This document shows, in pieces, positions 1-64,000 of a stretch of DNA of 64,000 bases. Every line of letters begins with the position of its first letter. Position 1 is the stretch's first letter. The stretch spans positions 1,301,141 to 1,365,140 of the forward strand of contig OX638324.1 of the NCBI GenBank assembly GCA_951812825.1, in the 5' to 3' direction. Made by a program: the position numbers and the translations under genes. Origin of the DNA: an uncultured Dehalococcoidia bacterium. GTDB lineage: Bacteria; Chloroflexota; Dehalococcoidia; Lucifugimonadales; GCA-2712585. The notes beneath the pieces were generated by a model. That model did no database searches. It had not been told where the DNA came from and saw only the letters and a program-made list of their open reading frames with translations.

Positions 1-615
1 ATCCAGGCTGAAATCGTCGACGAGAAGGGAGCCCCGGTGGGGCCTGGACAGGGGGGCTACCTGGTGCTGAAGCGTCCATGGCCTTCCATGCTGCGGACAA
101 TCTACGGCGACCCGGACAGGTACGTGGAGCAGTACTGGAGCCGCTATCCCAACATCTACTTCACCGGCGACGGGGCGAAGATGGACGAGAACGGCTTCTT
201 CTGGATTCTGGGCCGGGTGGACGACGTGATCAACGTGGCGGGGCATCGCATCAGCACCATGGAGGTGGAGAGCGCGCTTGTCGACCACAACGCGGTGGCG
301 GAGGCGGCGTCCATCGGCAAGAGCCACGAGGTGAAGGGACAGGGTGTGGTGGCCTTCGTGACCCTCAAAGAGGGCATCGACACGTCGGCGGAGATGGAGC
401 AGGTGCTGAAGCAGCACGTGAGGACGAAGATTGGCGCGATTGCCCGTCCCGACGAGATCTACTTCACGGCGGATTTACCGAAGACTCGGAGCGGGAAGAT
501 CATGCGGCGGCTGCTGCGGGACATCGCCGAGGGGCGGGTGCTGGGGGATACGACGACGCTGGCGGACCCGGCGGTGGTGGAAATGCTGAAGCAGCAGTAC
601 GAGGATGAGGAGTAG
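1..615 (+). CDS. acs: Acetyl-CoA synthetase (AMP-forming), C-terminal part
   Basis: The frame is open from the first base, so the gene starts left of the window; the last 204 residues are visible. They carry the adenylate-forming enzyme signatures in order: a YFTGDGA stretch, the hinge motif [15 protein letters not shown], and near the end [11 protein letters not shown], whose lysine is the catalytic and usually acetylation-regulated residue of acetyl-CoA synthetases. The enzyme would activate acetate (or propionate) with ATP and CoA in the cytoplasm. This fits the acyl-CoA genes that follow. Specificity between acetate and propionate cannot be settled from this half. The next gene starts 14 bases after the stop. 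Confidence 0.9.
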
Positions 616-629
616 GGGAAGGCTTCGGG

Positions 630-1445
630 ATGTCAGACGACGATGGAGGGAAAAGAAGCTCCCACTGGACGCGACGGCTGTTTGTAGATAACGCCGAGGT
701 GTACCTGCCATTTCTGGAGGCGGCCAAGCCACGGGCGGAGGCGGAGGTGGTGGTGATTGTTGAGCAGCTTAACGAGCTTGGGGTTACCGACGGCGCTAGG
801 GTGTTGGACGCAGGGTGTGGGATTGGGCGTCACAGCATTGCGTTGGCGTCGAAGGGGTATGAGGTGGTGGGGTTGGACATTTCGCCGTTGTACCTGGAGG
901 AGGGGCGTAAGGCGGCGAATGAAGCGGGGGTGGACGTGAAATTCGTACAGGGAGATATGCGGGATGTTGGGGGTACGCTAGAAGATGAAGCCCCGTTTCA
1001 GGCCGTGGTCAACATGTTCACGTCTCACGGCTACTATCAGGGGGACGACGACCTCCAGTTTTTCCGCGATCTGCACGGTCTGACGGCTCCGGGGGCGGCG
1101 CTGGTTATCGAGACGCTGAACCGGGACTACATCCTGCGCAATTTCACGCCCATCGGGCACGAGGAAGCGGGAGAGATTTGCAAGTATGACCATCGCAGCT
1201 TCGACCTGGAAACGTCGTCGATTCACAGCGAGTGGAGCTTCTACGAGAAGCGCGGGGGAGACCTGAATCTACTGCTGAGAGTTGACCTGGAGCTGCGGGC
1301 GTACAGCCTGCACGAGATGAAGGAACTGCTTGCGAGGGCGGGGTGGGAGACGGTCAACAGCTTTACCCTGGACGGGGACGGGACACAGACGCTGCCGGTG
1401 GGGCCGGACTCTTTCCGGATGTGGTTGGCGGCGCGGCGGGTTTAG
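630..1445 (+). CDS. Class I SAM-dependent methyltransferase
   Basis: A 271-residue protein with a Rossmann-fold methyltransferase signature: motif I VLDAGCGIGRHS near residue 60, the acidic end of strand 2 in VVGLDIS, and a QGDMRD segment at the usual adenine-binding position. It resembles small-molecule methyltransferases of the Methyltransf_11/25 type; the acceptor cannot be told from the sequence. It follows the acetyl-CoA synthetase gene closely on the same strand and may be co-transcribed with it. It ends 8 bases before the stop of the convergent citrate synthase gene. Confidence 0.75.
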   Translation: MSDDDGGKRSSHWTRRLFVDNAEVYLPFLEAAKPRAEAEVVVIVEQLNELGVTDGARVLDAGCGIGRHSIALASKGYEVVGLDISPLYLEEGRKAANEAGVDVKFVQGDMRDVGGTLEDEAPFQAVVNMFTSHGYYQGDDDLQFFRDLHGLTAPGAALVIETLNRDYILRNFTPIGHEEAGEICKYDHRSFDLETSSIHSEWSFYEKRGGDLNLLLRVDLELRAYSLHEMKELLARAGWETVNSFTLDGDGTQTLPVGPDSFRMWLAARRV

Positions 1446-1453
1446 GGGAGGGG

Positions 1454-2596
1454 TTAGCCGCGGTCTTCGATGGGGACGTACTCCAGGTCCATGGGGCCGA
1501 CGTACTCGGTGAGGGGACGGATGATTATGTTGTCCTCGTACTGCTCCATGCACTGAAGGGTCCAACCGGGAATGCGTCCCACGGCGAATATGGGGACGAA
1601 CAGGTCGTCCGGGATGCCGAGGAGATAGTAGATGGAGCCGGCCCAGAAGTCCACGTTGACGTAGATTCCCTTAGCCTGGTAGGGGCGCATGACTTCTCGC
1701 TCCAGGTGGGAGAGGATCTGGAACCACTGGGGCTGGCCCTTCTGCCTGCTGAGACTCTCGGAACGGTCGCGCATGTGGCCCGCCCTGGGGTCTTCGGCCT
1801 TGTAGACACGGTGTCCGAAGCCCATGATGCGGCCGCCGTTGTCGATGATGTTGCGGGCGTAGGCCTCGGCGTTTTCGGGGGTGCCGATGTCGAGGGCCAT
1901 CTTCATTACGGCCTCGGCGGCGCCGCCGTGCCATGGGCCTTTGAGGACGCCAACGCCGGTGACGACGGCGGAGTGCAGGTCGGAGACCGTTGAAGCCGCC
2001 ACGCGGGCGGCGAAGGACGAGGCGTTGGAGCCGTGCTCGGCGTGGATGATGAAGTCCACGTCCATAAGTTTCATCTCTTCCTCGGTGGGGCGTTCGCCGA
2101 AGAGCATGTAGAGGAAGTTGCCGGCGTGGTTGAGGCCGGGGTCGGGGTCGACGGGGTCCTGTCCCGAGCGAATCCTGTGGTGGGCGGTGACTATGGTGGG
2201 AACCTGGGCGGTGATGCGGATGCCCTTGCGTCGGGTGGCCTCCACGGAGTTGTCGTCGCGCTCCGGGTCGACGCAGCCGAGAACGGAGACGGCGGTGCGG
2301 AGGGCGTCCATGGGGTGACTGTCCTTCACCACCTTCAGCACGTCGATAACTTCCGACGGAAGGCTCCTGCTGGCTCTAAGGGTGCCGTCGATCTCTGCAA
2401 GTTGGGGCTTGGTGGGAAGCTCGCCGTAGAGAAGCAGATAGACGATCTCTTCGAAGGTGGACTTCTCCGCCAGGTCGTGGATGTTGTAGCCGCGGTAGAG
2501 AAGCTTGCCGACTTCGCCATCAATGAAGCTGGACGTGGTGGTGTCCGCATAGACGCCACGAAGACCGCGGAAGATCTGCGGGGACTGGTCTGCCAT
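1454..2596 (-). CDS. gltA: Citrate (or 2-methylcitrate) synthase
   Basis: A 380-residue protein with the citrate synthase fold along its whole length. The N-terminus holds the LLYRGYNIHDLA segment, the middle the first active-site histidine region (HAEHGSNASSF) and GPWHGGA, and the C-terminal third the GFGHRVYK histidine and the FAVGRIPGW segment. It condenses acetyl-CoA with oxaloacetate; the short bacterial/archaeal form often also accepts propionyl-CoA, and the methylmalonyl-CoA genes downstream make a 2-methylcitrate role possible but unproven. A good ribosome binding site (AAGGAGA) precedes the ATG on the minus strand. Confidence 0.9.
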   Translation of the reverse strand: MADQSPQIFRGLRGVYADTTTSSFIDGEVGKLLYRGYNIHDLAEKSTFEEIVYLLLYGELPTKPQLAEIDGTLRASRSLPSEVIDVLKVVKDSHPMDALRTAVSVLGCVDPERDDNSVEATRRKGIRITAQVPTIVTAHHRIRSGQDPVDPDPGLNHAGNFLYMLFGERPTEEEMKLMDVDFIIHAEHGSNASSFAARVAASTVSDLHSAVVTGVGVLKGPWHGGAAEAVMKMALDIGTPENAEAYARNIIDNGGRIMGFGHRVYKAEDPRAGHMRDRSESLSRQKGQPQWFQILSHLEREVMRPYQAKGIYVNVDFWAGSIYYLLGIPDDLFVPIFAVGRIPGWTLQCMEQYEDNIIIRPLTEYVGPMDLEYVPIEDRG

Positions 2597-2748
2597 ACAC
2601 AGGTCTCCTTTTGAGAGCAGGAGTGAGGGGCCGCCGGCGGCATTGGAGGGCGTGCTTATGCCCGTTTATGTACCATCTGGGCGACGCTGGGCGATTCTAT
2701 CACTGGGCACAAAACTATGTCAACTTGAGGAGGCAGGTTTGGGTGGAG

Positions 2749-3507
2749 CTACAAGGGGCGTTTTTTGGGGATGCCGGGGCGGCGGGGGTAGCGGGCGGGG
2801 GTGGGAGAAACTTTCTCGACGATGACCAGGACGCGGTTGTCTTCCAGGCCCGTCACACTGACAGGCCGGATGTCCGCGAGTCGGCCGCCCAAGACAGCGA
2901 TAGCGTTTTGTGCGTCTTCCAACTCCTGCGAGATGTCGCCCTTCTTGTGGCCCACCACGATGCCGCGCGGCTTGCAGAAGGGGAGGGTCAGTTCCGCAAG
3001 TACACGCATTGGGGCGAGGCCGCGGGCAAGGACCACGTCGAAGGCGTCCCGGTTGTCGGGTTCGTGGGCCAGAGTCTCGGCTCGTTCCAGCAGAAGTTGA
3101 ACGTCTGAGAGGTTCAGGGCGTCCAGAAGATGTTCCAGGAAGGTCGCCTTCTTGCCGATGGAATCCACCAGGGTGAGGCGCAGCCCCGGCAGGGCGATTT
3201 TCAGGGGGATGCCGGGGAAGCCTGCGCCCGTGGCGACGTCGATGATCCTGCCCCCGGCCCTGATTTCAGGAGGTATGGCGAGAACGGCGGTGAGAGAGTC
3301 CAGGAAATGATGGGTCTGGACCCGCTCACGCCCGGTGATGCGGGTGAGGTTGAATCGACGGTTCCACGCTTCAAGCTCCCGCTCGAATATCTGGAATTGG
3401 CGGATTTGGTCGTCGGACAGCGTCAGGCCCAGCTGCGAGAGACCCTGCCGGAAGGTGTCGGTCAGCCAAGGCTCTGTCGCCGTCTGCTGAGGTCCTAATG
3501 GATTCAT
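2749..3507 (-). CDS. rsmG: 16S rRNA (guanine527-N7)-methyltransferase
   Basis: A 252-residue protein matching RsmG/GidB over its length: FNLTRITGRERVQTHHFLDSL near residue 60 (the family's N-terminal signature), the SAM-binding DVATGAGFPGIPLKI motif and the LTLVDSIGKKATFL strand, then VVLARGLAPM. It methylates G527 of 16S rRNA using SAM. The C-terminus has a short basic tail. The gene stands alone here, not in the gidAB arrangement found in many bacteria. Confidence 0.9.
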   Translation of the reverse strand: MNPLGPQQTATEPWLTDTFRQGLSQLGLTLSDDQIRQFQIFERELEAWNRRFNLTRITGRERVQTHHFLDSLTAVLAIPPEIRAGGRIIDVATGAGFPGIPLKIALPGLRLTLVDSIGKKATFLEHLLDALNLSDVQLLLERAETLAHEPDNRDAFDVVLARGLAPMRVLAELTLPFCKPRGIVVGHKKGDISQELEDAQNAIAVLGGRLADIRPVSVTGLEDNRVLVIVEKVSPTPARYPRRPGIPKKRPL

Positions 3508-3771
3508 ATTCGTTTCCCGGCTGTCAGGCGTGAATTGGATTCGATTGGGTTTTCGAATTCGTGCCTGAAAGCATTCGTTTCAGGCGTGAAATTCGTTTTG
3601 AAAAAAGTTGGGCATACAAATGTGGGAGAATCATCGCATTGGTTGTTCATGGGGGGAGGGTAGCAGGCGAGGGAGAATTCAGGCAATGGGTAGATTGTCA
3701 GTTTGGGGAGGGCATGAAGAGTGGGTCCCCGCATCCGCAAGCACACGGAGCGGACGGGCAGCGCGCTTCAT
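3508..3771. other. Intergenic region with hairpin
   Basis: No gene was recognised between rsmG and the promoter of the Lrp-like gene. Two related short motifs (TCAGGCGTGAA followed by TT or ATTCG) occur as direct repeats around 3524-3590, and a perfect hairpin with stem GCCTGAAA/TTTCAGGC and a 7-base loop lies at 3563-3585. The hairpin is upstream of both divergent genes, so it may be an operator or a remnant repeat. Confidence 0.5.
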
Positions 3772-3801
3772 TTGACACCTTTTGTTGGGTAACCATAGAA
3801 T
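3772..3801 (+). promoter_or_regulatory. Candidate sigma-70 promoter for the Lrp-like gene
   Basis: A perfect -35 hexamer TTGACA at 3772-3777 is followed after 18 bases by TAGAAT at 3796-3801. The downstream gene starts at 3868, which gives a leader of about 60 bases. Confidence 0.5.
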
Positions 3802-3867
3802 TGACGCCTAGCTGGGGGAGGTGAGGAAGGGGCTGGAATTATCAAAATTTTCGCTGGGGGTCTGACG

Positions 3868-4104
3868 TTGGGCACAAAAGCATACATCCTCATAGAAACG
3901 GCCGTAGGGCGCACCAGGGAGGTGGCGCAGGCGCTGCGCAAGGTGGAGGGTATGATATCCGTAGACGTGGTGACGGGTCCCTACGATATCATCGCCCTGC
4001 TGGAGGCGCGGGACATCGCCGCTGTGGGCGACCTTGTAACGGACCAGGTGCACTTCACGGGCGTAGTCAGGACCGTCACCTGCATATCCGTCGGCATCGG
4101 CTAG
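3868..4104 (+). CDS. Stand-alone Lrp/AsnC ligand-binding (RAM) domain protein
   Basis: A 78-residue protein consisting only of the Lrp/AsnC C-terminal ligand-binding domain (AYILIETAVGRTREVAQAL, then GPYDIIALLEA) with no DNA-binding helix-turn-helix. Such single-domain proteins form rings that bind amino acids and may modulate full-length Lrp regulators. The start is a TTG preceded by a G-rich stretch; no better upstream start exists in frame. It may sense amino acids for the acyl-CoA catabolic genes downstream, which is inference from position only. Confidence 0.8.
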   Translation: MGTKAYILIETAVGRTREVAQALRKVEGMISVDVVTGPYDIIALLEARDIAAVGDLVTDQVHFTGVVRTVTCISVGIG

Positions 4105-4174
4105 GCCGGAGTGACGGTCGCCATGCGGAGCTCCGGCTCCGGCACCAAAATTCGGTCAACTAAGGGCGCGGACG

Positions 4175-5332
4175 ATGGACTTCCGCTTCTCTGAGAGCGA
4201 AGAAGAATTTCGCCAGGAGCTTCTTGACTTCCTTGACCGGGAGCTTCCCGACGGATGGGGCGAAGGCCCGGTTCCTTCCCCAGACGAGGAGTGGGCGGAG
4301 ACGCTGCGAATGCGGCGCAAGCTGGCGGAGCGGGGCTGGCTCACGATGCACTGGCCGCTAGAATACGGGGGTCAGGGGGCATCGACCATCCTGAGCCTCA
4401 TCTTCAACGAAGAGATGTCGTACCGGGGCGCGCCGGGCCGGGACGCCTTCGGGGCGCGGATGCTGGGGCCGACGCTGATGATCTACGGCACTGAGGAGCA
4501 GAAGCGCCGGTTTCTGCCTTCGGTGGCGCGCGGCGAGGTACAGTGGTGCCAGGGGTACAGCGAGCCGCAGTCGGGCTCCGACCTGGCCTCGTTGAGCACC
4601 CGCGCCGACGACGACGGGGACTTCTTCCGCGTCAACGGCAGCAAGGTATGGACTTCGCTGGCCCATCGCGCCGACTGGATGATGGTCCTGGTGCGCACGG
4701 ACCCGGACGCACCGAAGCATCGGGGCATCAGCTTTCTTCTGGTGGACATGAAGTCGCCGGGCGTGGAGGTGCGGCCCATCATGAACATGGCGGGCACCCA
4801 CGAGTTCAACGAGGTCTTCTTCGACGACGTGCAGGTACCGAAGACCAACCTGGTCGGGGAGCAGGACCGGGGCTGGTACGTGGCGGTGACACTGCTGGAC
4901 TTCGAGCGGTCCGGCATCGAGTACGCCGCCACCAGTCGCAGGCTGCTGGACGACCTTGCGGCGTTTGTGAGGGAGTCTCGGGGGGGCATCGACGGGTGGG
5001 TGGCGGATGCGCTGGCGGAGCGGTACGTGGAGACGGAAGTGGCGCGTCTGATGGCGTATCGGGTGGCGTGGATGCAGAGCGAGGGGATGGTGCCTAACCG
5101 GGAAGCGTCCATGAGCAAGGTCTTCGGCAGCGAGACGTTTCAGCGGGTGGCGGACACGGGGATGAAGGTGCTCGGGCTGCACGGCCAGCTGACGGAGGAG
5201 GACCGGTGGGCGCCGCTTGCCGGACGGATACAGGACGCGTGGCGTCACAGTTTTTCTAATACCATCGCGGCGGGAACGTCGGAGATACAGCGGAACATCA
5301 TCGCCAGCCGGGGGCTGGGGCTGCCGCGGTGA
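4175..5332 (+). CDS. Acyl-CoA dehydrogenase, large-type subunit
   Basis: A 385-residue flavoprotein of the acyl-CoA dehydrogenase family. Visible are the N-terminal helical domain, the FAD/substrate segment GYSEPQSGSDLASL and the C-terminal AAGTSEIQRNIIASRGLG. At the place where many family members have YEGT with the catalytic glutamate, this protein has AAGT. That pattern is typical of the heteromeric FadE-type dehydrogenases whose two subunits are encoded side by side; the next gene is indeed a second, divergent dehydrogenase. It would oxidise an acyl-CoA to its 2,3-enoyl form and pass electrons to an electron-transfer flavoprotein. Confidence 0.85.
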   Translation: MDFRFSESEEEFRQELLDFLDRELPDGWGEGPVPSPDEEWAETLRMRRKLAERGWLTMHWPLEYGGQGASTILSLIFNEEMSYRGAPGRDAFGARMLGPTLMIYGTEEQKRRFLPSVARGEVQWCQGYSEPQSGSDLASLSTRADDDGDFFRVNGSKVWTSLAHRADWMMVLVRTDPDAPKHRGISFLLVDMKSPGVEVRPIMNMAGTHEFNEVFFDDVQVPKTNLVGEQDRGWYVAVTLLDFERSGIEYAATSRRLLDDLAAFVRESRGGIDGWVADALAERYVETEVARLMAYRVAWMQSEGMVPNREASMSKVFGSETFQRVADTGMKVLGLHGQLTEEDRWAPLAGRIQDAWRHSFSNTIAAGTSEIQRNIIASRGLGLPR

Positions 5333-5339
5333 TGAGAGA

Positions 5340-5380
5340 TCACCCCCATCCTAACCTTCCCCCAATTAGGGGGAAGGGAT
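5340..5380. repeat. Dispersed repeat, family A
   Basis: A short element beginning TCACCCCCATCCTAACC and holding a 9-base perfect stem CCTTCCCCC / GGGGGAAGG around a 5-base loop. Closely related copies lie at 21087-21127 and, inverted, at 63661-63702. It sits between the two acyl-CoA dehydrogenase genes. Confidence 0.75.
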
Positions 5381-5416
5381 TTTGGGAATTAGTCGGTTGA
5401 TTGGAACGGTAAAAGG

Positions 5417-6550
5417 GTGGACTTAGCGTTAAGCGAAATTCAACAGATGTTGAAGACCAGCGCCCGGGAGGTGCTGGCCCGGGAATTCCCCTTCGAGGCG
5501 GTGCGGTCGATGGAGGAGGACGCGCGGGGGTATACTCCGGAACTTTGGCGGTCCATGTCGGAACTGGGATGGCTGGGACTGGTGGTGCCCGAAGAGTACG
5601 GCGGCGCGGAAGGTTCCTTCCTGGATCTGGGCATGCTGCTGGAGGAGATGGGTCGCGCGCTGACCCCGGGCCCGTTCTTTTCGACGGTGGCGCTGGGCGC
5701 GCTGACGGTGATGGACGCTGGGGACGAGGCGATGCAGTCGAAGCTGCTGTCCGGAATTGCGAACGGCGAGACGATTATGACAATGGCCGTCACGGAGGGG
5801 TCCGGCGGCTTCGGCCCGGAGGAAGTTCGGCTTCGCGCGGAGCGTCAGGGGAGGGGATTCGCGCTTTCCGGTCGGAAGCTTTTCGTGCCCGATGCTCACG
5901 TCGCCGACTACGTCATCGTAGCGGCGCGGACGTCGGAGGGTGCAGACGCGACGGAAGGGATAACGCTGTTCGTCGTGCCGATGAAGGAAAAAGGGATTAC
6001 CGTCACGCCCCATAGGACGATGGCGTTGGAGAAGCAGTCGCGGCTGAAGTTCAATGAGGTACGGCTGCCGGCAAATTCGGCGCTGGGGACGGTGGACGAG
6101 GGGTGGCCCGCGCTACAGCGGGCGTTGCAGCGGGCGGCGACGGCGAAGGGGCTGGAGATGGTGGGAGGCGCCGAGGCGGTGCTGGACATGACGTTGGAGT
6201 ATCTGAAAGACCGGGTGCAATTCGGACGTCCGGTGGGGACGTTTCAGGCGTTGCAGCACCACTGCGCCAACATGGCCATCGACGTTGAGGGGAGCAGGTA
6301 CGCAGTGTACCAGGCGGCGTACCGGATTTCGGAGGGGCTGCCGGCCAGCCGGGAGGTGTCGGTGGCGAAGGCGTGGGTCAGCGACGCTTACATGCGGGTG
6401 TGCGCCACGGCGGTGCAGTGTCACGGGGCGGTGGGGTTCACGGCGGAGCACAACCTGCAACTGTTCACCCGCCGGGCGCGAGTGCAGGAGCAGCTGTACG
6501 GGGACAGCGGGTTCCACCGTCGGCGGCTGGCGGCAGGGTTGAGGGGGTAG
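5417..6550 (+). CDS. Acyl-CoA dehydrogenase, partner subunit
   Basis: A 377-residue protein of the same family as its upstream neighbour but clearly divergent. It keeps LGWLGLVVPEEYGG in the N-terminal domain and QFGRPVGTFQALQHHCANM in the C-terminal helical domain. It lacks a canonical SGSD flavin motif (TEGSGGFG instead) and lacks the YEGTSE catalytic segment, ending in EQLYGDSGFHRRRLAAGLRG. Proteins of this kind are the second subunit of alpha2beta2 dehydrogenases such as those for steroid side chains in actinobacteria. The start is a GTG. It is followed by a hairpin that may terminate the pair's transcript. Confidence 0.8.
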   Translation: MDLALSEIQQMLKTSAREVLAREFPFEAVRSMEEDARGYTPELWRSMSELGWLGLVVPEEYGGAEGSFLDLGMLLEEMGRALTPGPFFSTVALGALTVMDAGDEAMQSKLLSGIANGETIMTMAVTEGSGGFGPEEVRLRAERQGRGFALSGRKLFVPDAHVADYVIVAARTSEGADATEGITLFVVPMKEKGITVTPHRTMALEKQSRLKFNEVRLPANSALGTVDEGWPALQRALQRAATAKGLEMVGGAEAVLDMTLEYLKDRVQFGRPVGTFQALQHHCANMAIDVEGSRYAVYQAAYRISEGLPASREVSVAKAWVSDAYMRVCATAVQCHGAVGFTAEHNLQLFTRRARVQEQLYGDSGFHRRRLAAGLRG

Positions 6551-6597
6551 GGGGCGTTTTCCACAAATCATTATTCAGCCCGCTTTCTTCCTTTCTC

Positions 6598-6630
6598 AAA
6601 CAGGACATTGGCATGGACAATGTCCTGTTT
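6598..6630 (+). terminator. Candidate intrinsic terminator
   Basis: A perfect 13-base inverted repeat with arms at 6598-6610 and 6618-6630 (core CAGGACATTG / CAATGTCCTG) and a 7-base loop ends in a run of T. It lies 48 bases after the stop of the second acyl-CoA dehydrogenase gene. The GGACATTG core recurs just downstream, so it could also have a regulatory role. Confidence 0.55.
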
Positions 6631-6659
6631 TCATTTGGCGTGAGTCGTGCCTGAATTTG

Positions 6660-6698
6660 TTGGACATTTCAATGGACATTGTCCAATGCGATGTCCAA
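6660..6698. promoter_or_regulatory. Nested palindromes, candidate operator
   Basis: TTGGACAT at 6660-6667 pairs with ATGTCCAA at 6691-6698, and between them lies the palindrome TGGACA-T-TGTCCA at 6673-6685. Together with the upstream hairpin, the GGACATT/AATGTCC half-site is repeated at least five times in 100 bases, upstream of the methylmalonyl-CoA mutase gene. Such clustering suggests a regulator binding site, though a decayed repeat is possible. Confidence 0.4.
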
Positions 6699-6721
6699 AT
6701 TTTCGTGGTGCGGGGAGGAGG

Positions 6722-6752
6722 GTGGATTCCGGCTCGTAGGCCGGAATGACGG
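6722..6752. repeat. Dispersed repeat, family B
   Basis: A GGATTCCGGC ... GCCGGAATGACGG inverted repeat. The same core (GGATTCCGG/CCGGAATGACG) recurs at 10380-10411, 47459-47485 and 55034-55061, in either orientation and always between genes. Confidence 0.7.
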
Positions 6753-6826
6753 GAGAAGGGAATTGCGGTTGAGCGCATTTGTGGCGGGGGTTAGAATTGG
6801 GGGTACCCCATGGGAGGAGTTTTCCC

Positions 6827-8488
6827 TTGGCCAGCAGCGACAAGGAGCAGTGGCGTAGGCGCACCCTGGACCCGGCCTTGAAGGCTCGGGCGCAGCGTCG
6901 GGACGAATTCGTCACGGATTCGGGGTTGGAGGTGGACACGGCCTATGCCGACGATGATCTCTCCGACGGCGGATTCGACCATAAGCAGGACTTGGGGAAC
7001 CCCGGCGAGTATCCCTTCACTCGCGGCGTTCAACCCACCATGTACCGGGGGCGTCTGTGGACGATGCGGCAGTACTCCGGCTACGCCACGGCGGAGGAAT
7101 CGAACCGGCGCTACCGGTACCTGCTGGAGCAGGGGCAGACGGGGCTTTCCGTCGCCTTCGACCTGCCCACCCAGATAGGCTACGACTCGGACCACCCTCT
7201 GGCCCGGGGCGAGGTGGGAAAGGTGGGGGTGCCCATCTGCCACCTGGAGGACATGGAGACGCTGCTGGAGGGCATCCCCCTCGACAAGGTCAGCACCTCC
7301 ATGACCATCAACGCCACGGCGTCGGTGCTGCTGTGTCTCTATGCGGCGGTGGCGAAAAAGCGGGGTGTTCCTCTATCCAAGATAAGCGGCACCCTCCAGA
7401 ACGACATTCTGAAGGAGTACATCGCCCGCGGCACCTACATCTACCCGCCCAAGCCATCCATGAGGCTGGTGGTGGACGTTTTCAAGTACTGCTCGGCCCA
7501 CATTCCGCGGTGGAACACCATCAGCGTAAGCGGCTACCACATGCGGGAGGCGGGGGCGACGGCGGTGCAGGAGCTGGCTTTCACCTTCGCCAACGCCATT
7601 GAGTACGTTCAGTCGGCTGTGGACGCTGGGTTGGACGTGGACGAGTTCGCCGGGCGCGTGTCGTTCTTCTTCGTGTCGCACAACAACATCTTCGAGGAAG
7701 CGGCCAAGTTCAGAGCGGCCCGTCGAATGTGGGCGAAGATAATGAAAGAACGGTTCCGCGCGCAGAATCCGCGCTCCATGCGGCTGCGGTTCCACACCCA
7801 GACGGCGGGGGTGACGCTGACGGCGCAGCAGCCCGACAACAACGTGGTGCGGACTACCCTGCAGGCGTTGGCGGCAGTGCTGGGTGGCACCCAGTCGTTG
7901 CACGTGAACTCGAGGGACGAGGCCCTTTCGCTACCTTCCGAGGAGTCGGTGCAGATATCCCTTCGCACCCAGCAGATACTCGCCCACGAGACGGGCATTG
8001 CCGACGTGGTGGACCCCCTCGGGGGCTCCTACTACGTGGAAGACCTGACCCGGCGGCTGGAGGAGGGGGCGTGGGAGTACATCCGGCGGATAGACGACAT
8101 GGGAGGGGCTGTGGACTCGCTGGAGCAGGGATTCCAGATGGGGGAAATTCACCAGGCGGCGTTCCAGCACCAGATGGAAGTGGAGTCGGGCCGGCGCACC
8201 ATCGTAGGAGTGAACAAGTACAAATCGGAGGATGCGCCCACGGGTGGGCTGCTGAAGGTGGACGAGGAGGCGGCCCGCCAGCAGACAGCGCGGCTGGAAC
8301 GGGTGCGGGGAGAGCGGGACGGGGCGGCTGCTTCGGCGGCGCTGGCGCGGCTGGAGGAAGTGGCCCGCTCCGACGAGAACACGGTGGAAGCCATCCTGGA
8401 GTGCGTCGAAAACTACTGCACCCTGGGGGAGATATGCGACGTTTTCCGTGGGGTGTTTGGGGAGCAGCGGGAGTTGGCGGGGCTGTAG
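6827..8488 (+). CDS. mcmA1: Methylmalonyl-CoA mutase, catalytic (large) subunit without B12 domain
   Basis: A 553-residue protein covering the TIM-barrel substrate domain of B12-dependent acyl-CoA mutases and ending where the cobalamin domain would begin. Signatures include [20 protein letters not shown] (with the Tyr typical of methylmalonyl-CoA rather than isobutyryl-CoA mutases), [31 protein letters not shown] and [10 protein letters not shown]. It interconverts (R)-methylmalonyl-CoA and succinyl-CoA together with the separate B12-binding subunit encoded at 11011. The TTG at 6827 was preferred over an earlier TTG at 6779 because a strong GGGAGGAG lies 7 bases upstream. Confidence 0.9.
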
Positions 8489-8644
8489 GGATCGCTTCAG
8501 CAGATACAAAGTCAGGGTGTGAACTGATATACTATTCTCGTTATTCGTTCGGCGGACCCGTCGCCAGCAAAGCGAGGCTCTGCGCTGGAAACTCAAAAAG
8601 TAGGTTTAATTTTTGCCGACGCCAGAGGCCTGTACAACAACGCC

Positions 8645-8977
8645 TTGGCAATGCTGGATCAGGGCAGGCTGCGCAACGCCGCAGAAAAGGCCTGGTGCGC
8701 CACGAAGCGGGCCACCGACGCGCTGATTCTGGCTCGCACCGGGGAGGAGCCGCGGACCTCAGGCCAGACCATGCGGATGCTCCGGCGGCTGCGAAGGCAG
8801 GACCCTTCGCTTGAACCGTTACGTGCACGGTACGCGATTCGACAATCCTTCCTGCACGGCGCATGTTTCTATGACGGGATTCTGGAGCCGGCAGACGACA
8901 TCATCGCCGATGTGCGAGAGACCAATGAGTACATCCGGGACGCAGAATCGATGTCGTCCGGCTGGAGCCAAGACTGA
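8645..8977 (+). CDS. HEPN/PaREP1-like small helical protein
   Basis: About 110 residues, largely helical, with the sequence RLRNAAEKAWCATKRATDALIL typical of HEPN-fold (PaREP1-like) proteins related to the two genes at 38746 and 39157. The start is uncertain: TTG at 8645 is the first canonical codon, but the similar segment begins about ten residues earlier in an open frame without ATG, GTG or TTG, so the N-terminus may be damaged or use a rare codon. Function unknown; it interrupts the methylmalonyl-CoA gene group. Confidence 0.5.
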   Translation: MAMLDQGRLRNAAEKAWCATKRATDALILARTGEEPRTSGQTMRMLRRLRRQDPSLEPLRARYAIRQSFLHGACFYDGILEPADDIIADVRETNEYIRDAESMSSGWSQD

Positions 8978-9088
8978 TTCCCAACCCTTCTCGTCACGGG
9001 GGTGTGGGAGATCTGCGATGTGCGGCCCCGCGTGCCAAAGGGTAGCGCGATTCTTCGGTTGCGCTCCAATGACATCCATTCAAGCCGA

Positions 9089-9119
9089 TTGTCCCGAAAG
9101 GGGCATATTCTGGTATAAA
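9089..9119 (+). promoter_or_regulatory. Weak candidate promoter
   Basis: TTGTCC at 9089-9094 and TATAAA at 9114-9119, the latter with an upstream TGG resembling an extended -10, spaced 19 bases. It would drive the acyl-CoA dehydrogenase gene at 9179. Both hexamers and spacing are imperfect. Confidence 0.3.
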
Positions 9120-9178
9120 TAATAAGTGAAGGACGTCGAAATACCGGCGTCGCTAATTCGAGAATCAAGAGGTCCAAC

Positions 9179-10333
9179 ATGGTTGACCTGTTATTGACGG
9201 AAGAGGAGCGGATGCTGCAGGCGGTGGTACGGGAGTTCGCCGACCGGGAGCTCAAGCCCCGCGCTCGCGAGATGGACGAAAAGGAGGCCTTTTCCCCGGA
9301 GGTCTGGCGAGGTATGACGGGCCTGGGGCTGGCAGGCATCGGCGTTGACCCGGCCTTTGGCGGCAGCGGCGGCACTCACCGACAGATGGTTATCGCAATC
9401 CAGGAGGTATCCAGGGGCGACGCCGCCTCAGCGGTGAACCTGCTAGCCCACCGGTCGCTGGGACTGGAGACCATTAACCAGTTCGGGAACGAGGAGCAGA
9501 AGTCAAAGTACATCCCCGGGGCGGTGGACGGCTCGAAGATAATCGCATGGGCCCTCACGGAGCCGGGGTCGGGTTCCGACGCAGCCGCCCTTCAGACGAC
9601 GGCGGCGGAGCGGAACGGCGCGTTTCTGCTCAACGGCAGCAAGATTTTCATTACCAACGGGGACTTGGCCCACGCAACGATCGTGTTCGCCACCGTGGAC
9701 CGGAACCTGCGGCATCGCGGGGTCACGGCCTTTATAGTAGACGGGGACTCCGACGGATTTCAGATGAACAAGCAGCAGGGGAAGATGGGGATGAGGGGTT
9801 CCAACACCGTGGAGATGACCTTCGAGGACGTGGAGGTGCCGAGGGAGAACCTGCTCGGACAGGTGGGACGCGGATTCGGGTACGCCATGCAGATCCTGGA
9901 TTCCAGCCGCATCGTCATAGCTGCCCAGTGCATCGGCATAGCCATGGCGGCCTTCGAATCGGCGGTGACCTACGCCCAGCAGCGTCGGACCTTCGGCAAG
10001 GCCATCGCGGAGCATCAGGCAATCCAGTTCATGCTTGCCGACATGGCCACGGACATCTACGCCAGCCAGACCATGACCATGCACGCCGCCACTCTGAAGG
10101 ACCGGGGCGAACCCTACCTGGACGCCGCGTCCATGGCCAAGCTGTACGCCTCCGAAGCCTGCTTCCGGGTGTGCTCCAAGGCCGTGCAGATACACGGCGG
10201 CTACGGCTACTTCAAGGAGTCCGACGTTGAGCGTTACTTCCGGGACGCGCGGGTGACGAGCATCTACGAGGGCACCTCCGAGGTGCAGCGCATTGTGATT
10301 GCCAAGCAGATGTTGCAGAAGTACCAGCTGTGA
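9179..10333 (+). CDS. Acyl-CoA dehydrogenase (short/butyryl-CoA type)
   Basis: A 384-residue canonical acyl-CoA dehydrogenase. It has the flavin/substrate motif ALTEPGSGSDAA, KIFITNGD, QRRTFGKAIAEHQAIQF and QIHGGYGYFKE, and the C-terminal IYEGTSEVQRIVIA that carries the catalytic glutamate. Unlike the 4175/5417 pair it therefore has everything needed as a homotetramer. It probably oxidises a short- or branched-chain acyl-CoA and donates electrons to an electron-transfer flavoprotein. It is the last gene before the epimerase of the methylmalonyl-CoA route. Confidence 0.9.
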   Translation: MVDLLLTEEERMLQAVVREFADRELKPRAREMDEKEAFSPEVWRGMTGLGLAGIGVDPAFGGSGGTHRQMVIAIQEVSRGDAASAVNLLAHRSLGLETINQFGNEEQKSKYIPGAVDGSKIIAWALTEPGSGSDAAALQTTAAERNGAFLLNGSKIFITNGDLAHATIVFATVDRNLRHRGVTAFIVDGDSDGFQMNKQQGKMGMRGSNTVEMTFEDVEVPRENLLGQVGRGFGYAMQILDSSRIVIAAQCIGIAMAAFESAVTYAQQRRTFGKAIAEHQAIQFMLADMATDIYASQTMTMHAATLKDRGEPYLDAASMAKLYASEACFRVCSKAVQIHGGYGYFKESDVERYFRDARVTSIYEGTSEVQRIVIAKQMLQKYQL

Positions 10334-10379
10334 GGACGGAGGCATTTAACGGAAGGGAACAGAGTCGGTTGGCAACGCC

Positions 10380-10411
10380 TCTGGATTCCGGCTCGCACCG
10401 GAATGACGAGT
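10380..10411. repeat. Dispersed repeat, family B
   Basis: CTGGATTCCGGCTCGCACCGGAATGACGAG, closely similar to the copy at 6722-6752; lies in the gap between the dehydrogenase and epimerase genes. Confidence 0.7.
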
Positions 10412-10433
10412 CTTTTGTGAGGATGGGACTATC

Positions 10434-10889
10434 GTGAAGAGGACTTGCGTTGTCGAGTACGTGGACCACGTGGGCGTGGCCGTTTCCGACATAGATGCGG
10501 CCATGGCCTTCTTCGTGGAGACCTTCGGCGTGCCCGCGGCGGAGGTGGAGGAGCTGGAGGACCAGGGAGTGAGGGCGGCGTTGATTGAGGTGGGGCAGAC
10601 CCGGCTGGAACTGCTGCAGCCCACGGGCGCAGAGACGCCGGTGGGCCGGTTCATCGAGCGTCGGGGCGAGGGGTTGCACCATCTAGCGTTCAACGTGAAG
10701 GACGTGGCGGAGGGGCTGGAGGCGGTCAAGTCCCAGGGGCTGCAGGTGATAGACGAAGCGCCGCGGGAGGGGCTTTCGGGCATCATCGCCTTTATTCACC
10801 CCAAGTCGGCTCACGGGGTGCTGACGGAACTGGTGCAGAGCGTGGGGAGGAAAGAGTCGGGAGATGGATTCCCGCCTCCGCGGGAATAA
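10434..10889 (+). CDS. mce: Methylmalonyl-CoA epimerase
   Basis: A 151-residue vicinal-oxygen-chelate protein with the epimerase signature: VDHVGVAVSDIDAAMAFF at the N-terminus (metal histidine), LELLQP in the middle, GLHHLAFNV, and HGVLTELVQ near the C-terminus with the last metal-binding glutamate. It converts (S)- to (R)-methylmalonyl-CoA, the substrate of the mutase. The start is GTG, as no ATG lies near. A 20-residue Pro/Gly-rich extension follows the conserved domain and overlaps a repeat element, so the stop may have shifted. Confidence 0.9.
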   Translation: MKRTCVVEYVDHVGVAVSDIDAAMAFFVETFGVPAAEVEELEDQGVRAALIEVGQTRLELLQPTGAETPVGRFIERRGEGLHHLAFNVKDVAEGLEAVKSQGLQVIDEAPREGLSGIIAFIHPKSAHGVLTELVQSVGRKESGDGFPPPRE

Positions 10890-10892
10890 CGG
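10861..10892. repeat. Palindromic repeat related to family B
   Basis: GGATTCCCGCCTCCGCGGGAATAACGG, an inverted repeat with a CCCGC/GCGGG core that forms the 3' end of the epimerase gene. A longer relative lies at 54942-54983. Confidence 0.55.
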
Positions 10893-10946
10893 ATAGGGTG
10901 TGGCGGCAAGTTACTGAGGCGTTGAGAGACGTTGAGCGAAGCGTTG

Positions 10947-10979
10947 CGAGATTCTTCGCTATCGCTCAGAATGACATGC
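10947..10979. repeat. Dispersed repeat, family C
   Basis: GCGAGATTCTTCGC followed by a short linker and GCTCAGAATGACA. The same element is at 21140-21171, and inverted variants are at 46330-46362 and 52521-52551. Confidence 0.7.
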
Positions 10980-11010
10980 ATTGTGGGATTGAAAATCGAC
11001 AGGACGAGCA

Positions 11011-11430
11011 ATGATGGCTGAAGCGGAACGGATAATACGGGTGCTGGTGGCAAAACCCGGCCTGGACGGCCACGACCGGGGAGCGAAGGTCATCGCGCGG
11101 GCGCTGCGGGACGCGGGCATGGAGGTGGTGTACACAGGCATACGGCAGACGCCCCGGATGATTGTGGAGACGGCGCTTCAGGAAGACGTGGACGTCATCG
11201 GCCTCAGCATCCTATCCGGCGCCCACATGGAGCTTTTCCCGGAGATTATTTTGGGGCTTAGAGAGAACGGCATGGAAGACGTGCTGCTGGTGGCAGGGGG
11301 CATCATCCCTCTGGAGGACCACCCGGAGCTTCAGGAGATGGGAATGAGGGGAATTTTTGGTCCTGGAGCGTCCACGCAAGACATTGTGAGTTTCATCAGG
11401 GAGAGCGTCGGGGCAAGGCCGGTGGGGTAG
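11011..11430 (+). CDS. mcmA2: Methylmalonyl-CoA mutase, B12-binding (small) subunit
   Basis: A 139-residue stand-alone cobalamin-binding domain. The B12 motif GLDGHDRG is at residues 17-24, with His21 as the lower axial cobalt ligand, followed by the LSILSGAH (SxL) and AGGIIP (GG) elements of the nucleotide-loop pocket. It pairs with the large subunit encoded at 6827, giving the two-gene mutase found in archaea and some bacteria rather than the fused or alpha/beta forms. An epimerase gene lies immediately upstream. Confidence 0.92.
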
Positions 11431-11492
11431 CCTGAGCACAGTGCAGCTTTCACTCCCGACGCGATAATTCCTACCTACACCATCAACAATCC

Positions 11493-11522
11493 TTGACACC
11501 GCTTTGCTTCTAAACCTATAAT
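11493..11522 (+). promoter_or_regulatory. Consensus sigma-70 promoter
   Basis: TTGACA at 11493-11498 and TATAAT at 11517-11522 with an 18-base spacer: both hexamers are perfect. It lies about 33 bases before the yceD start and probably drives the yceD-rpmF operon, possibly also fabD-nusB-acpP. Confidence 0.85.
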
Positions 11523-11554
11523 GTCCCGTCTTTCACAAGGCACCTAGTACTCTT

Positions 11555-12079
11555 ATGCAATACGATATTTCTCATCTCTTACGGGAACCCGTAGGCTTCC
11601 GGTGGGGCGTGAAGGTGGACGAGGTAGGGATCGCGGAGCCGGTGAAGGGTGAGCGTATCCAAGGGCAGCGCAGGTTGACCCGGTTCAGCCAGGGTGTCTG
11701 CGCGGAGGCCCGCCTTAATACGGAAGCAGTCCAGGTCTGCGACAGGTGCTTAAGGACCTTTCGGCAGCCGGTCCGCGCCGAATCCACCGAGTTGTGCCGG
11801 CTCTCCGATCCGGCGCCCGCCGCCCTGGAATCCGTAGAACTGCTCGTGTGCAGCTGCGGCGTTCTTGACTTGGGGGAGGTTTTTCGGCAGCATCTAATTC
11901 TCAACCTTCCCGCCAAGCTGCTGTGCAATCCCCAGTGCGTGGGCATATGCCCCCACTGTGGCGTTTATGGAGATAAACACAATCATAATTATTGCCGGAC
12001 CCAGGACCAGGACTTCCAGGCGGACCCTCGCTGGAAGGACCTGACTGCCCTGGGCTTTTCCGGAGAGAGAGGCCGCTGA
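11555..12079 (+). CDS. yceD: YceD/DUF177 family protein
   Basis: A 174-residue protein of the DUF177 family, which accompanies rpmF in most bacteria and has been linked to 23S rRNA/50S maturation. The typical features are present: VCDRCLRTF (CxxC) at about residue 70, a second Cys pair in LLVCSCG, and a C-terminal cysteine-rich PxCVGICPHCG segment. It overlaps the start of rpmF by one base, so the two are translationally coupled. Confidence 0.85.
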   Translation: MQYDISHLLREPVGFRWGVKVDEVGIAEPVKGERIQGQRRLTRFSQGVCAEARLNTEAVQVCDRCLRTFRQPVRAESTELCRLSDPAPAALESVELLVCSCGVLDLGEVFRQHLILNLPAKLLCNPQCVGICPHCGVYGDKHNHNYCRTQDQDFQADPRWKDLTALGFSGERGR

Positions 12080-12276
12080 TGGGCGCCCTACCAACAAGAA
12101 AACTGAGCCGGGCCAGAAGCGGCCGCAAACATCAGGCGTACCGGCTCAAGGCTTTGCATCTTTCCATTTGTCCGCAGTGCCGCGCGGCCAAACTTCCCCA
12201 CCGGGCCTGCCCCAAGTGTGGGTTCTACAAAGGACGGCAAGTCTTCAGGCTGGGAGGTGACGAAGAAGAAATATAG
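12079..12276 (+). CDS. rpmF: 50S ribosomal protein L32
   Basis: A 65-residue protein with the L32 pattern: LPTRKLSRARSGRKHQA at the N-terminus and a zinc ribbon made by CPQC and CPKC. The ATG at 12079 shares its A with the TGA of yceD; a longer in-frame reading upstream was rejected because this start gives the standard L32 length. Confidence 0.92.
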   Translation: MGALPTRKLSRARSGRKHQAYRLKALHLSICPQCRAAKLPHRACPKCGFYKGRQVFRLGGDEEEI

Positions 12277-12355
12277 CGGTAATTCAACAACCCTTTTTAA
12301 CTTAGGAAACCCATTTTTTAAGCCTTACTAGATTAAATTCGTTAAGGGGGACGTT

Positions 12356-13309
12356 ACGAAAACACAAAGCAAGCCTGGAATAGCTTTCATATTCCCAGGC
12401 CAGGGTTCTCAGTTCGTTGGGATGGGACAGGAACTGTACAAATCCTCCCGGCGAGCAAGAGAAGTCTTTGAGACCGTAGACGAGTCCTTATCCTTCCCTC
12501 TAACCAAGCTGATGTTCAACGGGCCCTCCTGTGATTTGCGGAAGACCGTGAACTCCCAGCCCGCCATCATGGCGACCTCTTTGGCGTCCTTAGCGGCCCT
12601 CGAGGAGCTTGAGATGTGCGAACCCGTAGCGCCCGCGGCCTTTGCGGGACACAGCTTGGGGGAGTACACGTCACTGGTTGCAGCCGACGTGCTGAGCCTC
12701 GTGGAAGGTATTCAGCTGGTGCAGCGCCGCGGCATGCTGATGCAGATGGCGTCGGAGAGCCACTCCGGCGGCATGGCAGCCGTCCTGGGACTGGACGAGG
12801 ACACCCTGGCAGAAATTTGCCGGGACGCGGGAGTTGAGATAGCCAACGTCAATTCCCACGACCAGATAGTCATCAGTGGAGACAAGGCCGCCCTGGAGGT
12901 GGCGATGCAATCGGCCAGGGCCGCAGGCGCCCGGAGGGTGATCCCTCTTGCGGTGGCCGGCGCGTTTCACTCCCAGCTGATGGCCCCGGCCCAGAACGGC
13001 CTTAACAGGGCCCTTGAGGAGAGCACCTTCAACCCGCCCAGAGCGCCCATTGTGGCCAACCTCTCCGGTCAGCAGATAACCACCGGCGAGGAGATTAAGC
13101 AGGAGTTGGAGGAGCAGATCTGCCACTGCGTCCAGTGGAAGCAGTCGGTGGAACACATGATAGACATGGGAGTCACCACCTTCGTGGAGTTCGGCCCCGG
13201 CCGCGTCCTTTCAGGACTCGTCAAGCGCATCGACCGGAAGGCAAAGACGGCCAACGTGGGCGACTCAAGCTCGGCGCAAAAGGTAGCCGAGCAGTATCCG
13301 TTGCTGTAG
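12356..13309 (+). CDS. fabD: Malonyl-CoA:ACP transacylase (start codon unclear)
   Basis: The product has all FabD signatures: [15 protein letters not shown] at the N-terminus, the nucleophile elbow GHSLGEY, QRRG with the carboxylate-binding arginine, and AFHSQLM with the catalytic histidine. It moves malonyl from CoA to ACP for fatty acid synthesis. The first ATG in frame, 12422, would cut off the GQGSQ motif, yet no ATG, GTG or TTG exists between it and the stop at 12329. The ACG at 12356, five bases after AAGGGGG, is at the expected place. It is followed by nusB and acpP. Confidence 0.85.
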
Positions 13310-13331
13310 CTCAATCCGGATACCCGATCCC

Positions 13332-13805
13332 ATGATTACCAAACAAGCTGCTCCTGCCCGCAGAAGGGCCAGGGGCGTAGCGCTGCAAGCTCTGTATGAA
13401 GGGGACGCTTCCGATCATTCGCCGAAAACGACGGCAGAAAGGCTGCTGACGAAAGCGTCTCTGGGGGCTGCGGGCAAGGGCTTCGCCCTGGGCCTGGTGC
13501 AGGGAATATCGGACAACATAAAAGAGATAGACGGTGCTATTGGGAAACTGGCCCCCGCATGGCCGGTGGCCCACATTCCAATAATCGACCGCAACGTATT
13601 GAGGATTGCCATCTACGAAATCAGGTACCAGCCTTCCACTCCTCCCAAGGTAGCAATCAACGAGGCCGTGGAACTGGCGAAGACCTACGGGAGCGGAAGC
13701 TCTCCCAGATTCATAAATGGCGTGTTGGGGTCCCTGATGGAATTGGACCGACCAGAATCCAAACCAGGCACACGTCGAAAGGGTGAAAAGCATGGCATCA
13801 ATTGA
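13332..13805 (+). CDS. nusB: Transcription antitermination protein NusB
   Basis: A 157-residue all-helical protein with the NusB hallmarks: [16 protein letters not shown] (arginine-rich N-terminus for boxA RNA) and the C-terminal [31 protein letters not shown] and [10 protein letters not shown]. It binds boxA RNA with S10 during rRNA antitermination. Its 3' end overlaps the start of acpP by 14 bases. Confidence 0.92.
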
Positions 13806-14052
13806 GGAACGAGTCACTGCCATCGTGGTAGACAAACTCGGCGTCGAAGAGGACGAGGTTGTACCCGAGGCCTCCTTTACGGAGACGTTCAACGCCGACT
13901 CCCTCGACCAGGTGGAACTCATTATGGCCTTCGAGGAAGAATTCAGCACGGACGACAATGAGATTGCCATCTCCGACGAGGAATCAGAGAAGATAATCAC
14001 GGTGCAGGACGCCATCGACTACCTGAAAGGGCAAGGCGTCGAAGACGAGTAG
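13792..14052 (+). CDS. acpP: Acyl carrier protein
   Basis: An 86-residue acidic protein with the phosphopantetheine site in [13 protein letters not shown] (Ser37 counted from this start) and helix II/III pattern [21 protein letters not shown]. It carries acyl chains in fatty acid synthesis and is the partner of FabD upstream. The ATG at 13792 was preferred over GTG 13783 because GAAAGGG lies about ten bases upstream of the ATG but directly abuts the GTG. Confidence 0.93.
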
Positions 14053-14206
14053 AAGAAACGGAATGGATTCCCGCTCCCTCCGGCTTGAGGGAGTGGGAAA
14101 AGGGATTTGGAGGCGTGGGTAGGAGATTCGTTGTCGCCTGATTCGCCTTGGTGGTAGAATGACAGTAGTGTCAGGGAATCACTGGAAAGGTAGCTGAACG
14201 AGCGGG

Positions 14207-14452
14207 ATGATAGCTAGGATACCCTTGGTGTTGGAGTCTCAGCCGGAAGGTGGGTACGTGTTACCTCCCCGTTGCTCGCCAGAGCTAATTTCGGAAGGGG
14301 ACAGCGTGGCCGAGGCGCTGGCGAACGCGGAGGATGCATTTGCTGTGGTGGTGGAGATTTACGAGGATAGAGGGATCCCTATCCCATCCAGCATCTATGT
14401 GGACGACGCCATCGGCCCGGTGTCCGTCGAGACCATCGTCTCTCTGTCGTGA
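14207..14452 (+). CDS. hicB: HicB-family antitoxin-like protein
   Basis: An 81-residue protein with the partial RNase H fold of HicB: LVLESQPEGGYVLPPRCSPELISEGDSVAEALANAEDAF. It would neutralise a HicA mRNA interferase and repress its own promoter, although no C-terminal DNA-binding domain is present in this short form. The next frame, overlapping by four bases, is a frameshifted hicA. Confidence 0.7.
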   Translation: MIARIPLVLESQPEGGYVLPPRCSPELISEGDSVAEALANAEDAFAVVVEIYEDRGIPIPSSIYVDDAIGPVSVETIVSLS

Positions 14453-14662
14453 GATACCGGAAAGCCGCTCGCAAGCTGAGGAAGCTTGGATGTTGCGAGG
14501 GTCCCGAGGCGTGGAGGGGGTTCTCATAGAAGGTGGTTCAATCCGCAGGCGCAAAGGGATGCGGTGTTGCCGGATTGGGGCGGGCGCGATCTTAAAATTG
14601 GAAGCCTGCGCTCGGCTGTCAGGCAGTTGGGCATTGACTGGAAAAAGTTTCAGGAATCATAA
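14449..14662 (+). pseudogene. hicA: Frameshifted hicA toxin gene
   Basis: From the GTG at 14449 the frame reads RYRKAARKLRKLGC and stops at 14527 or just after. A one-base shift at the run of five G near 14516-14520 restores the HicA sequence GSHRRWFNPQA ... LKIGSLRSAVRQLGIDWKKF, ending at the TAA at 14660-14662. GSHRR contains the active-site histidine of this dsRBD-like mRNA interferase. Deleting one G gives a full HicA of about 70 residues, so this is a true lesion, slippage-corrected expression, or a sequencing error in a homopolymer. Confidence 0.65.
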
Positions 14663-14811
14663 CGTGAGAACACGGTGTGGCGGCAGGAGGGTATTCATCC
14701 CTATCCGAGAGTTTCCTCGTCAAGGAGAATGGGGTTTTGGGAAGTCCGTGAAAAAGCCGGCGATTTCTGTGATAGACTGGGTTAGTACAGCTTTCCGCGG
14801 GACTATTGACC

Positions 14812-15420
14812 ATGAACCGGTTTGAAGAACTGACCAAGCGAATTCAACACTGCACCGACTGTCCATTGAGCAGGACCCGGACAAATGCGGTGCCGGGAGA
14901 TGGCCCTTCTTCCGCCGACATCATGATGATTGGCGAGGGCCCAGGGTTCCACGAAGACAGGCAAGGACTGCCCTTTGTTGGGCCTGCGGGCCGATTTCTG
15001 AACGAGCTCATCACCTCCTCCGGTCTAAGACGGCAGGATGTTTTCATTACCAACGTGGTCAAGTGCCGTCCTCCCAACAACCGCGACCCGATGCCGGGGG
15101 AGATTCAGGCTTGCCGAAAGCATCTGGACGAGCAGATAGAAATCATCAACCCCAAGGTCATCGTTACCCTTGGACGGTTCTCCATGGCCCGCTTCATTCC
15201 AGGCCAGACCATCGGCCGTGTGAGGGCCAAGGCGCGGCAGGTGGAAGGGCGGACCATATATCCCATGTACCATCCGGCGGCGGCGCTGCACAACGGGAGT
15301 CTGCGGAGCGTCATAGAGGATGACTTCAGGGCGATTCCCAGCCTGGTGGAGCAAGCCCTTCCCCCTGAGGATCCAAAGCCACCGGCGCAGCAGCTCGACA
15401 TGTTCTCGCAGGGCCGGTAA
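14812..15420 (+). CDS. udg: Type-4 (Fe-S) uracil-DNA glycosylase
   Basis: A 202-residue protein with the UDGa pattern: four cysteines at 14, 17, 85 and 101 for a [4Fe-4S] cluster, motif A GEGPGFHEDRQGLPFVGPAG, VVKCRPP, and the C-terminal motif HPAAALHN. It excises uracil from DNA to start base-excision repair. The ATG at 14812 was chosen over TTG 14806. Its stop is immediately followed by the RNase J start, suggesting one transcript. Confidence 0.92.
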   Translation: MNRFEELTKRIQHCTDCPLSRTRTNAVPGDGPSSADIMMIGEGPGFHEDRQGLPFVGPAGRFLNELITSSGLRRQDVFITNVVKCRPPNNRDPMPGEIQACRKHLDEQIEIINPKVIVTLGRFSMARFIPGQTIGRVRAKARQVEGRTIYPMYHPAAALHNGSLRSVIEDDFRAIPSLVEQALPPEDPKPPAQQLDMFSQGR

Positions 15421-17079
15421 TTGACCACCACTCCTTTGAAGTTGATTCCCCTCGGCGGCCTCGGGGAAATTGGCAAGAACATGATGGCACTGGAGTTGGG
15501 AGACGACATAGTCGTCGTCGATTGCGGCATACTCTTTCCGGGAGAGGACGCGCCGGGAGTGGACCTGGCAATCCCAAACATCTCCTACCTGCTGGAACGC
15601 CGCCACAAGGTAAGGGCCATCCTGATCACCCACGGCCACGAAGACCACACCGGCGCGCTGCCCTTCGTACTGCCCCAGCTTAGGGTTCCCGTCTACGCCC
15701 CACGGCTCGCTTACGGGCTGATCAGGGTCAAGCTGCGGGACTACCGCCTTCTGGATAGCGCGGACCTGCGGCTTATCGAGGAAGGCACACGCTTCCGTGT
15801 AGGACCCTTCGAGATAGAGGGTTTCAGGGTGAGCCACAGTATCCCGGACGCCTTCGGGCTGGCCATCCGCACGCCGGCGGGGCTCGTTGTCCACACCGGG
15901 GACTTCAAGATTGACTACACACCCGTGGACGGGACGACGACGGACCTGAGGGCGCTGGGCCGCTTCGGCGAAGAGGGTGTGCTTGCCCTCCTTTCGGACT
16001 CCACCTACGCCGAAATGGAAGGATACACGCCTTCCGAGCAGGTGGTGGGGGACTCCCTGATGCAGGCCATCGGCGAGGCGCCGGCGCGGGTGCTGGTGGC
16101 CACCTTCGCGTCCCTCATATCGCGCATCCAGCTGGTGTTGAACGCGGCAGAGGCCCACGGGCGCAAGGTGGCGGTAGCGGGGCGGCGCATGGTGGACAAC
16201 GTGGCCATGGCCTCGGAGATGGGGTACATCAAACAGCCTCCGGGAGTCATGGTGTCGCTGCAGCGAGCGAATCAGCTGCCGCCGGAGCAGGTTGTGCTCA
16301 TCACCACGGGCAGCCAGGGGGAGCCTTCCTCCGCCATGGTCCGCATAGCAAACGACGACCACAGGCAGATCCGCATCTTGCCCAACGACACGGTGATAAT
16401 CTCCGCCTCCGCCATTCCGGGCAACGAGAAGGTGGTGAACCGGACCATCAACAATCTGGTGCGCCGCGGTGCGCACGTCCTGTACGACCGGATAGCCAAG
16501 GTGCACGTTCATGGACACGCCGCACGGGAGGAGCTGAAGACGGTGTTGACTCTCACCAAGCCCCGCTTCTTCGTCCCTATTCACGGAGAGTTCAAGGGGC
16601 TGGCAGCCCATGCCGCCCTCGCCAGGCAGATGGGAGTTGAGGAAGACAACGTATTTCTGCTGCAGGACGGCGACGTGGCGGAGTTCTCGAAATCGGGCGG
16701 TCGACGGCTGGAGAAAGTCGTCGCGGGTAACGTATTCCTGGACGGGGTTAACCCCATCGACGCCGACAGTTCCCTGCTGGAGGAACGTCGAACTCTGGCC
16801 AACGACGGCGTGGTGATAATTGTACTGAGCCTGGACCGGCATACGGGCGTCCCCGTAGAGGAGCCGGAGATCGTTTCCAGCGGCTTCACGGAGGATTCTA
16901 CGCGGGATGAAGTCTTCAGCCGCATGGCGGCGGAGGTCTTCGACTCCCTGGACCGGCGGCCCGTGTACCCCATCGACGTCGGTTACATAACCCAAAAAGT
17001 GAAGAAAACTGCCCGCAGGATTCTTTACAAGGACATGGGCCGACGACCTATGATTGTACCTGTGACCCTGGAGGTTTAG
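15421..17079 (+). CDS. rnj: Ribonuclease J
   Basis: A 552-residue metallo-beta-lactamase/beta-CASP ribonuclease. The zinc motif HGHEDH is at residues 71-76, GDFKID follows at about 160, and HVHGHA plus PRFFVPIHGEFKGL mark the beta-CASP and third histidine regions; a C-terminal dimerisation domain is complete. It acts as 5'-3' exo- and endoribonuclease in mRNA decay and rRNA maturation. The TTG start directly abuts the stop of the glycosylase gene. Confidence 0.92.
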   Translation: MTTTPLKLIPLGGLGEIGKNMMALELGDDIVVVDCGILFPGEDAPGVDLAIPNISYLLERRHKVRAILITHGHEDHTGALPFVLPQLRVPVYAPRLAYGLIRVKLRDYRLLDSADLRLIEEGTRFRVGPFEIEGFRVSHSIPDAFGLAIRTPAGLVVHTGDFKIDYTPVDGTTTDLRALGRFGEEGVLALLSDSTYAEMEGYTPSEQVVGDSLMQAIGEAPARVLVATFASLISRIQLVLNAAEAHGRKVAVAGRRMVDNVAMASEMGYIKQPPGVMVSLQRANQLPPEQVVLITTGSQGEPSSAMVRIANDDHRQIRILPNDTVIISASAIPGNEKVVNRTINNLVRRGAHVLYDRIAKVHVHGHAAREELKTVLTLTKPRFFVPIHGEFKGLAAHAALARQMGVEEDNVFLLQDGDVAEFSKSGGRRLEKVVAGNVFLDGVNPIDADSSLLEERRTLANDGVVIIVLSLDRHTGVPVEEPEIVSSGFTEDSTRDEVFSRMAAEVFDSLDRRPVYPIDVGYITQKVKKTARRILYKDMGRRPMIVPVTLEV

Positions 17080-17123
17080 CTGCACGCCTAGCGGAAACCT
17101 CGGAAAGGCTCGGTACTAACCCG

Positions 17124-19253
17124 GTGAAGACGGTCCTCTTTTCCCTGACCACCCGCTACGGAATCTGGGTGCTGGCCCTTCTCGTCCTGGTAATCGCCCC
17201 CGCCGCAACTCTCTACTTCATGGTGGACCTGCGTGAGCGATTATGGACCTACCTGGGCTACGGATATCTCCCAGTGGGCATGTGGCTGACGGCCTTTTTG
17301 GCATCGCTCATCTTCGCCCGGCACAGCTTCAGGGAACACCCCCACTATTGGGTCGGTTCGGCCCTGTTCGCAATGGCCGTTCTCGGAGGCCTCTCCCTCT
17401 TCTATCCGCAGTTCGGCACCCTGGACGAGGTCGGGATGTCGGGAAGCTGGGGCACCTATTTCGGCGGATTCCCACTGTATCTGGGCATTCCCAAGATCCT
17501 TGGCCTGCTGATATTGGTGGCGGCGGTCTTCCTGTACCGGTGGCATGTGACAGGTTCCGGCGCGGCAGCCGCTTCCATCGCCCGCTTCGGATGGCTGGGG
17601 CTGCTGGCCGTTGGCAAGGGGATCGTGGCGCTCTACGGCATGATCGGGGGGATGTTAAGAAGCACGGCAGACGACAAGAAAGAAGGGTCGGCGCAGGAAG
17701 CCAAGGGGCAAATGGGCAAGATGCTGGAGTCCGAGGATCTGGAAGTCGTCCCACAGAAACCGATGGCTACCGTCAACGGCGCCTCCTTTGACGACGGCAA
17801 GTCGGCGTCGGAGTGGATGCTGCCCAGCCTGGACCTGCTGGAAGACGGGACCGTGAAGACGGCGCCCCAGGAGACCCTCAACGAAATGTCCGACTGCATT
17901 GAGTCCACTTTGGCCGACTACGGCGTAGACGTTTCCGTCAAGGACATAAAGACGGGGCCTCGGATAATCAGGTTCGGCCTGGTTCCAGGCAGAATCAAGA
18001 AGAGCCGTGAGTCCAAGACCGAAGGCAAGGAATCTATGGTGGACATGGGGCGGGTCAAGGTGCAGAGCATCGTGTCGAGGGAGGCGGACCTGGCGCTGGC
18101 CCTGAAGACCTCCTCGCTGAGGATTCAGCCCCAGGTGCCCGGAGAGGGCTTTGTGGGGCTTGAAGTTCCCAATCCCAGCCCCAGCGTCGTGCCGTTGAAG
18201 TCGGTGGTCACCGACCCCGAGTTTCAGAAGATCGTGAAACACGGCGGACTGCCCATTGCCCTCGGGCAGGACACGAGCGGAGAACCCGTGGTGGCGAACC
18301 TGCTGAGCTTGCCGCACCTGCTTGTTGCGGGTTCCACGGGGAGCGGCAAGAGTGTGTGCATCAACTCCGTGGTGATGTCGCTACTGCTGTCCAACCGGCC
18401 GGACCGGCTGAGAATGCTGATGGTAGACCCCAAGCGGGTGGAGTTGACGCCCTTCAACGGCATACCGCATCTCTACGCTCCGGTCATCGTCGATCCGGAA
18501 GAGGTGCTGGACGTGCTGGCCGCTCTGCTGCGGGAGATGTTCCGCCGGTACAAGCTGATGGAGGACGTCGGCGTCCGCAACATCGTCGGCTACAACAACA
18601 AGCGCGATGCAAAGCTGCCCTACGCCCTGCTGATAATCGACGAGCTGGCCGACCTGATGATGACCTCGGGGTTTGAGGTCGAACAGTCCCTGGTTCGGCT
18701 GGCCCAACTGGGGCGAGCCACGGGAATACACCTGATTCTGTGTACGCAGCGTCCATCGGTGAAGGTGGTCACGGGACTGCTGAAGGCCAACATTCCGGGG
18801 CGCATCGCCTTCGCCGTCGCTTCCCAGGTCGACTCAAGAGTAATCATGGACGGCTCGGGCGCGGACAAGCTCCTGGGCAAGGGGGACATGCTCTATCTTT
18901 CGGCCCAGTCTCCCACGTCCCAGAGAATTCAGGGGACCTTCGTGGCGGACTCGGAGTTCGACGCGGTAATCGACTTCTGGAAGGAACAAAAGGGGCCGCC
19001 GCTGCCTGCGATGCCCATGACGGAGCCGGACGAGGACGAACAATACGAGCGGGTGCCGGAGGACGACGAACTGCTTCAGAAGGCGCGGGAGATGTGTGAG
19101 AAGTATCAACACGTGTCGCCCGCCGTGCTTCAGCGTCGGCTGCAGATAGGCTACACGCGGGCGATGCACCTGCTGGAGGTGCTGGAGGAGGAGGGGTTGG
19201 TGGCCGCGGGAGACCCAGGCAAGTCCCGCCAAGTGGTGAAAACGGCGGATTAG
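17124..19253 (+). CDS. ftsK: DNA translocase FtsK/SpoIIIE
   Basis: A 709-residue protein. The N-terminal 190 residues hold about four to five hydrophobic membrane segments, a linker follows, then the RecA-like motor with Walker A AGSTGSGKS at about residue 402 and Walker B-type LLIIDELADLMM. The C-terminal 65 residues (LQRRLQIGYTRAMHLLEVLEEEGLV) form the winged-helix gamma domain that reads polar DNA motifs. It pumps chromosomal DNA through the septum and assists dimer resolution at dif. Confidence 0.92.
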   Translation: MKTVLFSLTTRYGIWVLALLVLVIAPAATLYFMVDLRERLWTYLGYGYLPVGMWLTAFLASLIFARHSFREHPHYWVGSALFAMAVLGGLSLFYPQFGTLDEVGMSGSWGTYFGGFPLYLGIPKILGLLILVAAVFLYRWHVTGSGAAAASIARFGWLGLLAVGKGIVALYGMIGGMLRSTADDKKEGSAQEAKGQMGKMLESEDLEVVPQKPMATVNGASFDDGKSASEWMLPSLDLLEDGTVKTAPQETLNEMSDCIESTLADYGVDVSVKDIKTGPRIIRFGLVPGRIKKSRESKTEGKESMVDMGRVKVQSIVSREADLALALKTSSLRIQPQVPGEGFVGLEVPNPSPSVVPLKSVVTDPEFQKIVKHGGLPIALGQDTSGEPVVANLLSLPHLLVAGSTGSGKSVCINSVVMSLLLSNRPDRLRMLMVDPKRVELTPFNGIPHLYAPVIVDPEEVLDVLAALLREMFRRYKLMEDVGVRNIVGYNNKRDAKLPYALLIIDELADLMMTSGFEVEQSLVRLAQLGRATGIHLILCTQRPSVKVVTGLLKANIPGRIAFAVASQVDSRVIMDGSGADKLLGKGDMLYLSAQSPTSQRIQGTFVADSEFDAVIDFWKEQKGPPLPAMPMTEPDEDEQYERVPEDDELLQKAREMCEKYQHVSPAVLQRRLQIGYTRAMHLLEVLEEEGLVAAGDPGKSRQVVKTAD

Positions 19254-19285
19254 GGGAGTCGGGGTGGATCTAGCGACCCACTGGG

Positions 19286-19666
19286 TTAGTCGAAGTCTTC
19301 GTCCAGGTCCAGCCAGTCCAACTTCTGAGCAACTGCTACCCATAGGCGCCGGGTTTTTTGGCCGTCCCTTTTGATTTCAGCCGTTTGCTCCCTAATTTCA
19401 GCCGTTTGCTGCCGGAGCTCAGCGGTCTGCTGTTTTAGCTCAGTGGTCTGCTGCCGTAGCTCAGTGGTCTGCTGCCGTAGCTCAGTGGTCTGCTGTTTTA
19501 GCTCAGTGGTCTGCTGCCTTAGCTCAGTGGTCTGCTGCCTTAGCTCAGCCAACTGCTCGCCATGGCCCTCAACTAGTGCGGTCAGCCGAGTGTAATTGCT
19601 GGCAAGCACGTCCATTACGTCGCCCATGTGGTCAACCGTTCCTTTGAGCTCATCTAACGTAGCCAT
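19286..19666 (-). CDS. Heptad-repeat coiled-coil protein
   Basis: A 126-residue protein of unknown function. After an N-terminal helix (LDELKGTVDHMGDVMDVLA) come nine or so seven-residue units of the type LRQQTTE or LKQQTTE, ideal for a long coiled coil, then a basic/hydrophobic tail ending in LDWLDLDEDFD. The ATG at 19666 gives a sensible N-terminus; a longer reading from 19732 would add a cysteine-rich stretch. The repeats are encoded by nearly identical 21-base units, so the copy number may vary between strains. Confidence 0.6.
   Translation of the reverse strand: MATLDELKGTVDHMGDVMDVLASNYTRLTALVEGHGEQLAELRQQTTELRQQTTELKQQTTELRQQTTELRQQTTELKQQTAELRQQTAEIREQTAEIKRDGQKTRRLWVAVAQKLDWLDLDEDFD
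19408..19554. repeat. Seven tandem copies of a 21-base unit
   Basis: Units begin GCTG and end AGCTCAGTGGTCT with variation only at the four bases after GCTG (TTTT, CCGT or CCTT) in the inner copies. They lie inside the coiled-coil gene and keep its frame. The alternating variants point to recent duplication of a two- or three-unit block. Confidence 0.9.
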
Positions 19667-19828
19667 GCAACATAGTCCTTCGCGAATAAAAATTCCTGCC
19701 ACTGGCGCCGGCAGGAAAAGAACACCCCTCATTTAGTGCAATTGTACGTCACAGATCCCGGCATTGCAAGATGCCGAAGGCTATTGCACAGAACAGAATG
19801 CACAGGATGAGCCGGGTTAGGCGCGTCC

Positions 19829-20653
19829 CTACTCTCCCTGGGCGTTGGCTTCCAGGCTGGCTTGCAGGTTGCCGACCAGCTCTTCGTATTCCCGCCGGAC
19901 CTGCTTGCTGGTGAGCACGGTGGGCTTGCTTTCTTCCCGGTAGTCGGCGCGAAGGGCCATAGTGCCCAGGAATGGCACCTCCAGGTCTTCCGCCAGGGCG
20001 ATTCCGGCGCCTTCGCCGAAAATCTCGCCGGTGTAGTTCTCCACCACCCCCAGCACCTTCACGTTCAGTTTGCGCACCATGTTGATGGAGCGCTTGGCGT
20101 CCAACTGGGCCAGGGACTGGGGCGTGGTGACCATGACGAAACCGTCGAGGGGAAGGGTCTGCATCACCGTCAGCGGGGAGTCGGAGGTGCCGGGAGGCAG
20201 GTCAACGACGAGGTAGTCCAGTGAACCCCACTGGGTTAGCTGGAGAAACTGGTTGATGGCGTTGTGCACCATGGGTCCGCGCCAGATGATGGCCTCATCT
20301 TCCTTCTGCTGGAAGAAACCCATCGAAACTACCTTGACGCCGAATCGCTCCGAGGGTACGAGCTTGCCGTTCACCTGGGAGGGCGGCTCCGTGATGCCCA
20401 GCACCTTGGTTACGTTGGGGCAGTCGATGTCCACGTCCAGCAGGCCCACGGAGTTGCCCTGCCGGGCGAGGGTAACGGCAAGGTTGACGGCCACGGTGGT
20501 CTTGCCCACGCCGCCCTTCCCGCTGTAGACGGCCACCTTGGCCTTGATCTCGGACAGGTTCTGAGTGATAGCGCGTCGCTGCTGCCAAGTCTTTCGAATG
20601 GCATCCAGACGGGCCTTTTCCTGGGGCGTTGGGAGCCGCTGAGGCGTGGTCAA
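19829..20653 (-). CDS. mrp: Mrp/NBP35-type Fe-S carrier ATPase
   Basis: A 274-residue deviant-Walker P-loop ATPase: GKGGVGKTTVAVNLA near residue 47, DVDIDCPNV, and DLPPGTSDSPLT. The family assembles and delivers [4Fe-4S] clusters. Two features are unusual. There is no N-terminal DUF59 domain, which is instead encoded by the next gene upstream (20694). The segment where Mrp proteins have CPxC, normally between VENM and IFGEGG, is shortened to VENYTGEIFGEGAG and has no cysteine. Confidence 0.85.
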   Translation of the reverse strand: MTTPQRLPTPQEKARLDAIRKTWQQRRAITQNLSEIKAKVAVYSGKGGVGKTTVAVNLAVTLARQGNSVGLLDVDIDCPNVTKVLGITEPPSQVNGKLVPSERFGVKVVSMGFFQQKEDEAIIWRGPMVHNAINQFLQLTQWGSLDYLVVDLPPGTSDSPLTVMQTLPLDGFVMVTTPQSLAQLDAKRSINMVRKLNVKVLGVVENYTGEIFGEGAGIALAEDLEVPFLGTMALRADYREESKPTVLTSKQVRREYEELVGNLQASLEANAQGE

Positions 20654-20693
20654 TTTAAGTCGAGCACCGGTCCTTTTCTGTTGTTGGAGAAGC

Positions 20694-21005
20694 CTAGTCG
20701 ATGCCCAGGAGCTTCTTGCCGTCTTCGGAAATCAGGTCGGGATTCCAAGGCGGGTCGAAGGTCATCTCCACCTCCACGTCCTCCACGCCCTCCAGTTCGG
20801 AGATGGCCCATTCCGCCTGCTGGGCAATCATGGGGCCCATGCCGCAGCCGGGCGCGGTAAGGGTCATCAGCACGTGCACGTCACCCTCGTCGACGTGTAC
20901 GCCATAGACCAGTCCAAGGTCCACCACGTTCACCGGAATCTCCGGGTCGTATACGTTCTTCATAGTGTCAATCACTGCTTGTCGAGTAACCATCTCTTCT
21001 GCCAT
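20694..21005 (-). CDS. DUF59/MIP18-family Fe-S assembly protein
   Basis: A 103-residue protein of the SufT/PaaD/MIP18 group: NVYDPEIPVNVVDLGLVYGV, the conserved cysteine in TLTAPGCGMG, and the terminal DPPWNPDLISEDGKKLLGI. Such proteins help deliver iron-sulfur clusters. The ATG at 21005 is preceded by GGAGG on the minus strand. It lies directly upstream of the Mrp-type ATPase, replacing the domain that this ATPase lacks. Confidence 0.85.
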   Translation of the reverse strand: MAEEMVTRQAVIDTMKNVYDPEIPVNVVDLGLVYGVHVDEGDVHVLMTLTAPGCGMGPMIAQQAEWAISELEGVEDVEVEMTFDPPWNPDLISEDGKKLLGID

Positions 21006-21086
21006 CTCATACCTCCAGACGTTTTTACGTCGATAGTGAAATGCTAGCACCCGAAGGGGTATAGAGTCAAAAGAGAAGAGGGGAGT

Positions 21087-21127
21087 TCACCCCCATCCCA
21101 ACCTTCACCCATCGAGGGGGAAGGGGT
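21087..21127. repeat. Dispersed repeat, family A
   Basis: TTCACCCCCATCCCAACC followed by a CCTTCACCC / GGGGGAAGG imperfect stem; same family as 5340-5380. Confidence 0.7.
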
Positions 21128-21139
21128 TTGAGAGGAGCC

Positions 21140-21171
21140 GGCGAGATTCTTCGCTTCGCTCAGAATGACAT
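21140..21171. repeat. Dispersed repeat, family C
   Basis: GCGAGATTCTTCGCTTCGCTCAGAATGACA, nearly identical to 10947-10979; lies downstream of the uvrB stop. Confidence 0.75.
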
Positions 21172-21184
21172 TTGGGAGAGGCGG

Positions 21185-23191
21185 TCAGGCGTCCTTCTTG
21201 GCCATGGCCAGCAGGCGGCGGATTTCCAACACCTCATCGCGGAACATGGCCGCCTTCTCGAACTCCAGGTTCTTAGCCGCCCGCTTCATCTGCGCCTCCA
21301 GGTCTTTCACCACCCGGAAGAGCTCGTCCTGCGACATCAGCTTTCGTTCTGCCTTGTAGGGCGCCTTCTCCTCGGCGACGGCTTTGACCCGCTCGGTGAT
21401 GTCGCGCACCGCCTTCTGGATGCCCTGGGGCGCAATTCCGTGCTTTTGGTTGTGCTCGTCCTGAATCTGGCGACGTCGATTGGTTTCGGTGATGGCAAAG
21501 TGCATGGACTTGGTGACATTGTCTGCATACATGATGACCTGACCGTCCACGTGACGGGCCGCGCGCCCCACCGTCTGTATCAGGGATGACGACGAACGGA
21601 GGTAGCCTTCCTTGTCGGCGTCCAGGATGGCGACGAAGCTTACCTCCGGCAGGTCCAGCCCTTCCCGGAGCAGGTTGATGCCGACGACCACGTCGTAGAC
21701 GCCGAGGCGCAGGTCGCGGAGAATTTCGCTTCGCTCCAGGGTCTGAATCTCCGAGTGCAGGTAGTGGACGCGAATGCCCATCTCCTGCAGGTAGTCAGCC
21801 AGCTCCTCGGCCATGCGCTTGGTAAGGGTGGTGACGAGGCAGCGTTCCCCCCGCTCTACACGGGCCTGAATCTGCTCCATCAGGTCGTCTATCTGGCCAC
21901 GGGTGGGCTTCACGGTGATGACGGGGTCCAGCAGGCCTGTGGGCCGGATTATCTGCTCCACCACCTTGTTGCTCACCTCCATCTCGTAGGGGCCGGGGGT
22001 CGCAGATACAAAAATAACCTGGTTGATGTGGTCCTCGAACTCTCGGAAGTTGAGGGGGCGATTGTCGAGGGCGGAGGGAAGACGGAAGCCGAACTCCACC
22101 AGCGTATTCTTGCGAGAGATGTCGCCGTGGTACATTCCGCGCAGCTGGGGAAGGGTCATGTGGGACTCGTCGATGAACAGGAGGAAGTCCTTGGGGAAGT
22201 AGTCCATGAGGGTCCAGGGGGTGCTGCCGGCGGCGCGGCGGCCGATGTGCCGGGAATAGTTTTCGATGCCGGAGCAGTAGCCCACCTGGGTCATCATCTC
22301 CACGTCGTAGCGGGTGCGGGACTCCAGCCGGGCGGCCTCCAGTATCTTGCCCTGGCCGCGCAGGTGGGACAGCCATTCCTCCAGCTCCGCGTGGATGTCC
22401 TCGATGGCCAGGCGCATCTTCTCCTCGGAGGTGACGAAGTGCTTGGCGGGGTAGATCTCCATCTCCTGCCGTTCGGCGAGGATCTCGCCGGTGAGAGGGT
22501 CGATCTCGACAATGCGCTCGATTTCGTCACCCCAGAACTGGACACGCACCGCGACTTCTTCGTAGGCGGGCAGCATCTCCAGGGTATCGCCCTTAACACG
22601 GAAGCGGCCCCTGACCAGGCTGACGTCGTTGCGCTCGTACTGCATGGCCACCAGGTCGCGGACCAGGCTGGTGCGGGAGCGGGTCTCCCCAACGCGGAGG
22701 GGCGCGACAAAGGAATAGTATTCGTCCGGGTCGCCCAGCCCGTAGATACATGACACGGAAGCGACTATAAGCACGTCGCGGCGGGTGAGAAGGGAGCGGG
22801 TGGCGGAGTGGCGGAGCTTGTCTATCTCCTCGTTGATGTCGGCGTCCTTCTCGATGTAGGTATCCGTCTGGGGCACGTACGCCTCGGGCTGGTAGTAGTC
22901 GTAGTAAGAGACGAAGTATTCCACGGCGTTCTTGGGGAAGAATTCCCTGAACTCCGTGGCCAGCTGGGCGGCCAGGGTCTTGTTGTGGGCGATGACCAAA
23001 GTCGGGCGCTGGAGACGCTGGACGATGTTGGCCATGGTGAAGGTCTTGCCGCTGCCGGTGACGCCCATGAGGGTTTGGTAGCGGTGCCCATCTCCGGCGC
23101 CAAGGACGAGGCTGTCGACGGCCTTGGGCTGGTCTCCGGTGGGCCGGAAATCGGACGAAATCTGGAAGGTGCGCTCCGCGGTGCTGACCAT
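21185..23191 (-). CDS. uvrB: Excinuclease ABC subunit B
   Basis: A full-length 668-residue UvrB. Walker A GVTGSGKT is at residues 43-50, the damage-probing hairpin region reads [10 protein letters not shown], helicase motifs include [14 protein letters not shown] and QTVGRAARH, and the C-terminal UVR domain ([26 protein letters not shown]) that contacts UvrC is present. It loads onto damaged DNA with UvrA and hands over to UvrC in nucleotide excision repair. Confidence 0.96.
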
Positions 23192-23318
23192 GACGGCCTA
23201 ATAATACCACGGGTGGGGAGGGGGGGAATCATTATGTGCGGCAGCAACTAGGGACTGGTAGAATTAGGTGAGGCATGCTATTGCAACTAACATCACCCAC
23301 AGAAAAGGCTGCATACCT

Positions 23319-24425
23319 ATGAGAGATAAACTGGTGAACTTTACGCTGAAGGGATTCAAGACCATTAAGGTCTTAGAGAGTTTCTCCCCTAATGATCTGA
23401 CTGTGTTAATTGGTCCCAACGGCGTAGGCAAGTCCAACTTCATCTCCTTCTTTCAGATGATGAGTTGGATGCTAGCTGACCCCGATAATCTCAGAGTCTA
23501 CGTGGGTGAACAGGGTGGCGCCAGCAAGCTCCTTCATGATGGACCCAGCAAAACGCGAGAGATAGAGGTAGATCTCACATTTCAAACAGAGGCTGGCAAG
23601 AATCAGTATAGGTTCAGATTGGTTTTTGCTGCTGGTGACTCATTCATCTTTGTCGATGAAAGATATCGGTTTTCCAGAGAAATCTACGGTTCCCTAGCTC
23701 CCTGGGTGGTCACAGATGTTGGGGGGTATTCCCCACAAATCCTTAACAAGGCTCAGGAGGACATTACCGCTCGCTTCATATTGACCTTCTTACGGCGAAT
23801 TATCGTCCACCAATTCCACAATACCTCGTCAACTGCTAGGATGCGAACCAAGTGGAATATAGGTGACGGTCGATACCTGAAGGAAGACGCTGGCAACCTC
23901 GCCTCGGTCCTCTATCGGCTGAAAGTAGAGCACCCCAGAGTTTACCAAAGAATACTGGATTATGTTCGACTTATTCTTCCATTTTTCTCTGAATTTATTC
24001 TAGAGCCTGAATACTTCAACGTACTTCTATCCTGGCGTGAAAGGAATAGCGATCAAGTTTTTGATGTTTCGCAGGCATCGGACGGCATGTTGAGAGCCAT
24101 TGCACTGGTCACCCTGCTGCTCCAGCCGGAGGAGGATTTGCCTAATGTCCTGATTCTGGACGAGCCGGAACTCGGCCTCCACCCCTACGCCATAAATGTC
24201 ATAGGCGGGTTGATTAGCGCCGCTTCTTTGAAGACCCAGGTCATCATTGCCACTCAGTCTACGGCTTTGGTGGACTGCTTCCAAGCTGAAGACATAGTAG
24301 TTGTCGAGAGAAGGGGGCGGGAATCAGTGTTCAAGCGACAGTGCCACGAATCTCTCTCAGAGTGGCTAGAAGACTACTCCATTTCTGAATTGTGGGAGAA
24401 AAATGTGATCGGAGGGCGCCCTTGA
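23319..24425 (+). CDS. AAA-family (RecF/OLD-like) ATPase of a candidate defence pair
   Basis: A 368-residue ABC/SMC-type AAA ATPase: FTLKGFKTIKVLESF then Walker A IGPNGVGKSN near residue 36, and near residue 285 Walker B VLILDEPELGLHPYA followed by IATQSTALVDCF. There is no coiled coil or nuclease domain. The downstream gene, overlapping by four bases, encodes a DUF4276 TOPRIM-like protein. This ATPase + DUF4276 arrangement recurs in genomic defence neighbourhoods and parallels PARIS (AriA ATPase with a TOPRIM effector). The start was placed at ATG 23319. Confidence 0.8.
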   Translation: MRDKLVNFTLKGFKTIKVLESFSPNDLTVLIGPNGVGKSNFISFFQMMSWMLADPDNLRVYVGEQGGASKLLHDGPSKTREIEVDLTFQTEAGKNQYRFRLVFAAGDSFIFVDERYRFSREIYGSLAPWVVTDVGGYSPQILNKAQEDITARFILTFLRRIIVHQFHNTSSTARMRTKWNIGDGRYLKEDAGNLASVLYRLKVEHPRVYQRILDYVRLILPFFSEFILEPEYFNVLLSWRERNSDQVFDVSQASDGMLRAIALVTLLLQPEEDLPNVLILDEPELGLHPYAINVIGGLISAASLKTQVIIATQSTALVDCFQAEDIVVVERRGRESVFKRQCHESLSEWLEDYSISELWEKNVIGGRP

Positions 24426-25105
24426 GAAGTGGCATTAGGCTGAATTTTATTGTTGAAGGTCAGACGGAAGAGACCTTTGCCAACACAATTCTGAAGCCCC
24501 ACTTGGCCAATCACCGCGTTTGGGTTTCTGTACGCGTGGTCGCCACTCGCCGCTCAAGGACCCGGAGTTTTAAGGGTGGCATCAATACATATCTGCAGGC
24601 CAGGAAAGACGTTCACACTTGGTTGAAGGAAGATTCGGGAGCAGACGCACGGTTTACCACTATGTTCGATGTGTATGGCTTGCCGGAAGACTTTCCCGGA
24701 TTTTGCCTTGCAACTAAAGCAACGGATCCATACGACAAGGTCGAGATACTGGAGGATGCGTTAGGCTGTGATATTCCTGACAGGCGTTTGATTCCGTATT
24801 TCCAGTTGCATGAATTCGAGGCCTTGCTATTGTCTCTCCCCATGAAGTTCGACTCGCAATTCGACGAAATCACGGCCATCAAGAGCCTTTCGGACATGGC
24901 TTCGGAGTATGAGTCCCCAGAGCTGATCGACGATGGTACCGCCACGGCGCCATCAAAGAGAATAATAAGGGAAATACCAGAATTCGAAAGGTTGAAAGCG
25001 TCAGCCGGACCCCTTATAGCGCAAAGTGTCGGTTTGCACACCATTCGCAATCGGTGCCCCCACTTTGGAGAGTGGATAAGCAAGCTGGAACAACTTGCTT
25101 TGTAG
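24422..25105 (+). CDS. DUF4276 family (TOPRIM-like) protein, candidate effector
   Basis: A 227-residue protein with the DUF4276 pattern: NFIVEGQTEETFANTIL at the N-terminus (TOPRIM-type glutamate), FDVYGLPEDFPG in the middle, and YFQLHEFEALL, followed by a basic/aromatic C-terminus. TOPRIM-type folds in defence systems are usually nucleases; nuclease activity here is inference. The TTG start lies in a TTGA overlap with the ATPase stop, a sign of coupled translation and joint function. Confidence 0.75.
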   Translation: MRSGIRLNFIVEGQTEETFANTILKPHLANHRVWVSVRVVATRRSRTRSFKGGINTYLQARKDVHTWLKEDSGADARFTTMFDVYGLPEDFPGFCLATKATDPYDKVEILEDALGCDIPDRRLIPYFQLHEFEALLLSLPMKFDSQFDEITAIKSLSDMASEYESPELIDDGTATAPSKRIIREIPEFERLKASAGPLIAQSVGLHTIRNRCPHFGEWISKLEQLAL

Positions 25106-25189
25106 AATTCTCTAGGCACTAGATATCAATAGCTGGAATCGACTCACATCTCAAGAGGATGTATTTGGGCTGGCGGAACGTAGATCCCC

Positions 25190-28180
25190 CTAACCCTCCT
25201 GCAGGTTCAGGCTGCGCAGTATGGCGGAATCTCTAAGGATGGAGGGCGGGATTTCGATTTCTATGCCATAGTCGCCCTGGGTGGCCTTGGATGAGTATGA
25301 ACTGCAGGTGTCTCGGCTGCGCGGATCGAATTTCCACGACATGAAGTAGGAGAGAATCTCGTGGGTTTCGGCGTCGATGGTCAGGTTGGCGGACAGCACT
25401 TCACTTTCGGACCATCCAACCCTGACCAACGTCTTTTCCAGGTATACGTCCAACCTGAGCTTGCCCCGCTCGGGTTCAGACATCCTTATATTCTCCGGGT
25501 CGGCAAGGAGCAGTATGCTGGCAAACATGTTAAACGGGTTCGAAAAGCCTCTTCTCCAAGACGTGTTATCGAATATGTCGCTGGAAAAGACTTTTTGCCA
25601 AGTACCTTCGATGCTGCGCCAGTATTCGATCGACCGATCACCAACGATGTCCCTGATTATGAATGCGTTCATGCCCCGGTCTTTGAAACGGATTAGGTCT
25701 GCGGCGCCTGACGAGAGAGAGGCAAACTGCAGGTCGGCGGGTCCGAATTCGTGGCCGCAACCAACCCAGGAGCCGTGAATCTTGAATCCCACGGCATCGG
25801 CCTCATAAAAAGCTGTGTATGCCTGCTTCACCAAGTCAATGGGCGTCATTTCATCACCCACAAGCAGCGGCGGGTCCACCAGCTCGTCTTCGAAGATTAT
25901 CAACTCCTCTACTTCCCCCATAGTCATGCCCGGCTTGACCAGGGGGTTTGAATGAAGCCGAATCAGGGCCTCGTCGGTCGGATTCATTTCGAGCATTCTC
26001 ACGCCACCGGTTACATTCAGTATGCTGAGGGCATCCCTCCTGTGGACGATGGGAACCAGGGCATGAAGGGCCTCGTGCACAATGGTGCGCTTGATTCTGT
26101 CATCCAGCAATCCAATATCTTCCAGGTGGGAGTCATAGTAGTCCCAAACGCCAATAATTGCCCCCGAGGTCACGTTGGGCGGGTCATCCCACCACTGGGC
26201 GCAACCCAACGAACGCTCGCAGTAGAAGTCGACGGCTCTGGCCTCTTCCACTGTGACGCCCACATAGGCTTTCAGGTCGGCCTCGTCTTCCACAACGACG
26301 CGTTGGAATTTCAGATTCAGGAGCGATGATAATTCCTCCAGGGACTCATCCAGCACCGCGATGTAGTCATCGTCGCCCGTTGCCCAAACCTTGACGGGCT
26401 TGCTCTGGTCCCACTTGACGATGGTTTTCGAGAACCACCCGCCGCATCCTTCCCTTTCCGCCTCCCTTCCCGGCCTGTCGCTGAAACACTCCCACACGTC
26501 TCTCGCGACGCCCAGAATCTTCGCGGGCACCTGCACCTCGAACCGGGCAGCCTCCTCAGCCCCGAACTCCGCCTCCAGAAGCGTGACGCCCATGGGCAAT
26601 CGGAGGTTTAGAGATTCTGAGGCCACGGGGCCGTACCCATCAGCCAGGGAGATGGTTATTTCGCCGCCGCAGCCCTCAACGATTTCTTCTCCAATGAGGC
26701 AAAGAAAAGTGACGGGCTGCGCATTCTCAAAGGGGGCGTAGCCTTCGTTGCGGAGGGAGAAAGCTATGTCCAGGTTGGCTGTACCGTCGCTCCAGTACTC
26801 GCCCCTGGGAGAAGCTTCTACCTCCAGGGCCAGCCTGGTTGCCGGATGCTCCGGGACCTCCAGTGTGAGTTCGGCCACGTTGTCTTGCCCCCACCGAAAA
26901 CCATCCTCCAGTTCGCCGGCGTAGGCAACCGCCTCCGTCGTCCCCTGAGGTACGGTGACGGCAAAGGTGAAGTTCGCGCCATCGCCGGCGGGAATCAGGT
27001 CGGAAGTCACGGTCTGCAAGCACTCGACGGACTCTGTGTCGGTGCAGTCCAGCCCAACCGTCAGAGCCCTTCCGGGAGCGACTCCTTCGTTGGTCACCCG
27101 CAGGTCCACCTCAACCAAACCTTCTCCACTGCTGGCGTAGCCCACCGTACGCACATCTTCCACGGACATGGCCAACCGGACGTACTCCACGTCCACGGTT
27201 GCGTGAACCAGATTGTCCTCGGGCGTTGCCTCTATGGTCCTTGTGTGCGCGACCAGTTCGACGTGATAGGAGCCGGAGGGTACCCGAAGGGGGACGAGCA
27301 GTTGCGCACTTCCTCCGGGTTCCAGCGAGTCGATGATGGCGGCTCTTTCTTCGCTGCCATCGACGGTATTCTCTTCCTCCTCCAATCTGGACTCCCAAAG
27401 GGCGGATAGAACGATGGACCGGGCGGCCAATTCTCCACTGTTAACGGCCTTCACCTGCAAATGGGTCAGCCCATCCTCGATTACTTCGTACCCCGTCACG
27501 TCCAGGGTAATCTCCGCCGTTCTTGCGTCCACCTCTATTTCGTCCTGGGCCTCCATCACGCTCGCCACGGCTGCGTACCGGCCCGGCTCCAGCGATTGAG
27601 CGAATTGCAGGTTGGTCGTTTCGCCGCCTTCCAGCGGGTCGATGGTCCCGACTTCCAGCGGGTCTTCGCCGTCTATGGACAGCGTTAGGGGAAGGGGTTC
27701 GGTGGCTGCGGCATCCCCGACGTTGGCAACGATGACGAAGAACTCAGCCTTAACGAGACTATCTTCCACGCCCACTACGGCAACCACGAAGTTTTTTATC
27801 CTGTATGCGGCCGGTTCAGGCGTGGGAGGAGGAGTAGGCGATGGTGTCGGTGAGGGGGTCGGAGTGGGCGTGGAAGTCGCGGACGGGGTTGAGGTGGGGG
27901 TGGGGGTCGGTGTTGGTGTGGAGGTGGGCGTAGGGAGCGGGGTCGGAGTAGGCGTCGGACTAGGTGTCGGGGTTGGGGTAAGCGTCGGCGCAGGTGCAAC
28001 CGTCGCCGTTGGGGTTGGCAAGACAGTGGGCGTTGGAGCAGGCGTGTCTGCCGGTGTTGGGGTAGGCGGAGGTTCGCTCTCGCAAGCGAGGGTTAGGGCG
28101 ATGGAGACGCAGCACAAGACGGCGATGCTCGCAGTCCATCGAAATTCCTTTATGATTCTGACCGCTGTTGTCTTGTACAT
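25190..28180 (-). CDS. Large CARDB-type lipoprotein with HExxH motif
   Basis: A 996-residue secreted protein. A signal peptide ends in the lipobox LTLAC (Cys33), then a Pro-Thr low-complexity linker spans about residues 38-122. Residues 125-540 look like three to four CARDB/Ig-like beta modules (for example [16 protein letters not shown]). The C-terminal half has a HEALH motif at residues 702-706, which fits a zinc peptidase, and a later LppX/outer-membrane-lipoprotein-like part. Function unknown; probably an envelope-anchored protein. ATG 28180 was chosen over TTG 28201. Confidence 0.65.
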
Positions 28181-28235
28181 TGAACATTCTTGCAGTGGCA
28201 AGGATGTTCAATAATGGCAGACTAGCTCTCGGCTT

Positions 28236-28823
28236 TCAACCTCCCTCGGCCAACTGCGTCAGGGCGCGGCGGATGCGCTCTTCCAACTCCAGCGACGCCG
28301 ACTCCGGGCCCAGGCTTCGCAATGCCTGGCGCACCTCCCCTGCGGTATAGCCCAACGCCGTCAGGGCCGCCACTGCGTCGGCGTCGTCGGGGACGGGAGT
28401 CGTGGAAAGGGGCAGCCCTTCTTTCTCCAGCCGGTCCTTCAGCTCCAGCACGATGCGAGTGGCCGTGCGCTTGCCGATGCCCGGAACCGCCGTGAACGCA
28501 TCCAGGTCTCCCGCCATGATTGCCGTGGCGAGGGCCTCCGGCGGACGGGCCGAAAGCAGGTTGAGGGCGGAGCGGGGGCCGATGCCGGAAACGCCGGTGA
28601 GCATGTGGAAGAACCGCAGCGCCGCAGGGCTCGGGAACCCGTACAGCTGCGGTTCGTCGTCGCGAATCATCAGCCGGGTGTGGAGGGTTACCTTCTGTCC
28701 TTCTTCGCCCACAGAGAGGGCGAGCGACGCGGGCACGGATATGTGGAAGCCGACGCCGCCCACGTCCAGCTGCACCCAGTCGGTTCCGCGGGCGCGCAGG
28801 ACGCCGGTGATGAAGGCTATCAA
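28236..28823 (-). CDS. ruvA: Holliday junction DNA helicase subunit RuvA
   Basis: A 195-residue RuvA with all three domains: N-terminal OB fold (VQLDVGGVGFHISVP), two helix-hairpin-helix motifs (LLTGVSGIGP-type LTGVSGIGPRSAL and FTAVPGIGKRTATRI), and the C-terminal domain III (AVAALTALGYTAGEVRQAL) that binds RuvB. It recognises Holliday junctions for RuvB-driven branch migration. It follows ruvC by 28 bases on the minus strand; ruvB lies elsewhere at 37521. Confidence 0.95.
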   Translation of the reverse strand: MIAFITGVLRARGTDWVQLDVGGVGFHISVPASLALSVGEEGQKVTLHTRLMIRDDEPQLYGFPSPAALRFFHMLTGVSGIGPRSALNLLSARPPEALATAIMAGDLDAFTAVPGIGKRTATRIVLELKDRLEKEGLPLSTTPVPDDADAVAALTALGYTAGEVRQALRSLGPESASLELEERIRRALTQLAEGG

Positions 28824-28851
28824 ATCAGTCCACTGGCGAGGCGCACGAAAG

Positions 28852-29367
28852 TTACCATTCCGAAAGCGTCGCCATGTCTGCCAGCTCCCGCTGCCGCAGA
28901 TGACAGAGGGCGATGGCCAGCGCGTCGGAGGCGTCGTAACTGAGGGGTATTTCGTTGAGATTCAGGGTGATGCTGACCATGGTCAGAACCTGTTCCTTGG
29001 AGGCGGCGCCGTGGTCGGCGACGGAGGACTTTATCTGCGCGGGCGGGTAGCGGAAGACTGGCACGCCCTGGGACACGGAGGCGATGAGCACCGCCGCCTG
29101 GGCCTGCCCCACCGCAAAGGCGGGGCCCACGAAGCGTGCCTGCCCCTGGCCCATGAAGGGCTCCTCTATGGCAAGCTCGTCCGGCTTGAACATGCCGATC
29201 ATGTTCATCAGGTGAGAGTGCACCTGGTAGAGCCGCTCCTCCACCGGCAGGGAGGACTTGAAATGCAGTGCTCCATAGTCCAGGGCTTGAAGGTCGCCGT
29301 CGGACTCCTCCAACAGGCCGTAACCAAGGTGACGAGTGCCGGGGTCTATGCCGAGGACCTTTACCAT
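28852..29367 (-). CDS. ruvC: Holliday junction resolvase RuvC
   Basis: A 171-residue RNase H-fold resolvase with its catalytic acids visible: Asp8 in GIDPG, Glu68 in LAIEEPF, and Asp145/Asp148 in YDASDALAIALCH. It cuts Holliday junctions after RuvAB migration. The gene starts 5 bases after the yebC stop, forming the common yebC-ruvC-ruvA operon. Confidence 0.95.
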   Translation of the reverse strand: MVKVLGIDPGTRHLGYGLLEESDGDLQALDYGALHFKSSLPVEERLYQVHSHLMNMIGMFKPDELAIEEPFMGQGQARFVGPAFAVGQAQAAVLIASVSQGVPVFRYPPAQIKSSVADHGAASKEQVLTMVSITLNLNEIPLSYDASDALAIALCHLRQRELADMATLSEW

Positions 29368-29372
29368 CGTGG

Positions 29373-30137
29373 TTAGTTCTCGCGGCTGTACTTTTCCAGC
29401 GTTTCCTCGGGGAAGTCGGCGTTGGTGTACACCTTCTGGGAGTCCTGCAGGTCCTCCAAAAGGTCCAGCAGGCGCAGGGTCTGCTCCGCTTCCTTAGGCT
29501 CGAGCGCGACGGTCGCCTTTGGCACCATGGCGACTTCCGCCGTGGCAATGGCGACGTTCTCCCCTTCAAGCTGCTGCTTCACCTCGGTCAGGTTCTCCGG
29601 CAGGGTGAAGACCTCCACGTAGCTGTCCTCCACCTTCACGTCTTCGGCCCCCGCCTCGATGGCAAGCAGCGCCGTGTCCTCCGCCTCCTCCGCGGCCATC
29701 TCCATGGTTATGAGACCCATGGTGTCGAAATTCCAGGCGACGCAGCCGGAGGCGCCCAGGCTGGCGCCGATCTTGGAGAAGGTGGCGCGCACCTCCGAGG
29801 CGGTGCGGTTGCGATTGTCGGTGACGGTCTGGAGAAGGATGGCGACGCCGCCCGGCCCGTACCCTTCGTAGGTTATCTCTTCGAGCTGCACCTGCTCGCC
29901 GCCCTCGCCGGTGCCCCGCTTGATAGCGCGGTCGATGGTGTCGGCGGGCATGTTGGCGCCCTTGGCCCGGTCGATGGCAAGGCGCAGCTGGTAGTTCATG
30001 TCGGGATCGCCGCCGCCGGCGCCCTCACGCGCGGCGATGGATATCTCACGGGTGAGTTTGGTGAAGAGCTGCCCGCGCTTGGCGTCGGCGGCGCCCTTCT
30101 GGTGTTTGATGGTCTTCCATTTGGAATGACCGGACAT
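29373..30137 (-). CDS. yebC: YebC/PmpR-family (TACO1) protein
   Basis: A 254-residue protein beginning MSGHSKWKTIKHQKGAADAK, the family signature, with TYEGYGPGGVAILL and the NRNRTASEVRATFSK segment. Members act as transcriptional regulators or translation factors that relieve stalling at proline runs. It heads the yebC-ruvC-ruvA operon. Confidence 0.94.
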   Translation of the reverse strand: MSGHSKWKTIKHQKGAADAKRGQLFTKLTREISIAAREGAGGGDPDMNYQLRLAIDRAKGANMPADTIDRAIKRGTGEGGEQVQLEEITYEGYGPGGVAILLQTVTDNRNRTASEVRATFSKIGASLGASGCVAWNFDTMGLITMEMAAEEAEDTALLAIEAGAEDVKVEDSYVEVFTLPENLTEVKQQLEGENVAIATAEVAMVPKATVALEPKEAEQTLRLLDLLEDLQDSQKVYTNADFPEETLEKYSREN

Positions 30138-30385
30138 GGTTACACCTCACTTCGGCCCCTGCAGTCCGTGGAGACTGGGTTATTGCTCCGTTAAGTACGG
30201 TTGCGGATGGGATCGCATTCAACCCGCCAAGCCTGCTGTCCTGGGCGGAGGAGAAACGGCGAGACCGCCAAACCGTCATCGGATTAGGCAGGGGAATTGT
30301 ATCACTGCCCCAATAGGGGGGTCAAAACGGGGAATGCCGGGAGAGGTGGAACCGCGAACCGAATATGCGGATGGATGGGGCGGGG

Positions 30386-30613
30386 CTAGACGATTTCGAG
30401 GACTACGCGGGAGCCTTCCTTGATGGCCGCCACGCGCAGAATAGTCCGCATAGCCTGGGCCACTCGACCCTGCCGCCCGATTATCTTGCCTTTGTCCTCC
30501 TGGGCGACCTCCAGCCGGAGGATGATCCGGTCATCCTCCATCTCGGCGGTTACCTTCACCTCGTCGGGCTTGCTGGCCAGGTTCCTGGCAATGTATTCGA
30601 TGAGTTCCTGCAT
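30386..30613 (-). CDS. khpA: KH-domain RNA-binding protein KhpA
   Basis: A 75-residue single KH domain with GKIIGRQGR, the GxxG loop that grips RNA. It is encoded directly after rpsP with a TAATG overlap of one base, the usual rpsP-khpA order. Members (YlqC/KhpA) work with KhpB on cell-length and RNA control in Gram-positives. Confidence 0.9.
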   Translation of the reverse strand: MQELIEYIARNLASKPDEVKVTAEMEDDRIILRLEVAQEDKGKIIGRQGRVAQAMRTILRVAAIKEGSRVVLEIV

Positions 30614-31002
30614 TACTCGTTAGTCTCTTCTTCGGTGGCTTCCTCTGCCGGGACTTCCTCTACGGCGGCTTCCGCTACCGCGGTCTCGGCCTCCGCGTCC
30701 GGCGCCTCCATCGCGGGAGCCTCTACGGTCTCAGGCGCCTCTTCAGCCTCGGGGGCGTCTTCCTCAAACAGACGCTGCCAGTGGAAGATGCGCTGTACGG
30801 CGTCGGAGGGTTGGGCCCCCCGGCTGAGCCACATGCGGGCGCGTTCTTTGTCCAACGTCACGGCGGGAGGGTCGATGAGCGGGTCGTAGTGGCCAATGCG
30901 CTCCACGAAGGCGCCGTCCCGGGGCGAACGGGAATCAGCCACCACAATTCGGTAGGAGGGCTGCTTTTTCTTGCCTACCCTCCGAAGTCTTATCCTAAGC
31001 AT
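30613..31002 (-). CDS. rpsP: 30S ribosomal protein S16 with acidic tail
   Basis: Residues 1-78 form a standard S16 (MLRIRLRRVGKKKQPSYRIV, RDGAFVERIGHYDP). About 50 extra residues follow, almost entirely Ala, Glu, Pro and Val, so the protein is 129 residues instead of about 80-90. The tail is acidic and probably disordered. It is coupled to khpA downstream. Confidence 0.93.
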   Translation of the reverse strand: MLRIRLRRVGKKKQPSYRIVVADSRSPRDGAFVERIGHYDPLIDPPAVTLDKERARMWLSRGAQPSDAVQRIFHWQRLFEEDAPEAEEAPETVEAPAMEAPDAEAETAVAEAAVEEVPAEEATEEETNE

Positions 31003-31156
31003 TCGGTGTTGTTCCTAAAAGTTAGATGTGTGCGAGAGGAAATTTTAGATTAGGCGTAAGGGGTTGTCAACGGATGATACGACGCGGGAAGCGTTGCGGA
31101 TCCGCTTTTGCGTTTACGCTTGACGTCAATCATCATATGCACTACGGTTAATTCTC

Positions 31157-31438
31157 ATGATTGTCAGCTATGGTGACCGGAGGACCGAACGACTTGCTGC
31201 AGGAGAATTCGTTCCAGCATTTCAATCCTTCAAAAGCCAAGCGGCAAGACGATTGGCTATACTGAACGCGGCGCCGTCTCTGGACGTGTTGAGAAGACTG
31301 CCTAGCAATCGATTGGAAGCTCTACAGGGGGACAGAAAAGGACAGTTCTCCATTCGCATAAGCTCACAGTGGCGCATCTGTTTTTCCTGGATTGCGGGGC
31401 ACGGCCCTGCCAACGTCGAGATAGTTGACTATCATTAG
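31157..31438 (+). CDS. higB: HigB-family mRNA interferase toxin
   Basis: A 93-residue RelE-fold toxin with RRLAILNAAPSLDVLRRLPSNRLEAL, SIRISSQWRICF and the terminal NVEIVDYH typical of HigB (plasmid maintenance killer). It cleaves mRNA on the ribosome. As usual in higBA modules the toxin gene comes first, 20 bases before higA. Confidence 0.88.
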   Translation: MIVSYGDRRTERLAAGEFVPAFQSFKSQAARRLAILNAAPSLDVLRRLPSNRLEALQGDRKGQFSIRISSQWRICFSWIAGHGPANVEIVDYH

Positions 31439-31458
31439 CAAATGAGAGGATTAACCAC

Positions 31459-31749
31459 ATGTTCAGGCTAGCGGTGCATCCTGGAGAGATTCTAAAAGAA
31501 GAATTAGCAGAGTTTGGCATAACGCCAACGTCATTCGCCCGTCAGATTAACGTGCCTCCCAATCGCGTCAGCCAAATTATTGCCGGGAAGCGTTCAATCT
31601 CCGGCGACACTGCCTTGCGGTTTGGACACTGGTTTGGCGTGGACCCCCAGTTTTGGATGAACCTTCAAAGCCAATTTGATCTCGCAATTGCCGACCAAAG
31701 GGTTGGTGGGTCGGTACGGAAACTTCCGACAGCCTCCTCGAGTCAGTGA
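31459..31749 (+). CDS. higA: HigA-family antitoxin
   Basis: A 96-residue XRE-type DNA-binding antitoxin: HPGEILKEELAEFGITPTSFARQINVPPNRVSQIIAGKRSIS and FWMNLQSQFDL, the VapI/HigA signature. It binds HigB and represses the operon. Confidence 0.9.
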   Translation: MFRLAVHPGEILKEELAEFGITPTSFARQINVPPNRVSQIIAGKRSISGDTALRFGHWFGVDPQFWMNLQSQFDLAIADQRVGGSVRKLPTASSSQ

Positions 31750-31836
31750 ACGGTACAGCAGGCCGGTGCAGGTCAGCGAACAGGTGGACGGCGCTCAAAC
31801 CCTAGCGGCGTAGGAGCGCGTCAGGGCTTCAAAAAG

Positions 31837-32190
31837 CTATTCGACAAGGGTTCCTTCTTCAATCAAGGTCTCGCACGTAACGTGGTTAGTGGCCACTCCC
31901 CGGGTAACGATAATTCCGGCATCGGACCCCCATGAGCTAACGCTCCAGCTGCATCCGTCTTCGATTATTTTGCCCCGAAGGATGTACATCCGGCTGTCGG
32001 TCAATTTCTCTCCCTGACGGTAAATGACAACATCGTCTTGGCGCAGCCATTCGGAAATAACAGGGTCGTCAACCTCCAGTCTAGGCTGAAATGGCCACAG
32101 CATTAAGTAATAGGCAATGAAGAGGACAAATGCGCCTGCCAGGACAAGACCCAAACCTATTAGGGTTGCCACCTTTGGCGGAATGTTCAA
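31837..32190 (-). CDS. Small membrane-anchored protein of unknown function
   Basis: A 117-residue protein with one N-terminal membrane helix (residues 7-33, rich in Leu, Ala, Phe) and a soluble part of about 80 residues with two cysteines (DGCSWSV and HVTCETL). No family is recognised. It lies alone between higA and rimI. Confidence 0.55.
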   Translation of the reverse strand: MNIPPKVATLIGLGLVLAGAFVLFIAYYLMLWPFQPRLEVDDPVISEWLRQDDVVIYRQGEKLTDSRMYILRGKIIEDGCSWSVSSWGSDAGIIVTRGVATNHVTCETLIEEGTLVE

Positions 32191-32262
32191 CGCAAGTCTC
32201 CCAACTCGTCATCCCCCCGCGTACATACGCATCCCAACTAACCACCAACCAGTGGTGAACCC

Positions 32263-32922
32263 CTATACCCGGGCGAAGCTTCTGGGCAGGCCCAGAGGCC
32301 CGTGGCGCTTCAGGTAGGCGTGACGCAGCTCCATGAACCGCCGCTGGTAGGCCAGGCTCATTATCGGGTCCGTGGTCATTATGTCCGCGTCTTCCCGGTT
32401 GTCCGAATAGTAGGCCTTGCGCAGCCCCACCTTCTTGAAGCCGTATTTCTTGTACAGGGCGATGGCGCTGTCGTTGGACACCCGCACTTCCAGAGTGACC
32501 ACCCTACTCTTCTGGTGCATGGCGAATTCGATGGCTCCGCCCAGCAGAAGTTCTCCCACGCCGCGGCCTCGATAGGCTTTCCGAACAGCTATGGCAGTGA
32601 TGTGGGCCTCTTCAAACACCAGCCATGTGGAGACATAGCCAACGGGGTAGTCTTCCATGGATGGGTCCGTCGAAGGACGACCAAGGAAGGTCCGAAAGTT
32701 TTGGATGATTCGCTGGGGAATGGGGCCCTCCGACACGCTAGACGCTTCCTCCTCAGCGGAGTCCTCAGACGAAGGCTGCGCCGCTACCAGAAGCTTGATC
32801 TTGGGGTTGTTGATCTCGCTCTTGAAGGCGCTGTTGGGCCAAAGGGAGGGAAAAGCCTCCCGCTCGATTTCGCTGACGGAGGGGATGTCTGAATTGTTAA
32901 GTTTTCGCAGAATATAAGGCAT
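32263..32922 (-). CDS. rimI: Ribosomal-protein-alanine N-acetyltransferase-like GNAT
   Basis: A 219-residue GNAT acetyltransferase of the RimI type: EIEREAFPSLWPNSAF at the N-terminus, the acetyl-CoA loop VRKAYRGRGVGELLL, and LEVRVSNDSAIALYKKYGFKKVGLRKAYY. It is longer than the usual 150 residues because of an acidic insert of about 45 residues (around 51-93) between the first strands and a basic C-terminal tail. The substrate may be S18 or another protein N-terminus. Confidence 0.82.
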   Translation of the reverse strand: MPYILRKLNNSDIPSVSEIEREAFPSLWPNSAFKSEINNPKIKLLVAAQPSSEDSAEEEASSVSEGPIPQRIIQNFRTFLGRPSTDPSMEDYPVGYVSTWLVFEEAHITAIAVRKAYRGRGVGELLLGGAIEFAMHQKSRVVTLEVRVSNDSAIALYKKYGFKKVGLRKAYYSDNREDADIMTTDPIMSLAYQRRFMELRHAYLKRHGPLGLPRSFARV

Positions 32923-33131
32923 GGCCTGTCGGGTGGGGAATTTGGAACATTGGGAAGCGGCCCTGAGTAGTTGCCATACGTTGGGCCGTGGGACGAGGAT
33001 TTCTCGCCTGCCTGTACATACATTTTATCACGGGCGAGACGAGCGCGAAAAAGGCGTTTCGAAGCCAATGGGAAAAGTTTCACCCACTCCCTTAACGTAA
33101 CGCAACCCCCGATTGTTGTTCCGGGACGAGG

Positions 33132-33160
33132 TTGATGGCCGGGGCGGTCTGTTGTATCAT
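33132..33160 (+). promoter_or_regulatory. Promoter of the phd-vapC operon
   Basis: TTGATG at 33132-33137 and TATCAT at 33155-33160, 17 bases apart, 29 bases upstream of the antitoxin start. Confidence 0.6.
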
Positions 33161-33162
33161 CT

Positions 33163-33179
33163 AGCCAGATAGTCTAGCT
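33163..33179. promoter_or_regulatory. Imperfect palindrome, candidate autoregulatory operator
   Basis: AGCCAGA-TAG-TCTAGCT overlaps the expected transcription start just before the antitoxin gene. Phd/VapB antitoxins typically repress from such sites. Confidence 0.45.
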
Positions 33180-33189
33180 GGAGATAGAG

Positions 33190-33444
33190 ATGGCTGAGTG
33201 GGCGCTACAGGATGCAAAAAATAAGTTCAGCGCGCTGGTGAACGCTGCACTGGCAGGTGAAGCGCAGCGCGTCACCCGGCGGGGCCGCCCTGCTGTGGTA
33301 GTGGTATCAGAGGAAGAATACGAACGACTCCGACGGATGGAGAAGTCCAACGCCCCATCCCTGGGCGAGCTGCTCCTTGAAATACCGCAGGACGATCAGG
33401 AATTCGGCCGCCTGTCCCTCCCGGGCAGATCACAGGACTTCTGA
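33190..33444 (+). CDS. Phd/YefM-family antitoxin
   Basis: An 84-residue antitoxin: WALQDAKNKFSALVNAAL, VTRRGRPAVVVVSEEEYERL, then a flexible toxin-binding tail. Its TGA overlaps the ATG of the PIN toxin gene by one base. Confidence 0.88.
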   Translation: MAEWALQDAKNKFSALVNAALAGEAQRVTRRGRPAVVVVSEEEYERLRRMEKSNAPSLGELLLEIPQDDQEFGRLSLPGRSQDF

Positions 33445-33848
33445 TGTTCCTTGTTGACACCGACGTCCTTTCGGCCCTCCGCAGGCGGGAACGCGATCCC
33501 GGAGCGGTTCGTTGGGCAGAAACGCAGAGGACATCTGACCTGCACCTGAGCGTCGTGACAATAGGCGAGATAGAGCGGGGCATAACTCAGCAGAAGCGTC
33601 GTAACCCAACCTACGCGCAGGATCTGGCGGCGTGGCTGGATCGATTGCTGGCCTGGTATGGCGACCGGATATTGCCTGTGGATGAGGGGATCGCCCGTCG
33701 ATGGGGGCAGTTATCGGCAACCCTTGGCTACGACAGCGCCGACCTGCTGATTGCCGCTACGGCATTGGAGCATGGCCTGACCGTCGTTACCCGCAACGTG
33801 CGCGACTTTGAACCAACGGGAGTTCCTACGCTCAATCCGTTGGGCTAA
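33444..33848 (+). CDS. vapC: VapC/FitB-family PIN toxin
   Basis: A 134-residue PIN-domain ribonuclease with acidic residues at Asp5, Glu42, Asp97/Asp100 and Asp121 (VDTDVLSAL, TIGEIERGI, YDSADLLIAATA, TRNVRDF). It would cleave tRNA or other RNA and be neutralised by the coupled antitoxin. Confidence 0.9.
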   Translation: MFLVDTDVLSALRRRERDPGAVRWAETQRTSDLHLSVVTIGEIERGITQQKRRNPTYAQDLAAWLDRLLAWYGDRILPVDEGIARRWGQLSATLGYDSADLLIAATALEHGLTVVTRNVRDFEPTGVPTLNPLG

Positions 33849-33890
33849 AGGAGCGGACCGGGAATTCCGCATTTTCGGAACGCGTTCTGG

Positions 33891-33919
33891 TTGGCATAAC
33901 GCTCCGATAGTTCTATAAT
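33891..33919 (+). promoter_or_regulatory. Strong promoter, probably giving a leaderless mRNA
   Basis: TTGGCA at 33891-33896 and a perfect TATAAT at 33914-33919, spaced 17 bases. The ABC transporter start codon is at 33927, only 8 bases after the -10, where transcription should begin. There is no Shine-Dalgarno sequence. Confidence 0.7.
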
Positions 33920-33926
33920 ATGTTAA

Positions 33927-35687
33927 ATGCAGATTCTCCTTCGCCTTGCGCGATATGGCTTTAGGTACAAGCGGTACCTCTTTCTTGCTTGGTTGTCGAT
34001 TCTGGGAGCCAACGCCCTAGCCCTCGCCGTCCCCTGGCTGATCGGCGACGCCGTCGACCAGGTCCTGACGGACGGCGACAGGCGCGGCCTGATTCTCCTC
34101 GGCGTTTCACTGGTGCTCATTAGCGTGGTGCGGGGCGCCTTCAGCTACGGCCAGACCTACTTCGCGGAAAACGTCTCCTCCCGCGTCACCTATACCCTCA
34201 AGAATAACCTCCTCAAGCGAATGCAGGGGCTGAGCTTCGCCTTTCACGACAAGCGGAACACGGGCGACCTTATGTCAGTCGTCACCTACGACGTAGAGAG
34301 CACCCGAATGTTCATCAACTTCGGCATGGTGCGCTCCCTCCAGCTGACTTTTCTGATTCTCGGCATAGCGCCGCTTCTCCTCATTCTCCACTGGCAGTTG
34401 GCGCTGATAAGCCTGGCCGGTGTGCCCATAACCCTGTACACCACCATGACCATCAGCCGTCGAATGCGGCAGATCTGGCGGTCCGTCCAACGCAGGATGG
34501 GCGTCCTCACCACGGTGCTCCAGGAGAACCTGGTGGGAATGCGGGTGGTCAAGTCCCTGGGCGCGGAGGAGGCGCAGAAGAAGCTGTTTCACGGGCACTC
34601 CTTCCAAGTCTCGGAACAGACCTTCGCTGCCAACCGGCTCCGCGTGGCGAATACTGCCTTCCTGACCTTCATGTACATCGGCGCCACCGGCCTCGTAGTC
34701 CTCTTCGGCGGTCGATGGGTGCTCGGCGGCAGCCTCACCCCGGGAGAACTGGCCACGTTCCTGCTCTTCCTGGGTCTGCTGGTCATGCCCGTTCGAATGC
34801 TCGGCTGGGCCGTCAACGTCTTCACCCGCGCCATGTCCTCCGGCGAGCGGATCTTCCAGATTCTTGACTCTCCCTCGCCCGTGGAGGACAAGAAGGGCGC
34901 AAACGAGATGGGCCACGCAGAGGGCGAGGTGGTCTTCGACAATGTCTCCTTCTCCTACAACGCCATCACCCCCACGCTCACCAACGTGAGCTTCCGCATC
35001 AAGCCGGGCCAGAGGGTCGCGGTGCTGGGCGCCGCCGGCAGCGGCAAGACCACCATCTGCAACCTTATTCCCCGCTTCTACGATCCAACCGGCGGCTCGG
35101 TGACCATCGACGGGGTGGATGTTAAGGACGTGACTCTGAATTCCCTGCGTCACAACGTAGGCATCGTCTTCCAGGACGTATTTCTCTTCCAGACCAGCAT
35201 TCGGGAAAACATCAGCTACGGCGTCAACGGTGTAACCGCCGAGGAGGTGGAGGAAGCGGCCAAGGCTGCCAATCTCCACGATTTCATCATGACCCTGCCG
35301 GACGGCTACGACACCCAGGTGGGCGAACGGGGCGTGACCCTCTCCGGCGGTCAGCGCCAGCGGCTGGCCATTGCCCGCACCCTGCTGGTAAACCCGCCTG
35401 TGCTCATTCTGGACGACTCCACCTCCAGCGTGGACGTGGAGACCGAGCGGTCCATCCAGAAGGCGCTCCGCCAGGTCATGGAGAACCGCACCACATTCAT
35501 CATTGCCCACCGGGTCAGCAGCGTGAAGGAGGCGGACCTGATCCTGGTACTGAAGGACGGTGTGATTGCCGCCCAGGGCACCCACGACGAGCTAATTGCC
35601 GAGGACGGCTTCTACAAAAACATCTACGAACTGCAACTGCTGCCGGGTGAGGAAGTATTCCTTGAATCGGCGGTGACCCGTGACTAA
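33927..35687 (+). CDS. ABC exporter, half-transporter with degenerate ATP site
   Basis: A 586-residue type IV exporter half: six membrane helices in residues 1-310, then an ATPase domain with Walker A GAAGSGKTT (about 367), Q-loop FQDVFLFQ, canonical LSGGQRQRLAIA, and Walker B VLILDDSTSSVD. The catalytic glutamate after Walker B is replaced by aspartate, as in the degenerate-site subunit of heterodimeric exporters (TM287, BmrC, LmrC). The partner follows 25 bases downstream. Substrate unknown; lipids or drugs are typical. Confidence 0.9.
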   Translation: MQILLRLARYGFRYKRYLFLAWLSILGANALALAVPWLIGDAVDQVLTDGDRRGLILLGVSLVLISVVRGAFSYGQTYFAENVSSRVTYTLKNNLLKRMQGLSFAFHDKRNTGDLMSVVTYDVESTRMFINFGMVRSLQLTFLILGIAPLLLILHWQLALISLAGVPITLYTTMTISRRMRQIWRSVQRRMGVLTTVLQENLVGMRVVKSLGAEEAQKKLFHGHSFQVSEQTFAANRLRVANTAFLTFMYIGATGLVVLFGGRWVLGGSLTPGELATFLLFLGLLVMPVRMLGWAVNVFTRAMSSGERIFQILDSPSPVEDKKGANEMGHAEGEVVFDNVSFSYNAITPTLTNVSFRIKPGQRVAVLGAAGSGKTTICNLIPRFYDPTGGSVTIDGVDVKDVTLNSLRHNVGIVFQDVFLFQTSIRENISYGVNGVTAEEVEEAAKAANLHDFIMTLPDGYDTQVGERGVTLSGGQRQRLAIARTLLVNPPVLILDDSTSSVDVETERSIQKALRQVMENRTTFIIAHRVSSVKEADLILVLKDGVIAAQGTHDELIAEDGFYKNIYELQLLPGEEVFLESAVTRD

Positions 35688-35712
35688 GATGCAGACAGGA
35701 CGGGAGCGCTAG

Positions 35713-37524
35713 ATGTACGGCTGGAAGAGCGCAACCAGCGCGGACGCCTTTGACCACCGGCGCGGAGGACTAAAGGACTTCAAAATACTTCTGCGGCTCA
35801 TGCACTACACCACCCCCTACCGGGGCCTGGTGGCGCTCGGGCTGATTACCATGGTGATCTACACCGCGACCATGGTCGCAACGCCCATCATCATCCTGCT
35901 GGCCGTCGAGGCCATCGTCCCGCCGGATCAGAGCATGTCGCGGCTGACATGGCTGGTGGTCCTGTTCTTCGTGAACGCCGGCGTGCAGTATCTCACCCAC
36001 TACATACACCAGGTGGCCATGGCCCGCGTGTCTCAGAACCTGCTTCTGGACGTTCGCGACGACATGTTCAACCATCTGCAGTCGCTGTCCATGTCCTACT
36101 ACGACAAGTCGCAGATGGGCCGAATCATGTCCCGCCTGCAGAACGACGTCTTCCAGATTCAGGAGTTCCTGACCCAATTCTCCATGACCATCGGCGACCT
36201 GCTTACCATTGGGGCCATCGTCGTGACCATGTACTTCATCGACTGGCAGCTGGCGCTGATTACTCTGTCGGTGGTTCCGCCGCTGCTGGTAATCATGCTT
36301 ATCTGGCAGAACCTCTCCTGGCCCCGCTTCATGCGGGTGCGGACGGCCCTGGCCATCGTCAACGGCAACCTGCAGGAGAACGTATCCGGCATGAGGGTCA
36401 TCCAGAGCATGAACCGGGAGGAGAAGAACTACAAACACTTCCGCAGCCTCAATCGAGACCACCGGGAGGCCCAGCTCAGCTCCCAGAGGTTCGCCGCTTC
36501 GCTGATGCCCACCGTGGAGATTCTCAGCGGGACCGCGATGGCCTTGATAGTGATATTTGGCGGCCTGATGACGCTCAACGGCGGCTTGGCGGTGGGCGTC
36601 GTCGTTGCCTTCGCCCTCTACGTGCAACGCTTCTTTGAGCCCATTCGCAACCTGACCATGCAGTACACGCAGATGCAGCGAGCGATGACTTCCGCCTCCC
36701 ACATCTTCGAGCTCATCGACGAGAAGCCGCAGATAGTGGACAAGCCCAACGCGGTGCGCATGCCCCAGATTCAGGGCAAGGTGGAATTCGACAACGTGCA
36801 CTTCAGCTACACGCCCGACGTAGAAGTTCTGAAAGGCATCGACCTGACGATGAACCCCGGCGAGACCATCGCCGTCGTGGGGGCCACCGGCGCGGGAAAG
36901 ACGACCCTTTCATCCCTGATCCTCCGTCTCTACGACGTTACCGGCGGCAGCATCAGGGTCGACGGCTACGATGTCCGAGAAGTAAACCGCACCTCGCTGG
37001 TGACCCAGATCGGCACGGTGGTGCAGGAACCGTTCCTGTTTTCGGGAAGCATCAAGGACAACATCCGCTTCAACCACCCTCGCGTCACCGACAAGCAGAT
37101 TGAGCGGGCGGCCAAAACCGTTGGCGCCCACGAGTTCATCCTGAAGATGGAAAACGGCTACGACTCGCCCGTGGAGGAGCGTGGAATGAACCTCAGCGCC
37201 GGCCAGCGCCAGCTGATTGCCCTGGCAAGGGCGCTGGTATTCGACCCGCGCATCATCATCCTCGACGAGGCCACTGCGTCCGTGGACAGCCAGACGGAGA
37301 CGATGATTCAGGAGGCGCTCGGCGAGGTTCTGGAAGGTCGCACCGCCTTGGTAATTGCCCACCGGCTTTCAACCGTCCGAAACGCCGACCGGGTGATCGT
37401 CATGCACGAAGGGGAAATCGTCGAAGAGGGGAACCACGTGCAGCTACTGAAGACGGGCGGTGTTTATTCCAAGCTGTACCGGATGAACTTCGGCGACAAC
37501 GGGGTAAGCGAAACGGCACCCTAG
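35713..37524 (+). CDS. ABC exporter, half-transporter with consensus Walker B
   Basis: A 603-residue exporter half with six membrane helices, Walker [11 protein letters not shown] (about 389), and Walker [13 protein letters not shown] with its glutamate intact. Its signature motif is LSAGQRQ rather than LSGGQ, which completes the degenerate site of the heterodimer with the upstream subunit. The 3' end overlaps the ruvB stop on the opposite strand by four bases. Confidence 0.9.
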
Positions 37525-38579
37525 ATCAGCCGCTGCTGGGCATTGAAGCCATCCGGGGCGTACTCGACGCCCAGGTGGGCGTAGGCGCGGGGAGTGGCTG
37601 TCCGACCCCGGGGCGTCCGTTCCAGAAAGCCCAGCTGCAACAGGTACGGCTCGTAGATGTCCATAATGGTGTCGGCCTCTTCGCTGATGGAGGCTGCCAG
37701 GGTATGAAGTCCCACGGGTCCGCCGGAAAACTTTTCCACCAGCCCCCGCAGCAGACGGTGGTCCACTTCGTCCAACCCCAGGCTGTCTATCTCCAGCTTG
37801 TCCAGCGCCTGAAGGCACACCTTACCGGTAATCCGACCGTCGGCCATCACCTGGGCGTAATCGCGGGTGCGCTTCAGCAGCCGGTTGGCCACCCTCGGGG
37901 TGCCGCGGGAGCGGCTGGCAATCTCGGAGATTCCCCTCTTGTCCACCGAAACGTCCAGGATGTCAGCAGAGCGTTCGACTATCTGCCCCATCGCCTTGTT
38001 GTCGTAGAAGTCCAGCCGGAAGATGGACCCGAACCGGTCCCGTAGGGGCGGGCTGATCATGGCGTACCGGGTGGTTGCGCCGATGAGGGTGAAGGGATTG
38101 ACGCGAAGATTCATCGCCCGGGCCGCCAGCCCCTTCCCCATCATCCATGACAGGAAGAAGTCCTCCATAGCGGGATAGAGCACCTCCTCCACCACCCGGC
38201 TCAGGCGATGGATCTCGTCAATAAAGAGAACGTCGCCCTTGCCCAGGCTGGTCAGGATGGCGGCCATGTCGCCGGCCCGCTCGATGGCGGGGCCCGAGGT
38301 GACGCGGATGTTGACGTTCATCTCCTGGGCGATGATGTGGCCCAGGGTGGTCTTTCCCAGCCCCGGCGGACCGTAGAGCAGCACGTGGTCCAACGGCTCC
38401 TCCCGCATAAGGGCGGCTCGGATGGCGATGATAAGGTTGTCCTTCACCCGCTCCTGGCCGACGAATTCGTTGAGCAGGCGGGGTCGTAGGGAGGTGTCCA
38501 GTCCAGCGTCCTCCTGCCGGGTCTTGCCGGAGACCAGCCGGGGGTTGGGGTTGCTGCGGTTGGGGGGCTGCTTCTGCAT
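37521..38579 (-). CDS. ruvB: Holliday junction branch-migration ATPase RuvB
   Basis: About 352 residues: [19 protein letters not shown], Walker [37 protein letters not shown] (sensor/arginine finger) and the winged-helix C-terminus ending in [16 protein letters not shown]. It forms hexameric motors on RuvA-bound junctions. ATG 38579 gives the standard start; a frame extension upstream to 38708 is cysteine-rich and unlikely to be translated. Confidence 0.95.
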
Positions 38580-38635
38580 ACACAACCATAATAGGCAGGG
38601 GAGGCAAGGGCCGTCAACGAAAGAAGGGACGAGCT

Positions 38636-38665
38636 TTGTTGCATAAGAACAAAAGATGGTATAAT
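38636..38665 (+). promoter_or_regulatory. Promoter upstream of the PaREP1-like pair
   Basis: TTGTTG at 38636-38641 and a perfect TATAAT at 38660-38665, spaced 18 bases, in the divergent region between ruvB and the gene at 38746. Confidence 0.6.
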
Positions 38666-38745
38666 ACCCAGACGTGAACGAGACAGGTAGACGAAAGATC
38701 GCTGCCACAATCTAATGCGTCGCCAACCTCGAAAGGAACTCGCAA

Positions 38746-39117
38746 TTGCAGAGAACAACCACCCACAGAGAACAGAGCCGCATATTCCTGGCCCAGGCCT
38801 ACGAGGAACTGGCCAAGGGCGATTTGCCGCAAGCCTCGGAGAAAGGGTGGGGCGCCACAGCCCAGATGCTCAAGGCCGTCGCCCAAAACCGAGGTTGGAG
38901 CAACTCAAAACATCGAGACATATACCAGGTCGTTTGGGACTTGATGGAGGAAACCGGCGACGAGGAACTCTCCGGCCTCTTCGGCGCCGCTTCCAGCCTT
39001 CACACCAACTTCTACGATCTCACATACCCCGCGCATTATATTCGGGGACTCCTCAGGCAAGTGGAGCGTTTGGTGGACAAGACAGAAGCGCTGCTCAATG
39101 GGGCAACCCAAGCGTAA
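38746..39117 (+). CDS. PaREP1/HEPN-like protein, copy 1
   Basis: A 123-residue helical protein: EQSRIFLAQAYEELAKGDL, ASEKGWGATAQMLKAVA and HYIRGLLRQVERLVDK. It matches the PaREP1 type of HEPN-related proteins, common in archaea and Chloroflexota and of unknown function. It starts with TTG. The next gene is a paralogue about 80% identical, with the first 23 codons almost the same at DNA level. Confidence 0.7.
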   Translation: MQRTTTHREQSRIFLAQAYEELAKGDLPQASEKGWGATAQMLKAVAQNRGWSNSKHRDIYQVVWDLMEETGDEELSGLFGAASSLHTNFYDLTYPAHYIRGLLRQVERLVDKTEALLNGATQA

Positions 39118-39156
39118 GCAAATCGCCCATTATTCTTCCCACAGTCGAGTTTCAAC

Positions 39157-39522
39157 ATGCAGAGAACAACCACCCACAGGGAACAGAGCCGCATATTCCT
39201 GGCCCAGGCCTACGAGGAACTGGCCAATGGCGATTTGCCACAGGCCTCTGAAAAGGGGTGGGGCGCCACAGCGCAGATTCTGAAGGCCGTTGCTCTGGAA
39301 CGGGGTTGGAGCAACTCTAACCATCGAGACATTTACCAGGTGGTCTGGGACTTGCGCCTTGAAACCGACGATCCCGAATTGTCAGTCCAATTCAGTGCCG
39401 CGTCTTCCCTACACGTCAACTTCTATGAAATTAAGTATTCGGCTCAATACATAAGAGATCTTCTGCATCAGGTGGAGCGTTTGGTGGACAAGGTGGAAGC
39501 GCTGCTGGACACGCCAGCCTAA
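39157..39522 (+). CDS. PaREP1/HEPN-like protein, copy 2
   Basis: A 121-residue paralogue of the preceding gene, starting with ATG. Differences concentrate in the C-terminal half (residues 65-105), while the N-terminal 50 residues differ at only four positions, which suggests recent duplication or gene conversion at the 5' end. Confidence 0.7.
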   Translation: MQRTTTHREQSRIFLAQAYEELANGDLPQASEKGWGATAQILKAVALERGWSNSNHRDIYQVVWDLRLETDDPELSVQFSAASSLHVNFYEIKYSAQYIRDLLHQVERLVDKVEALLDTPA

Positions 39523-39612
39523 TTCCGCATACCAGGCCCTCTCCGGCCAAAAGGTCCCCATGCCGCCCTCGTCGCCGTTGCCTCGTTTTCGGCCAGCGTC
39601 TACAATAGCCCC

Positions 39613-40905
39613 ATGGTTCAGACGCAGATTCATCCTCCTTCGATAGCGCCGGTCCTTACACGTCCGCCAGTCCCGGAATCTTTCGACGACTACCTGGACG
39701 GGTTGAGCGACTGGCTCAAGCCAATCCTGCACCGCGTGGTGGAGGACGAGCAAGAGCTTTCGTCGGACGAGTCCCTGGCCTTGACCCACACATCGGCACA
39801 GAACCTGCCGGGTCTCTGCCGCGCCGCTTCCATACTGCGCGACCGGGGAAAAGGACGCGTCGTCACCTTCTCGCCCAAGGTGTTCATTCCCCTGACGCGA
39901 CTGTGCCGCGACTTCTGCGGCTACTGCACCTTCCGTCAATCGCCCACCGAGGCTGAAATGCTCTACATGACCACGGAGGAAGCCCTGGAGGTGGCCCGCG
40001 CCGGACAGCGGCTCGGCTGCACGGAGGCCCTATTCACCCTGGGGGAACATCCCGAGCAGCGTTACGCGGAAGCTGGCGAATGGCTCGGCAAAGCCGGTTT
40101 TCACACGACGCTGGAGTATCTGACCCACGTTTCTTCAGAGGTGCTGGCCAACACCTCCATGCTGCCCCACGCCAACCCGGGCGTCATGAGCCGCCGCGAG
40201 TTGGCAGCCCTCCGGCCCGTCAACGCCTCCATGGGCGTGATGCTGGAGATCCTCAGCGAGCGGCTCTGCTTCGAGGGAGGCCCCCACCACCTCGCCCCCA
40301 GCAAGCGCCCGTCGGTGCGGCTGAAGACCCTCGACCTCGCCGGCCAGCTGAAGGTCCCCTTCACCACCGGCATCCTGATTGGCATCGGCGAGACCCGCAA
40401 GGAGCGCATCGAGTCGCTGCTGGCCATCAGGAATTCGCACCGTCAATACGGCCACGTGCAGGAGGTCATCGTCCAAAACTTCCGCGCCAAGGCGGACACG
40501 GCCATGGGCGACCATCCCGACGCCGCAACGGAAGACCTGCTCTGGACGGTAGCGGCCGCGCGGCTGATTCTGGGCCCGTCGGTCAACCTGCAGGTGCCGC
40601 CCAACCTCAACCAAACCGACTACCCGCTGTTTCTGACGGCGGGCATCAACGATTGGGGTGGCGTTTCGCCCCTCACCATCGACTACGTCAACCCGGAAGC
40701 GCCGTGGCCGCAGATTTCTAAACTTCGCGAACGCACCGAAGCGATGGGCTTCCAACTGAAACCTCGCCTTCCCATCTACCCGGAGTTCTTCATGGACCGC
40801 GACGACTTCGCCTCCCCGGCCATGAAGAAGCGGCTTCTGGACATGTCCGACGGTGACGGATACGCCACGGGGGGTGTCGAAAGATATGTCAATGCATCAA
40901 ACTGA
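39613..40905 (+). CDS. cofG: FO synthase subunit 1 (7,8-didemethyl-8-hydroxy-5-deazariboflavin synthase)
   Basis: A 430-residue radical SAM enzyme. The cluster motif CRDFCGYC has cysteines at 98, 102 and 105, and CofG-type segments LGCTEALFTLGEHPE, LPHANPGVMS, and NDWGGVSPLTIDYVNPEAPWP follow. With CofH it makes the deazaflavin chromophore Fo of coenzyme F420 from tyrosine and the ribityl-uracil precursor of riboflavin. It is the first gene of a cofG-cofH-cofD-cofC operon. Confidence 0.93.
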   Translation: MVQTQIHPPSIAPVLTRPPVPESFDDYLDGLSDWLKPILHRVVEDEQELSSDESLALTHTSAQNLPGLCRAASILRDRGKGRVVTFSPKVFIPLTRLCRDFCGYCTFRQSPTEAEMLYMTTEEALEVARAGQRLGCTEALFTLGEHPEQRYAEAGEWLGKAGFHTTLEYLTHVSSEVLANTSMLPHANPGVMSRRELAALRPVNASMGVMLEILSERLCFEGGPHHLAPSKRPSVRLKTLDLAGQLKVPFTTGILIGIGETRKERIESLLAIRNSHRQYGHVQEVIVQNFRAKADTAMGDHPDAATEDLLWTVAAARLILGPSVNLQVPPNLNQTDYPLFLTAGINDWGGVSPLTIDYVNPEAPWPQISKLRERTEAMGFQLKPRLPIYPEFFMDRDDFASPAMKKRLLDMSDGDGYATGGVERYVNASN

Positions 40906-42205
40906 ACCCCAATCCCCCCGCTCCCTGGAAGCCCTCGTTAGCGCCATCGAACTCAAGGTGGGGCGGGCATTGTCCGACGCTCTCGAAGGCAAGGACATCT
41001 CCGTGGAGCAGGCGGTCACCCTCTTCGAAACCTCGGGCCTGGAACTCAACGCCACCCAGATGGTTGCGGACGAACTCCGACGCCGGACCGTAGGAGACCT
41101 GGTCACCTACGTGGTCAACCGAAACATCAACTTCACCAACGTCTGCATCAAGCGTTGCGGCTTCTGCGCCTTCAGCCGGGACCACCGGCAGGAGGAGGGC
41201 TATTTCCTGCCCATCAACGAGGTCATCCGTCGAGCAAAAGAGGCGTGGGACCTGGGAGCCACGGAGGTCTGCATCCAGGCCGGACTGCCCCCCCAGATGG
41301 AGGGCGACCTTTACGTCCGCATCTGCCAGGCTATCAAGGAAGAGCTGCCCGACATCCACATCCACGGCTTCTCGCCGGAAGAGGTCCTTTATGGCGCAAC
41401 CCGTTCCCGATGCAGCATCAAGGACTACCTGAAGGCGCTGAAGTACGCGGGCGTGGGCAGCCTGCCCGGTACCTCGGCGGAGATTCTCGATCAGGAACTT
41501 CGCGACCGGATAGCCCCCGGCAGAATCACCACGGAGAGCTGGATTGAGGTCATCACCACCGCCCATTCCCTGGGCATCCCCACCACCTCCACCATCATGT
41601 TCGGCCACGTGGAGACCAACGAGCAGAAGGCGCGCCACATCGCCCTAATCCGCGACGTTCAGAAGTCCAGCGGCGGCATCACGGAGTTCGTACCCCTGAG
41701 CTTCGTCCACGCCGAAGCCCCCATGCACTTCCAGCAGACCGTCGACGGCCTTCGAAGCGGCGCCACCGGCTCGGAGGTGGTGAAGGTCCACGCCATCGCC
41801 CGCATCATGCTGAACAACTGGATTCCCAACATCCAGGCCTCCTGGGTCAAGGAGGGGCTGCGTCTTTCCCAGATCCTCCTCCTTGCCGGGGTCAACGACC
41901 TGGGCGGCAGCCTTATAAACGAAAGTATCTCCACAGCGGCGGGGGCACAGCACGGCCAACTGGTGCGCCCTTCAGAGTTCCGTCGGACCATCCGCGACGT
42001 GGGCCGGGTGCCCGCCGAGCGGTACACCACCTACAACATCAAGCACGTCTTCGACGACCACGACGACCCCCAAGACCCGCTGGACCTGCTGGAGGGCAAC
42101 CTGGAGGAGCGGTTCGGGACCTACCACAGCATGGTGCAGATGAAGGGCTTCCGCTTCGTACATCCCAAGCGCCGGGACAAAGCCAAGTCCCCCACCGCTC
42201 TCTAG
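40886..42205 (+). CDS. cofH: FO synthase subunit 2
   Basis: A radical SAM enzyme of about 439 residues with cysteines at 87, 91 and 94 (CIKRCGFC) and CofH/MqnC-type segments GATEVCIQAGLPPQM, SLPGTSAEILDQELRDRI and TSTIMFGHVET. It couples tyrosine to the pyrimidine substrate before CofG closes the ring. Several starts are possible (40853, 40886, 40892); all overlap the end of cofG. Separate CofG and CofH are as in archaea and cyanobacteria, not the actinobacterial fusion. Confidence 0.92.
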   Translation: MSMHQTEPQSPRSLEALVSAIELKVGRALSDALEGKDISVEQAVTLFETSGLELNATQMVADELRRRTVGDLVTYVVNRNINFTNVCIKRCGFCAFSRDHRQEEGYFLPINEVIRRAKEAWDLGATEVCIQAGLPPQMEGDLYVRICQAIKEELPDIHIHGFSPEEVLYGATRSRCSIKDYLKALKYAGVGSLPGTSAEILDQELRDRIAPGRITTESWIEVITTAHSLGIPTTSTIMFGHVETNEQKARHIALIRDVQKSSGGITEFVPLSFVHAEAPMHFQQTVDGLRSGATGSEVVKVHAIARIMLNNWIPNIQASWVKEGLRLSQILLLAGVNDLGGSLINESISTAAGAQHGQLVRPSEFRRTIRDVGRVPAERYTTYNIKHVFDDHDDPQDPLDLLEGNLEERFGTYHSMVQMKGFRFVHPKRRDKAKSPTAL

Positions 42206-42211
42206 CATCCC

Positions 42212-43165
42212 ATGCCGGCGGAACCTCGGCCGGTGCTGGCCTTGGCGGGCGGCGTGGGCGGTGCAAAGCTGGCCCTCGGCCTTTCCCGCGTTCTCCCACC
42301 GGATGACCTCGTCATCATGGTGAACACGGGCGACGACGAGGAGTTTCACGGCCTCCACGTTTCGCCCGACTTGGACACCGTGATGTACACCTTGAGCGGC
42401 CTGGCCGACCCAGAGCGGGGCTGGGGACTCTCCGACGAAACATTTCAAGCACTGAAGATGCTATCCGCCTACGGCGTCCCAACCTGGTTCAACCTTGGCG
42501 ATCGCGACATGGCCACCCACCTCCGCCGCACCCAGCTTCTCCGAGAGGGACAGTCCCTCTCCAACGTGACAGCCGAACTCTGTGGGCGGCTCGGCATCGC
42601 TCACACGGTAGCGCCTATGACCGACGACCGGGTCCGTACGATTGTCGAAACTTCAGAGGGGGACTTATCCTTCCAGGACTATTTCGTCCGCAGGCGTTGC
42701 GAGCCGCAGGCGACGGCGGTCCGATTCGAGGGCGCCGCCGATGCCCAACCTTCCCCCACCTTCGACGAGGCTCTCGACAACGCCCGCGCCATCATATTCT
42801 GCCCCTCAAACCCCTTCCTCAGCATCGACCCCATCCTGGCCGTCGGAGACGTTCGCGAAAGTGTAATTCGCTTCGAAGGCCCCCGCGTTGTCGTCAGCCC
42901 CATCGTCGGCGGTGCGGCCATACGCGGACCGGCGGCCAAGATGATGCGGGAGCTTGGCCATCCCGTCTCCAGCCTCGGCGTCGCCCGCAAGTACGTTGGT
43001 CTCTGCGACCATTTCATCATCGACAACGCAGACGCCAGCGAGTCCACCAGCATAGAAGCCCTCGGCATGAAGGCCCACGTCACCAACACCATCATGAACA
43101 CAACAGACGACAAGGAAACCCTGGCCCGGTACGTCCTCCGGCTTCTCTATGAGGAAGATAGGTAG
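42212..43165 (+). CDS. cofD: 2-phospho-L-lactate (phosphoenolpyruvate) transferase
   Basis: A 317-residue CofD: LALAGGVGGAKLALGLSRVL, MVNTGDDEEFHGLHVSPDLDTVMYTL, FNLGDRDMATHLRRTQLL and SNPFLSIDPIL. It transfers the phospholactyl or phosphoenolpyruvyl group from the GDP/GPPG intermediate to Fo. It starts six bases after the cofH stop. Confidence 0.94.
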   Translation: MPAEPRPVLALAGGVGGAKLALGLSRVLPPDDLVIMVNTGDDEEFHGLHVSPDLDTVMYTLSGLADPERGWGLSDETFQALKMLSAYGVPTWFNLGDRDMATHLRRTQLLREGQSLSNVTAELCGRLGIAHTVAPMTDDRVRTIVETSEGDLSFQDYFVRRRCEPQATAVRFEGAADAQPSPTFDEALDNARAIIFCPSNPFLSIDPILAVGDVRESVIRFEGPRVVVSPIVGGAAIRGPAAKMMRELGHPVSSLGVARKYVGLCDHFIIDNADASESTSIEALGMKAHVTNTIMNTTDDKETLARYVLRLLYEEDR

Positions 43166-43173
43166 CCGCTGCG

Positions 43174-43824
43174 GTGGAGGTGGTGGCAGTCATACCAATA
43201 AAGCCCCTGGCGCAGGCCAAGTCTCGCCTTGCCCCTCATATGGAAGACAACCAGCGTCGCAGATTGGTAACTGCCATGCTGCGTAATGTCATTCGCGCGG
43301 CACGCGAAGTGTGCGCCGAGGTGTGGGTGTTGGGCGCAGACGATTCGGCCAAGTCTGTGGCATCGGGAGAAGGGGCCGTTTGGCATCTGGAAGCAGGGGC
43401 AAACATCAACGAAAGCCTCCGCCAGGTCTTCGAGGAGGCGTGGTCCGCAGGAAAGGCCCCCCTCTTCCTGCCAGGAGACCTGCCCTTCATCCACCCCAAA
43501 GACCTGACTGGACTAACTCCGACAACAGCTTCCAATTCCCTTCGCGTCCAACCACACCCCCTCCAGCCAAGAGTCGTCCTCTCTCCCGCTCGAAACGGTG
43601 GCGGCACCAACGCCATCCTGATCCCCCATCAGCTGCCCTTTCAGTTCCAGCTGGGGCCGGACAGTCTGTCGCGTCACGTGGCCGAGGCACGACGGCTAGG
43701 GGTGGATCCCTTCGTCCACAACAGCAACGGCCTGGCCAGGGACCTGGATACATGGGAGGATCTGCAGGAATACGAGAGTCTACATCCCGGCTTTCTGGCC
43801 CAACTGACAGGCGAGAAAGATTGA
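43174..43824 (+). CDS. cofC: 2-phospho-L-lactate (or PEP) guanylyltransferase
   Basis: A 216-residue nucleotidyltransferase: VAVIPIKPLAQAKSRLAP at the N-terminus, FLPGDLPFIHPKDL, and SPARNGGGTNAIL, followed by the family's DTWEDL near the end. It makes the guanylated intermediate used by CofD. Start GTG, 8 bases after cofD. With cofG, cofH and cofD it gives F420-0; the glutamate ligase gene cofE is not in the window. Confidence 0.9.
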   Translation: MEVVAVIPIKPLAQAKSRLAPHMEDNQRRRLVTAMLRNVIRAAREVCAEVWVLGADDSAKSVASGEGAVWHLEAGANINESLRQVFEEAWSAGKAPLFLPGDLPFIHPKDLTGLTPTTASNSLRVQPHPLQPRVVLSPARNGGGTNAILIPHQLPFQFQLGPDSLSRHVAEARRLGVDPFVHNSNGLARDLDTWEDLQEYESLHPGFLAQLTGEKD

Positions 43825-43854
43825 TGTGACGGATACGCGAACTACGCTACGGAG

Positions 43855-44829
43855 ATGTCCGACATGACTAACTCGAAACTGAAACTGGGCGTCCTTCTGC
43901 CCACCAGAGGACTGGTTATGAGGGACGAGCAGCCGGATAACGCCAACCTAGTTCTGGAGATGGCCCAGCGCGCGGAAGCGGCGGGCCTGGATTCCGTCTG
44001 GGTCGGCGACAGTCTCACCGCCAAGCCGCGCCTGGAACCCATCACCACCCTCGCCGCCATCGCGACGCTCACCCAACGCGTCCGCCTGGGCACCGCCGTG
44101 CTCCTCGGAGCGCTGCGCCATCCCGTACTGCTGGCCCAGATGGTTGGCACCCTAGACCTGCTTTCCGGGGGACGTACTGTCCTGGCCGTGGGCGCAGGCG
44201 GGGCCTTCAACGAAGCCCAGCAGCGAGAGTGGCAGATAGCAGGTGTGGACCCCCGGCAGCGAGGACGTCGGCTGGAGGAGGTTATGCAGGTGGTGAAGGC
44301 CCTCGGCACAGGACATCTGGAGTCGCACCGGGGCCGTCACTTCCAGCTGGAGGACCTGCAGATGCGCCCCGTATCCGTGCAGGAAGGCGGCGTACCCGTC
44401 CTATTCGCCTGCCACCTCCGGGCCAAAAGGGAGGCTCAGTTCAAGAGGGCCGCAAGGCTGGGCCAAGGGTTCATCTCCATCTCGGAGCCGCCCTCGGAGT
44501 TCGCGGAAGTTGGTCGCCGCGTCGCAAAATACGCCGACGAATTCGGCCGGGACGCCGCCCAAGTGCAGCGTGTCTTCTACATGACCGTCAACCTGAACGC
44601 CGACCCCTCCGAAGCCGAAAGGGAGGCCGACCAGTGGGTCCGCCTCTACTACGGCGTCAACATCTGGCGGGAGCTCTGGGGCCCCTGGGGACCGCCGGAA
44701 GGGCTGGCATCGGCCATCCGCGCCTACGAAGCGGCGGGCGCGACGACGGTTATCGTCCGGTTCGCCTCCTTCACTCCACTGGAGCAGTTCCAGACCTTCG
44801 TGGATGAGGTGCTGCCGCAGTTGGGATAG
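43855..44829 (+). CDS. LLM-class (F420-dependent type) oxidoreductase
   Basis: A 324-residue luciferase-like TIM-barrel protein: LKLGVLLPTRGLV, ERAEAAGLDSVWVGDSL-type segment, RVRLGTAVLLGALRHP, and GRTVLAVGAGGAFNEAQ. Its position directly after the F420 biosynthesis genes makes F420 the likely cofactor, though FMN-dependent relatives exist. Substrate unknown. Confidence 0.82.
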   Translation: MSDMTNSKLKLGVLLPTRGLVMRDEQPDNANLVLEMAQRAEAAGLDSVWVGDSLTAKPRLEPITTLAAIATLTQRVRLGTAVLLGALRHPVLLAQMVGTLDLLSGGRTVLAVGAGGAFNEAQQREWQIAGVDPRQRGRRLEEVMQVVKALGTGHLESHRGRHFQLEDLQMRPVSVQEGGVPVLFACHLRAKREAQFKRAARLGQGFISISEPPSEFAEVGRRVAKYADEFGRDAAQVQRVFYMTVNLNADPSEAEREADQWVRLYYGVNIWRELWGPWGPPEGLASAIRAYEAAGATTVIVRFASFTPLEQFQTFVDEVLPQLG

Positions 44830-44858
44830 GGGAGCACAGAGCAGGGCGCATCTCAGCC

Positions 44859-45404
44859 ATGTCTTCGCTGATTGGGGCAGCGCGCACTCTTGCGCTCTAC
44901 ATTACACCAGCCTTCACCCTCGCAGTCGCCCTCCTCCTTGGTCTGCTGACGGCCTGCGGAACCGCCCCTACCCTGGAATCCTGCGACGACGTGTCCCGAT
45001 CCACCACCCGCGATGGCGCGGACGCGTCCATGTCCAACACTGGCAGTCTCGTCCGTCGCGTCATTGACGGCGACACCATCGAGATGGCCGATGGCGCGAG
45101 AGTACGCTACATCGGCGTCGACACCCCTGAGCGCAACGAACCCTTCTACCGGGAAGCCACGGACCACAACCGTCGCCTGGTGGAAGGGCAGCGGGTCAAG
45201 CTGCTTAAGGATGAGTCGAACAAGGACCGCTTCGGGCGGCTCCTCCGATACGTTCTCGCAGGTGATATACTGGTCAACGCAGAACTGGTGCGCGAGGGGC
45301 TGGCCGAGGCCAAGTCCTACGAGCCCGACGTGAAGTTCGCCGCCTGCTTCGACACCCTCATGCGGGAGGCGAAAGAAAACCGGCGGGGCATGTGGGGACC
45401 TTAG
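44859..45404 (+). CDS. Staphylococcal-nuclease-like (thermonuclease) lipoprotein
   Basis: A 181-residue protein with an N-terminal signal ending in the lipobox LLTAC, then an SNase OB fold: VIDGDTIEMADGARVRYIGVDTPERN, KDRFGRLLRYV, and VREGLAEAKSY. The calcium/catalytic residues (Asp in GDT, Arg in VRYIG, Glu in TPE, Arg in FGR) are present. It probably degrades DNA or RNA outside the cell. Confidence 0.88.
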   Translation: MSSLIGAARTLALYITPAFTLAVALLLGLLTACGTAPTLESCDDVSRSTTRDGADASMSNTGSLVRRVIDGDTIEMADGARVRYIGVDTPERNEPFYREATDHNRRLVEGQRVKLLKDESNKDRFGRLLRYVLAGDILVNAELVREGLAEAKSYEPDVKFAACFDTLMREAKENRRGMWGP

Positions 45405-45464
45405 TGTTTCCAACCGGATACAAGAACTACCAGAAGCAAAGAAACGCATTTAGAGGAAGAGAAA

Positions 45465-46238
45465 TTGTTTCCCATAGACCTGTCACACAAGAAGGCGCTG
45501 GTCTTCGGCGTCGCCAACCAGAGCAGCATCGCCTGGGCCATCTGCCAGTCGCTTCACCGGGCCGGCGTCCGGCTGGGCATCGTATACCAGAACGAGCGCC
45601 TTCGCAGCCGGGCAGAGCGTCTGACCAAGGACATGGAAGGCTCCCTCCTGCTCCAGTGCGACGTTACCTCTGAGGAAGAAATCGAAGGGGTCTTTCAAAA
45701 GGCAGGGGAAGAATTCGGCAGCTTGGACTATCTGGTCCACAGCATAGCCTTCGCCCACCGCGACGACCTGGGCGGCGATTTTTCCAGTCTGAGCCGCGAT
45801 GGGTTTCGCGACGCCCTCGAAATCAGCGCCTATTCCCTCATTCCCCTGGTCCGAAACGCATCCGGGCTGATGACCGATGGCGGCAGCGTGGTGACCATGA
45901 CCTTCAACGGGTCCGAGAGGGTCTATCCCGGCTACAACGTCATGGGCATCGCCAAAGCCGCGTTGGAGAACGAGGTGCGACAGCTGGCCGCTGAATACGG
46001 CCCGCGAAACATCCGCGTCAACGCCATCTACGCTGGCCCCCTGGAAACCCTGGCAGGCCGCGGAATCACCGGCTTCCGCGACATGCGGCGCATGCACGCC
46101 GAAAGCGCGCCCCTCAAGCGCAACATCACCCACCGGGAGGTGGGAGACACCGCCCTCTACCTGTGCAGCAATCTCTCCAGCGGCGTGACCGGCGCCGTCA
46201 TCCCCGTGGACGCCGGCTACCACATAATGGCTGTCTAG
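45465..46238 (+). CDS. fabI: Enoyl-ACP reductase (NADH), FabI type
   Basis: A 257-residue SDR protein with the FabI deviations: N-terminal ALVFGVANQSSIAWAICQSL, CDVTSEEEIEGVF, LVHSIAFA, and the catalytic YNVMGIAKAAL (Tyr-x6-Lys). It reduces trans-2-enoyl-ACP, the last step of each fatty-acid elongation cycle. Start TTG; fabD and acpP are 31 kb away. Confidence 0.92.
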   Translation: MFPIDLSHKKALVFGVANQSSIAWAICQSLHRAGVRLGIVYQNERLRSRAERLTKDMEGSLLLQCDVTSEEEIEGVFQKAGEEFGSLDYLVHSIAFAHRDDLGGDFSSLSRDGFRDALEISAYSLIPLVRNASGLMTDGGSVVTMTFNGSERVYPGYNVMGIAKAALENEVRQLAAEYGPRNIRVNAIYAGPLETLAGRGITGFRDMRRMHAESAPLKRNITHREVGDTALYLCSNLSSGVTGAVIPVDAGYHIMAV

Positions 46239-46329
46239 CCGGCGCGCTCTCAGTAGAATTACGCCCAACCTTTAGGGGCCGTTCGAGAGCGGCCCGCCCC
46301 GAGACCCACGCCCATTTCCAGTCTCCTTC

Positions 46330-46362
46330 GCGTCATTCTGAGGAAGCCCTGCGACAAAGAAT
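46330..46362. repeat. Dispersed repeat, family C (inverted)
   Basis: CGTCATTCTGAGGAAGCCC followed by GCGACAAAGAATCTCC: the reverse-strand form of the element at 10947 and 21140. Confidence 0.6.
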
Positions 46363-46411
46363 CTCCAACCCCATTGTTGTATCATAGACCCACCAAATCC
46401 GGGAGGATGCA

Positions 46412-46759
46412 ATGAGCGACCACGGTTGCATTTTCTGCGCCATGTCCAGGGGCGACATGGAGGTGGACTTCCTATACCTCGACCAGCAGCTAATGGTGAT
46501 TCGGGACATCAATCCCCGGGCACCGACCCACCTGCTGATAATCCCGCGACGGCACGTGAAGGGTCTGACCTACGCCGCCGGTCGCACCTCCGCCACCCTT
46601 GGCCAGATGTTTGTCATCGCCGAGGAGATGGCCCGCCGGGAGGGCGTCACCGTCAGCGGCTACCGGCTCATACTCAACCAGGGCCCGGACTCCGGCCAGG
46701 AGCTGGAACACGTGCACATGCACCTGCTCGCCGGCAGGGACATGTCCGGGTCGATATAG
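46412..46759 (+). CDS. HIT-family nucleotide hydrolase/transferase
   Basis: A 115-residue histidine-triad protein: CIFCAMSRG at the N-terminus, INPRAPTHLLIIPRRHVKG, and the catalytic triad EHVHMHLLAG. It would hydrolyse purine nucleoside phosphoramidates or related nucleotides. A strong GGGAGGATG ribosome site precedes the ATG. Confidence 0.92.
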   Translation: MSDHGCIFCAMSRGDMEVDFLYLDQQLMVIRDINPRAPTHLLIIPRRHVKGLTYAAGRTSATLGQMFVIAEEMARREGVTVSGYRLILNQGPDSGQELEHVHMHLLAGRDMSGSI

Positions 46760-46838
46760 ATGGGTTGCAGTTGAAGCGGGCAACTTGGCTCATGAGTACA
46801 AGCGCAGACGGCATTCGGGTTTGCACAGGGAAAGAAAA

Positions 46839-47429
46839 ATGAGCAGCGGAATTCATCAGATCGTTGAGGACTGGGTGGGGACCCTCCCACGGGGTCTGTC
46901 CAGCCACATCGGACGGGTGGAGACCCTCGCGTCGGAGTTCGCCCAGGCCCACAAGCTGGAGGCGGAGCGGGTGCGCCTCTGCGCCCAGGCCCACGACCTC
47001 TGTCGGTGGATGCGCGGCGAGGAGCTGCTGACCAAGGCCCACGAATTCGGCATCCCCGTGCACCAGGTCGAGGAACACAACCCCATCCTGCTGCACGGGC
47101 AGGTGGCGGCGGAGATGCTGCGTCACAAGGGCCTCGACGACCAGGTGGTGTACGACGGCGTCTACCACCACAGCACCGCCTATCCGGGGCTGCATCCCAT
47201 AGCCAAAGCCGTGTTCCTCGCCGACAAGCTGGAACCCAACAAGTCAGGCCGCTACGCCTATTCCTCCGAAGCGTTGAAGGCCCGCGCCATGAAGAACCTC
47301 GACGAAGCACTGCTGGAATTCCTAAGCCGCGAGATCGCCGCGTACCTGGCCCACGGCCAGATGGTCCACCCCTCAGCCCTCGAAGCCCGCAACGAACTCC
47401 TCGCCCAGGGCCTGACCTTCACCCTCTAG
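46839..47429 (+). CDS. yqeK: YqeK-type HD-domain hydrolase
   Basis: A 196-residue HD-domain protein: SSHIGRVETLASEFAQAHKL, CAQAHDLCRWM (HD pair), HGQVAAEMLRHKGL, and FLADKLEPNKSGR. This matches symmetrical Ap4A hydrolases of the YqeK family. The ATG at 46839 follows AGGGAAAG. Confidence 0.85.
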   Translation: MSSGIHQIVEDWVGTLPRGLSSHIGRVETLASEFAQAHKLEAERVRLCAQAHDLCRWMRGEELLTKAHEFGIPVHQVEEHNPILLHGQVAAEMLRHKGLDDQVVYDGVYHHSTAYPGLHPIAKAVFLADKLEPNKSGRYAYSSEALKARAMKNLDEALLEFLSREIAAYLAHGQMVHPSALEARNELLAQGLTFTL

Positions 47430-47458
47430 CAAGCCCTCTCCCGACTCCCCCCTCCCAT

Positions 47459-47485
47459 CATTCCGGTGAAAGCCGGAATCCAGAA
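47459..47485. repeat. Dispersed repeat, family B
   Basis: CATTCCGGTGAAAGCCGGAATCCAG, the same family as 6722-6752. It marks the left border of the phage-like stretch. The rest of the 270-base gap before 47626 holds no gene that I can support. Confidence 0.65.
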
Positions 47486-47625
47486 GCCCACGCCATACGC
47501 ACCAGCGGCCCGCAATTGTATCAAATATCTTGAACGGCAATACCATTTCCACATTGCGTCGCGTCCCATCTTTTTGTCCCTTAGAAACTGCAAGGCCGCC
47601 CTGAAACATTAGTGACTCCCCATCC

Positions 47626-47661
47626 TTGACTCCAAGGTACACTTGTTCTATACTGAGAACA
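47626..47661 (+). promoter_or_regulatory. Promoter with inverted-repeat operator for the terminase operon
   Basis: TTGACT at 47626-47631 and TATACT at 47649-47654 with a 17-base spacer. The inverted repeat TGTTCT-ATACTG-AGAACA (47644-47661) covers the -10, a good place for a repressor. It would drive the genes from 47697 to the large terminase. Confidence 0.65.
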
Positions 47662-47696
47662 TCTTAGCTAACAGGTGACGGCAATGGAGGAATTCC

Positions 47697-48014
47697 TTGA
47701 ACTTCGGATGGGAGATGGCCCTGGTCCTTCAGAGCTGCGTTACCGCCCTCGCCAGCGGGTTCAACGCTCTGCAGTTCCTCGCCTACTCCACCCACGGAAG
47801 GCGACATCGCCGTTGGGCCCTCTACGCCCTCCTCACGGTCAGTCTCGCCTTCCTCGTGCAGAGCCTCTACCTCGGCCTCCTGCCCTGGCTGGCGGGCCTG
47901 GAAGCAGATGTTTTGACTTCCCCCAGCCTGCGGTTCACGGTCGGGGCGCTGCCCATGGCCGCGTCCGTCCTGGTGCTGAGCTTAATTCTGCGCCGATGGA
48001 AAAGAAGGAGGTGA
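47697..48014 (+). CDS. Small membrane protein, holin-like position
   Basis: A 105-residue protein with three predicted membrane segments (residues about 5-27, 40-62 and 80-98) and a basic end RRWKRRR. No family is recognised. It starts with TTG, six bases after GGAGG, and opens the terminase operon, where a holin-like role is possible but unproven. Confidence 0.6.
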   Translation: MNFGWEMALVLQSCVTALASGFNALQFLAYSTHGRRHRRWALYALLTVSLAFLVQSLYLGLLPWLAGLEADVLTSPSLRFTVGALPMAASVLVLSLILRRWKRRR

Positions 48015-48018
48015 TTCG

Positions 48019-48165
48019 ATGACCCTGGACCGGATAGTTGCCGAAGAAGAGTGGGAATTGATGTCTCTCTGTCTTCTGCTGGGCATGCTCAGGTCCTCCC
48101 TGGCCATGCCCCAGGACGCCTTGACGGAACTTCTGGAAGTCCTCGAGGGCGATCTGGATGAGTAG
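48019..48165 (+). CDS. Small acidic protein of the terminase operon
   Basis: A 48-residue protein starting at an ATG with a near-perfect AAGGAGGTG ribosome site, five bases after the previous stop. It is acidic and probably two helices (IVAEEEWELMSLCLLLGML, DALTELLEVLEGDL). It overlaps the next start by eight bases. No homologue is recognised. Confidence 0.55.
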   Translation: MTLDRIVAEEEWELMSLCLLLGMLRSSLAMPQDALTELLEVLEGDLDE

Positions 48166-48478
48166 CAAGACCGCCCAAATGACCGCCAATGACTTCTACG
48201 CCGACGTGCTTTCAGAGGCCGAACGCGCCCGCTTGGAGGCGGCCAGGGAGATGGAGGGCATAGACGAAGAGGTAGCCATCCTGCGAATCAAACTGCGAGA
48301 CCAGATGATGCAGAACCCCCAGAATATGGGGATCCTTTTCAAAGGAATAAACATGCTGACTAAGGCCGTTGCCACCCAATACAAGCTCTCCCCCAAGTCG
48401 AAGGACGACCTGAACGACAGCATCATCGGAGTCATCAACGGCATCGGACGGGAGCTGTGGCCGGAGGGCGGGCCGTGA
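48158..48478 (+). CDS. Conserved-looking helical protein, terminase operon
   Basis: A 106-residue helical protein (DVLSEAERARLEAAREMEGIDEEVAILRIKLRD; DLNDSIIGVINGIGREL). Its place just before the large terminase and its size suit a small terminase subunit or DNA-packaging helper, but no helix-turn-helix is evident, so the role is open. It overlaps the next gene by four bases (GTGA). Confidence 0.5.
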   Translation: MSSKTAQMTANDFYADVLSEAERARLEAAREMEGIDEEVAILRIKLRDQMMQNPQNMGILFKGINMLTKAVATQYKLSPKSKDDLNDSIIGVINGIGRELWPEGGP

Positions 48479-48696
48479 GCCGCAAGAGCATCGGTAAGGC
48501 CCTGCGCAAATTATCGGCAAGAATGCGCCGCCGTCCGCCGTCGGAACTTCGGCAGCTCACCCCGGAGGCCCTCCTCAGCCTTCGCGTGGAGCTTCTGGAG
48601 AAGCAACTGGAGGAAGTGAAAGGGCGGGTCAACGCCCTGATGCTGATTATTCTGGCCGCCGTCATTACCGACCTGGTAATGCGCGCGGTGACATAG
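48475..48696 (+). CDS. Small coiled-coil protein with C-terminal membrane anchor (XhlA-like layout)
   Basis: A 73-residue protein: a basic N-terminus, a coiled coil (LLSLRVELLEKQLEEVKGRVNAL) and a C-terminal membrane helix (MLIILAAVITDLVM). This layout resembles XhlA-type proteins that act with phage holins. The GTG start overlaps the previous stop. Confidence 0.5.
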   Translation: MSRKSIGKALRKLSARMRRRPPSELRQLTPEALLSLRVELLEKQLEEVKGRVNALMLIILAAVITDLVMRAVT

Positions 48697-48708
48697 AAGA
48701 AGGGTGCC

Positions 48709-50103
48709 ATGGACAAAACACATCCCATGCGGAAATACCAGCTGGACATAGGCCGCGCCATCACGGAAAGCGTGCACCGAGGCAAGGGCCTCACCTTCAC
48801 CGTAGAGATAGCCCGCCAGGGTGGAAAGAACGAGCTTTCCGCCCTGCTGGCCACCTTTTTCCTCACCATGAACAGGTATAGCGGCGGCAACATGATCAAG
48901 GCCGCGCCCACCTTCCTGCCCCAGTGCCTCATCAGCATGGACCGCCTCAAGCAGTGGCTCAACAACGTCGGCTACGGCGGCCACTGGCGCACCGAGTCGG
49001 GGAACACCGTGGTTTTTGGCAAGGCCAGGCAGATCTTCCTCAGCGCCGAGCCCCACTCAAACGTGGTGGGCAACACGGCCCACATCCTGCTGGAGATGGA
49101 CGAGGCCCAGGACATCGAACCCGACAAATACCACAAGGAGTTCCGGCCCATGGGCGCTTCCACCAACGTCACAACCGTCCTCTACGGCACCCCCTGGGAC
49201 GGCCATTCGCTGCTGGAAGAAGTGGCGGCATCCAACCTGGAACTGGAGCGGAAAGACGGCATAAAACGCCACTTCTCCGTGCCCTGGGAGCAGGTTGCCG
49301 CCCACAGCCCGCCCTACCGCAGCTACGTGGAGTCGGAGCGGGAGCGCATGGGCGAAAACCACCCCCTCTTCCGCACCCAGTACCTGCTCCTCCCCGTTTC
49401 CGGTCGCGGCGGTCTCTTCGCCGCCGGCGACACTGCCCAACTGCAGGGCCGCCACCCGCGCCTTCGCAGACCATCGAGGAACGGCGTCTACGTGGCCGGA
49501 TTGGACGTGGGCGGCGGCGCCGACGGTCTTTCGACATTGGGTCGAAGCCCCGACTCCACCGTGCTTACCATCGGCGAGCTCGACTTCTCAGCCGCCGATA
49601 CCCTCAATCGAAACCCCGCCGTCCGCCTGGTGGAGCACTACGAGTGGCAGGGAATCCCCCACCACTCCCTCTACCCCCGGCTGGTGGACCTGCTCAAAAA
49701 CCTTTGGCGCTGCCGGCGGGTGGCCGTCGACGCCACAGGCATGGGCGAAGGGGTTGCCAGCGTGTTGACGAAGGCCCTCGGGGCCAGCGCCGTAACCCCA
49801 CTGCGATTCAGCGCCCAGAGCAAGTCGCGGCTCGGCTACGACCTGATGTCGGCCGTGAATTCCGGCCGGCTGAAGATGTACGCCCGGGACGGCTCGGAGG
49901 AGTGGGCCGAGTTCTGGCGGCAGGTGACCTCAGCGCGGGTCCAGTACCGGATGGACAAGACAATGAACTTCTACGTGGAAGAATCCCACGGCCACGACGA
50001 CTACCTGAACAGCCTGGCCCTCCTCGTGGAAGCCGGCAAGTACCTGCCCAGAGTCGCCAAGGGCCGCCCCCGTGCGCGGGAACGCCAGCAGGCAATGGTT
50101 TGA
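48709..50103 (+). CDS. terL: Phage-type large terminase (DNA packaging motor)
   Basis: A 464-residue terminase. The ATPase half has the R-x-x-G-K Walker A variant (R36 to K40 in ARQGGKNE) and Walker B HILLEMDEA with D131/E132. The nuclease half has the RNase H-like acids D266 (AGLDVGGGAD), D341 (VAVDATGMGEG) and D430/D431 (HGHDDYLNS). Both activities therefore look intact: ATP-driven DNA packaging into a capsid and cutting of the DNA. It is the last phage-like gene of this island; the next gene is cellular. Confidence 0.87.
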   Translation: MDKTHPMRKYQLDIGRAITESVHRGKGLTFTVEIARQGGKNELSALLATFFLTMNRYSGGNMIKAAPTFLPQCLISMDRLKQWLNNVGYGGHWRTESGNTVVFGKARQIFLSAEPHSNVVGNTAHILLEMDEAQDIEPDKYHKEFRPMGASTNVTTVLYGTPWDGHSLLEEVAASNLELERKDGIKRHFSVPWEQVAAHSPPYRSYVESERERMGENHPLFRTQYLLLPVSGRGGLFAAGDTAQLQGRHPRLRRPSRNGVYVAGLDVGGGADGLSTLGRSPDSTVLTIGELDFSAADTLNRNPAVRLVEHYEWQGIPHHSLYPRLVDLLKNLWRCRRVAVDATGMGEGVASVLTKALGASAVTPLRFSAQSKSRLGYDLMSAVNSGRLKMYARDGSEEWAEFWRQVTSARVQYRMDKTMNFYVEESHGHDDYLNSLALLVEAGKYLPRVAKGRPRARERQQAMV

Positions 50104-50114
50104 GACTACCGGAC

Positions 50115-50630
50115 ATGGTGACAAAGCGAACCCGTACTCTCGCCCCAGCCTGGCTGACGTGCCTCAGCATCCTTCTGCTCTCCCTCGCATGCACCGACGC
50201 GAACGAGGGATCGCCGTCACCCACCCTGAACCGGGACATAGAGGCTGCCGCAACCATCGCCTCCTGCACGTTCTACCTGGAAGTCGCGGACACCCCCCAG
50301 AAACGGGCGCGGGGCTTAATGGAAAGGGAGTCTCTGGGCAAGGACCGCGGCATGCTCTTCGTCTTCCAGAGTGAGCAAGTGTTGAGCTTCTGGATGAGAA
50401 ATACCTTCATCCCCCTCGACATTCTCTTCATCGACGAGAACCTTGCCGTGGTCGACGTCCAGACCATGCAGCCTGAGCGCGAGGCTGCGGGCGGCGCGCT
50501 GCCCATCCACACCTCCGCCTCGCCCGCCCTCTACGCCATCGAAATCAACGAAGCCATGGCCGCCCAATGCGGCATCGAACCCGGCGCGTCTGTCGTCCTG
50601 CGCGAAATCGCCCCTGAAGCCGGGCAGTAG
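50115..50630 (+). CDS. DUF192 lipoprotein
   Basis: A 171-residue exported protein: signal peptide with lipobox LLSLAC, then the DUF192 domain (VADTPQKRARGLMERESLGKDRGMLFVFQSE, FWMRNTFIPLDILFID). Function of the family is not established. It follows the terminase by 11 bases on the same strand. Confidence 0.82.
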   Translation: MVTKRTRTLAPAWLTCLSILLLSLACTDANEGSPSPTLNRDIEAAATIASCTFYLEVADTPQKRARGLMERESLGKDRGMLFVFQSEQVLSFWMRNTFIPLDILFIDENLAVVDVQTMQPEREAAGGALPIHTSASPALYAIEINEAMAAQCGIEPGASVVLREIAPEAGQ

Positions 50631-50633
50631 CCC

Positions 50634-51620
50634 CTACCCGTGCAGCTCTATCACGTCCCCGTCCGCGAGGACGTAGTCCCGACCCACCCGCTGACCGTCG
50701 AACTTGGCCGAACCCCACAGCAGCGCGTACTTCAGCTTCTCCCGCCACTCCTTGTGCAGCCTCTGGGCCGCGTCGGAGGCGGTGCTCCCCCTGGCGATTA
50801 CGATGGGCTTATCGAAGTCTGGATCTCCGCTGGGACTTTTGGTGTACACCCTCACCTTGTTCAGGTGCCTGAACACCTCGCGGCCCACTTCCTCCAGCCC
50901 CGTCCCGTCCAGGCAAGATAGCTTGATGAGGGTGAATTTGTCGCCGCAGGCCCGATCCAGCCTCTCGAACTTCCCGTCGGCGTCCTCCGCATCCGCCTTG
51001 TTGGCCAGGATGATGGACAGCTTCTGAATCCTTGCGCCCTCCGGGTCGATGGCCTCCCCCGCCTCCAGCAGCGAATATCCCCACTGGTGGAGCAACGCGT
51101 TTATCTGCTCCATCTCCTCCCGGGGGTCGCCTTCCAGGTCCACCGTCACCAGCAGCAGGTCCGTGTTGCGCAGCAGCCCGAACAGCCGCGTCTGCACGTC
51201 CAGCGAATTCAGGGCCGGGGTGTCCACCAGCTGGAACTTGATATTCTCGAAAGGAAGCATCCCCACCATCGGGATCTGCGTCGTGAAGGGGTAGTCGCCC
51301 ACCTTGGCCGGCGCGCGGGTGAGGGCGTTCAGAATCTCCGACTTCCCCACGTTGGGCAGGCCCACAATCAGCACCTGCCCCGCCCCCTCCTTGCGAATGC
51401 TGAATGGCTGTGGCCCCCCGCTGGTGCTCTTGGGCTTCTCCAGCTCCTCCATGTGCCGCGACATCCGGGCGCGCAGGTCCGCCCGCAGATGGTCCGTGCC
51501 CTTGTGCTTGGGGATGACCGCCATCATCTCCTGCAGCGCCGCCACCTTCGCCGGCAGCGTCCTCGCCTGACGGTATCGCTGCTCCGCTTCCTTGTACTGG
51601 GGGGTTAGATTGGCTGGCAT
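50634..51620 (-). CDS. DRG/Obg-like GTPase with TGS domain
   Basis: A 328-residue GTPase: a helical N-terminus of about 75 residues, G1 GLPNVGKSE, G2 YPFTTQIP, G3 region LVDTPALNS, G4 NKAD, and a C-terminal TGS domain (KYALLWGSAKFDGQRVGRDYVLADGDVIELHG). The layout is that of archaeal/eukaryotic DRG proteins, thought to act on translation. In G3 the usual glycine of DxPG is alanine, which may lower hydrolysis. Confidence 0.82.
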   Translation of the reverse strand: MPANLTPQYKEAEQRYRQARTLPAKVAALQEMMAVIPKHKGTDHLRADLRARMSRHMEELEKPKSTSGGPQPFSIRKEGAGQVLIVGLPNVGKSEILNALTRAPAKVGDYPFTTQIPMVGMLPFENIKFQLVDTPALNSLDVQTRLFGLLRNTDLLLVTVDLEGDPREEMEQINALLHQWGYSLLEAGEAIDPEGARIQKLSIILANKADAEDADGKFERLDRACGDKFTLIKLSCLDGTGLEEVGREVFRHLNKVRVYTKSPSGDPDFDKPIVIARGSTASDAAQRLHKEWREKLKYALLWGSAKFDGQRVGRDYVLADGDVIELHG

Positions 51621-51664
51621 CTTCCGGTTATGGTTCTCCCGTGATCTCCCTTGGCCCGGGGGCG

Positions 51665-52444
51665 CTAGTGGCCGGTGTAGTTGGGGTCCCGCTTTTCGAC
51701 GAAAGCCCTGGCCGACTCCTCGAAGTCTGCGGTGTTGTGCAGCCGCAGCGCGGCCTGGTAGTAGTCGGCCTCGGCGGCGGCGCGCACCCAGGGCCAGCGC
51801 GTCACCCGCACGCCTGCGCGGACGGCCAATGGCGGCGCTTCCAGAATCTGCTCCGCCAGCGCCAGAGCACCTTCCAGGTGCTTGCCCTTCGGCGTGACCC
51901 GGTTTATCAGGCCGTGGCTAAGCAGGGTCTCGGCAGTCTGCGACTGCCCCGTGAGCAACATCTCCGTCGTCATCTTGGAGGGCATGAAATTCTGCACCTT
52001 CGCCCACGCAGGACCGCCGGGGAAACCCCGCAGCGTCTCGGTGAGGCCGAACTCGGCCCCCTCTTCAGCGACGATCAGGTCGCACTCCACGGCGATGACA
52101 AGCCCGTAGCCCAGGCAATAGCCGTGGACGGCGGCAATCACGGGCTTCCAGTTGATGCAGCGCCCCAGAAACCCCTCCGGGTTCATGCCCATCCCCCAGT
52201 CGGCATCCCGCTGGCGAGAGTCGGGGTTATGAAACCGTTCCTTCACGTCCGCGCCGGAGCAGAAGGCCCGTCCCGCCCCATGCATCACTGCCACCCAGGC
52301 TTCGTCGTCCATATCGAAGCTCTGCAGGGCCTCCGCCAGGTCTATCTCCAGGTCTTTATTAACGGCGTTGAGCACCCGCGGTCGATTAAGTGTCACGTAG
52401 CCGATGCGGCCTTCTCTTCGGTAAGTGACGGCTTTCGAGGTCAT
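51665..52444 (-). CDS. Enoyl-CoA hydratase/isomerase family (crotonase) protein
   Basis: A 259-residue crotonase-fold protein: GRIGYVTLNRPRVLNAVN, the oxyanion-hole segment FCSGADVKE, HGYCLGYGLVIAVECD and FGLTETLRGFPGG. The glutamate of the GGGCEL-type motif of true hydratases is replaced by valine (LGYGLVIAV), whereas the second glutamate (LTETL) remains, so it may be an isomerase or another activity. ATG 52444 follows GGAGGGAG on the minus strand. Confidence 0.82.
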   Translation of the reverse strand: MTSKAVTYRREGRIGYVTLNRPRVLNAVNKDLEIDLAEALQSFDMDDEAWVAVMHGAGRAFCSGADVKERFHNPDSRQRDADWGMGMNPEGFLGRCINWKPVIAAVHGYCLGYGLVIAVECDLIVAEEGAEFGLTETLRGFPGGPAWAKVQNFMPSKMTTEMLLTGQSQTAETLLSHGLINRVTPKGKHLEGALALAEQILEAPPLAVRAGVRVTRWPWVRAAAEADYYQAALRLHNTADFEESARAFVEKRDPNYTGH

Positions 52445-52520
52445 AACTGGGCTCCCTCCAAGGCCTATTATGCCGCAGCCGCAGAAGTCTTGCCAGTCGC
52501 CCGTCCCCTCCCTCCTCTTT

Positions 52521-52551
52521 TTTCTGAGGAGGCCTCGCGACGAAGAATCTC
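52521..52551. repeat. Dispersed repeat, family C (inverted)
   Basis: TTCTGAGGAGGCCTCGCGACGAAGAATCT, a diverged inverted copy, in the gap before the portal operon. Confidence 0.5.
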
Positions 52552-52657
52552 CCCGCCACCGCACCCACAATCCGTAGTTCAAAGCCCTCCCCGTCGCGGG
52601 TAAGGCCCTGCCGATTCACGAATTGCCCGCCTAATCTACAAAAGTGACAAAAACCGC

Positions 52658-52687
52658 TTGCAATGGAACATACGTCCGTTCTATAGT
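52658..52687 (+). promoter_or_regulatory. Promoter of the portal operon with LexA-like box
   Basis: TTGCAA at 52658-52663 and TATAGT at 52682-52687, 18 bases apart. The spacer contains GGAACATACGTCCG (52665-52678), which differs at two positions from the Gram-positive LexA box CGAACRNRYGTTCG, and also a GAAC-N8-GTTC inverted repeat. Confidence 0.5.
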
Positions 52688-52738
52688 TTCACTGGTATAC
52701 GAAAATACATTCGGTCCACAAGGAGGGCCTCGAACAAG

Positions 52739-53083
52739 ATGCTCGCTAGTCGAACAAGAAGGAAACCCATCGGCGCAAACATCGACGGCCAGGAATACAG
52801 AGACGAAGGATGCGATATCTCCCCCTCTTGCCTGCGCTGTCCCCTGCCCCGCTGCAAGTACGACGAGCCCCGCTTTGCCCAGGCACAGCGCAGGCGTCAG
52901 AGGGACAACCTGATTATCCAGGCGCACGTGCGCGAAGGACAGTCGGTGGCGGAGGTCTCGCGCCGGATAGGTCTAAGTCACAGGACCATATATCGAATTT
53001 TGAGGAGGAACGGTTATGGAAGAACTAAATCTGCCCCAGCTGGTGGCTCGAAGAGACGCCCAGCGGCTGCAGGCATACGCTGA
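52739..53083 (+). CDS. Helix-turn-helix protein with Cys4 cluster
   Basis: A 114-residue basic protein with cysteines at 25, 31, 34 and 39 (CDISPSCLRCPLPRC), a likely zinc site, then a Hin/resolvase-like helix-turn-helix at 68-91 (SVAEVSRRIGLSHRTIYRIL). It precedes and overlaps the portal gene by 68 bases in another frame. It could be a small terminase subunit (many are HTH proteins) or an operon regulator. AAGGAGGG lies upstream. Confidence 0.6.
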   Translation: MLASRTRRKPIGANIDGQEYRDEGCDISPSCLRCPLPRCKYDEPRFAQAQRRRQRDNLIIQAHVREGQSVAEVSRRIGLSHRTIYRILRRNGYGRTKSAPAGGSKRRPAAAGIR

Positions 53084-54335
53084 TAACATCAGCTTCTTCG
53101 CCGGTCGCCAGTGGCAGGGCCGCCAGCGTCGCGGCGAACGTCGGCTAACCTTCAACTACGTGCGCGCCCTGCTGGAGAAGGTCACCTCGTACATGGCCTC
53201 CGGTAGCATCCTGGCCATGGAGCCAATAGAGCCTTCCGAAGAAGGCACGGCCCGAGCCCGCACCGCCGAGATCGCCATGCGCCGCGTCTACCAGGACAAC
53301 CGGCTGGAAGAGCTTGACCTGGCCACGGAACTAGACGCCGCCGTCCTTGGAGACGGCTGCTTCAAGGTCATCTGGGACCCGGAAGAACGCCGTGTGCGGG
53401 TGAATGCGCCCGACGTTCAGGGCATCTTCGCCTGGTGGGTCGCCGACGACCCATCCCGGGTCTGGCGCGTCGCCAGCCGCTACCGCATCTCCGCCGAAGA
53501 CGCCGACCATCTCTACAACGTCAAGACCGGCGACCAGGACGGCATGCCCACCGTCGTCGAGGGCTGGACCAAGTCCACGTTCCAGCTATGGGTAGGCGAT
53601 GCCCTCGTTGACGAACGCCCCAACCCTTACGCCTTCATCCCCTTCGTCATCTTCCCCAACCTGCGCGACCCCAAGCGCTTCTGGGGCGTCTCAGACATTC
53701 CCATCCTCATGGAACCGGCGAGGGAGCTGAACCGCGCCCTGTCCCAACTTTCCACCATCCTGGAACTCTCCGGCAACCCCATCGCCGTCCTGGAGGGCGT
53801 TGAAGAGGCTCGTGACATCGCCGTGGAGCCGGGGGCCGTCTGGGAGCTTCCCGACCAGGCCCGCGCCTACCTGCTGGACCTGCTCCAGGGCGGCGGCGCC
53901 AAGCTCCACGCCGACTACATCCAGCTGGTCTACGACGCCCTCCACGACCTGTCGGAAGCGCCCCGCATAAGCTTCGGGCACAACCCCCAGCGTCTCTCCG
54001 GCGTAGCCCTGGAGATGGAAATGCACCCCCTGCTGCAGCGCGTGGAGCGCAAGCGGCTCATCCGCTCCTGGGTCTACCGTCGACGGGCGGAGATGGCCCT
54101 CAAGATGCTGGAACGCTTCGCCTCCCAAGACTTCGGGAACCTCTGGATACGCGTCGACTGGGGGCCTCTGCTGCCCCAGGACCGCACCCGGCTGGTCCAG
54201 CAGGAACGCAGCCTGGTGGAAGCCGGCATCCACAGCAGACGCCGGGCCATGGAGCGCCTTGGCATCGCCGACCCCGAATCGGAGCAGCAGACCATCCGGC
54301 GCGAGTCTGCGTCAGAAACCCCATCGAATGAATAA
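53016..54335 (+). CDS. Phage portal protein
   Basis: A 439-residue portal of the SPP1 gp6-like type: NISFFAGRQWQG and RLTFNYVRALLEKVTSYM in the N-terminal part, then FVIFPNLRDPKRFWGVSDIPILMEPARELNRALSQ, EAPRISFGHNPQRLSGVALEM and the C-terminal helical crown. It forms the dodecameric ring through which DNA enters the capsid. A good AGGAGG is present. It is intact in length. Confidence 0.85.
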   Translation: MEELNLPQLVARRDAQRLQAYADNISFFAGRQWQGRQRRGERRLTFNYVRALLEKVTSYMASGSILAMEPIEPSEEGTARARTAEIAMRRVYQDNRLEELDLATELDAAVLGDGCFKVIWDPEERRVRVNAPDVQGIFAWWVADDPSRVWRVASRYRISAEDADHLYNVKTGDQDGMPTVVEGWTKSTFQLWVGDALVDERPNPYAFIPFVIFPNLRDPKRFWGVSDIPILMEPARELNRALSQLSTILELSGNPIAVLEGVEEARDIAVEPGAVWELPDQARAYLLDLLQGGGAKLHADYIQLVYDALHDLSEAPRISFGHNPQRLSGVALEMEMHPLLQRVERKRLIRSWVYRRRAEMALKMLERFASQDFGNLWIRVDWGPLLPQDRTRLVQQERSLVEAGIHSRRRAMERLGIADPESEQQTIRRESASETPSNE

Positions 54336-54345
54336 AGGAGGCATC

Positions 54346-54924
54346 ATGGAAAAGGACGTGAACCAGACCAACATTGAGGCATTCGACTTGGAAATCGAAT
54401 CCACCGACACACCCGAAATCAGGCACGAAATCGCCGAAAAATCGGATTCGTTTCCACCACAGAAAATAACGAATCCCCCGGAAACGAATCGGAAAGAACC
54501 GGCGGATGCTTCCCCGTCTACGGAGCAGAGCAAGGAGGACGCAGACCAGGAAAATGTCGACCTCCAAATGCAAACCCGCATAGCCGAGCTTGAACAACAG
54601 CTGGAGCAGTCTCAGAACCGGCGGCAGGAGACTGGCAAGCGTCTGCTAGCCATCCAAAAGTCCCTCGCCGAAGCGGTGTCCCGCTACCGGGCCATGCTGC
54701 TGGAGTCCATGCCGGAAGCCCCGGAGTCCCTGGTCGCCGGAGCAACCGTCGACGAAGTGGACCGCTCCTTCGCCGAAGCCAAGGCCCTGGTCCACCAGGT
54801 GCGCCGCGAGGTGGAGGAAAAACTGGCCAGGGAGCGCCTGCCCGCCGGCTCGCCCACCCGCGGCCCAGCCGACTTCTCCGCCCTCACCCCCATGGAGAAA
54901 ATCCGCTCCGCCCTCTCCCCCTAG
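54346..54924 (+). CDS. Scaffold-like coiled-coil protein
   Basis: A 192-residue acidic protein: a disordered N-terminal 70 residues, a long coiled coil (RIAELEQQLEQSQNRRQETGKRLLAIQKSLAEAVSRY) and a C-terminal tail. Position right after the portal, charge and coiled coil fit a capsid scaffolding protein, although sequence recognition is weak. A strong AAAGGAGG precedes the ATG. Confidence 0.55.
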   Translation: MEKDVNQTNIEAFDLEIESTDTPEIRHEIAEKSDSFPPQKITNPPETNRKEPADASPSTEQSKEDADQENVDLQMQTRIAELEQQLEQSQNRRQETGKRLLAIQKSLAEAVSRYRAMLLESMPEAPESLVAGATVDEVDRSFAEAKALVHQVRREVEEKLARERLPAGSPTRGPADFSALTPMEKIRSALSP

Positions 54925-54939
54925 CGAGCCCCCTGCATT

Positions 54940-55100
54940 CTCGTCATTCCCGCCCCCATCCGTCATTTCCTGCGGAGGCGGGAACCCACTCCCTCACCCG
55001 AAGGAGCGCCCCCTGTCAACGCCCGCTCCCCTCTGTCATTCCGGCGGAGGCCGGAATCCATCTTCCCCCATCTCCCGCGAAAGCGGGGGATGGGGTGATC
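54940..55100. repeat. Cluster of dispersed inverted repeats
   Basis: Three adjacent elements: CATTCCCGCC ... GGCGGGAACCC (54942-54983), the family B element CATTCCGGCGGAGGCCGGAATCC (55037-55059), and CCCGCGAAAGCGGGGG (55074-55091). No gene lies in the 259 bases between the scaffold-like and LLM genes. Confidence 0.65.
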
Positions 55101-55183
55101 CCGTCCTCCTGCCCCGCGCTATACCCACGAACGCTGCCAGCCTATAATGGGCAATGCCATCAGGAGACGCATCCAGGGGGAAA

Positions 55184-56206
55184 ATGAACCTGAAATTTGC
55201 CGCCACTTCCAGGCCCGGCCTCCATTCGGAAGTAGTCGAATGGGTGCAAGCCGCCGAGGCCCTCGGCTATCACCGCATCGGCATCGCCGACTCCCCCGCC
55301 CTCTACCGGGATGTCTGGGTCTCCCTCACCCACGTCGCCCTCAACACCCGCCGTCTCCCCTTCGGCTCGTGGGTCACCAACCCGGTGACGCGACACCCCG
55401 TGGTCACGGCCAGCGCGGCATCGGCCCTGGCGGAGATCGCCCCCGGACGCGTCTGCATCGGCATCGGCTCCGGCAACAGCGGCGTCTACAACGCCGGTCA
55501 ACGCGCCGCCACCCTCGCCTCCCTGCGACAGTACGTCACCAGCCTCCGCGCCCTCCTGACCACCGGCGAGGCCGAATACAGAGGCGGTACAGCCAGACTC
55601 CGATGGCCAAACAGGGAAAAAAGAATCCCGATATACATGGCGGCCCACGCCCGCGGCTCCCTGCGTCTGGCGGGAGAACTCGCTGACGGCGTGGTCATCG
55701 GCACGGGTACAACCCCGGAGGTGGTGGAAGGGTCCATGCAGGCCCTTGCGGAAGGCGCCCGCAAAGCCAGTCGAGACCCGGCAAACATCGACGTCTGGTG
55801 GTCCGTCCCCTTCAACCTGCATGACAGCGACGACGATGGTTTGGACCCCCAGGGAGGCCCGGCCCGGGAGGCCAACTATCTCAACCGCTTCACCCTCAAG
55901 GGCAAGTTCGTCCCCACGAAATACTGGGAAGGCATCCGCGCCCTCGCTCAGGCCTACGACCTCAGCACCCACGGCCGCCCCACGCCGGAGCAGCTTCGGC
56001 GATACGATACGCTGGCCGAAGAGTACGGCGTCCGGGACTACCTGCTGGAGCGCTTCGGCGGCATCAGCGGCGCCGCCGAGCAGTGCATCGAAAAGCTGCG
56101 CCGAAACGCCACCCTCGGCGTCCGCCAGTACAGCATCAACGTCCCCGACGAAAACCGCCCCCAACGCCTCCGCCGCATGATGGAAGAAGTCATAAGCCGC
56201 GCCTGA
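55184..56206 (+). CDS. LLM-class (F420-dependent type) oxidoreductase
   Basis: A 340-residue luciferase-like protein: LKFAATSRPGLHSEVVEWVQAAEALGYHRIGIAD, PFGSWVTNPVTRHPVVTASAASALAEIAPGRVCIGIG, and IYMAAHARGSLRLAGELADGVVIG. It resembles F420-dependent enzymes such as methylenetetrahydromethanopterin-reductase-like proteins. ATG 55184 follows a G-rich site; an earlier ATG at 55154 is possible. It lies inside the phage-like stretch but is a cellular enzyme. Confidence 0.82.
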   Translation: MNLKFAATSRPGLHSEVVEWVQAAEALGYHRIGIADSPALYRDVWVSLTHVALNTRRLPFGSWVTNPVTRHPVVTASAASALAEIAPGRVCIGIGSGNSGVYNAGQRAATLASLRQYVTSLRALLTTGEAEYRGGTARLRWPNREKRIPIYMAAHARGSLRLAGELADGVVIGTGTTPEVVEGSMQALAEGARKASRDPANIDVWWSVPFNLHDSDDDGLDPQGGPAREANYLNRFTLKGKFVPTKYWEGIRALAQAYDLSTHGRPTPEQLRRYDTLAEEYGVRDYLLERFGGISGAAEQCIEKLRRNATLGVRQYSINVPDENRPQRLRRMMEEVISRA

Positions 56207-56307
56207 CCCCCCACGCCCATGACGAAACACCCGTTGCCCTGTACAATAGAGACTCGGCGGAACGCCCCCGACATAGCTCCGCCCCTTCGCAAAATGTGAG
56301 GCCAACA

Positions 56308-57006
56308 ATGTCTGACGTGCCGACGCAACCTCGCCTCTGGACCATCTATGTGCAGGATATGATCCGATACGCGCAAGCAGCCTTGACATACAGCCATGGC
56401 ATGGGCCGTAAAGCGTTCCTGAACGACAACAAGACTTATCACGCCACGTTGTGGAACATCGAACGCATCGGCAGCGCCGCTTCCCAGGTTCCTGCTCCCA
56501 TTAGGGATGCCTATCCCCACGTCCAATGGGGCAAGTTCATAGAAACGCAAGACCGGAACGTCTATCCCCTATCAAGGTCAAACGATAAGGGAATCTGGGA
56601 AATCATTCAGACCGACCTTCCAACCCTCGCCCCCCAATTGAAAAAGCTCTTGGCGAACTCTGAGGAGCTTCAACTGTTGATACCTCAACGTAGTCCGTCC
56701 GGCGAGAAGGCATCAATAAGCCGCCAGCAAATCCTTAACGCTCTGAGAAAGCACAAACCCATCCTGGAAGAGCGCTTCGGCGTAACCGAACTCGTCCTCT
56801 TCGGCTCCTTCGCCCGCGACCAGGCCGCCGAAGACAGCGATGTGGACGTAATCGTTGAATTCAACGGCCAGCCCAGCCCCAAGACCTACTTTGGAGCGAT
56901 GACGTACCTGGAAGAACTGTTTGGAAGGACGGTGGACATGTCCACCGTCAAGGAACTCCGGACCGAAATCCTTCCCTTTGTGAAAAAGGACGCCATAAGT
57001 GTCTGA
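56308..57006 (+). CDS. Fusion of degenerate HepT domain and MntA-type nucleotidyltransferase
   Basis: A 232-residue fusion. Residues 1-117 align with HepT/DUF86, but the toxin motif R-x4-H-x-Y is lost: the positions are Gln81, Tyr86 and Leu88. Residues 135-232 form a minimal nucleotidyltransferase with GSFARD at 166-171 and DVD at 178-180, the MntA antitoxin. MntA AMPylates the Tyr of HepT to silence it. Here an inactive toxin copy is fused to the antitoxin, and an intact HepT follows with an 8-base overlap. Confidence 0.8.
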   Translation: MSDVPTQPRLWTIYVQDMIRYAQAALTYSHGMGRKAFLNDNKTYHATLWNIERIGSAASQVPAPIRDAYPHVQWGKFIETQDRNVYPLSRSNDKGIWEIIQTDLPTLAPQLKKLLANSEELQLLIPQRSPSGEKASISRQQILNALRKHKPILEERFGVTELVLFGSFARDQAAEDSDVDVIVEFNGQPSPKTYFGAMTYLEELFGRTVDMSTVKELRTEILPFVKKDAISV

Positions 57007-57370
57007 AAACCAGGCAGCCGAATGTGCTTGGCATGGCTACATCCAAGACATGTTGGATTTCAGCGAGAAAGTCTTGGCTTATACCGATGGGTTAGATGAG
57101 CGTGCATTTTTCACAGGCGACCTCACCTACGATGCGACCATTCATAACATCCTGCTTATCGGCGAGGCAGCGTCTAACATTCCATTGGACGTCAGACAGG
57201 CGCGTCCGACTATCCCTTGGGGAGAAATAATCGGGACTCGCAACCGTGTAGTTCACAGTTATCGGGAGCTCAACCAATCGGTAATCTGGAAAATTATACA
57301 AATAGAGATCCCCGCCCTCATCCCTCAACTCCGCAAGCTCCTGGAAGACGTCCAGCAGGAGGAAGGTTAA
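56999..57370 (+). CDS. hepT: HepT-family HEPN ribonuclease toxin
   Basis: A 123-residue HEPN toxin with the intact motif R81-x4-H86-x-Y88 (GTRNRVVHSYREL). It starts with GTG and overlaps the upstream fusion gene. In known HepT/MntA systems the RNase is inactivated by poly-AMPylation of Tyr. The sequence is clearly homologous to the degenerate domain upstream, so the module arose by toxin duplication. Confidence 0.87.
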   Translation: MSENQAAECAWHGYIQDMLDFSEKVLAYTDGLDERAFFTGDLTYDATIHNILLIGEAASNIPLDVRQARPTIPWGEIIGTRNRVVHSYRELNQSVIWKIIQIEIPALIPQLRKLLEDVQQEEG

Positions 57371-58545
57371 CCCCCGCGACCGTTCTCCCTCACAAAGCAC
57401 GCCAGCCGCTCCAACGCCTTCGCGATGTTCTCCGCAGAGTTGGCGTAGGACAGACGCACAAACCCCTCCCCATACTCGCCGAACGCGCCCCCTGACAGCA
57501 GCGCCACCCCCGCCTCATTCAACACCCGTTCCTGAAAATCGTCGCTTTCGAAGCCTGTCCCCTCGATGCTTGGGAACACGTAGAAGGCCCCCTTCGGCTC
57601 CGCGCACTCGATGCCGGGGATGCTGTTCAGTCCCGCAACTATCAGGTCCCGCCGCTTCCGAAACTCGTCCACCATGTTCATCACCGGCTCCTGCGGCCCC
57701 TCCAACGCGCGTATAGCCGCCCGCTGGGTGAAGCTCGCGGCGCACGACACGCTGTTGGCGGCCAGCTTCACCACGTGTTCCGTCAACCAGTGGGGAAACA
57801 CCCCATAGCCCAACCGCCAGCCCGTCATCGCGTAGGACTTGGAGAACCCATCCAGGATTACCGTCCGATCCGCCATTCTCGGCAGTGACGCTATGCTGTG
57901 GTGCGCGCCTTTGTAGATGATGTCCTTGTATATCTCGTCGGAGAGAATCACCACGTCCTCCCGTGGGCCCAGCAGCGCTGCCAGGCGCTCCACGTCCTCC
58001 CGCCCCATCACCGACCCCGTCGGATTCTGCGGCGAATTCAATATCACCAGCTTCGTCCGGTCGGAAAGCTTGCTCTCCAGGTCCTCCAGGTCCATCCGGT
58101 TCCCCTCGTCGGGCAGCAGCCGCACGGGCACAAGCTTTGCGCCGCAGAAGTTGATCATCGACTCGTAGATGGGAAAGCTCGGGTTCGGATAGAGCACCTC
58201 GTCCCCCGGCTGCACCAGCGCCATAATGGTGAAGAACATGATCGGCTTGCCCCCCGGCGTCACCACCACCTGGCTCGGCTCTATCTCCAAGCCGCGCGTA
58301 GCATTCACGTTGTTCGCTATCGCCTCCTGAAGCTCCGGCAAACCCGCGGAAGGACCGTAATGGGTATAGCCCTGTCGCAGCGCCTGGATGCCGGCGTCCA
58401 CTATGTGGGAGGGCGTGTCGAAGTCCGGCTCCCCTATCTCCAGGTGTACCACGTCGTGACCCTTGGCCTCCAAAGCCTTCGCTTTGGCCAGCACCTCAAA
58501 GGCCGATTCGGTGCCCAGGTTGCTCATCCTGTCTGCTGCTGGCAA
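57367..58545 (-). CDS. Class I aminotransferase (aspartate-type)
   Basis: About 392 residues with the fold I PLP enzyme pattern: HLEIGEPDFDTP, NSPQNPTGSV, LSDEIYKDI and the PLP lysine in DGFSKSYAMTGWR, plus GAFGEYGEGFVRLSYAN at the end. It transfers amino groups between an amino acid such as aspartate and 2-oxoglutarate. TTG 58545, preceded by GGGAGGAG, was chosen over TTG 58569 and ATG 58527. Confidence 0.9.
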   Translation of the reverse strand: MPAADRMSNLGTESAFEVLAKAKALEAKGHDVVHLEIGEPDFDTPSHIVDAGIQALRQGYTHYGPSAGLPELQEAIANNVNATRGLEIEPSQVVVTPGGKPIMFFTIMALVQPGDEVLYPNPSFPIYESMINFCGAKLVPVRLLPDEGNRMDLEDLESKLSDRTKLVILNSPQNPTGSVMGREDVERLAALLGPREDVVILSDEIYKDIIYKGAHHSIASLPRMADRTVILDGFSKSYAMTGWRLGYGVFPHWLTEHVVKLAANSVSCAASFTQRAAIRALEGPQEPVMNMVDEFRKRRDLIVAGLNSIPGIECAEPKGAFYVFPSIEGTGFESDDFQERVLNEAGVALLSGGAFGEYGEGFVRLSYANSAENIAKALERLACFVRENGRGG

Positions 58546-58698
58546 ATGGCTCCTCCCGCTTGGCGTCAACCCTTTTTAACAGAGCGCGTCGAAAATCGCA
58601 ACGACAATATGAATGCCACCCTCCAAGATGATAAGATGGGGTGCGCTGGACCACTCAGGGTTCACCCTGACCACATCCGCCAGAATCGGAGGGTTTCC

Positions 58699-59820
58699 AT
58701 GAATAGCAGCGACGTTGTAATCGTTGGAGGAGGCGCCGTAGGTTGCGCCACCGCTTACTACCTGTCCAGGGCGGGCGCGAAGGTGACGGTCATCGAGAAG
58801 AACCGCATCGCCTTCGGGGCCTCCGGCTACGCCATGGGCCTCCTCAGCCCCCTATACGGCATGGGCATACCCGGCCCGCTGGAGGGCCTGTCGCTCAACG
58901 GCTTTCTGATGCACCGCGATCTGGCCGCCGAGCTTCCCGACGCAACTGGCGTCGACTATCACGCCCACCCCCACGACTCCATCTACCTCTCCCTCTCCGC
59001 CGATGACGAGGCGGGTTTGCTGGACATAGCATCCTACTCCGGCAACGTCGACGGCGTTTCCTTCCAGTGGCTGGCGGGACAACAACTACGAAGCATAGAG
59101 CCGCGTCTAACCCCCGCCGCCGAGCGGGGAATGCTGGTCAGCGGCACCTGGGTGCTGGAGGCCGACAAGTACACGGAAGCCCTTGCCGCGGGCGCTGAAC
59201 TCCACGGCGCATCCTTCCTGGACCGGGCCGTCACCGGCCTCTCCCGACGCTCCACCGGCGCCGTTGTCCAGACCGACCAGGGCGACGTAGAGGCCGACGC
59301 CGTCATTCTCGCCATGGGCCCCTGGACGGGCGACGCTGAGAAGTGGCTCGGCGTTCCCATCCCCGTCGGCCCCCTCAAGGGCCAGATCCTCCGCATGGAT
59401 ATTGGCGGGCCGCCCGTGACCTGTTCCGTCCACTACGCCAGCAACTACGCCGGCCGGAAAGCCGACGGCCTGACCTGGATCGGCACCACCGAGGAGCGAG
59501 TGGGCTTCGACAACGAACCTACTCAAGAGGCCCGCGAACACATCATCCAAGAGGTAGGAAAATTCTTCCCGCCCGCACTGACGGGGAAGGTGGTATTGCA
59601 GACGGCCTGCCTGCGTCCCGTGGCCCCCGACGGCCTGCCCGTCATCGGCCCCGTTCCCGGCTGGGAGGGCGTCTACCTCTCCACCGGCGCCGGACGCAAG
59701 GGCATCATCCTCAGCCCGTCCATGGGCAAGCTCACCGCCGATATGGCCCTGGGTCGCGGCGACGAAATGGCGATAGCCGCCTTCTCCCCCGTACGCTTCA
59801 GCTCCATAGCCCCGTGCTGA
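58699..59820 (+). CDS. FAD-dependent amine/glycine oxidase-like protein
   Basis: A 373-residue DAO-family flavoprotein: the dinucleotide motif VVIVGGGAVGCATAYYLSRAGAKVTVIEK, MGPWTGD, and the C-terminal LRPVAPDGLPVIGPVPGWEGVYLSTGAGRKGI. It may oxidise glycine, sarcosine or another amine, as in ThiO; the substrate is unknown. Its 3' end overlaps the convergent cysteine synthase gene by 23 bases. Confidence 0.85.
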   Translation: MNSSDVVIVGGGAVGCATAYYLSRAGAKVTVIEKNRIAFGASGYAMGLLSPLYGMGIPGPLEGLSLNGFLMHRDLAAELPDATGVDYHAHPHDSIYLSLSADDEAGLLDIASYSGNVDGVSFQWLAGQQLRSIEPRLTPAAERGMLVSGTWVLEADKYTEALAAGAELHGASFLDRAVTGLSRRSTGAVVQTDQGDVEADAVILAMGPWTGDAEKWLGVPIPVGPLKGQILRMDIGGPPVTCSVHYASNYAGRKADGLTWIGTTEERVGFDNEPTQEAREHIIQEVGKFFPPALTGKVVLQTACLRPVAPDGLPVIGPVPGWEGVYLSTGAGRKGIILSPSMGKLTADMALGRGDEMAIAAFSPVRFSSIAPC

Positions 59821-60727
59821 AATACCGCTCGCCGATGTCGTTGAAAATCGTCACCACCTTGCCCTCACCCGCCCGCTCGGCGACGATGAACGCCCCTAGC
59901 ACGTAGGCCCCCGAACTCTGACCCGCGAACAACCCCTGCGACGCCAACTCCATCGAAACTGCCCGCGCCTCGTCTATGTCGATGGACAGCATCTCGTCCA
60001 CCACGCTCTCGTCCAGCGTCTGCGGCGTGATGTGCCCCGGCCCCAGGGGCTTCAGCCCCTCCACCCCAGGCCATTCAGGAGGGTTGACGCCGATGACCCG
60101 GATCTCCGGGTTATGTTCCTTCAGCCGGCGTCCCACCCCGCTGATGGTCCCGCCCGTCCCCACGCCCGCCACGAAGTGGGTGATGTCCGGCGCCTGACGC
60201 AGAATCTCCTCGCCGGTGGTGTCGTAATGGGCCTGGGGGTTGAACTCGTTGGAGTACTGGTCGCACCAGAAATAACGGTCCGGCTCCCCCTCGTAGCGAC
60301 GCTTCACCTCCCGCAGGGTCTCGTCGTAACCCAGCATCGGGTCCGTGAAGATAATCTCCGCGCCGTGGGCCAGCAGCCGCTTCTTCCGCTCCTGGCTGGC
60401 ATTCTCCGGCATCACCAGCGCCACCCGGTAGCCCAGCACCGCGCCAATCATGGCGTATGCGATGCCCGCGTTCCCCGAAGTGGCGTCCAGAATCGTCTTA
60501 TCCTTCGTCAACTCGCCCGACAGAACCGCCTCCCCCAGCATCCGCAGCACGGGCCGGTCCTTGATGGAGCCGCCGGGGTTCAGATGCTCGTACTTGGCGA
60601 AGACGGACGCGCCGCCGCGACAGTTGGGTATGCGCGCCAGCGGCGTATTGCCGATGGCCTTCAGAGGCGGATAACCGTCCAGAAACTCCAGAAACTCCTC
60701 AGATAGGGGCAAGCAACAAAACCTCAT
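59798..60727 (-). CDS. Cysteine synthase/cystathionine beta-synthase family enzyme
   Basis: About 309 residues of a fold II PLP enzyme: IGNTPLARI, the PLP lysine in HLNPGGSIKDRP, TSGNAGIAYA and GVGTGGTISG. It makes cysteine from O-acetyl- or O-phosphoserine and sulfide, or a related beta-replacement. ATG 60727 was taken as start; the true start may be a few residues later. Confidence 0.9.
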   Translation of the reverse strand: MRFCCLPLSEEFLEFLDGYPPLKAIGNTPLARIPNCRGGASVFAKYEHLNPGGSIKDRPVLRMLGEAVLSGELTKDKTILDATSGNAGIAYAMIGAVLGYRVALVMPENASQERKKRLLAHGAEIIFTDPMLGYDETLREVKRRYEGEPDRYFWCDQYSNEFNPQAHYDTTGEEILRQAPDITHFVAGVGTGGTISGVGRRLKEHNPEIRVIGVNPPEWPGVEGLKPLGPGHITPQTLDESVVDEMLSIDIDEARAVSMELASQGLFAGQSSGAYVLGAFIVAERAGEGKVVTIFNDIGERYFSTGLWS

Positions 60728-60870
60728 CCACAATTTCAGGATAGAAGGCCGCCCCTCTACCGGGGCTTGCGCGCCTACCATCCCCACCAATCGAGTATAG
60801 CTATTGCAGATGGGGGCGTAAAGACGACGGGGTTACGGAGAGACGTAGGAGGCAATTATCACTTGAGAGG

Positions 60871-61932
60871 TCACGCTTTCGCTGCTGAACTCTCATCTTC
60901 AATCCAACCCTTCTCCCTAAGTGTCTGGAGAGCAAGCCGAATCTGACGCTCAGAAAACTGCTTCTTCCGCGGATTCCAAGCGTAAGTGTAGGCGATAATT
61001 GCCTCATCGGAAGCGGATTCATGCTGATTGGCTACCCAATGCACCGTCGCCAGAAGCTCCAGCCCAAAGGAGGATTCGAATCCCTCCACCAGTTCGGAAA
61101 CCCGCTCCAGCCTTTCCTTCGTCCTGGGAAACCTTCCAAGAACGGTCTTTGCCTCATCCACAGCGCCGGGTACCAGCTTCAATTCATCCCCCGGGGCGTC
61201 GCCTCCCCCCAGGTATCCCGAAATATAGTGCCCCTCCATCACCTTCAGCACATGCCTCAAATTCTCGGCATAGGGGCCGTAGTAGCCCTTCTGAAACTTT
61301 AGCCGCAGGTTTTCTCCTGCTTCCTGCATGAAGTACATGAGCTTGTGGACTTCCAGAAGCGTAACGAATGGATCAAGCAGCGCTCTCTCGTAAATGTCCA
61401 TGAGGCACATCAGGGAAGCCCGTCCCCGCGTCATGTTGGGTGACTTGGTTGAAGGGTTAGGCCGATTGTCCGCAGGGCCAGCCCCCGGCTCGAACAATCT
61501 GACGTCCAAGTCTTCGATTTGGCCGAGGGTTTCCTTAATGCGCGGGCCAACGTCCCTCCAACTAAGTCCGCCCAAATTCGTACCCAACGGCGGAATGGCA
61601 ATGGACCGGATATCAAGCTCCTGGATTACGGCCACAAGGGCTTCCAGTCCCGTCTCAATGTCTTCGATGCGGCTCTTGGCGCGCCAGTGCCGCTTGGTCG
61701 GGAAATTGATGATGTACCGGGGATTTGTCATCTGTCCCAAGTCGTATACAAACATGCGGCCCGGCTGGACCTCGCCTCGCCTACACGCTTGGGCATATGC
61801 CTTGAAATTCCCAGGAAAAGCCTTCTTGAACTGCAACGCAATTCCCCGCCCCATCACCCCCACACAGTTCACGCTGTTCACGAGCGCTTCTACGTCTTCC
61901 TGAAATAAATCGCCCTTCTTCTCCTCAATCAT
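60871..61932 (-). CDS. darG: DarG-type macro-domain antitoxin
   Basis: A 353-residue protein: a macro domain in residues 1-150 (KKGDLFQEDVEALVNSVNCVGVMGRGIALQFK; IAIPPLGTNLGGL) that removes ADP-ribose from DNA, and a C-terminal DarG domain (residues 170-353, VHKLMYFMQEAGENLRLKF) that binds the toxin. A strong GGAGGGGG precedes the ATG. It follows darT by 14 bases. Confidence 0.9.
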   Translation of the reverse strand: MIEEKKGDLFQEDVEALVNSVNCVGVMGRGIALQFKKAFPGNFKAYAQACRRGEVQPGRMFVYDLGQMTNPRYIINFPTKRHWRAKSRIEDIETGLEALVAVIQELDIRSIAIPPLGTNLGGLSWRDVGPRIKETLGQIEDLDVRLFEPGAGPADNRPNPSTKSPNMTRGRASLMCLMDIYERALLDPFVTLLEVHKLMYFMQEAGENLRLKFQKGYYGPYAENLRHVLKVMEGHYISGYLGGGDAPGDELKLVPGAVDEAKTVLGRFPRTKERLERVSELVEGFESSFGLELLATVHWVANQHESASDEAIIAYTYAWNPRKKQFSERQIRLALQTLREKGWIEDESSAAKA

Positions 61933-61946
61933 TCCGCCCCCTCCGG

Positions 61947-62603
61947 TCAGTAATACCAACCCGGCTTAATTTCCACCTTCGGCCTGTGACGACCTCCGGT
62001 TAGAGCTTGCTGGACGCTAGGATATATCCTGCGTGAACGGATGCCAATCGTGGAAACTAAGTGCCACGGGAAAGACTTCTCCATCAGGAATTCCGCTTGC
62101 TTGCTCTCTTTAATGGAAACGTCAACGTCTACTCCAGACCATCTATCAGCTCCAACTGCATCCCAGTTAATCTCGTTCAAATGCCGTAAGTCGGAGTAGT
62201 CCCGAAAGTACCCTGAGCCAGCATTTGAGGAGGTGAATGCCCAACGTCGATCTGCGGAGTCGGCCCAGTCAATCGCTTCATGCATGTTCGCTTCCAGGTG
62301 GACGATAGGGCCTTGACCTCCCCGATACTGCAACTCAGGATGACTTCTTCTATAGATGACGTAGAGCATAACGGAGCGCGGGCAGAAGTAGAATGGTACG
62401 CAGTCACCAACTCTCAGGTTTTCATGGCTCCTTATGCGTCTACGTAGCCTGTACTGCTTGATGTTGGTAATTCCAATGTTCGTTCCCCCAATCCCACGCT
62501 CTCGAACTTCGGCATCTGACCACAAATGGCCGTCGGCGATAATCGATGCCAGCCGGTCCACGTGGACAATGTGATATATCTTGGGATTTGCCGGAACAAG
62601 CAT
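61947..62603 (-). CDS. darT: DarT-type DNA ADP-ribosyltransferase toxin
   Basis: A 218-residue DUF4433 protein: IYHIVHVDRLASII (NAD-binding start), CVPFYFCPRSVMLYVI, and KESKQAEFLMEKSFPW with the catalytic-type Glu171. DarT attaches ADP-ribose to thymidine in single-stranded DNA, blocking replication, and is a known anti-phage toxin. darT-darG is encoded opposite to the capsid gene next to it. Confidence 0.9.
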   Translation of the reverse strand: MLVPANPKIYHIVHVDRLASIIADGHLWSDAEVRERGIGGTNIGITNIKQYRLRRRIRSHENLRVGDCVPFYFCPRSVMLYVIYRRSHPELQYRGGQGPIVHLEANMHEAIDWADSADRRWAFTSSNAGSGYFRDYSDLRHLNEINWDAVGADRWSGVDVDVSIKESKQAEFLMEKSFPWHLVSTIGIRSRRIYPSVQQALTGGRHRPKVEIKPGWYY

Positions 62604-62681
62604 GATCAGTTACTACAGACGACCCCCGGGTGCAACAATTATAGCCATTTCCGGCATCTGTCACCCCCCATCCCCCAAAAA

Positions 62682-62710
62682 GTGCCATTTTGCCCATTGC
62701 CAGCTATAGT
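62682..62710 (+). promoter_or_regulatory. Candidate promoter of the capsid island
   Basis: GTGCCA at 62682-62687 and TATAGT at 62705-62710, 17 bases apart, 48 bases upstream of the capsid gene. The -10 is the same as in the portal promoter. The -35 is weak. Confidence 0.4.
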
Positions 62711-62758
62711 ATACATGTTCTAGCATCTCTGCATCAACTTTTCATCGGAGGTGCTTAC

Positions 62759-63649
62759 ATGGCTCTAACCCTAACGGAATCCGCAAAACTCTCCCAGGAC
62801 ATGCTCCTCACCGGCGTCATCGAGACCATCGTCAAGGACAGCCCCGTCCTCCAGGCCATCCCCTTCATCGAGGTCGTCGGCAACGGCCTCACCTACAACC
62901 AGGAGAACGCCCTTCCCTCCGTCGCCTTCTACGAACCCGGCGACACCTGGTCCGAGTCCACCCCCACCTTCACCCAGGTCACCGCCAACCTCAAGATCCT
63001 CGGCGGCGACGCCGACGTCGACAACTTCGTCAAGGCCACCCGTTCCAACCTTCAGGACCTGGAGGCCACCGTCGTCGCCCTCAAATCCAAGGCCACCCAG
63101 CAGCAGTTCGACACCACCTTCATCGACGGTGATACCGGCGCCGACTCCAAGGCTTTCGACGGCATCGACAAGCTGACCGCCGGCGCCCAGACCGTCGCCA
63201 TGGGCGACAACGGCGGTGCCCTCACCCTCGACAAGCTGGACGAGACCATCGACAAGGTCCGGGGCGGCAAGCCAGACATGCTCATCATGAGCCGCCGATC
63301 CCGCCGCAAGCTCTCCGCCCTCGGCCGCGCCGCCGGCAGCGGCGTCGTTGTCGCCGACAGGGACCAGTTCGGCATGATGACCGACTACTACGATGGCATA
63401 CCCGTCGGCGTCAGCGACTTCGTCAGCGACGAAATGACCGTCGGTACCAGCAGCGACTGCTCCACCATCTACGCCCTCCAGTGGGGCGAAGGCGCCGTCG
63501 CAGGCCTCACTTCCCCCGGCGGCCTCCAGGTGGAGCGCGTCGGCAGCCTGGAGACCAAGGACGCCACCCGCATACGCGTCAAGTGGTACGTCGCCATCGC
63601 CGTCTTCAACTCCCTCAAGCTCGCCAAGCTCACCGGCGTCCGCCCCTGA
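62759..63649 (+). CDS. Phage major capsid protein (HK97-like)
   Basis: A 296-residue major capsid protein: LTLTESAKLSQDMLLTGVIETIVKDSPVLQAIPF, GDTWSESTPTFTQVTANLKILGGDADVDNF, and KPDMLIMSRRSRRKLSAL with YDGIPVGVSDF. These match HK97-fold capsids with an N-arm and the E-loop/P-domain order. A strong CGGAGGTG precedes the ATG and codon third positions are overwhelmingly C, both fitting high expression. It lies 8 kb from the portal, with DarTG and metabolic genes between. Confidence 0.85.
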   Translation: MALTLTESAKLSQDMLLTGVIETIVKDSPVLQAIPFIEVVGNGLTYNQENALPSVAFYEPGDTWSESTPTFTQVTANLKILGGDADVDNFVKATRSNLQDLEATVVALKSKATQQQFDTTFIDGDTGADSKAFDGIDKLTAGAQTVAMGDNGGALTLDKLDETIDKVRGGKPDMLIMSRRSRRKLSALGRAAGSGVVVADRDQFGMMTDYYDGIPVGVSDFVSDEMTVGTSSDCSTIYALQWGEGAVAGLTSPGGLQVERVGSLETKDATRIRVKWYVAIAVFNSLKLAKLTGVRP

Positions 63650-63660
63650 CTCCCCGCCTT

Positions 63661-63702
63661 ATCCCTTCCCCCTTGACGGGGGAAGGTTAGGACGGGGGTG
63701 AA
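63661..63702. repeat. Dispersed repeat, family A (inverted)
   Basis: ATCCCTTCCCCCTTGACGGG and onward, the reverse form of 5340-5380. It sits directly between the capsid and connector genes. Confidence 0.75.
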
Positions 63703-63794
63703 GCTGCACCAAACCCCCACCCACAACCAATCGCCGCAGGGGCGGCTCGCGAACGCCCCTTGCCCTGCACCACCAAACCCAAGGAGAACCAGCA

Positions 63795-64000
63795 ATGACA
63801 CTCACACAAATGCGAAACCGGCTGCGAATAGACCTCCACGACGAAGACTCCACCAACTACCGTTGGACGGACGCCCAGCTGGACCGCCACCTGGGCCGGG
63901 CCCTGCGCGAACTCAGCGCGGCCCACCCCCGGCCCGACGTGGCAACCATCCAGACCGGCGCCGATGGACGCACGGTGCCCCTGGCCTCCCTCACGGACCT
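63795..64000 (+). CDS. Head-tail connector-like protein, N-terminal part
   Basis: The frame runs off the right edge after 68 residues (TLTQMRNRLRIDLHDEDSTNYRWTDAQLDRHLGRALRELS). Short helical proteins with this LRxxLxDxxxxxxxWTDxxLxxxLxxAL pattern follow the capsid gene in tailed phages and act as gp6/gp15-like connectors. AAGGAG lies 9 bases upstream. It supports continuation of the head-tail module to the right. Confidence 0.6.
   Translation, partial: MTLTQMRNRLRIDLHDEDSTNYRWTDAQLDRHLGRALRELSAAHPRPDVATIQTGADGRTVPLASLTD

What the first reader, a model, noticed from the sequence alone, without database searches (positions are those of the whole stretch)
6598..6698. Cluster of GGACATTG palindromes upstream of methylmalonyl-CoA mutase
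Five half-sites in 100 bases form a 13-base hairpin, a 6-1-6 palindrome and an outer pair of 8-base arms. Density and symmetry exceed what one expects by chance and suggest an operator array or an attenuator.
Basis: seen in the sequence. Interest (0 to 1): 0.5.

Follow-up and report, generated by a model that had tools for sequence, protein, structure and literature searches.

The report
Orphaned switch of a lost Fic gene
The cluster of mirrored repeats is most likely the leftover on/off switch of a Fic gene (a family of enzymes that tag other proteins) that this bacterium no longer has; relatives that still have the gene carry the same switch in front of it.

Summary
The palindrome cluster is real: seven perfect GGACA/TGTCC boxes at 6603-6696, in 12/6-bp phase. 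It is single-copy in the genome and absent before the mutase gene in 29 relatives' loci, so it is neither a dispersed repeat nor a mutase operator. A profile built from the promoters of six Fic genes in other genomes of the order (window left out) hits it full length, on the minus strand, at E = 8e-16. One clade of Fic proteins has such arrays before 24 of 24 genes found in Chloroflexota genomes, against 1 of 12 more distant Fic genes tested. The arrays bracket the promoter: a distal operator over the -35, the -10 twelve nt beyond it, a proximal operator before the start codon. In the window the boxes are intact, the -10 position reads CACGAC, and no Fic gene of this clade was found in the genome. 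Seven of 13 order genomes with an array are orphans like this; at one operon a genus shows empty, array-fic-array and solo-array states. Best reading: a relic autorepressor operator, pointing away from the mutase. Published precedent: Yersinia CccR. Binding is inferred, not shown.

The parts
6662..6696 (-). Distal operator, 35 bp: GGACA-7-GGACA-1-TGTCC-7-TGTCC (boxes at 0, 12, 18, 30); its inner part is TGGACAATGTCCA
   Evidence: Same four-box layout in fic promoters of G088, G009 and G095, and in G089 with one box changed; model hit
6667..6672 (-). -35-like hexamer TTGAAA in the distal operator (5 of 6 to TTGACA)
   Evidence: same register as TTGGCA in G229
6644..6649 (-). -10 position, CACGAC (2 of 6 to TATAAT): presumed dead; 17-nt spacer to the -35
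   Evidence: the six fic-linked arrays read TATAAT, TACAAT (three), TATGAT and TACCGT at this register
6603..6625 (-). Proximal operator, 23 bp: GGACATTGTCCATGCCAATGTCC
   Evidence: Counterpart sits just before the start codon of fic in G229
6598..6630 (.).
6551..6597 (.). 47-nt junction between the ACAD2 stop codon and the array, where the fic start would be; a GGAAG ribosome-site-like stretch remains (by eye), no fic codons recognised
   Evidence: tblastn of the Fic protein on the window: best E 0.51
5417..6550 (+). Acyl-CoA dehydrogenase (ACAD2), convergent with the lost promoter
   Evidence: Pfam; in 5 of 5 family relatives that have it, it is followed by another gene (HIT-like, by recall)
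6827..8488 (+). Methylmalonyl-CoA mutase large subunit (TTG start, by position of the ribosome site)
   Evidence: Pfam PF01642

Best explanation
The cluster is the complete operator-promoter region of a Fic-family gene that this genome has lost. In the source family a Fic protein (predicted AMP-transferase, 374-398 aa, N-terminal inhibitory motif, probable C-terminal helix-turn-helix) is transcribed from a promoter bracketed by two operators made of NGACA half-sites in 12/6-bp phase. The distal operator covers the -35; the -10 lies 12 nt beyond its last box in the five best-aligned cases; the proximal operator lies just before the start codon, usually about 59 bp further on. The Fic protein is inferred to bind these boxes through its C-terminal domain and repress its own gene; two operators on one promoter suggest cooperative or bridging binding. 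In the window the array is read leftwards, towards acyl-CoA dehydrogenase; the fic gene is gone, the -10 has decayed, and the array lies at a synteny breakpoint. SHOWN by computation: homology of the array to fic promoters, its orientation, its layout, no detectable gene of the clade. INFERRED: binding, repression, loss by rearrangement or deletion.
For: A profile of six fic promoters, window excluded, hits 6697-6602 minus strand over positions 2-98 of 99, E = 8e-16, the best hit of the 64 kb; in the whole genome E = 1.5e-14, the only other hit being the element's own reverse reading. Ungapped identity to the G229 fic promoter is 73/97, against 52 for the wrong strand. The two halves are 59 apart in G191, G198, G229, G173, G174 and the window. 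24 of 24 genes of this Fic clade (10 in 247 order genomes; 14 in 400 phylum genomes) have at least 2 phased box pairs, more than any of 500 shuffles each; 1 of 12 more distant Fic genes does. The commonest first base of the box (G/T/C) follows the residue before RD in the putative recognition helix (small/RY/Q) in 23 of 24. All 24 have the Fic motif and the inhibitory T-x-x-x-E-G motif. No clade member was found in G000: best Fic is 28% identical. -10 match to TATAAT: fic-linked 6,5,5,5,3,5 against orphan or secondary 2,4,2,3,6,4,3,0,2, one-sided p = 0.015. Precedent: CccR (PMC9755527, passages read).
Against: Nobody has shown, in what I saw, that this Fic clade binds DNA; its C-terminal HTH is seen only by weak Pfam matches (E 0.013-0.2 in some of 10 members), and that domain matched no solved structure (three chance-level hits). 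The covariation is partly phylogeny: only 2-3 independent pairs per contrast (p >= 0.25), the residue and its classes were picked after looking, and in a blind scan it ranks 3rd of 376 columns, behind two outside the HTH. All seven boxes are intact although gene and promoter are gone, which is odd for an old relic: loss was recent, or something keeps the boxes. In G088 the halves are 80 apart, G088 and G009 have poor -35s, and spacings differ in several TGACA/CGACA arrays. One orphan (G167) has a perfect TATAAT. The genome is 95.65% complete by estimate, so a missing gene is not certain.
Confidence: 0.82

Rival explanations
1. The array was kept after the loss of fic because its perfect 13-bp hairpin (6598-6630, followed by TTTTCATTT) and the second stem now serve as transcription terminators between acyl-CoA dehydrogenase and mutase.
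For: Strong stems (z = -5.5). The scan calls 6673-6697 terminator-like on the + strand. The arms extend perfectly beyond the boxes (AAACA/TGTTT). Boxes are intact.
Against: The scan does not call the 13-bp hairpin; it found 2 sites in 6400-7000 against 0.8 +/- 0.9 in shuffles. The sequence is explained box by box by fic promoters, where it lies upstream of the gene.
Confidence: 0.12
2. The array is a working operator for the mutase (or a divergent unit), bound by another regulator of this genome.
For: It lies about 130-230 bp upstream of the mutase start; boxes are intact. The genome has two other single GGACAWTGTCC palindromes, one just before a gene start.
Against: None of 29 relatives' mutase loci has more than one GGACAT/ATGTCC. 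The promoter layout reads the other way. ACAD2-mutase adjacency was seen in no relative examined. A dispersed repeat lies between the array and the mutase.
Confidence: 0.05
3. The array is a scar of a mobile unit: array-fic-array inserts between genes and is lost by recombination between its two flanking arrays, leaving a solo array, as solo LTRs are left by retrotransposons.
For: At one ABC-transporter operon, G198 and G191 have array-fic-array, G194 a solo array with left half like array 1 and right half like array 2, and 11 other orthologous junctions have a short gap or overlap, no array and no fic. Orphan genomes (7) are as common as fic-linked ones (6). G191 and G198 Fic are 90% identical while their ATPases are 73% over the part available.
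Against: G229, G230, G088 and G009 show only one array in stretches of 10-19 kb; I saw no transposase or target duplication, but did not search for one. The second array may instead be an operator for the ATPase gene. The hybrid nature of the G194 array is by eye. In the window there is one array and a synteny breakpoint, no flank comparison.
Confidence: 0.2
4. Dispersed palindromic repeat (REP or MITE) of no regulatory meaning.
For: Two inverted-repeat units; orphan copies in several genomes.
Against: One array per genome in 11 of 13 genomes with hits, two in G191 and G198; promoter features in fixed register; 24 of 24 linkage to one gene clade.
Confidence: 0.03

Closest known systems
CccR of Yersinia pseudotuberculosis and its operator (PMC9755527, passages read)
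   Same: Class II Fic protein with C-terminal HTH; inverted half-sites near -35 and -10 of its own promoter; represses itself (shown there by lacZ fusion, footprint, ITC).
   Different: CccR half-site is AGATAATCAT with a 26-bp spacer, one pair. Here the half-sites are NGACA, 4-9 per promoter, phased by 12/6 bp, in two operators; and the window copy has no gene.
CbFic2 of Coxiella burnetii and SoFic (PMC10628234, passages read)
   Same: Fic core plus C-terminal wHTH; DNA binding shown for CbFic2.
   Different: CbFic2 was tested with random DNA; no operator array is described in the passages read, and DNA binding of SoFic is said there to be undemonstrated.
Operators of type II toxin-antitoxin genes such as Phd-Doc (recalled; PMC13034048 seen in a search listing only)
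   Same: Palindromes over the promoter of a Fic/Doc toxin, autorepression.
   Different: There the antitoxin binds; here the Fic protein itself is the only candidate seen.

Membership tests
Operator-promoter array of the Chloroflexota NGACA-box Fic clade | Phased NGACA/TGTCN boxes in two operators, about 59 bp apart | tested here: met
Operator-promoter array of the Chloroflexota NGACA-box Fic clade | -35 in the distal operator, -10 12 nt beyond its last box | tested here: inconclusive
   -35 TTGAAA present; -10 CACGAC, 2 of 6
Operator-promoter array of the Chloroflexota NGACA-box Fic clade | Followed by a Fic gene of the clade | tested here: not met
   none in the window or genome; hence called an orphan
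CccR-type self-repressing Fic protein (for the relatives' genes) | Fic motif and N-terminal inhibitory motif | tested here: met
   24 of 24 proteins
CccR-type self-repressing Fic protein (for the relatives' genes) | C-terminal HTH | tested here: inconclusive
   weak Pfam matches only
CccR-type self-repressing Fic protein (for the relatives' genes) | Binds and represses its own promoter | not testable with these tools
   needs the bench
CccR operator itself | AGATAATCAT-N26-ATGATAATCT | tested here: not met
   sequence read
Mutase operator | Conserved before the mutase gene in relatives | tested here: not met
   0 of 29 with more than one GGACAT/ATGTCC
REP/MITE | Multiple copies in the genome | tested here: not met
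Intrinsic terminator | GC-rich stem followed by a T run | tested here: inconclusive

The most novel reading that the evidence does not exclude
A Fic enzyme gene in Chloroflexota moves and is lost as a unit flanked by its own operator arrays, leaving solo arrays that stay intact at old sites; the window element is one such scar. The base read by the array changes with one residue of the enzyme's HTH, so the enzyme and its array evolve as a private lock and key.
Probability: 0.2. Interest if true: 0.75.

Novelty: new variant of a known kind. Interest (0 to 1): 0.55.

Why it matters
Only one self-regulating Fic protein with a mapped operator turned up in the papers searched here. This gives a family of 24 genes with a readable half-site code, natural switches of that code, and natural 'promoter without gene' states, which makes the question of what C-terminal HTH domains of Fic enzymes do directly testable. 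For the window it removes a false lead (mutase regulation) and shows how a lost regulatory enzyme can be recognised from its switch alone.

Tried and rejected
Rejected: mutase operator; dispersed repeat; Rfam family (two chance-level lncRNA matches); integron attC site (a GTTGGAC-like motif is present but in the wrong orientation; by eye, motif recalled); DNA-uptake-type repeat (too rare). BLAST of the element in 60 relatives found only itself, so the family became visible only through a gapped box pattern.

Corrected on the way: one search read the left flank as upstream for all mutase loci, although loci of this tool are not turned; the counts used here are, which turns them (26 of 29 with none, 3 with one; two loci have under 300 bases upstream).

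Led nowhere: the plasmid and phage records shown hold only distant Fic relatives (24-31% identity); viral contigs 24-36%. A general test for repeated 5-mers before 19 other Fic genes gave 2 of 19 at p < 0.02, so 'every Fic clade has its own array' is not supported by that test.

Selection told: the 24 Fic genes are the matches above a gap in identity (45% to 33%; 44% to 33%). The 12 distant controls are a subset of the distant Fic loci fetched, chosen where a start could be placed; the one positive (G011) has three GGACA boxes 12 bp apart. The window-free profile and model R1 use only the six GGACA-type promoters, so TGACA and CGACA arrays are not found by them. One search used the stricter filters that the tool applies over 40 genomes; among its orphans G024 is weak (20.7 bits). 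Of the 14 ATPase loci read are empty, G198 and G194 bear arrays, and G195 has another, unidentified insert; G191 was read from L210. G197 was misplaced and re-read (empty).

Papers: five searches for Fic operators, autoregulation or Chloroflexi Fic listed no title or abstract on these arrays; the library lacks most subscription journals. Passages were read of two papers, the rest seen as listings.

Full report
Observation. Within each half they are spaced by 12 or 6 bases, and the halves start 59 bases apart. Phased box pairs: 9, against at most 1 in 2000 shuffles; no other place in the window exceeds 1.

What it is not. The genome has no second copy of the array. Of 29 mutase loci from relatives, 26 have no GGACAT/ATGTCC in the up to 600 bases before the mutase and 3 have one (which corrects). 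No relative's mutase locus has an ACAD2 ortholog beside it. ACAD2 is followed by a HIT-like gene (named by recall) in 5 of 5 family relatives that have it (the sixth, G005, 70% complete, has no close match); here the best match to that gene lies 40 kb away at 46412. So ACAD2-mutase adjacency was seen only in this genome, and the array lies at a synteny breakpoint.

How the family was found. BLAST with the element found only itself in 60 genomes. A gapped pattern, GGACAT-N1-14-GGACAWTGTCC, in 250 genomes of the order hit 4, the window's own included; in G229 two units stood 59 bases apart, as in the window. Allowing 2 mismatches (14 of 247 genomes; several of the other hits look like coding sequence by eye) gave more, and in G229, G230, G191 and G198 the units stood directly before a gene whose product is a Fic protein (Pfam PF02661 for three of them tested).

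The Fic clade. Searching that protein in 247 order genomes gave 10 close members (45-100% identity) and then a gap to 33%. All 10 have boxes around their promoters. In 400 genomes of the phylum 14 more members were found (44-54%), again all with boxes. By a fixed score, 24 of 24 have more phased pairs than any of 500 shuffles each; of 12 distant Fic genes 1 meets the same bar. Layout in the GGACA members: distal operator over the -35, -10 twelve nt after the last distal box (TATAAT, TACAAT, TATGAT in the five best cases; TACCGT in G088), proximal operator before the start codon.

The window array belongs to it. A profile of six fic promoters without the window hits window 6697-6602 on the minus strand end to end at E = 8e-16. 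Its nearest relative among those compared is the G229 fic promoter, 73 of 97 positions. It keeps the -35 (TTGAAA) but its -10 position reads CACGAC. No Fic gene of the clade was found in the genome (best 28%).

Orphans are common. A model of the array found 13 of 247 order genomes with arrays: 6 beside fic, 7 without (G000, G169, G194, G173, G174, G167, G024, neighbours); none of the 7 has a clade member. The -10 positions of orphan or secondary arrays match TATAAT less well (one-sided p = 0.015, 6 against 9 arrays), G167 being an exception. At one ABC-transporter operon, G198 and G191 carry array-fic-array, G194 a single array, G195 another insert, and 11 other orthologous junctions are empty. 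This shows gain and loss of fic, and in G194 an array without the gene at the same place.

Who binds. The clade's proteins have the Fic motif and an N-terminal inhibitory motif (24 of 24) and a C-terminal domain with weak HTH matches. Profile matches to solved structures are Fic proteins. Published precedent is CccR, which represses its own promoter through inverted half-sites near -35 and -10 (PMC9755527, passages). The commonest first base of the box varies among members and follows the residue before RD in the putative recognition helix in 23 of 24. On a tree from the first 280 residues the box base changes at least 5 times and the residue class at least 5 times, but independent pairs are too few for significance, and in a blind scan this column ranks 3rd of 376, columns outside the HTH ranking 1st and 2nd. 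So this is suggestive only.

Verdict. It is an orphan operator-promoter of a lost Fic gene. What keeps seven boxes intact without the gene is open: recent loss is the simplest answer; use as a terminator or a mobile-unit scar are rivals.

Noticed in passing
window 6705-6752: Dispersed repeat (GGATTCCGGC..GCCGGAATGACGGG) between the array and the mutase; 17 further matching places in the genome.
   Followed up: partly
L160, L168, L169, L171, L173, L175 (viral contigs): GGACA direct repeats 11-12 bp apart ending in the palindrome GGACAWTGTCC, inside phage genes that look like replisome organisers (by recall), next to CTCTATCTCT-type repeats; perhaps phage origin iterons, unrelated to Fic.
   Followed up: partly
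L194 (G011) upstream of a distant Fic gene: Three GGACA boxes exactly 12 bp apart before a Fic gene only 31% identical to the clade.
   Followed up: no
L190, L192, L195, L196, L198, L199: Another Fic group with many GAAATGA-like repeats before the start (by eye); only 2 of 19 distant Fic upstreams pass the repeat test.
   Followed up: partly
G010:C6:97220-97544 (L208): Broken remnant of a Fic gene of the clade (47-50% identity, several stops); no array found in the 5 kb around it.
   Followed up: partly
L244 (G195), between the permease and the ATPase gene: A different, unidentified insert at the same operon junction that receives array-fic-array in G198 and G191; the junction may be an insertion hot spot.
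   Followed up: no
L001 1477-1511: A lone TGGACATTGTCC palindrome just before an iron-sulfur reductase-like gene in the same genome.
   Followed up: no
window 8645-8974: Small PaREP1/PaREP8-family ORF between the mutase and the next acyl-CoA dehydrogenase.
   Followed up: no
L180 1340-1417 (G229), L181 1348-1425 (G230): A tRNA-Glu gene lies under 100 bases beyond the 3' end of the fic gene in both species.
   Followed up: partly
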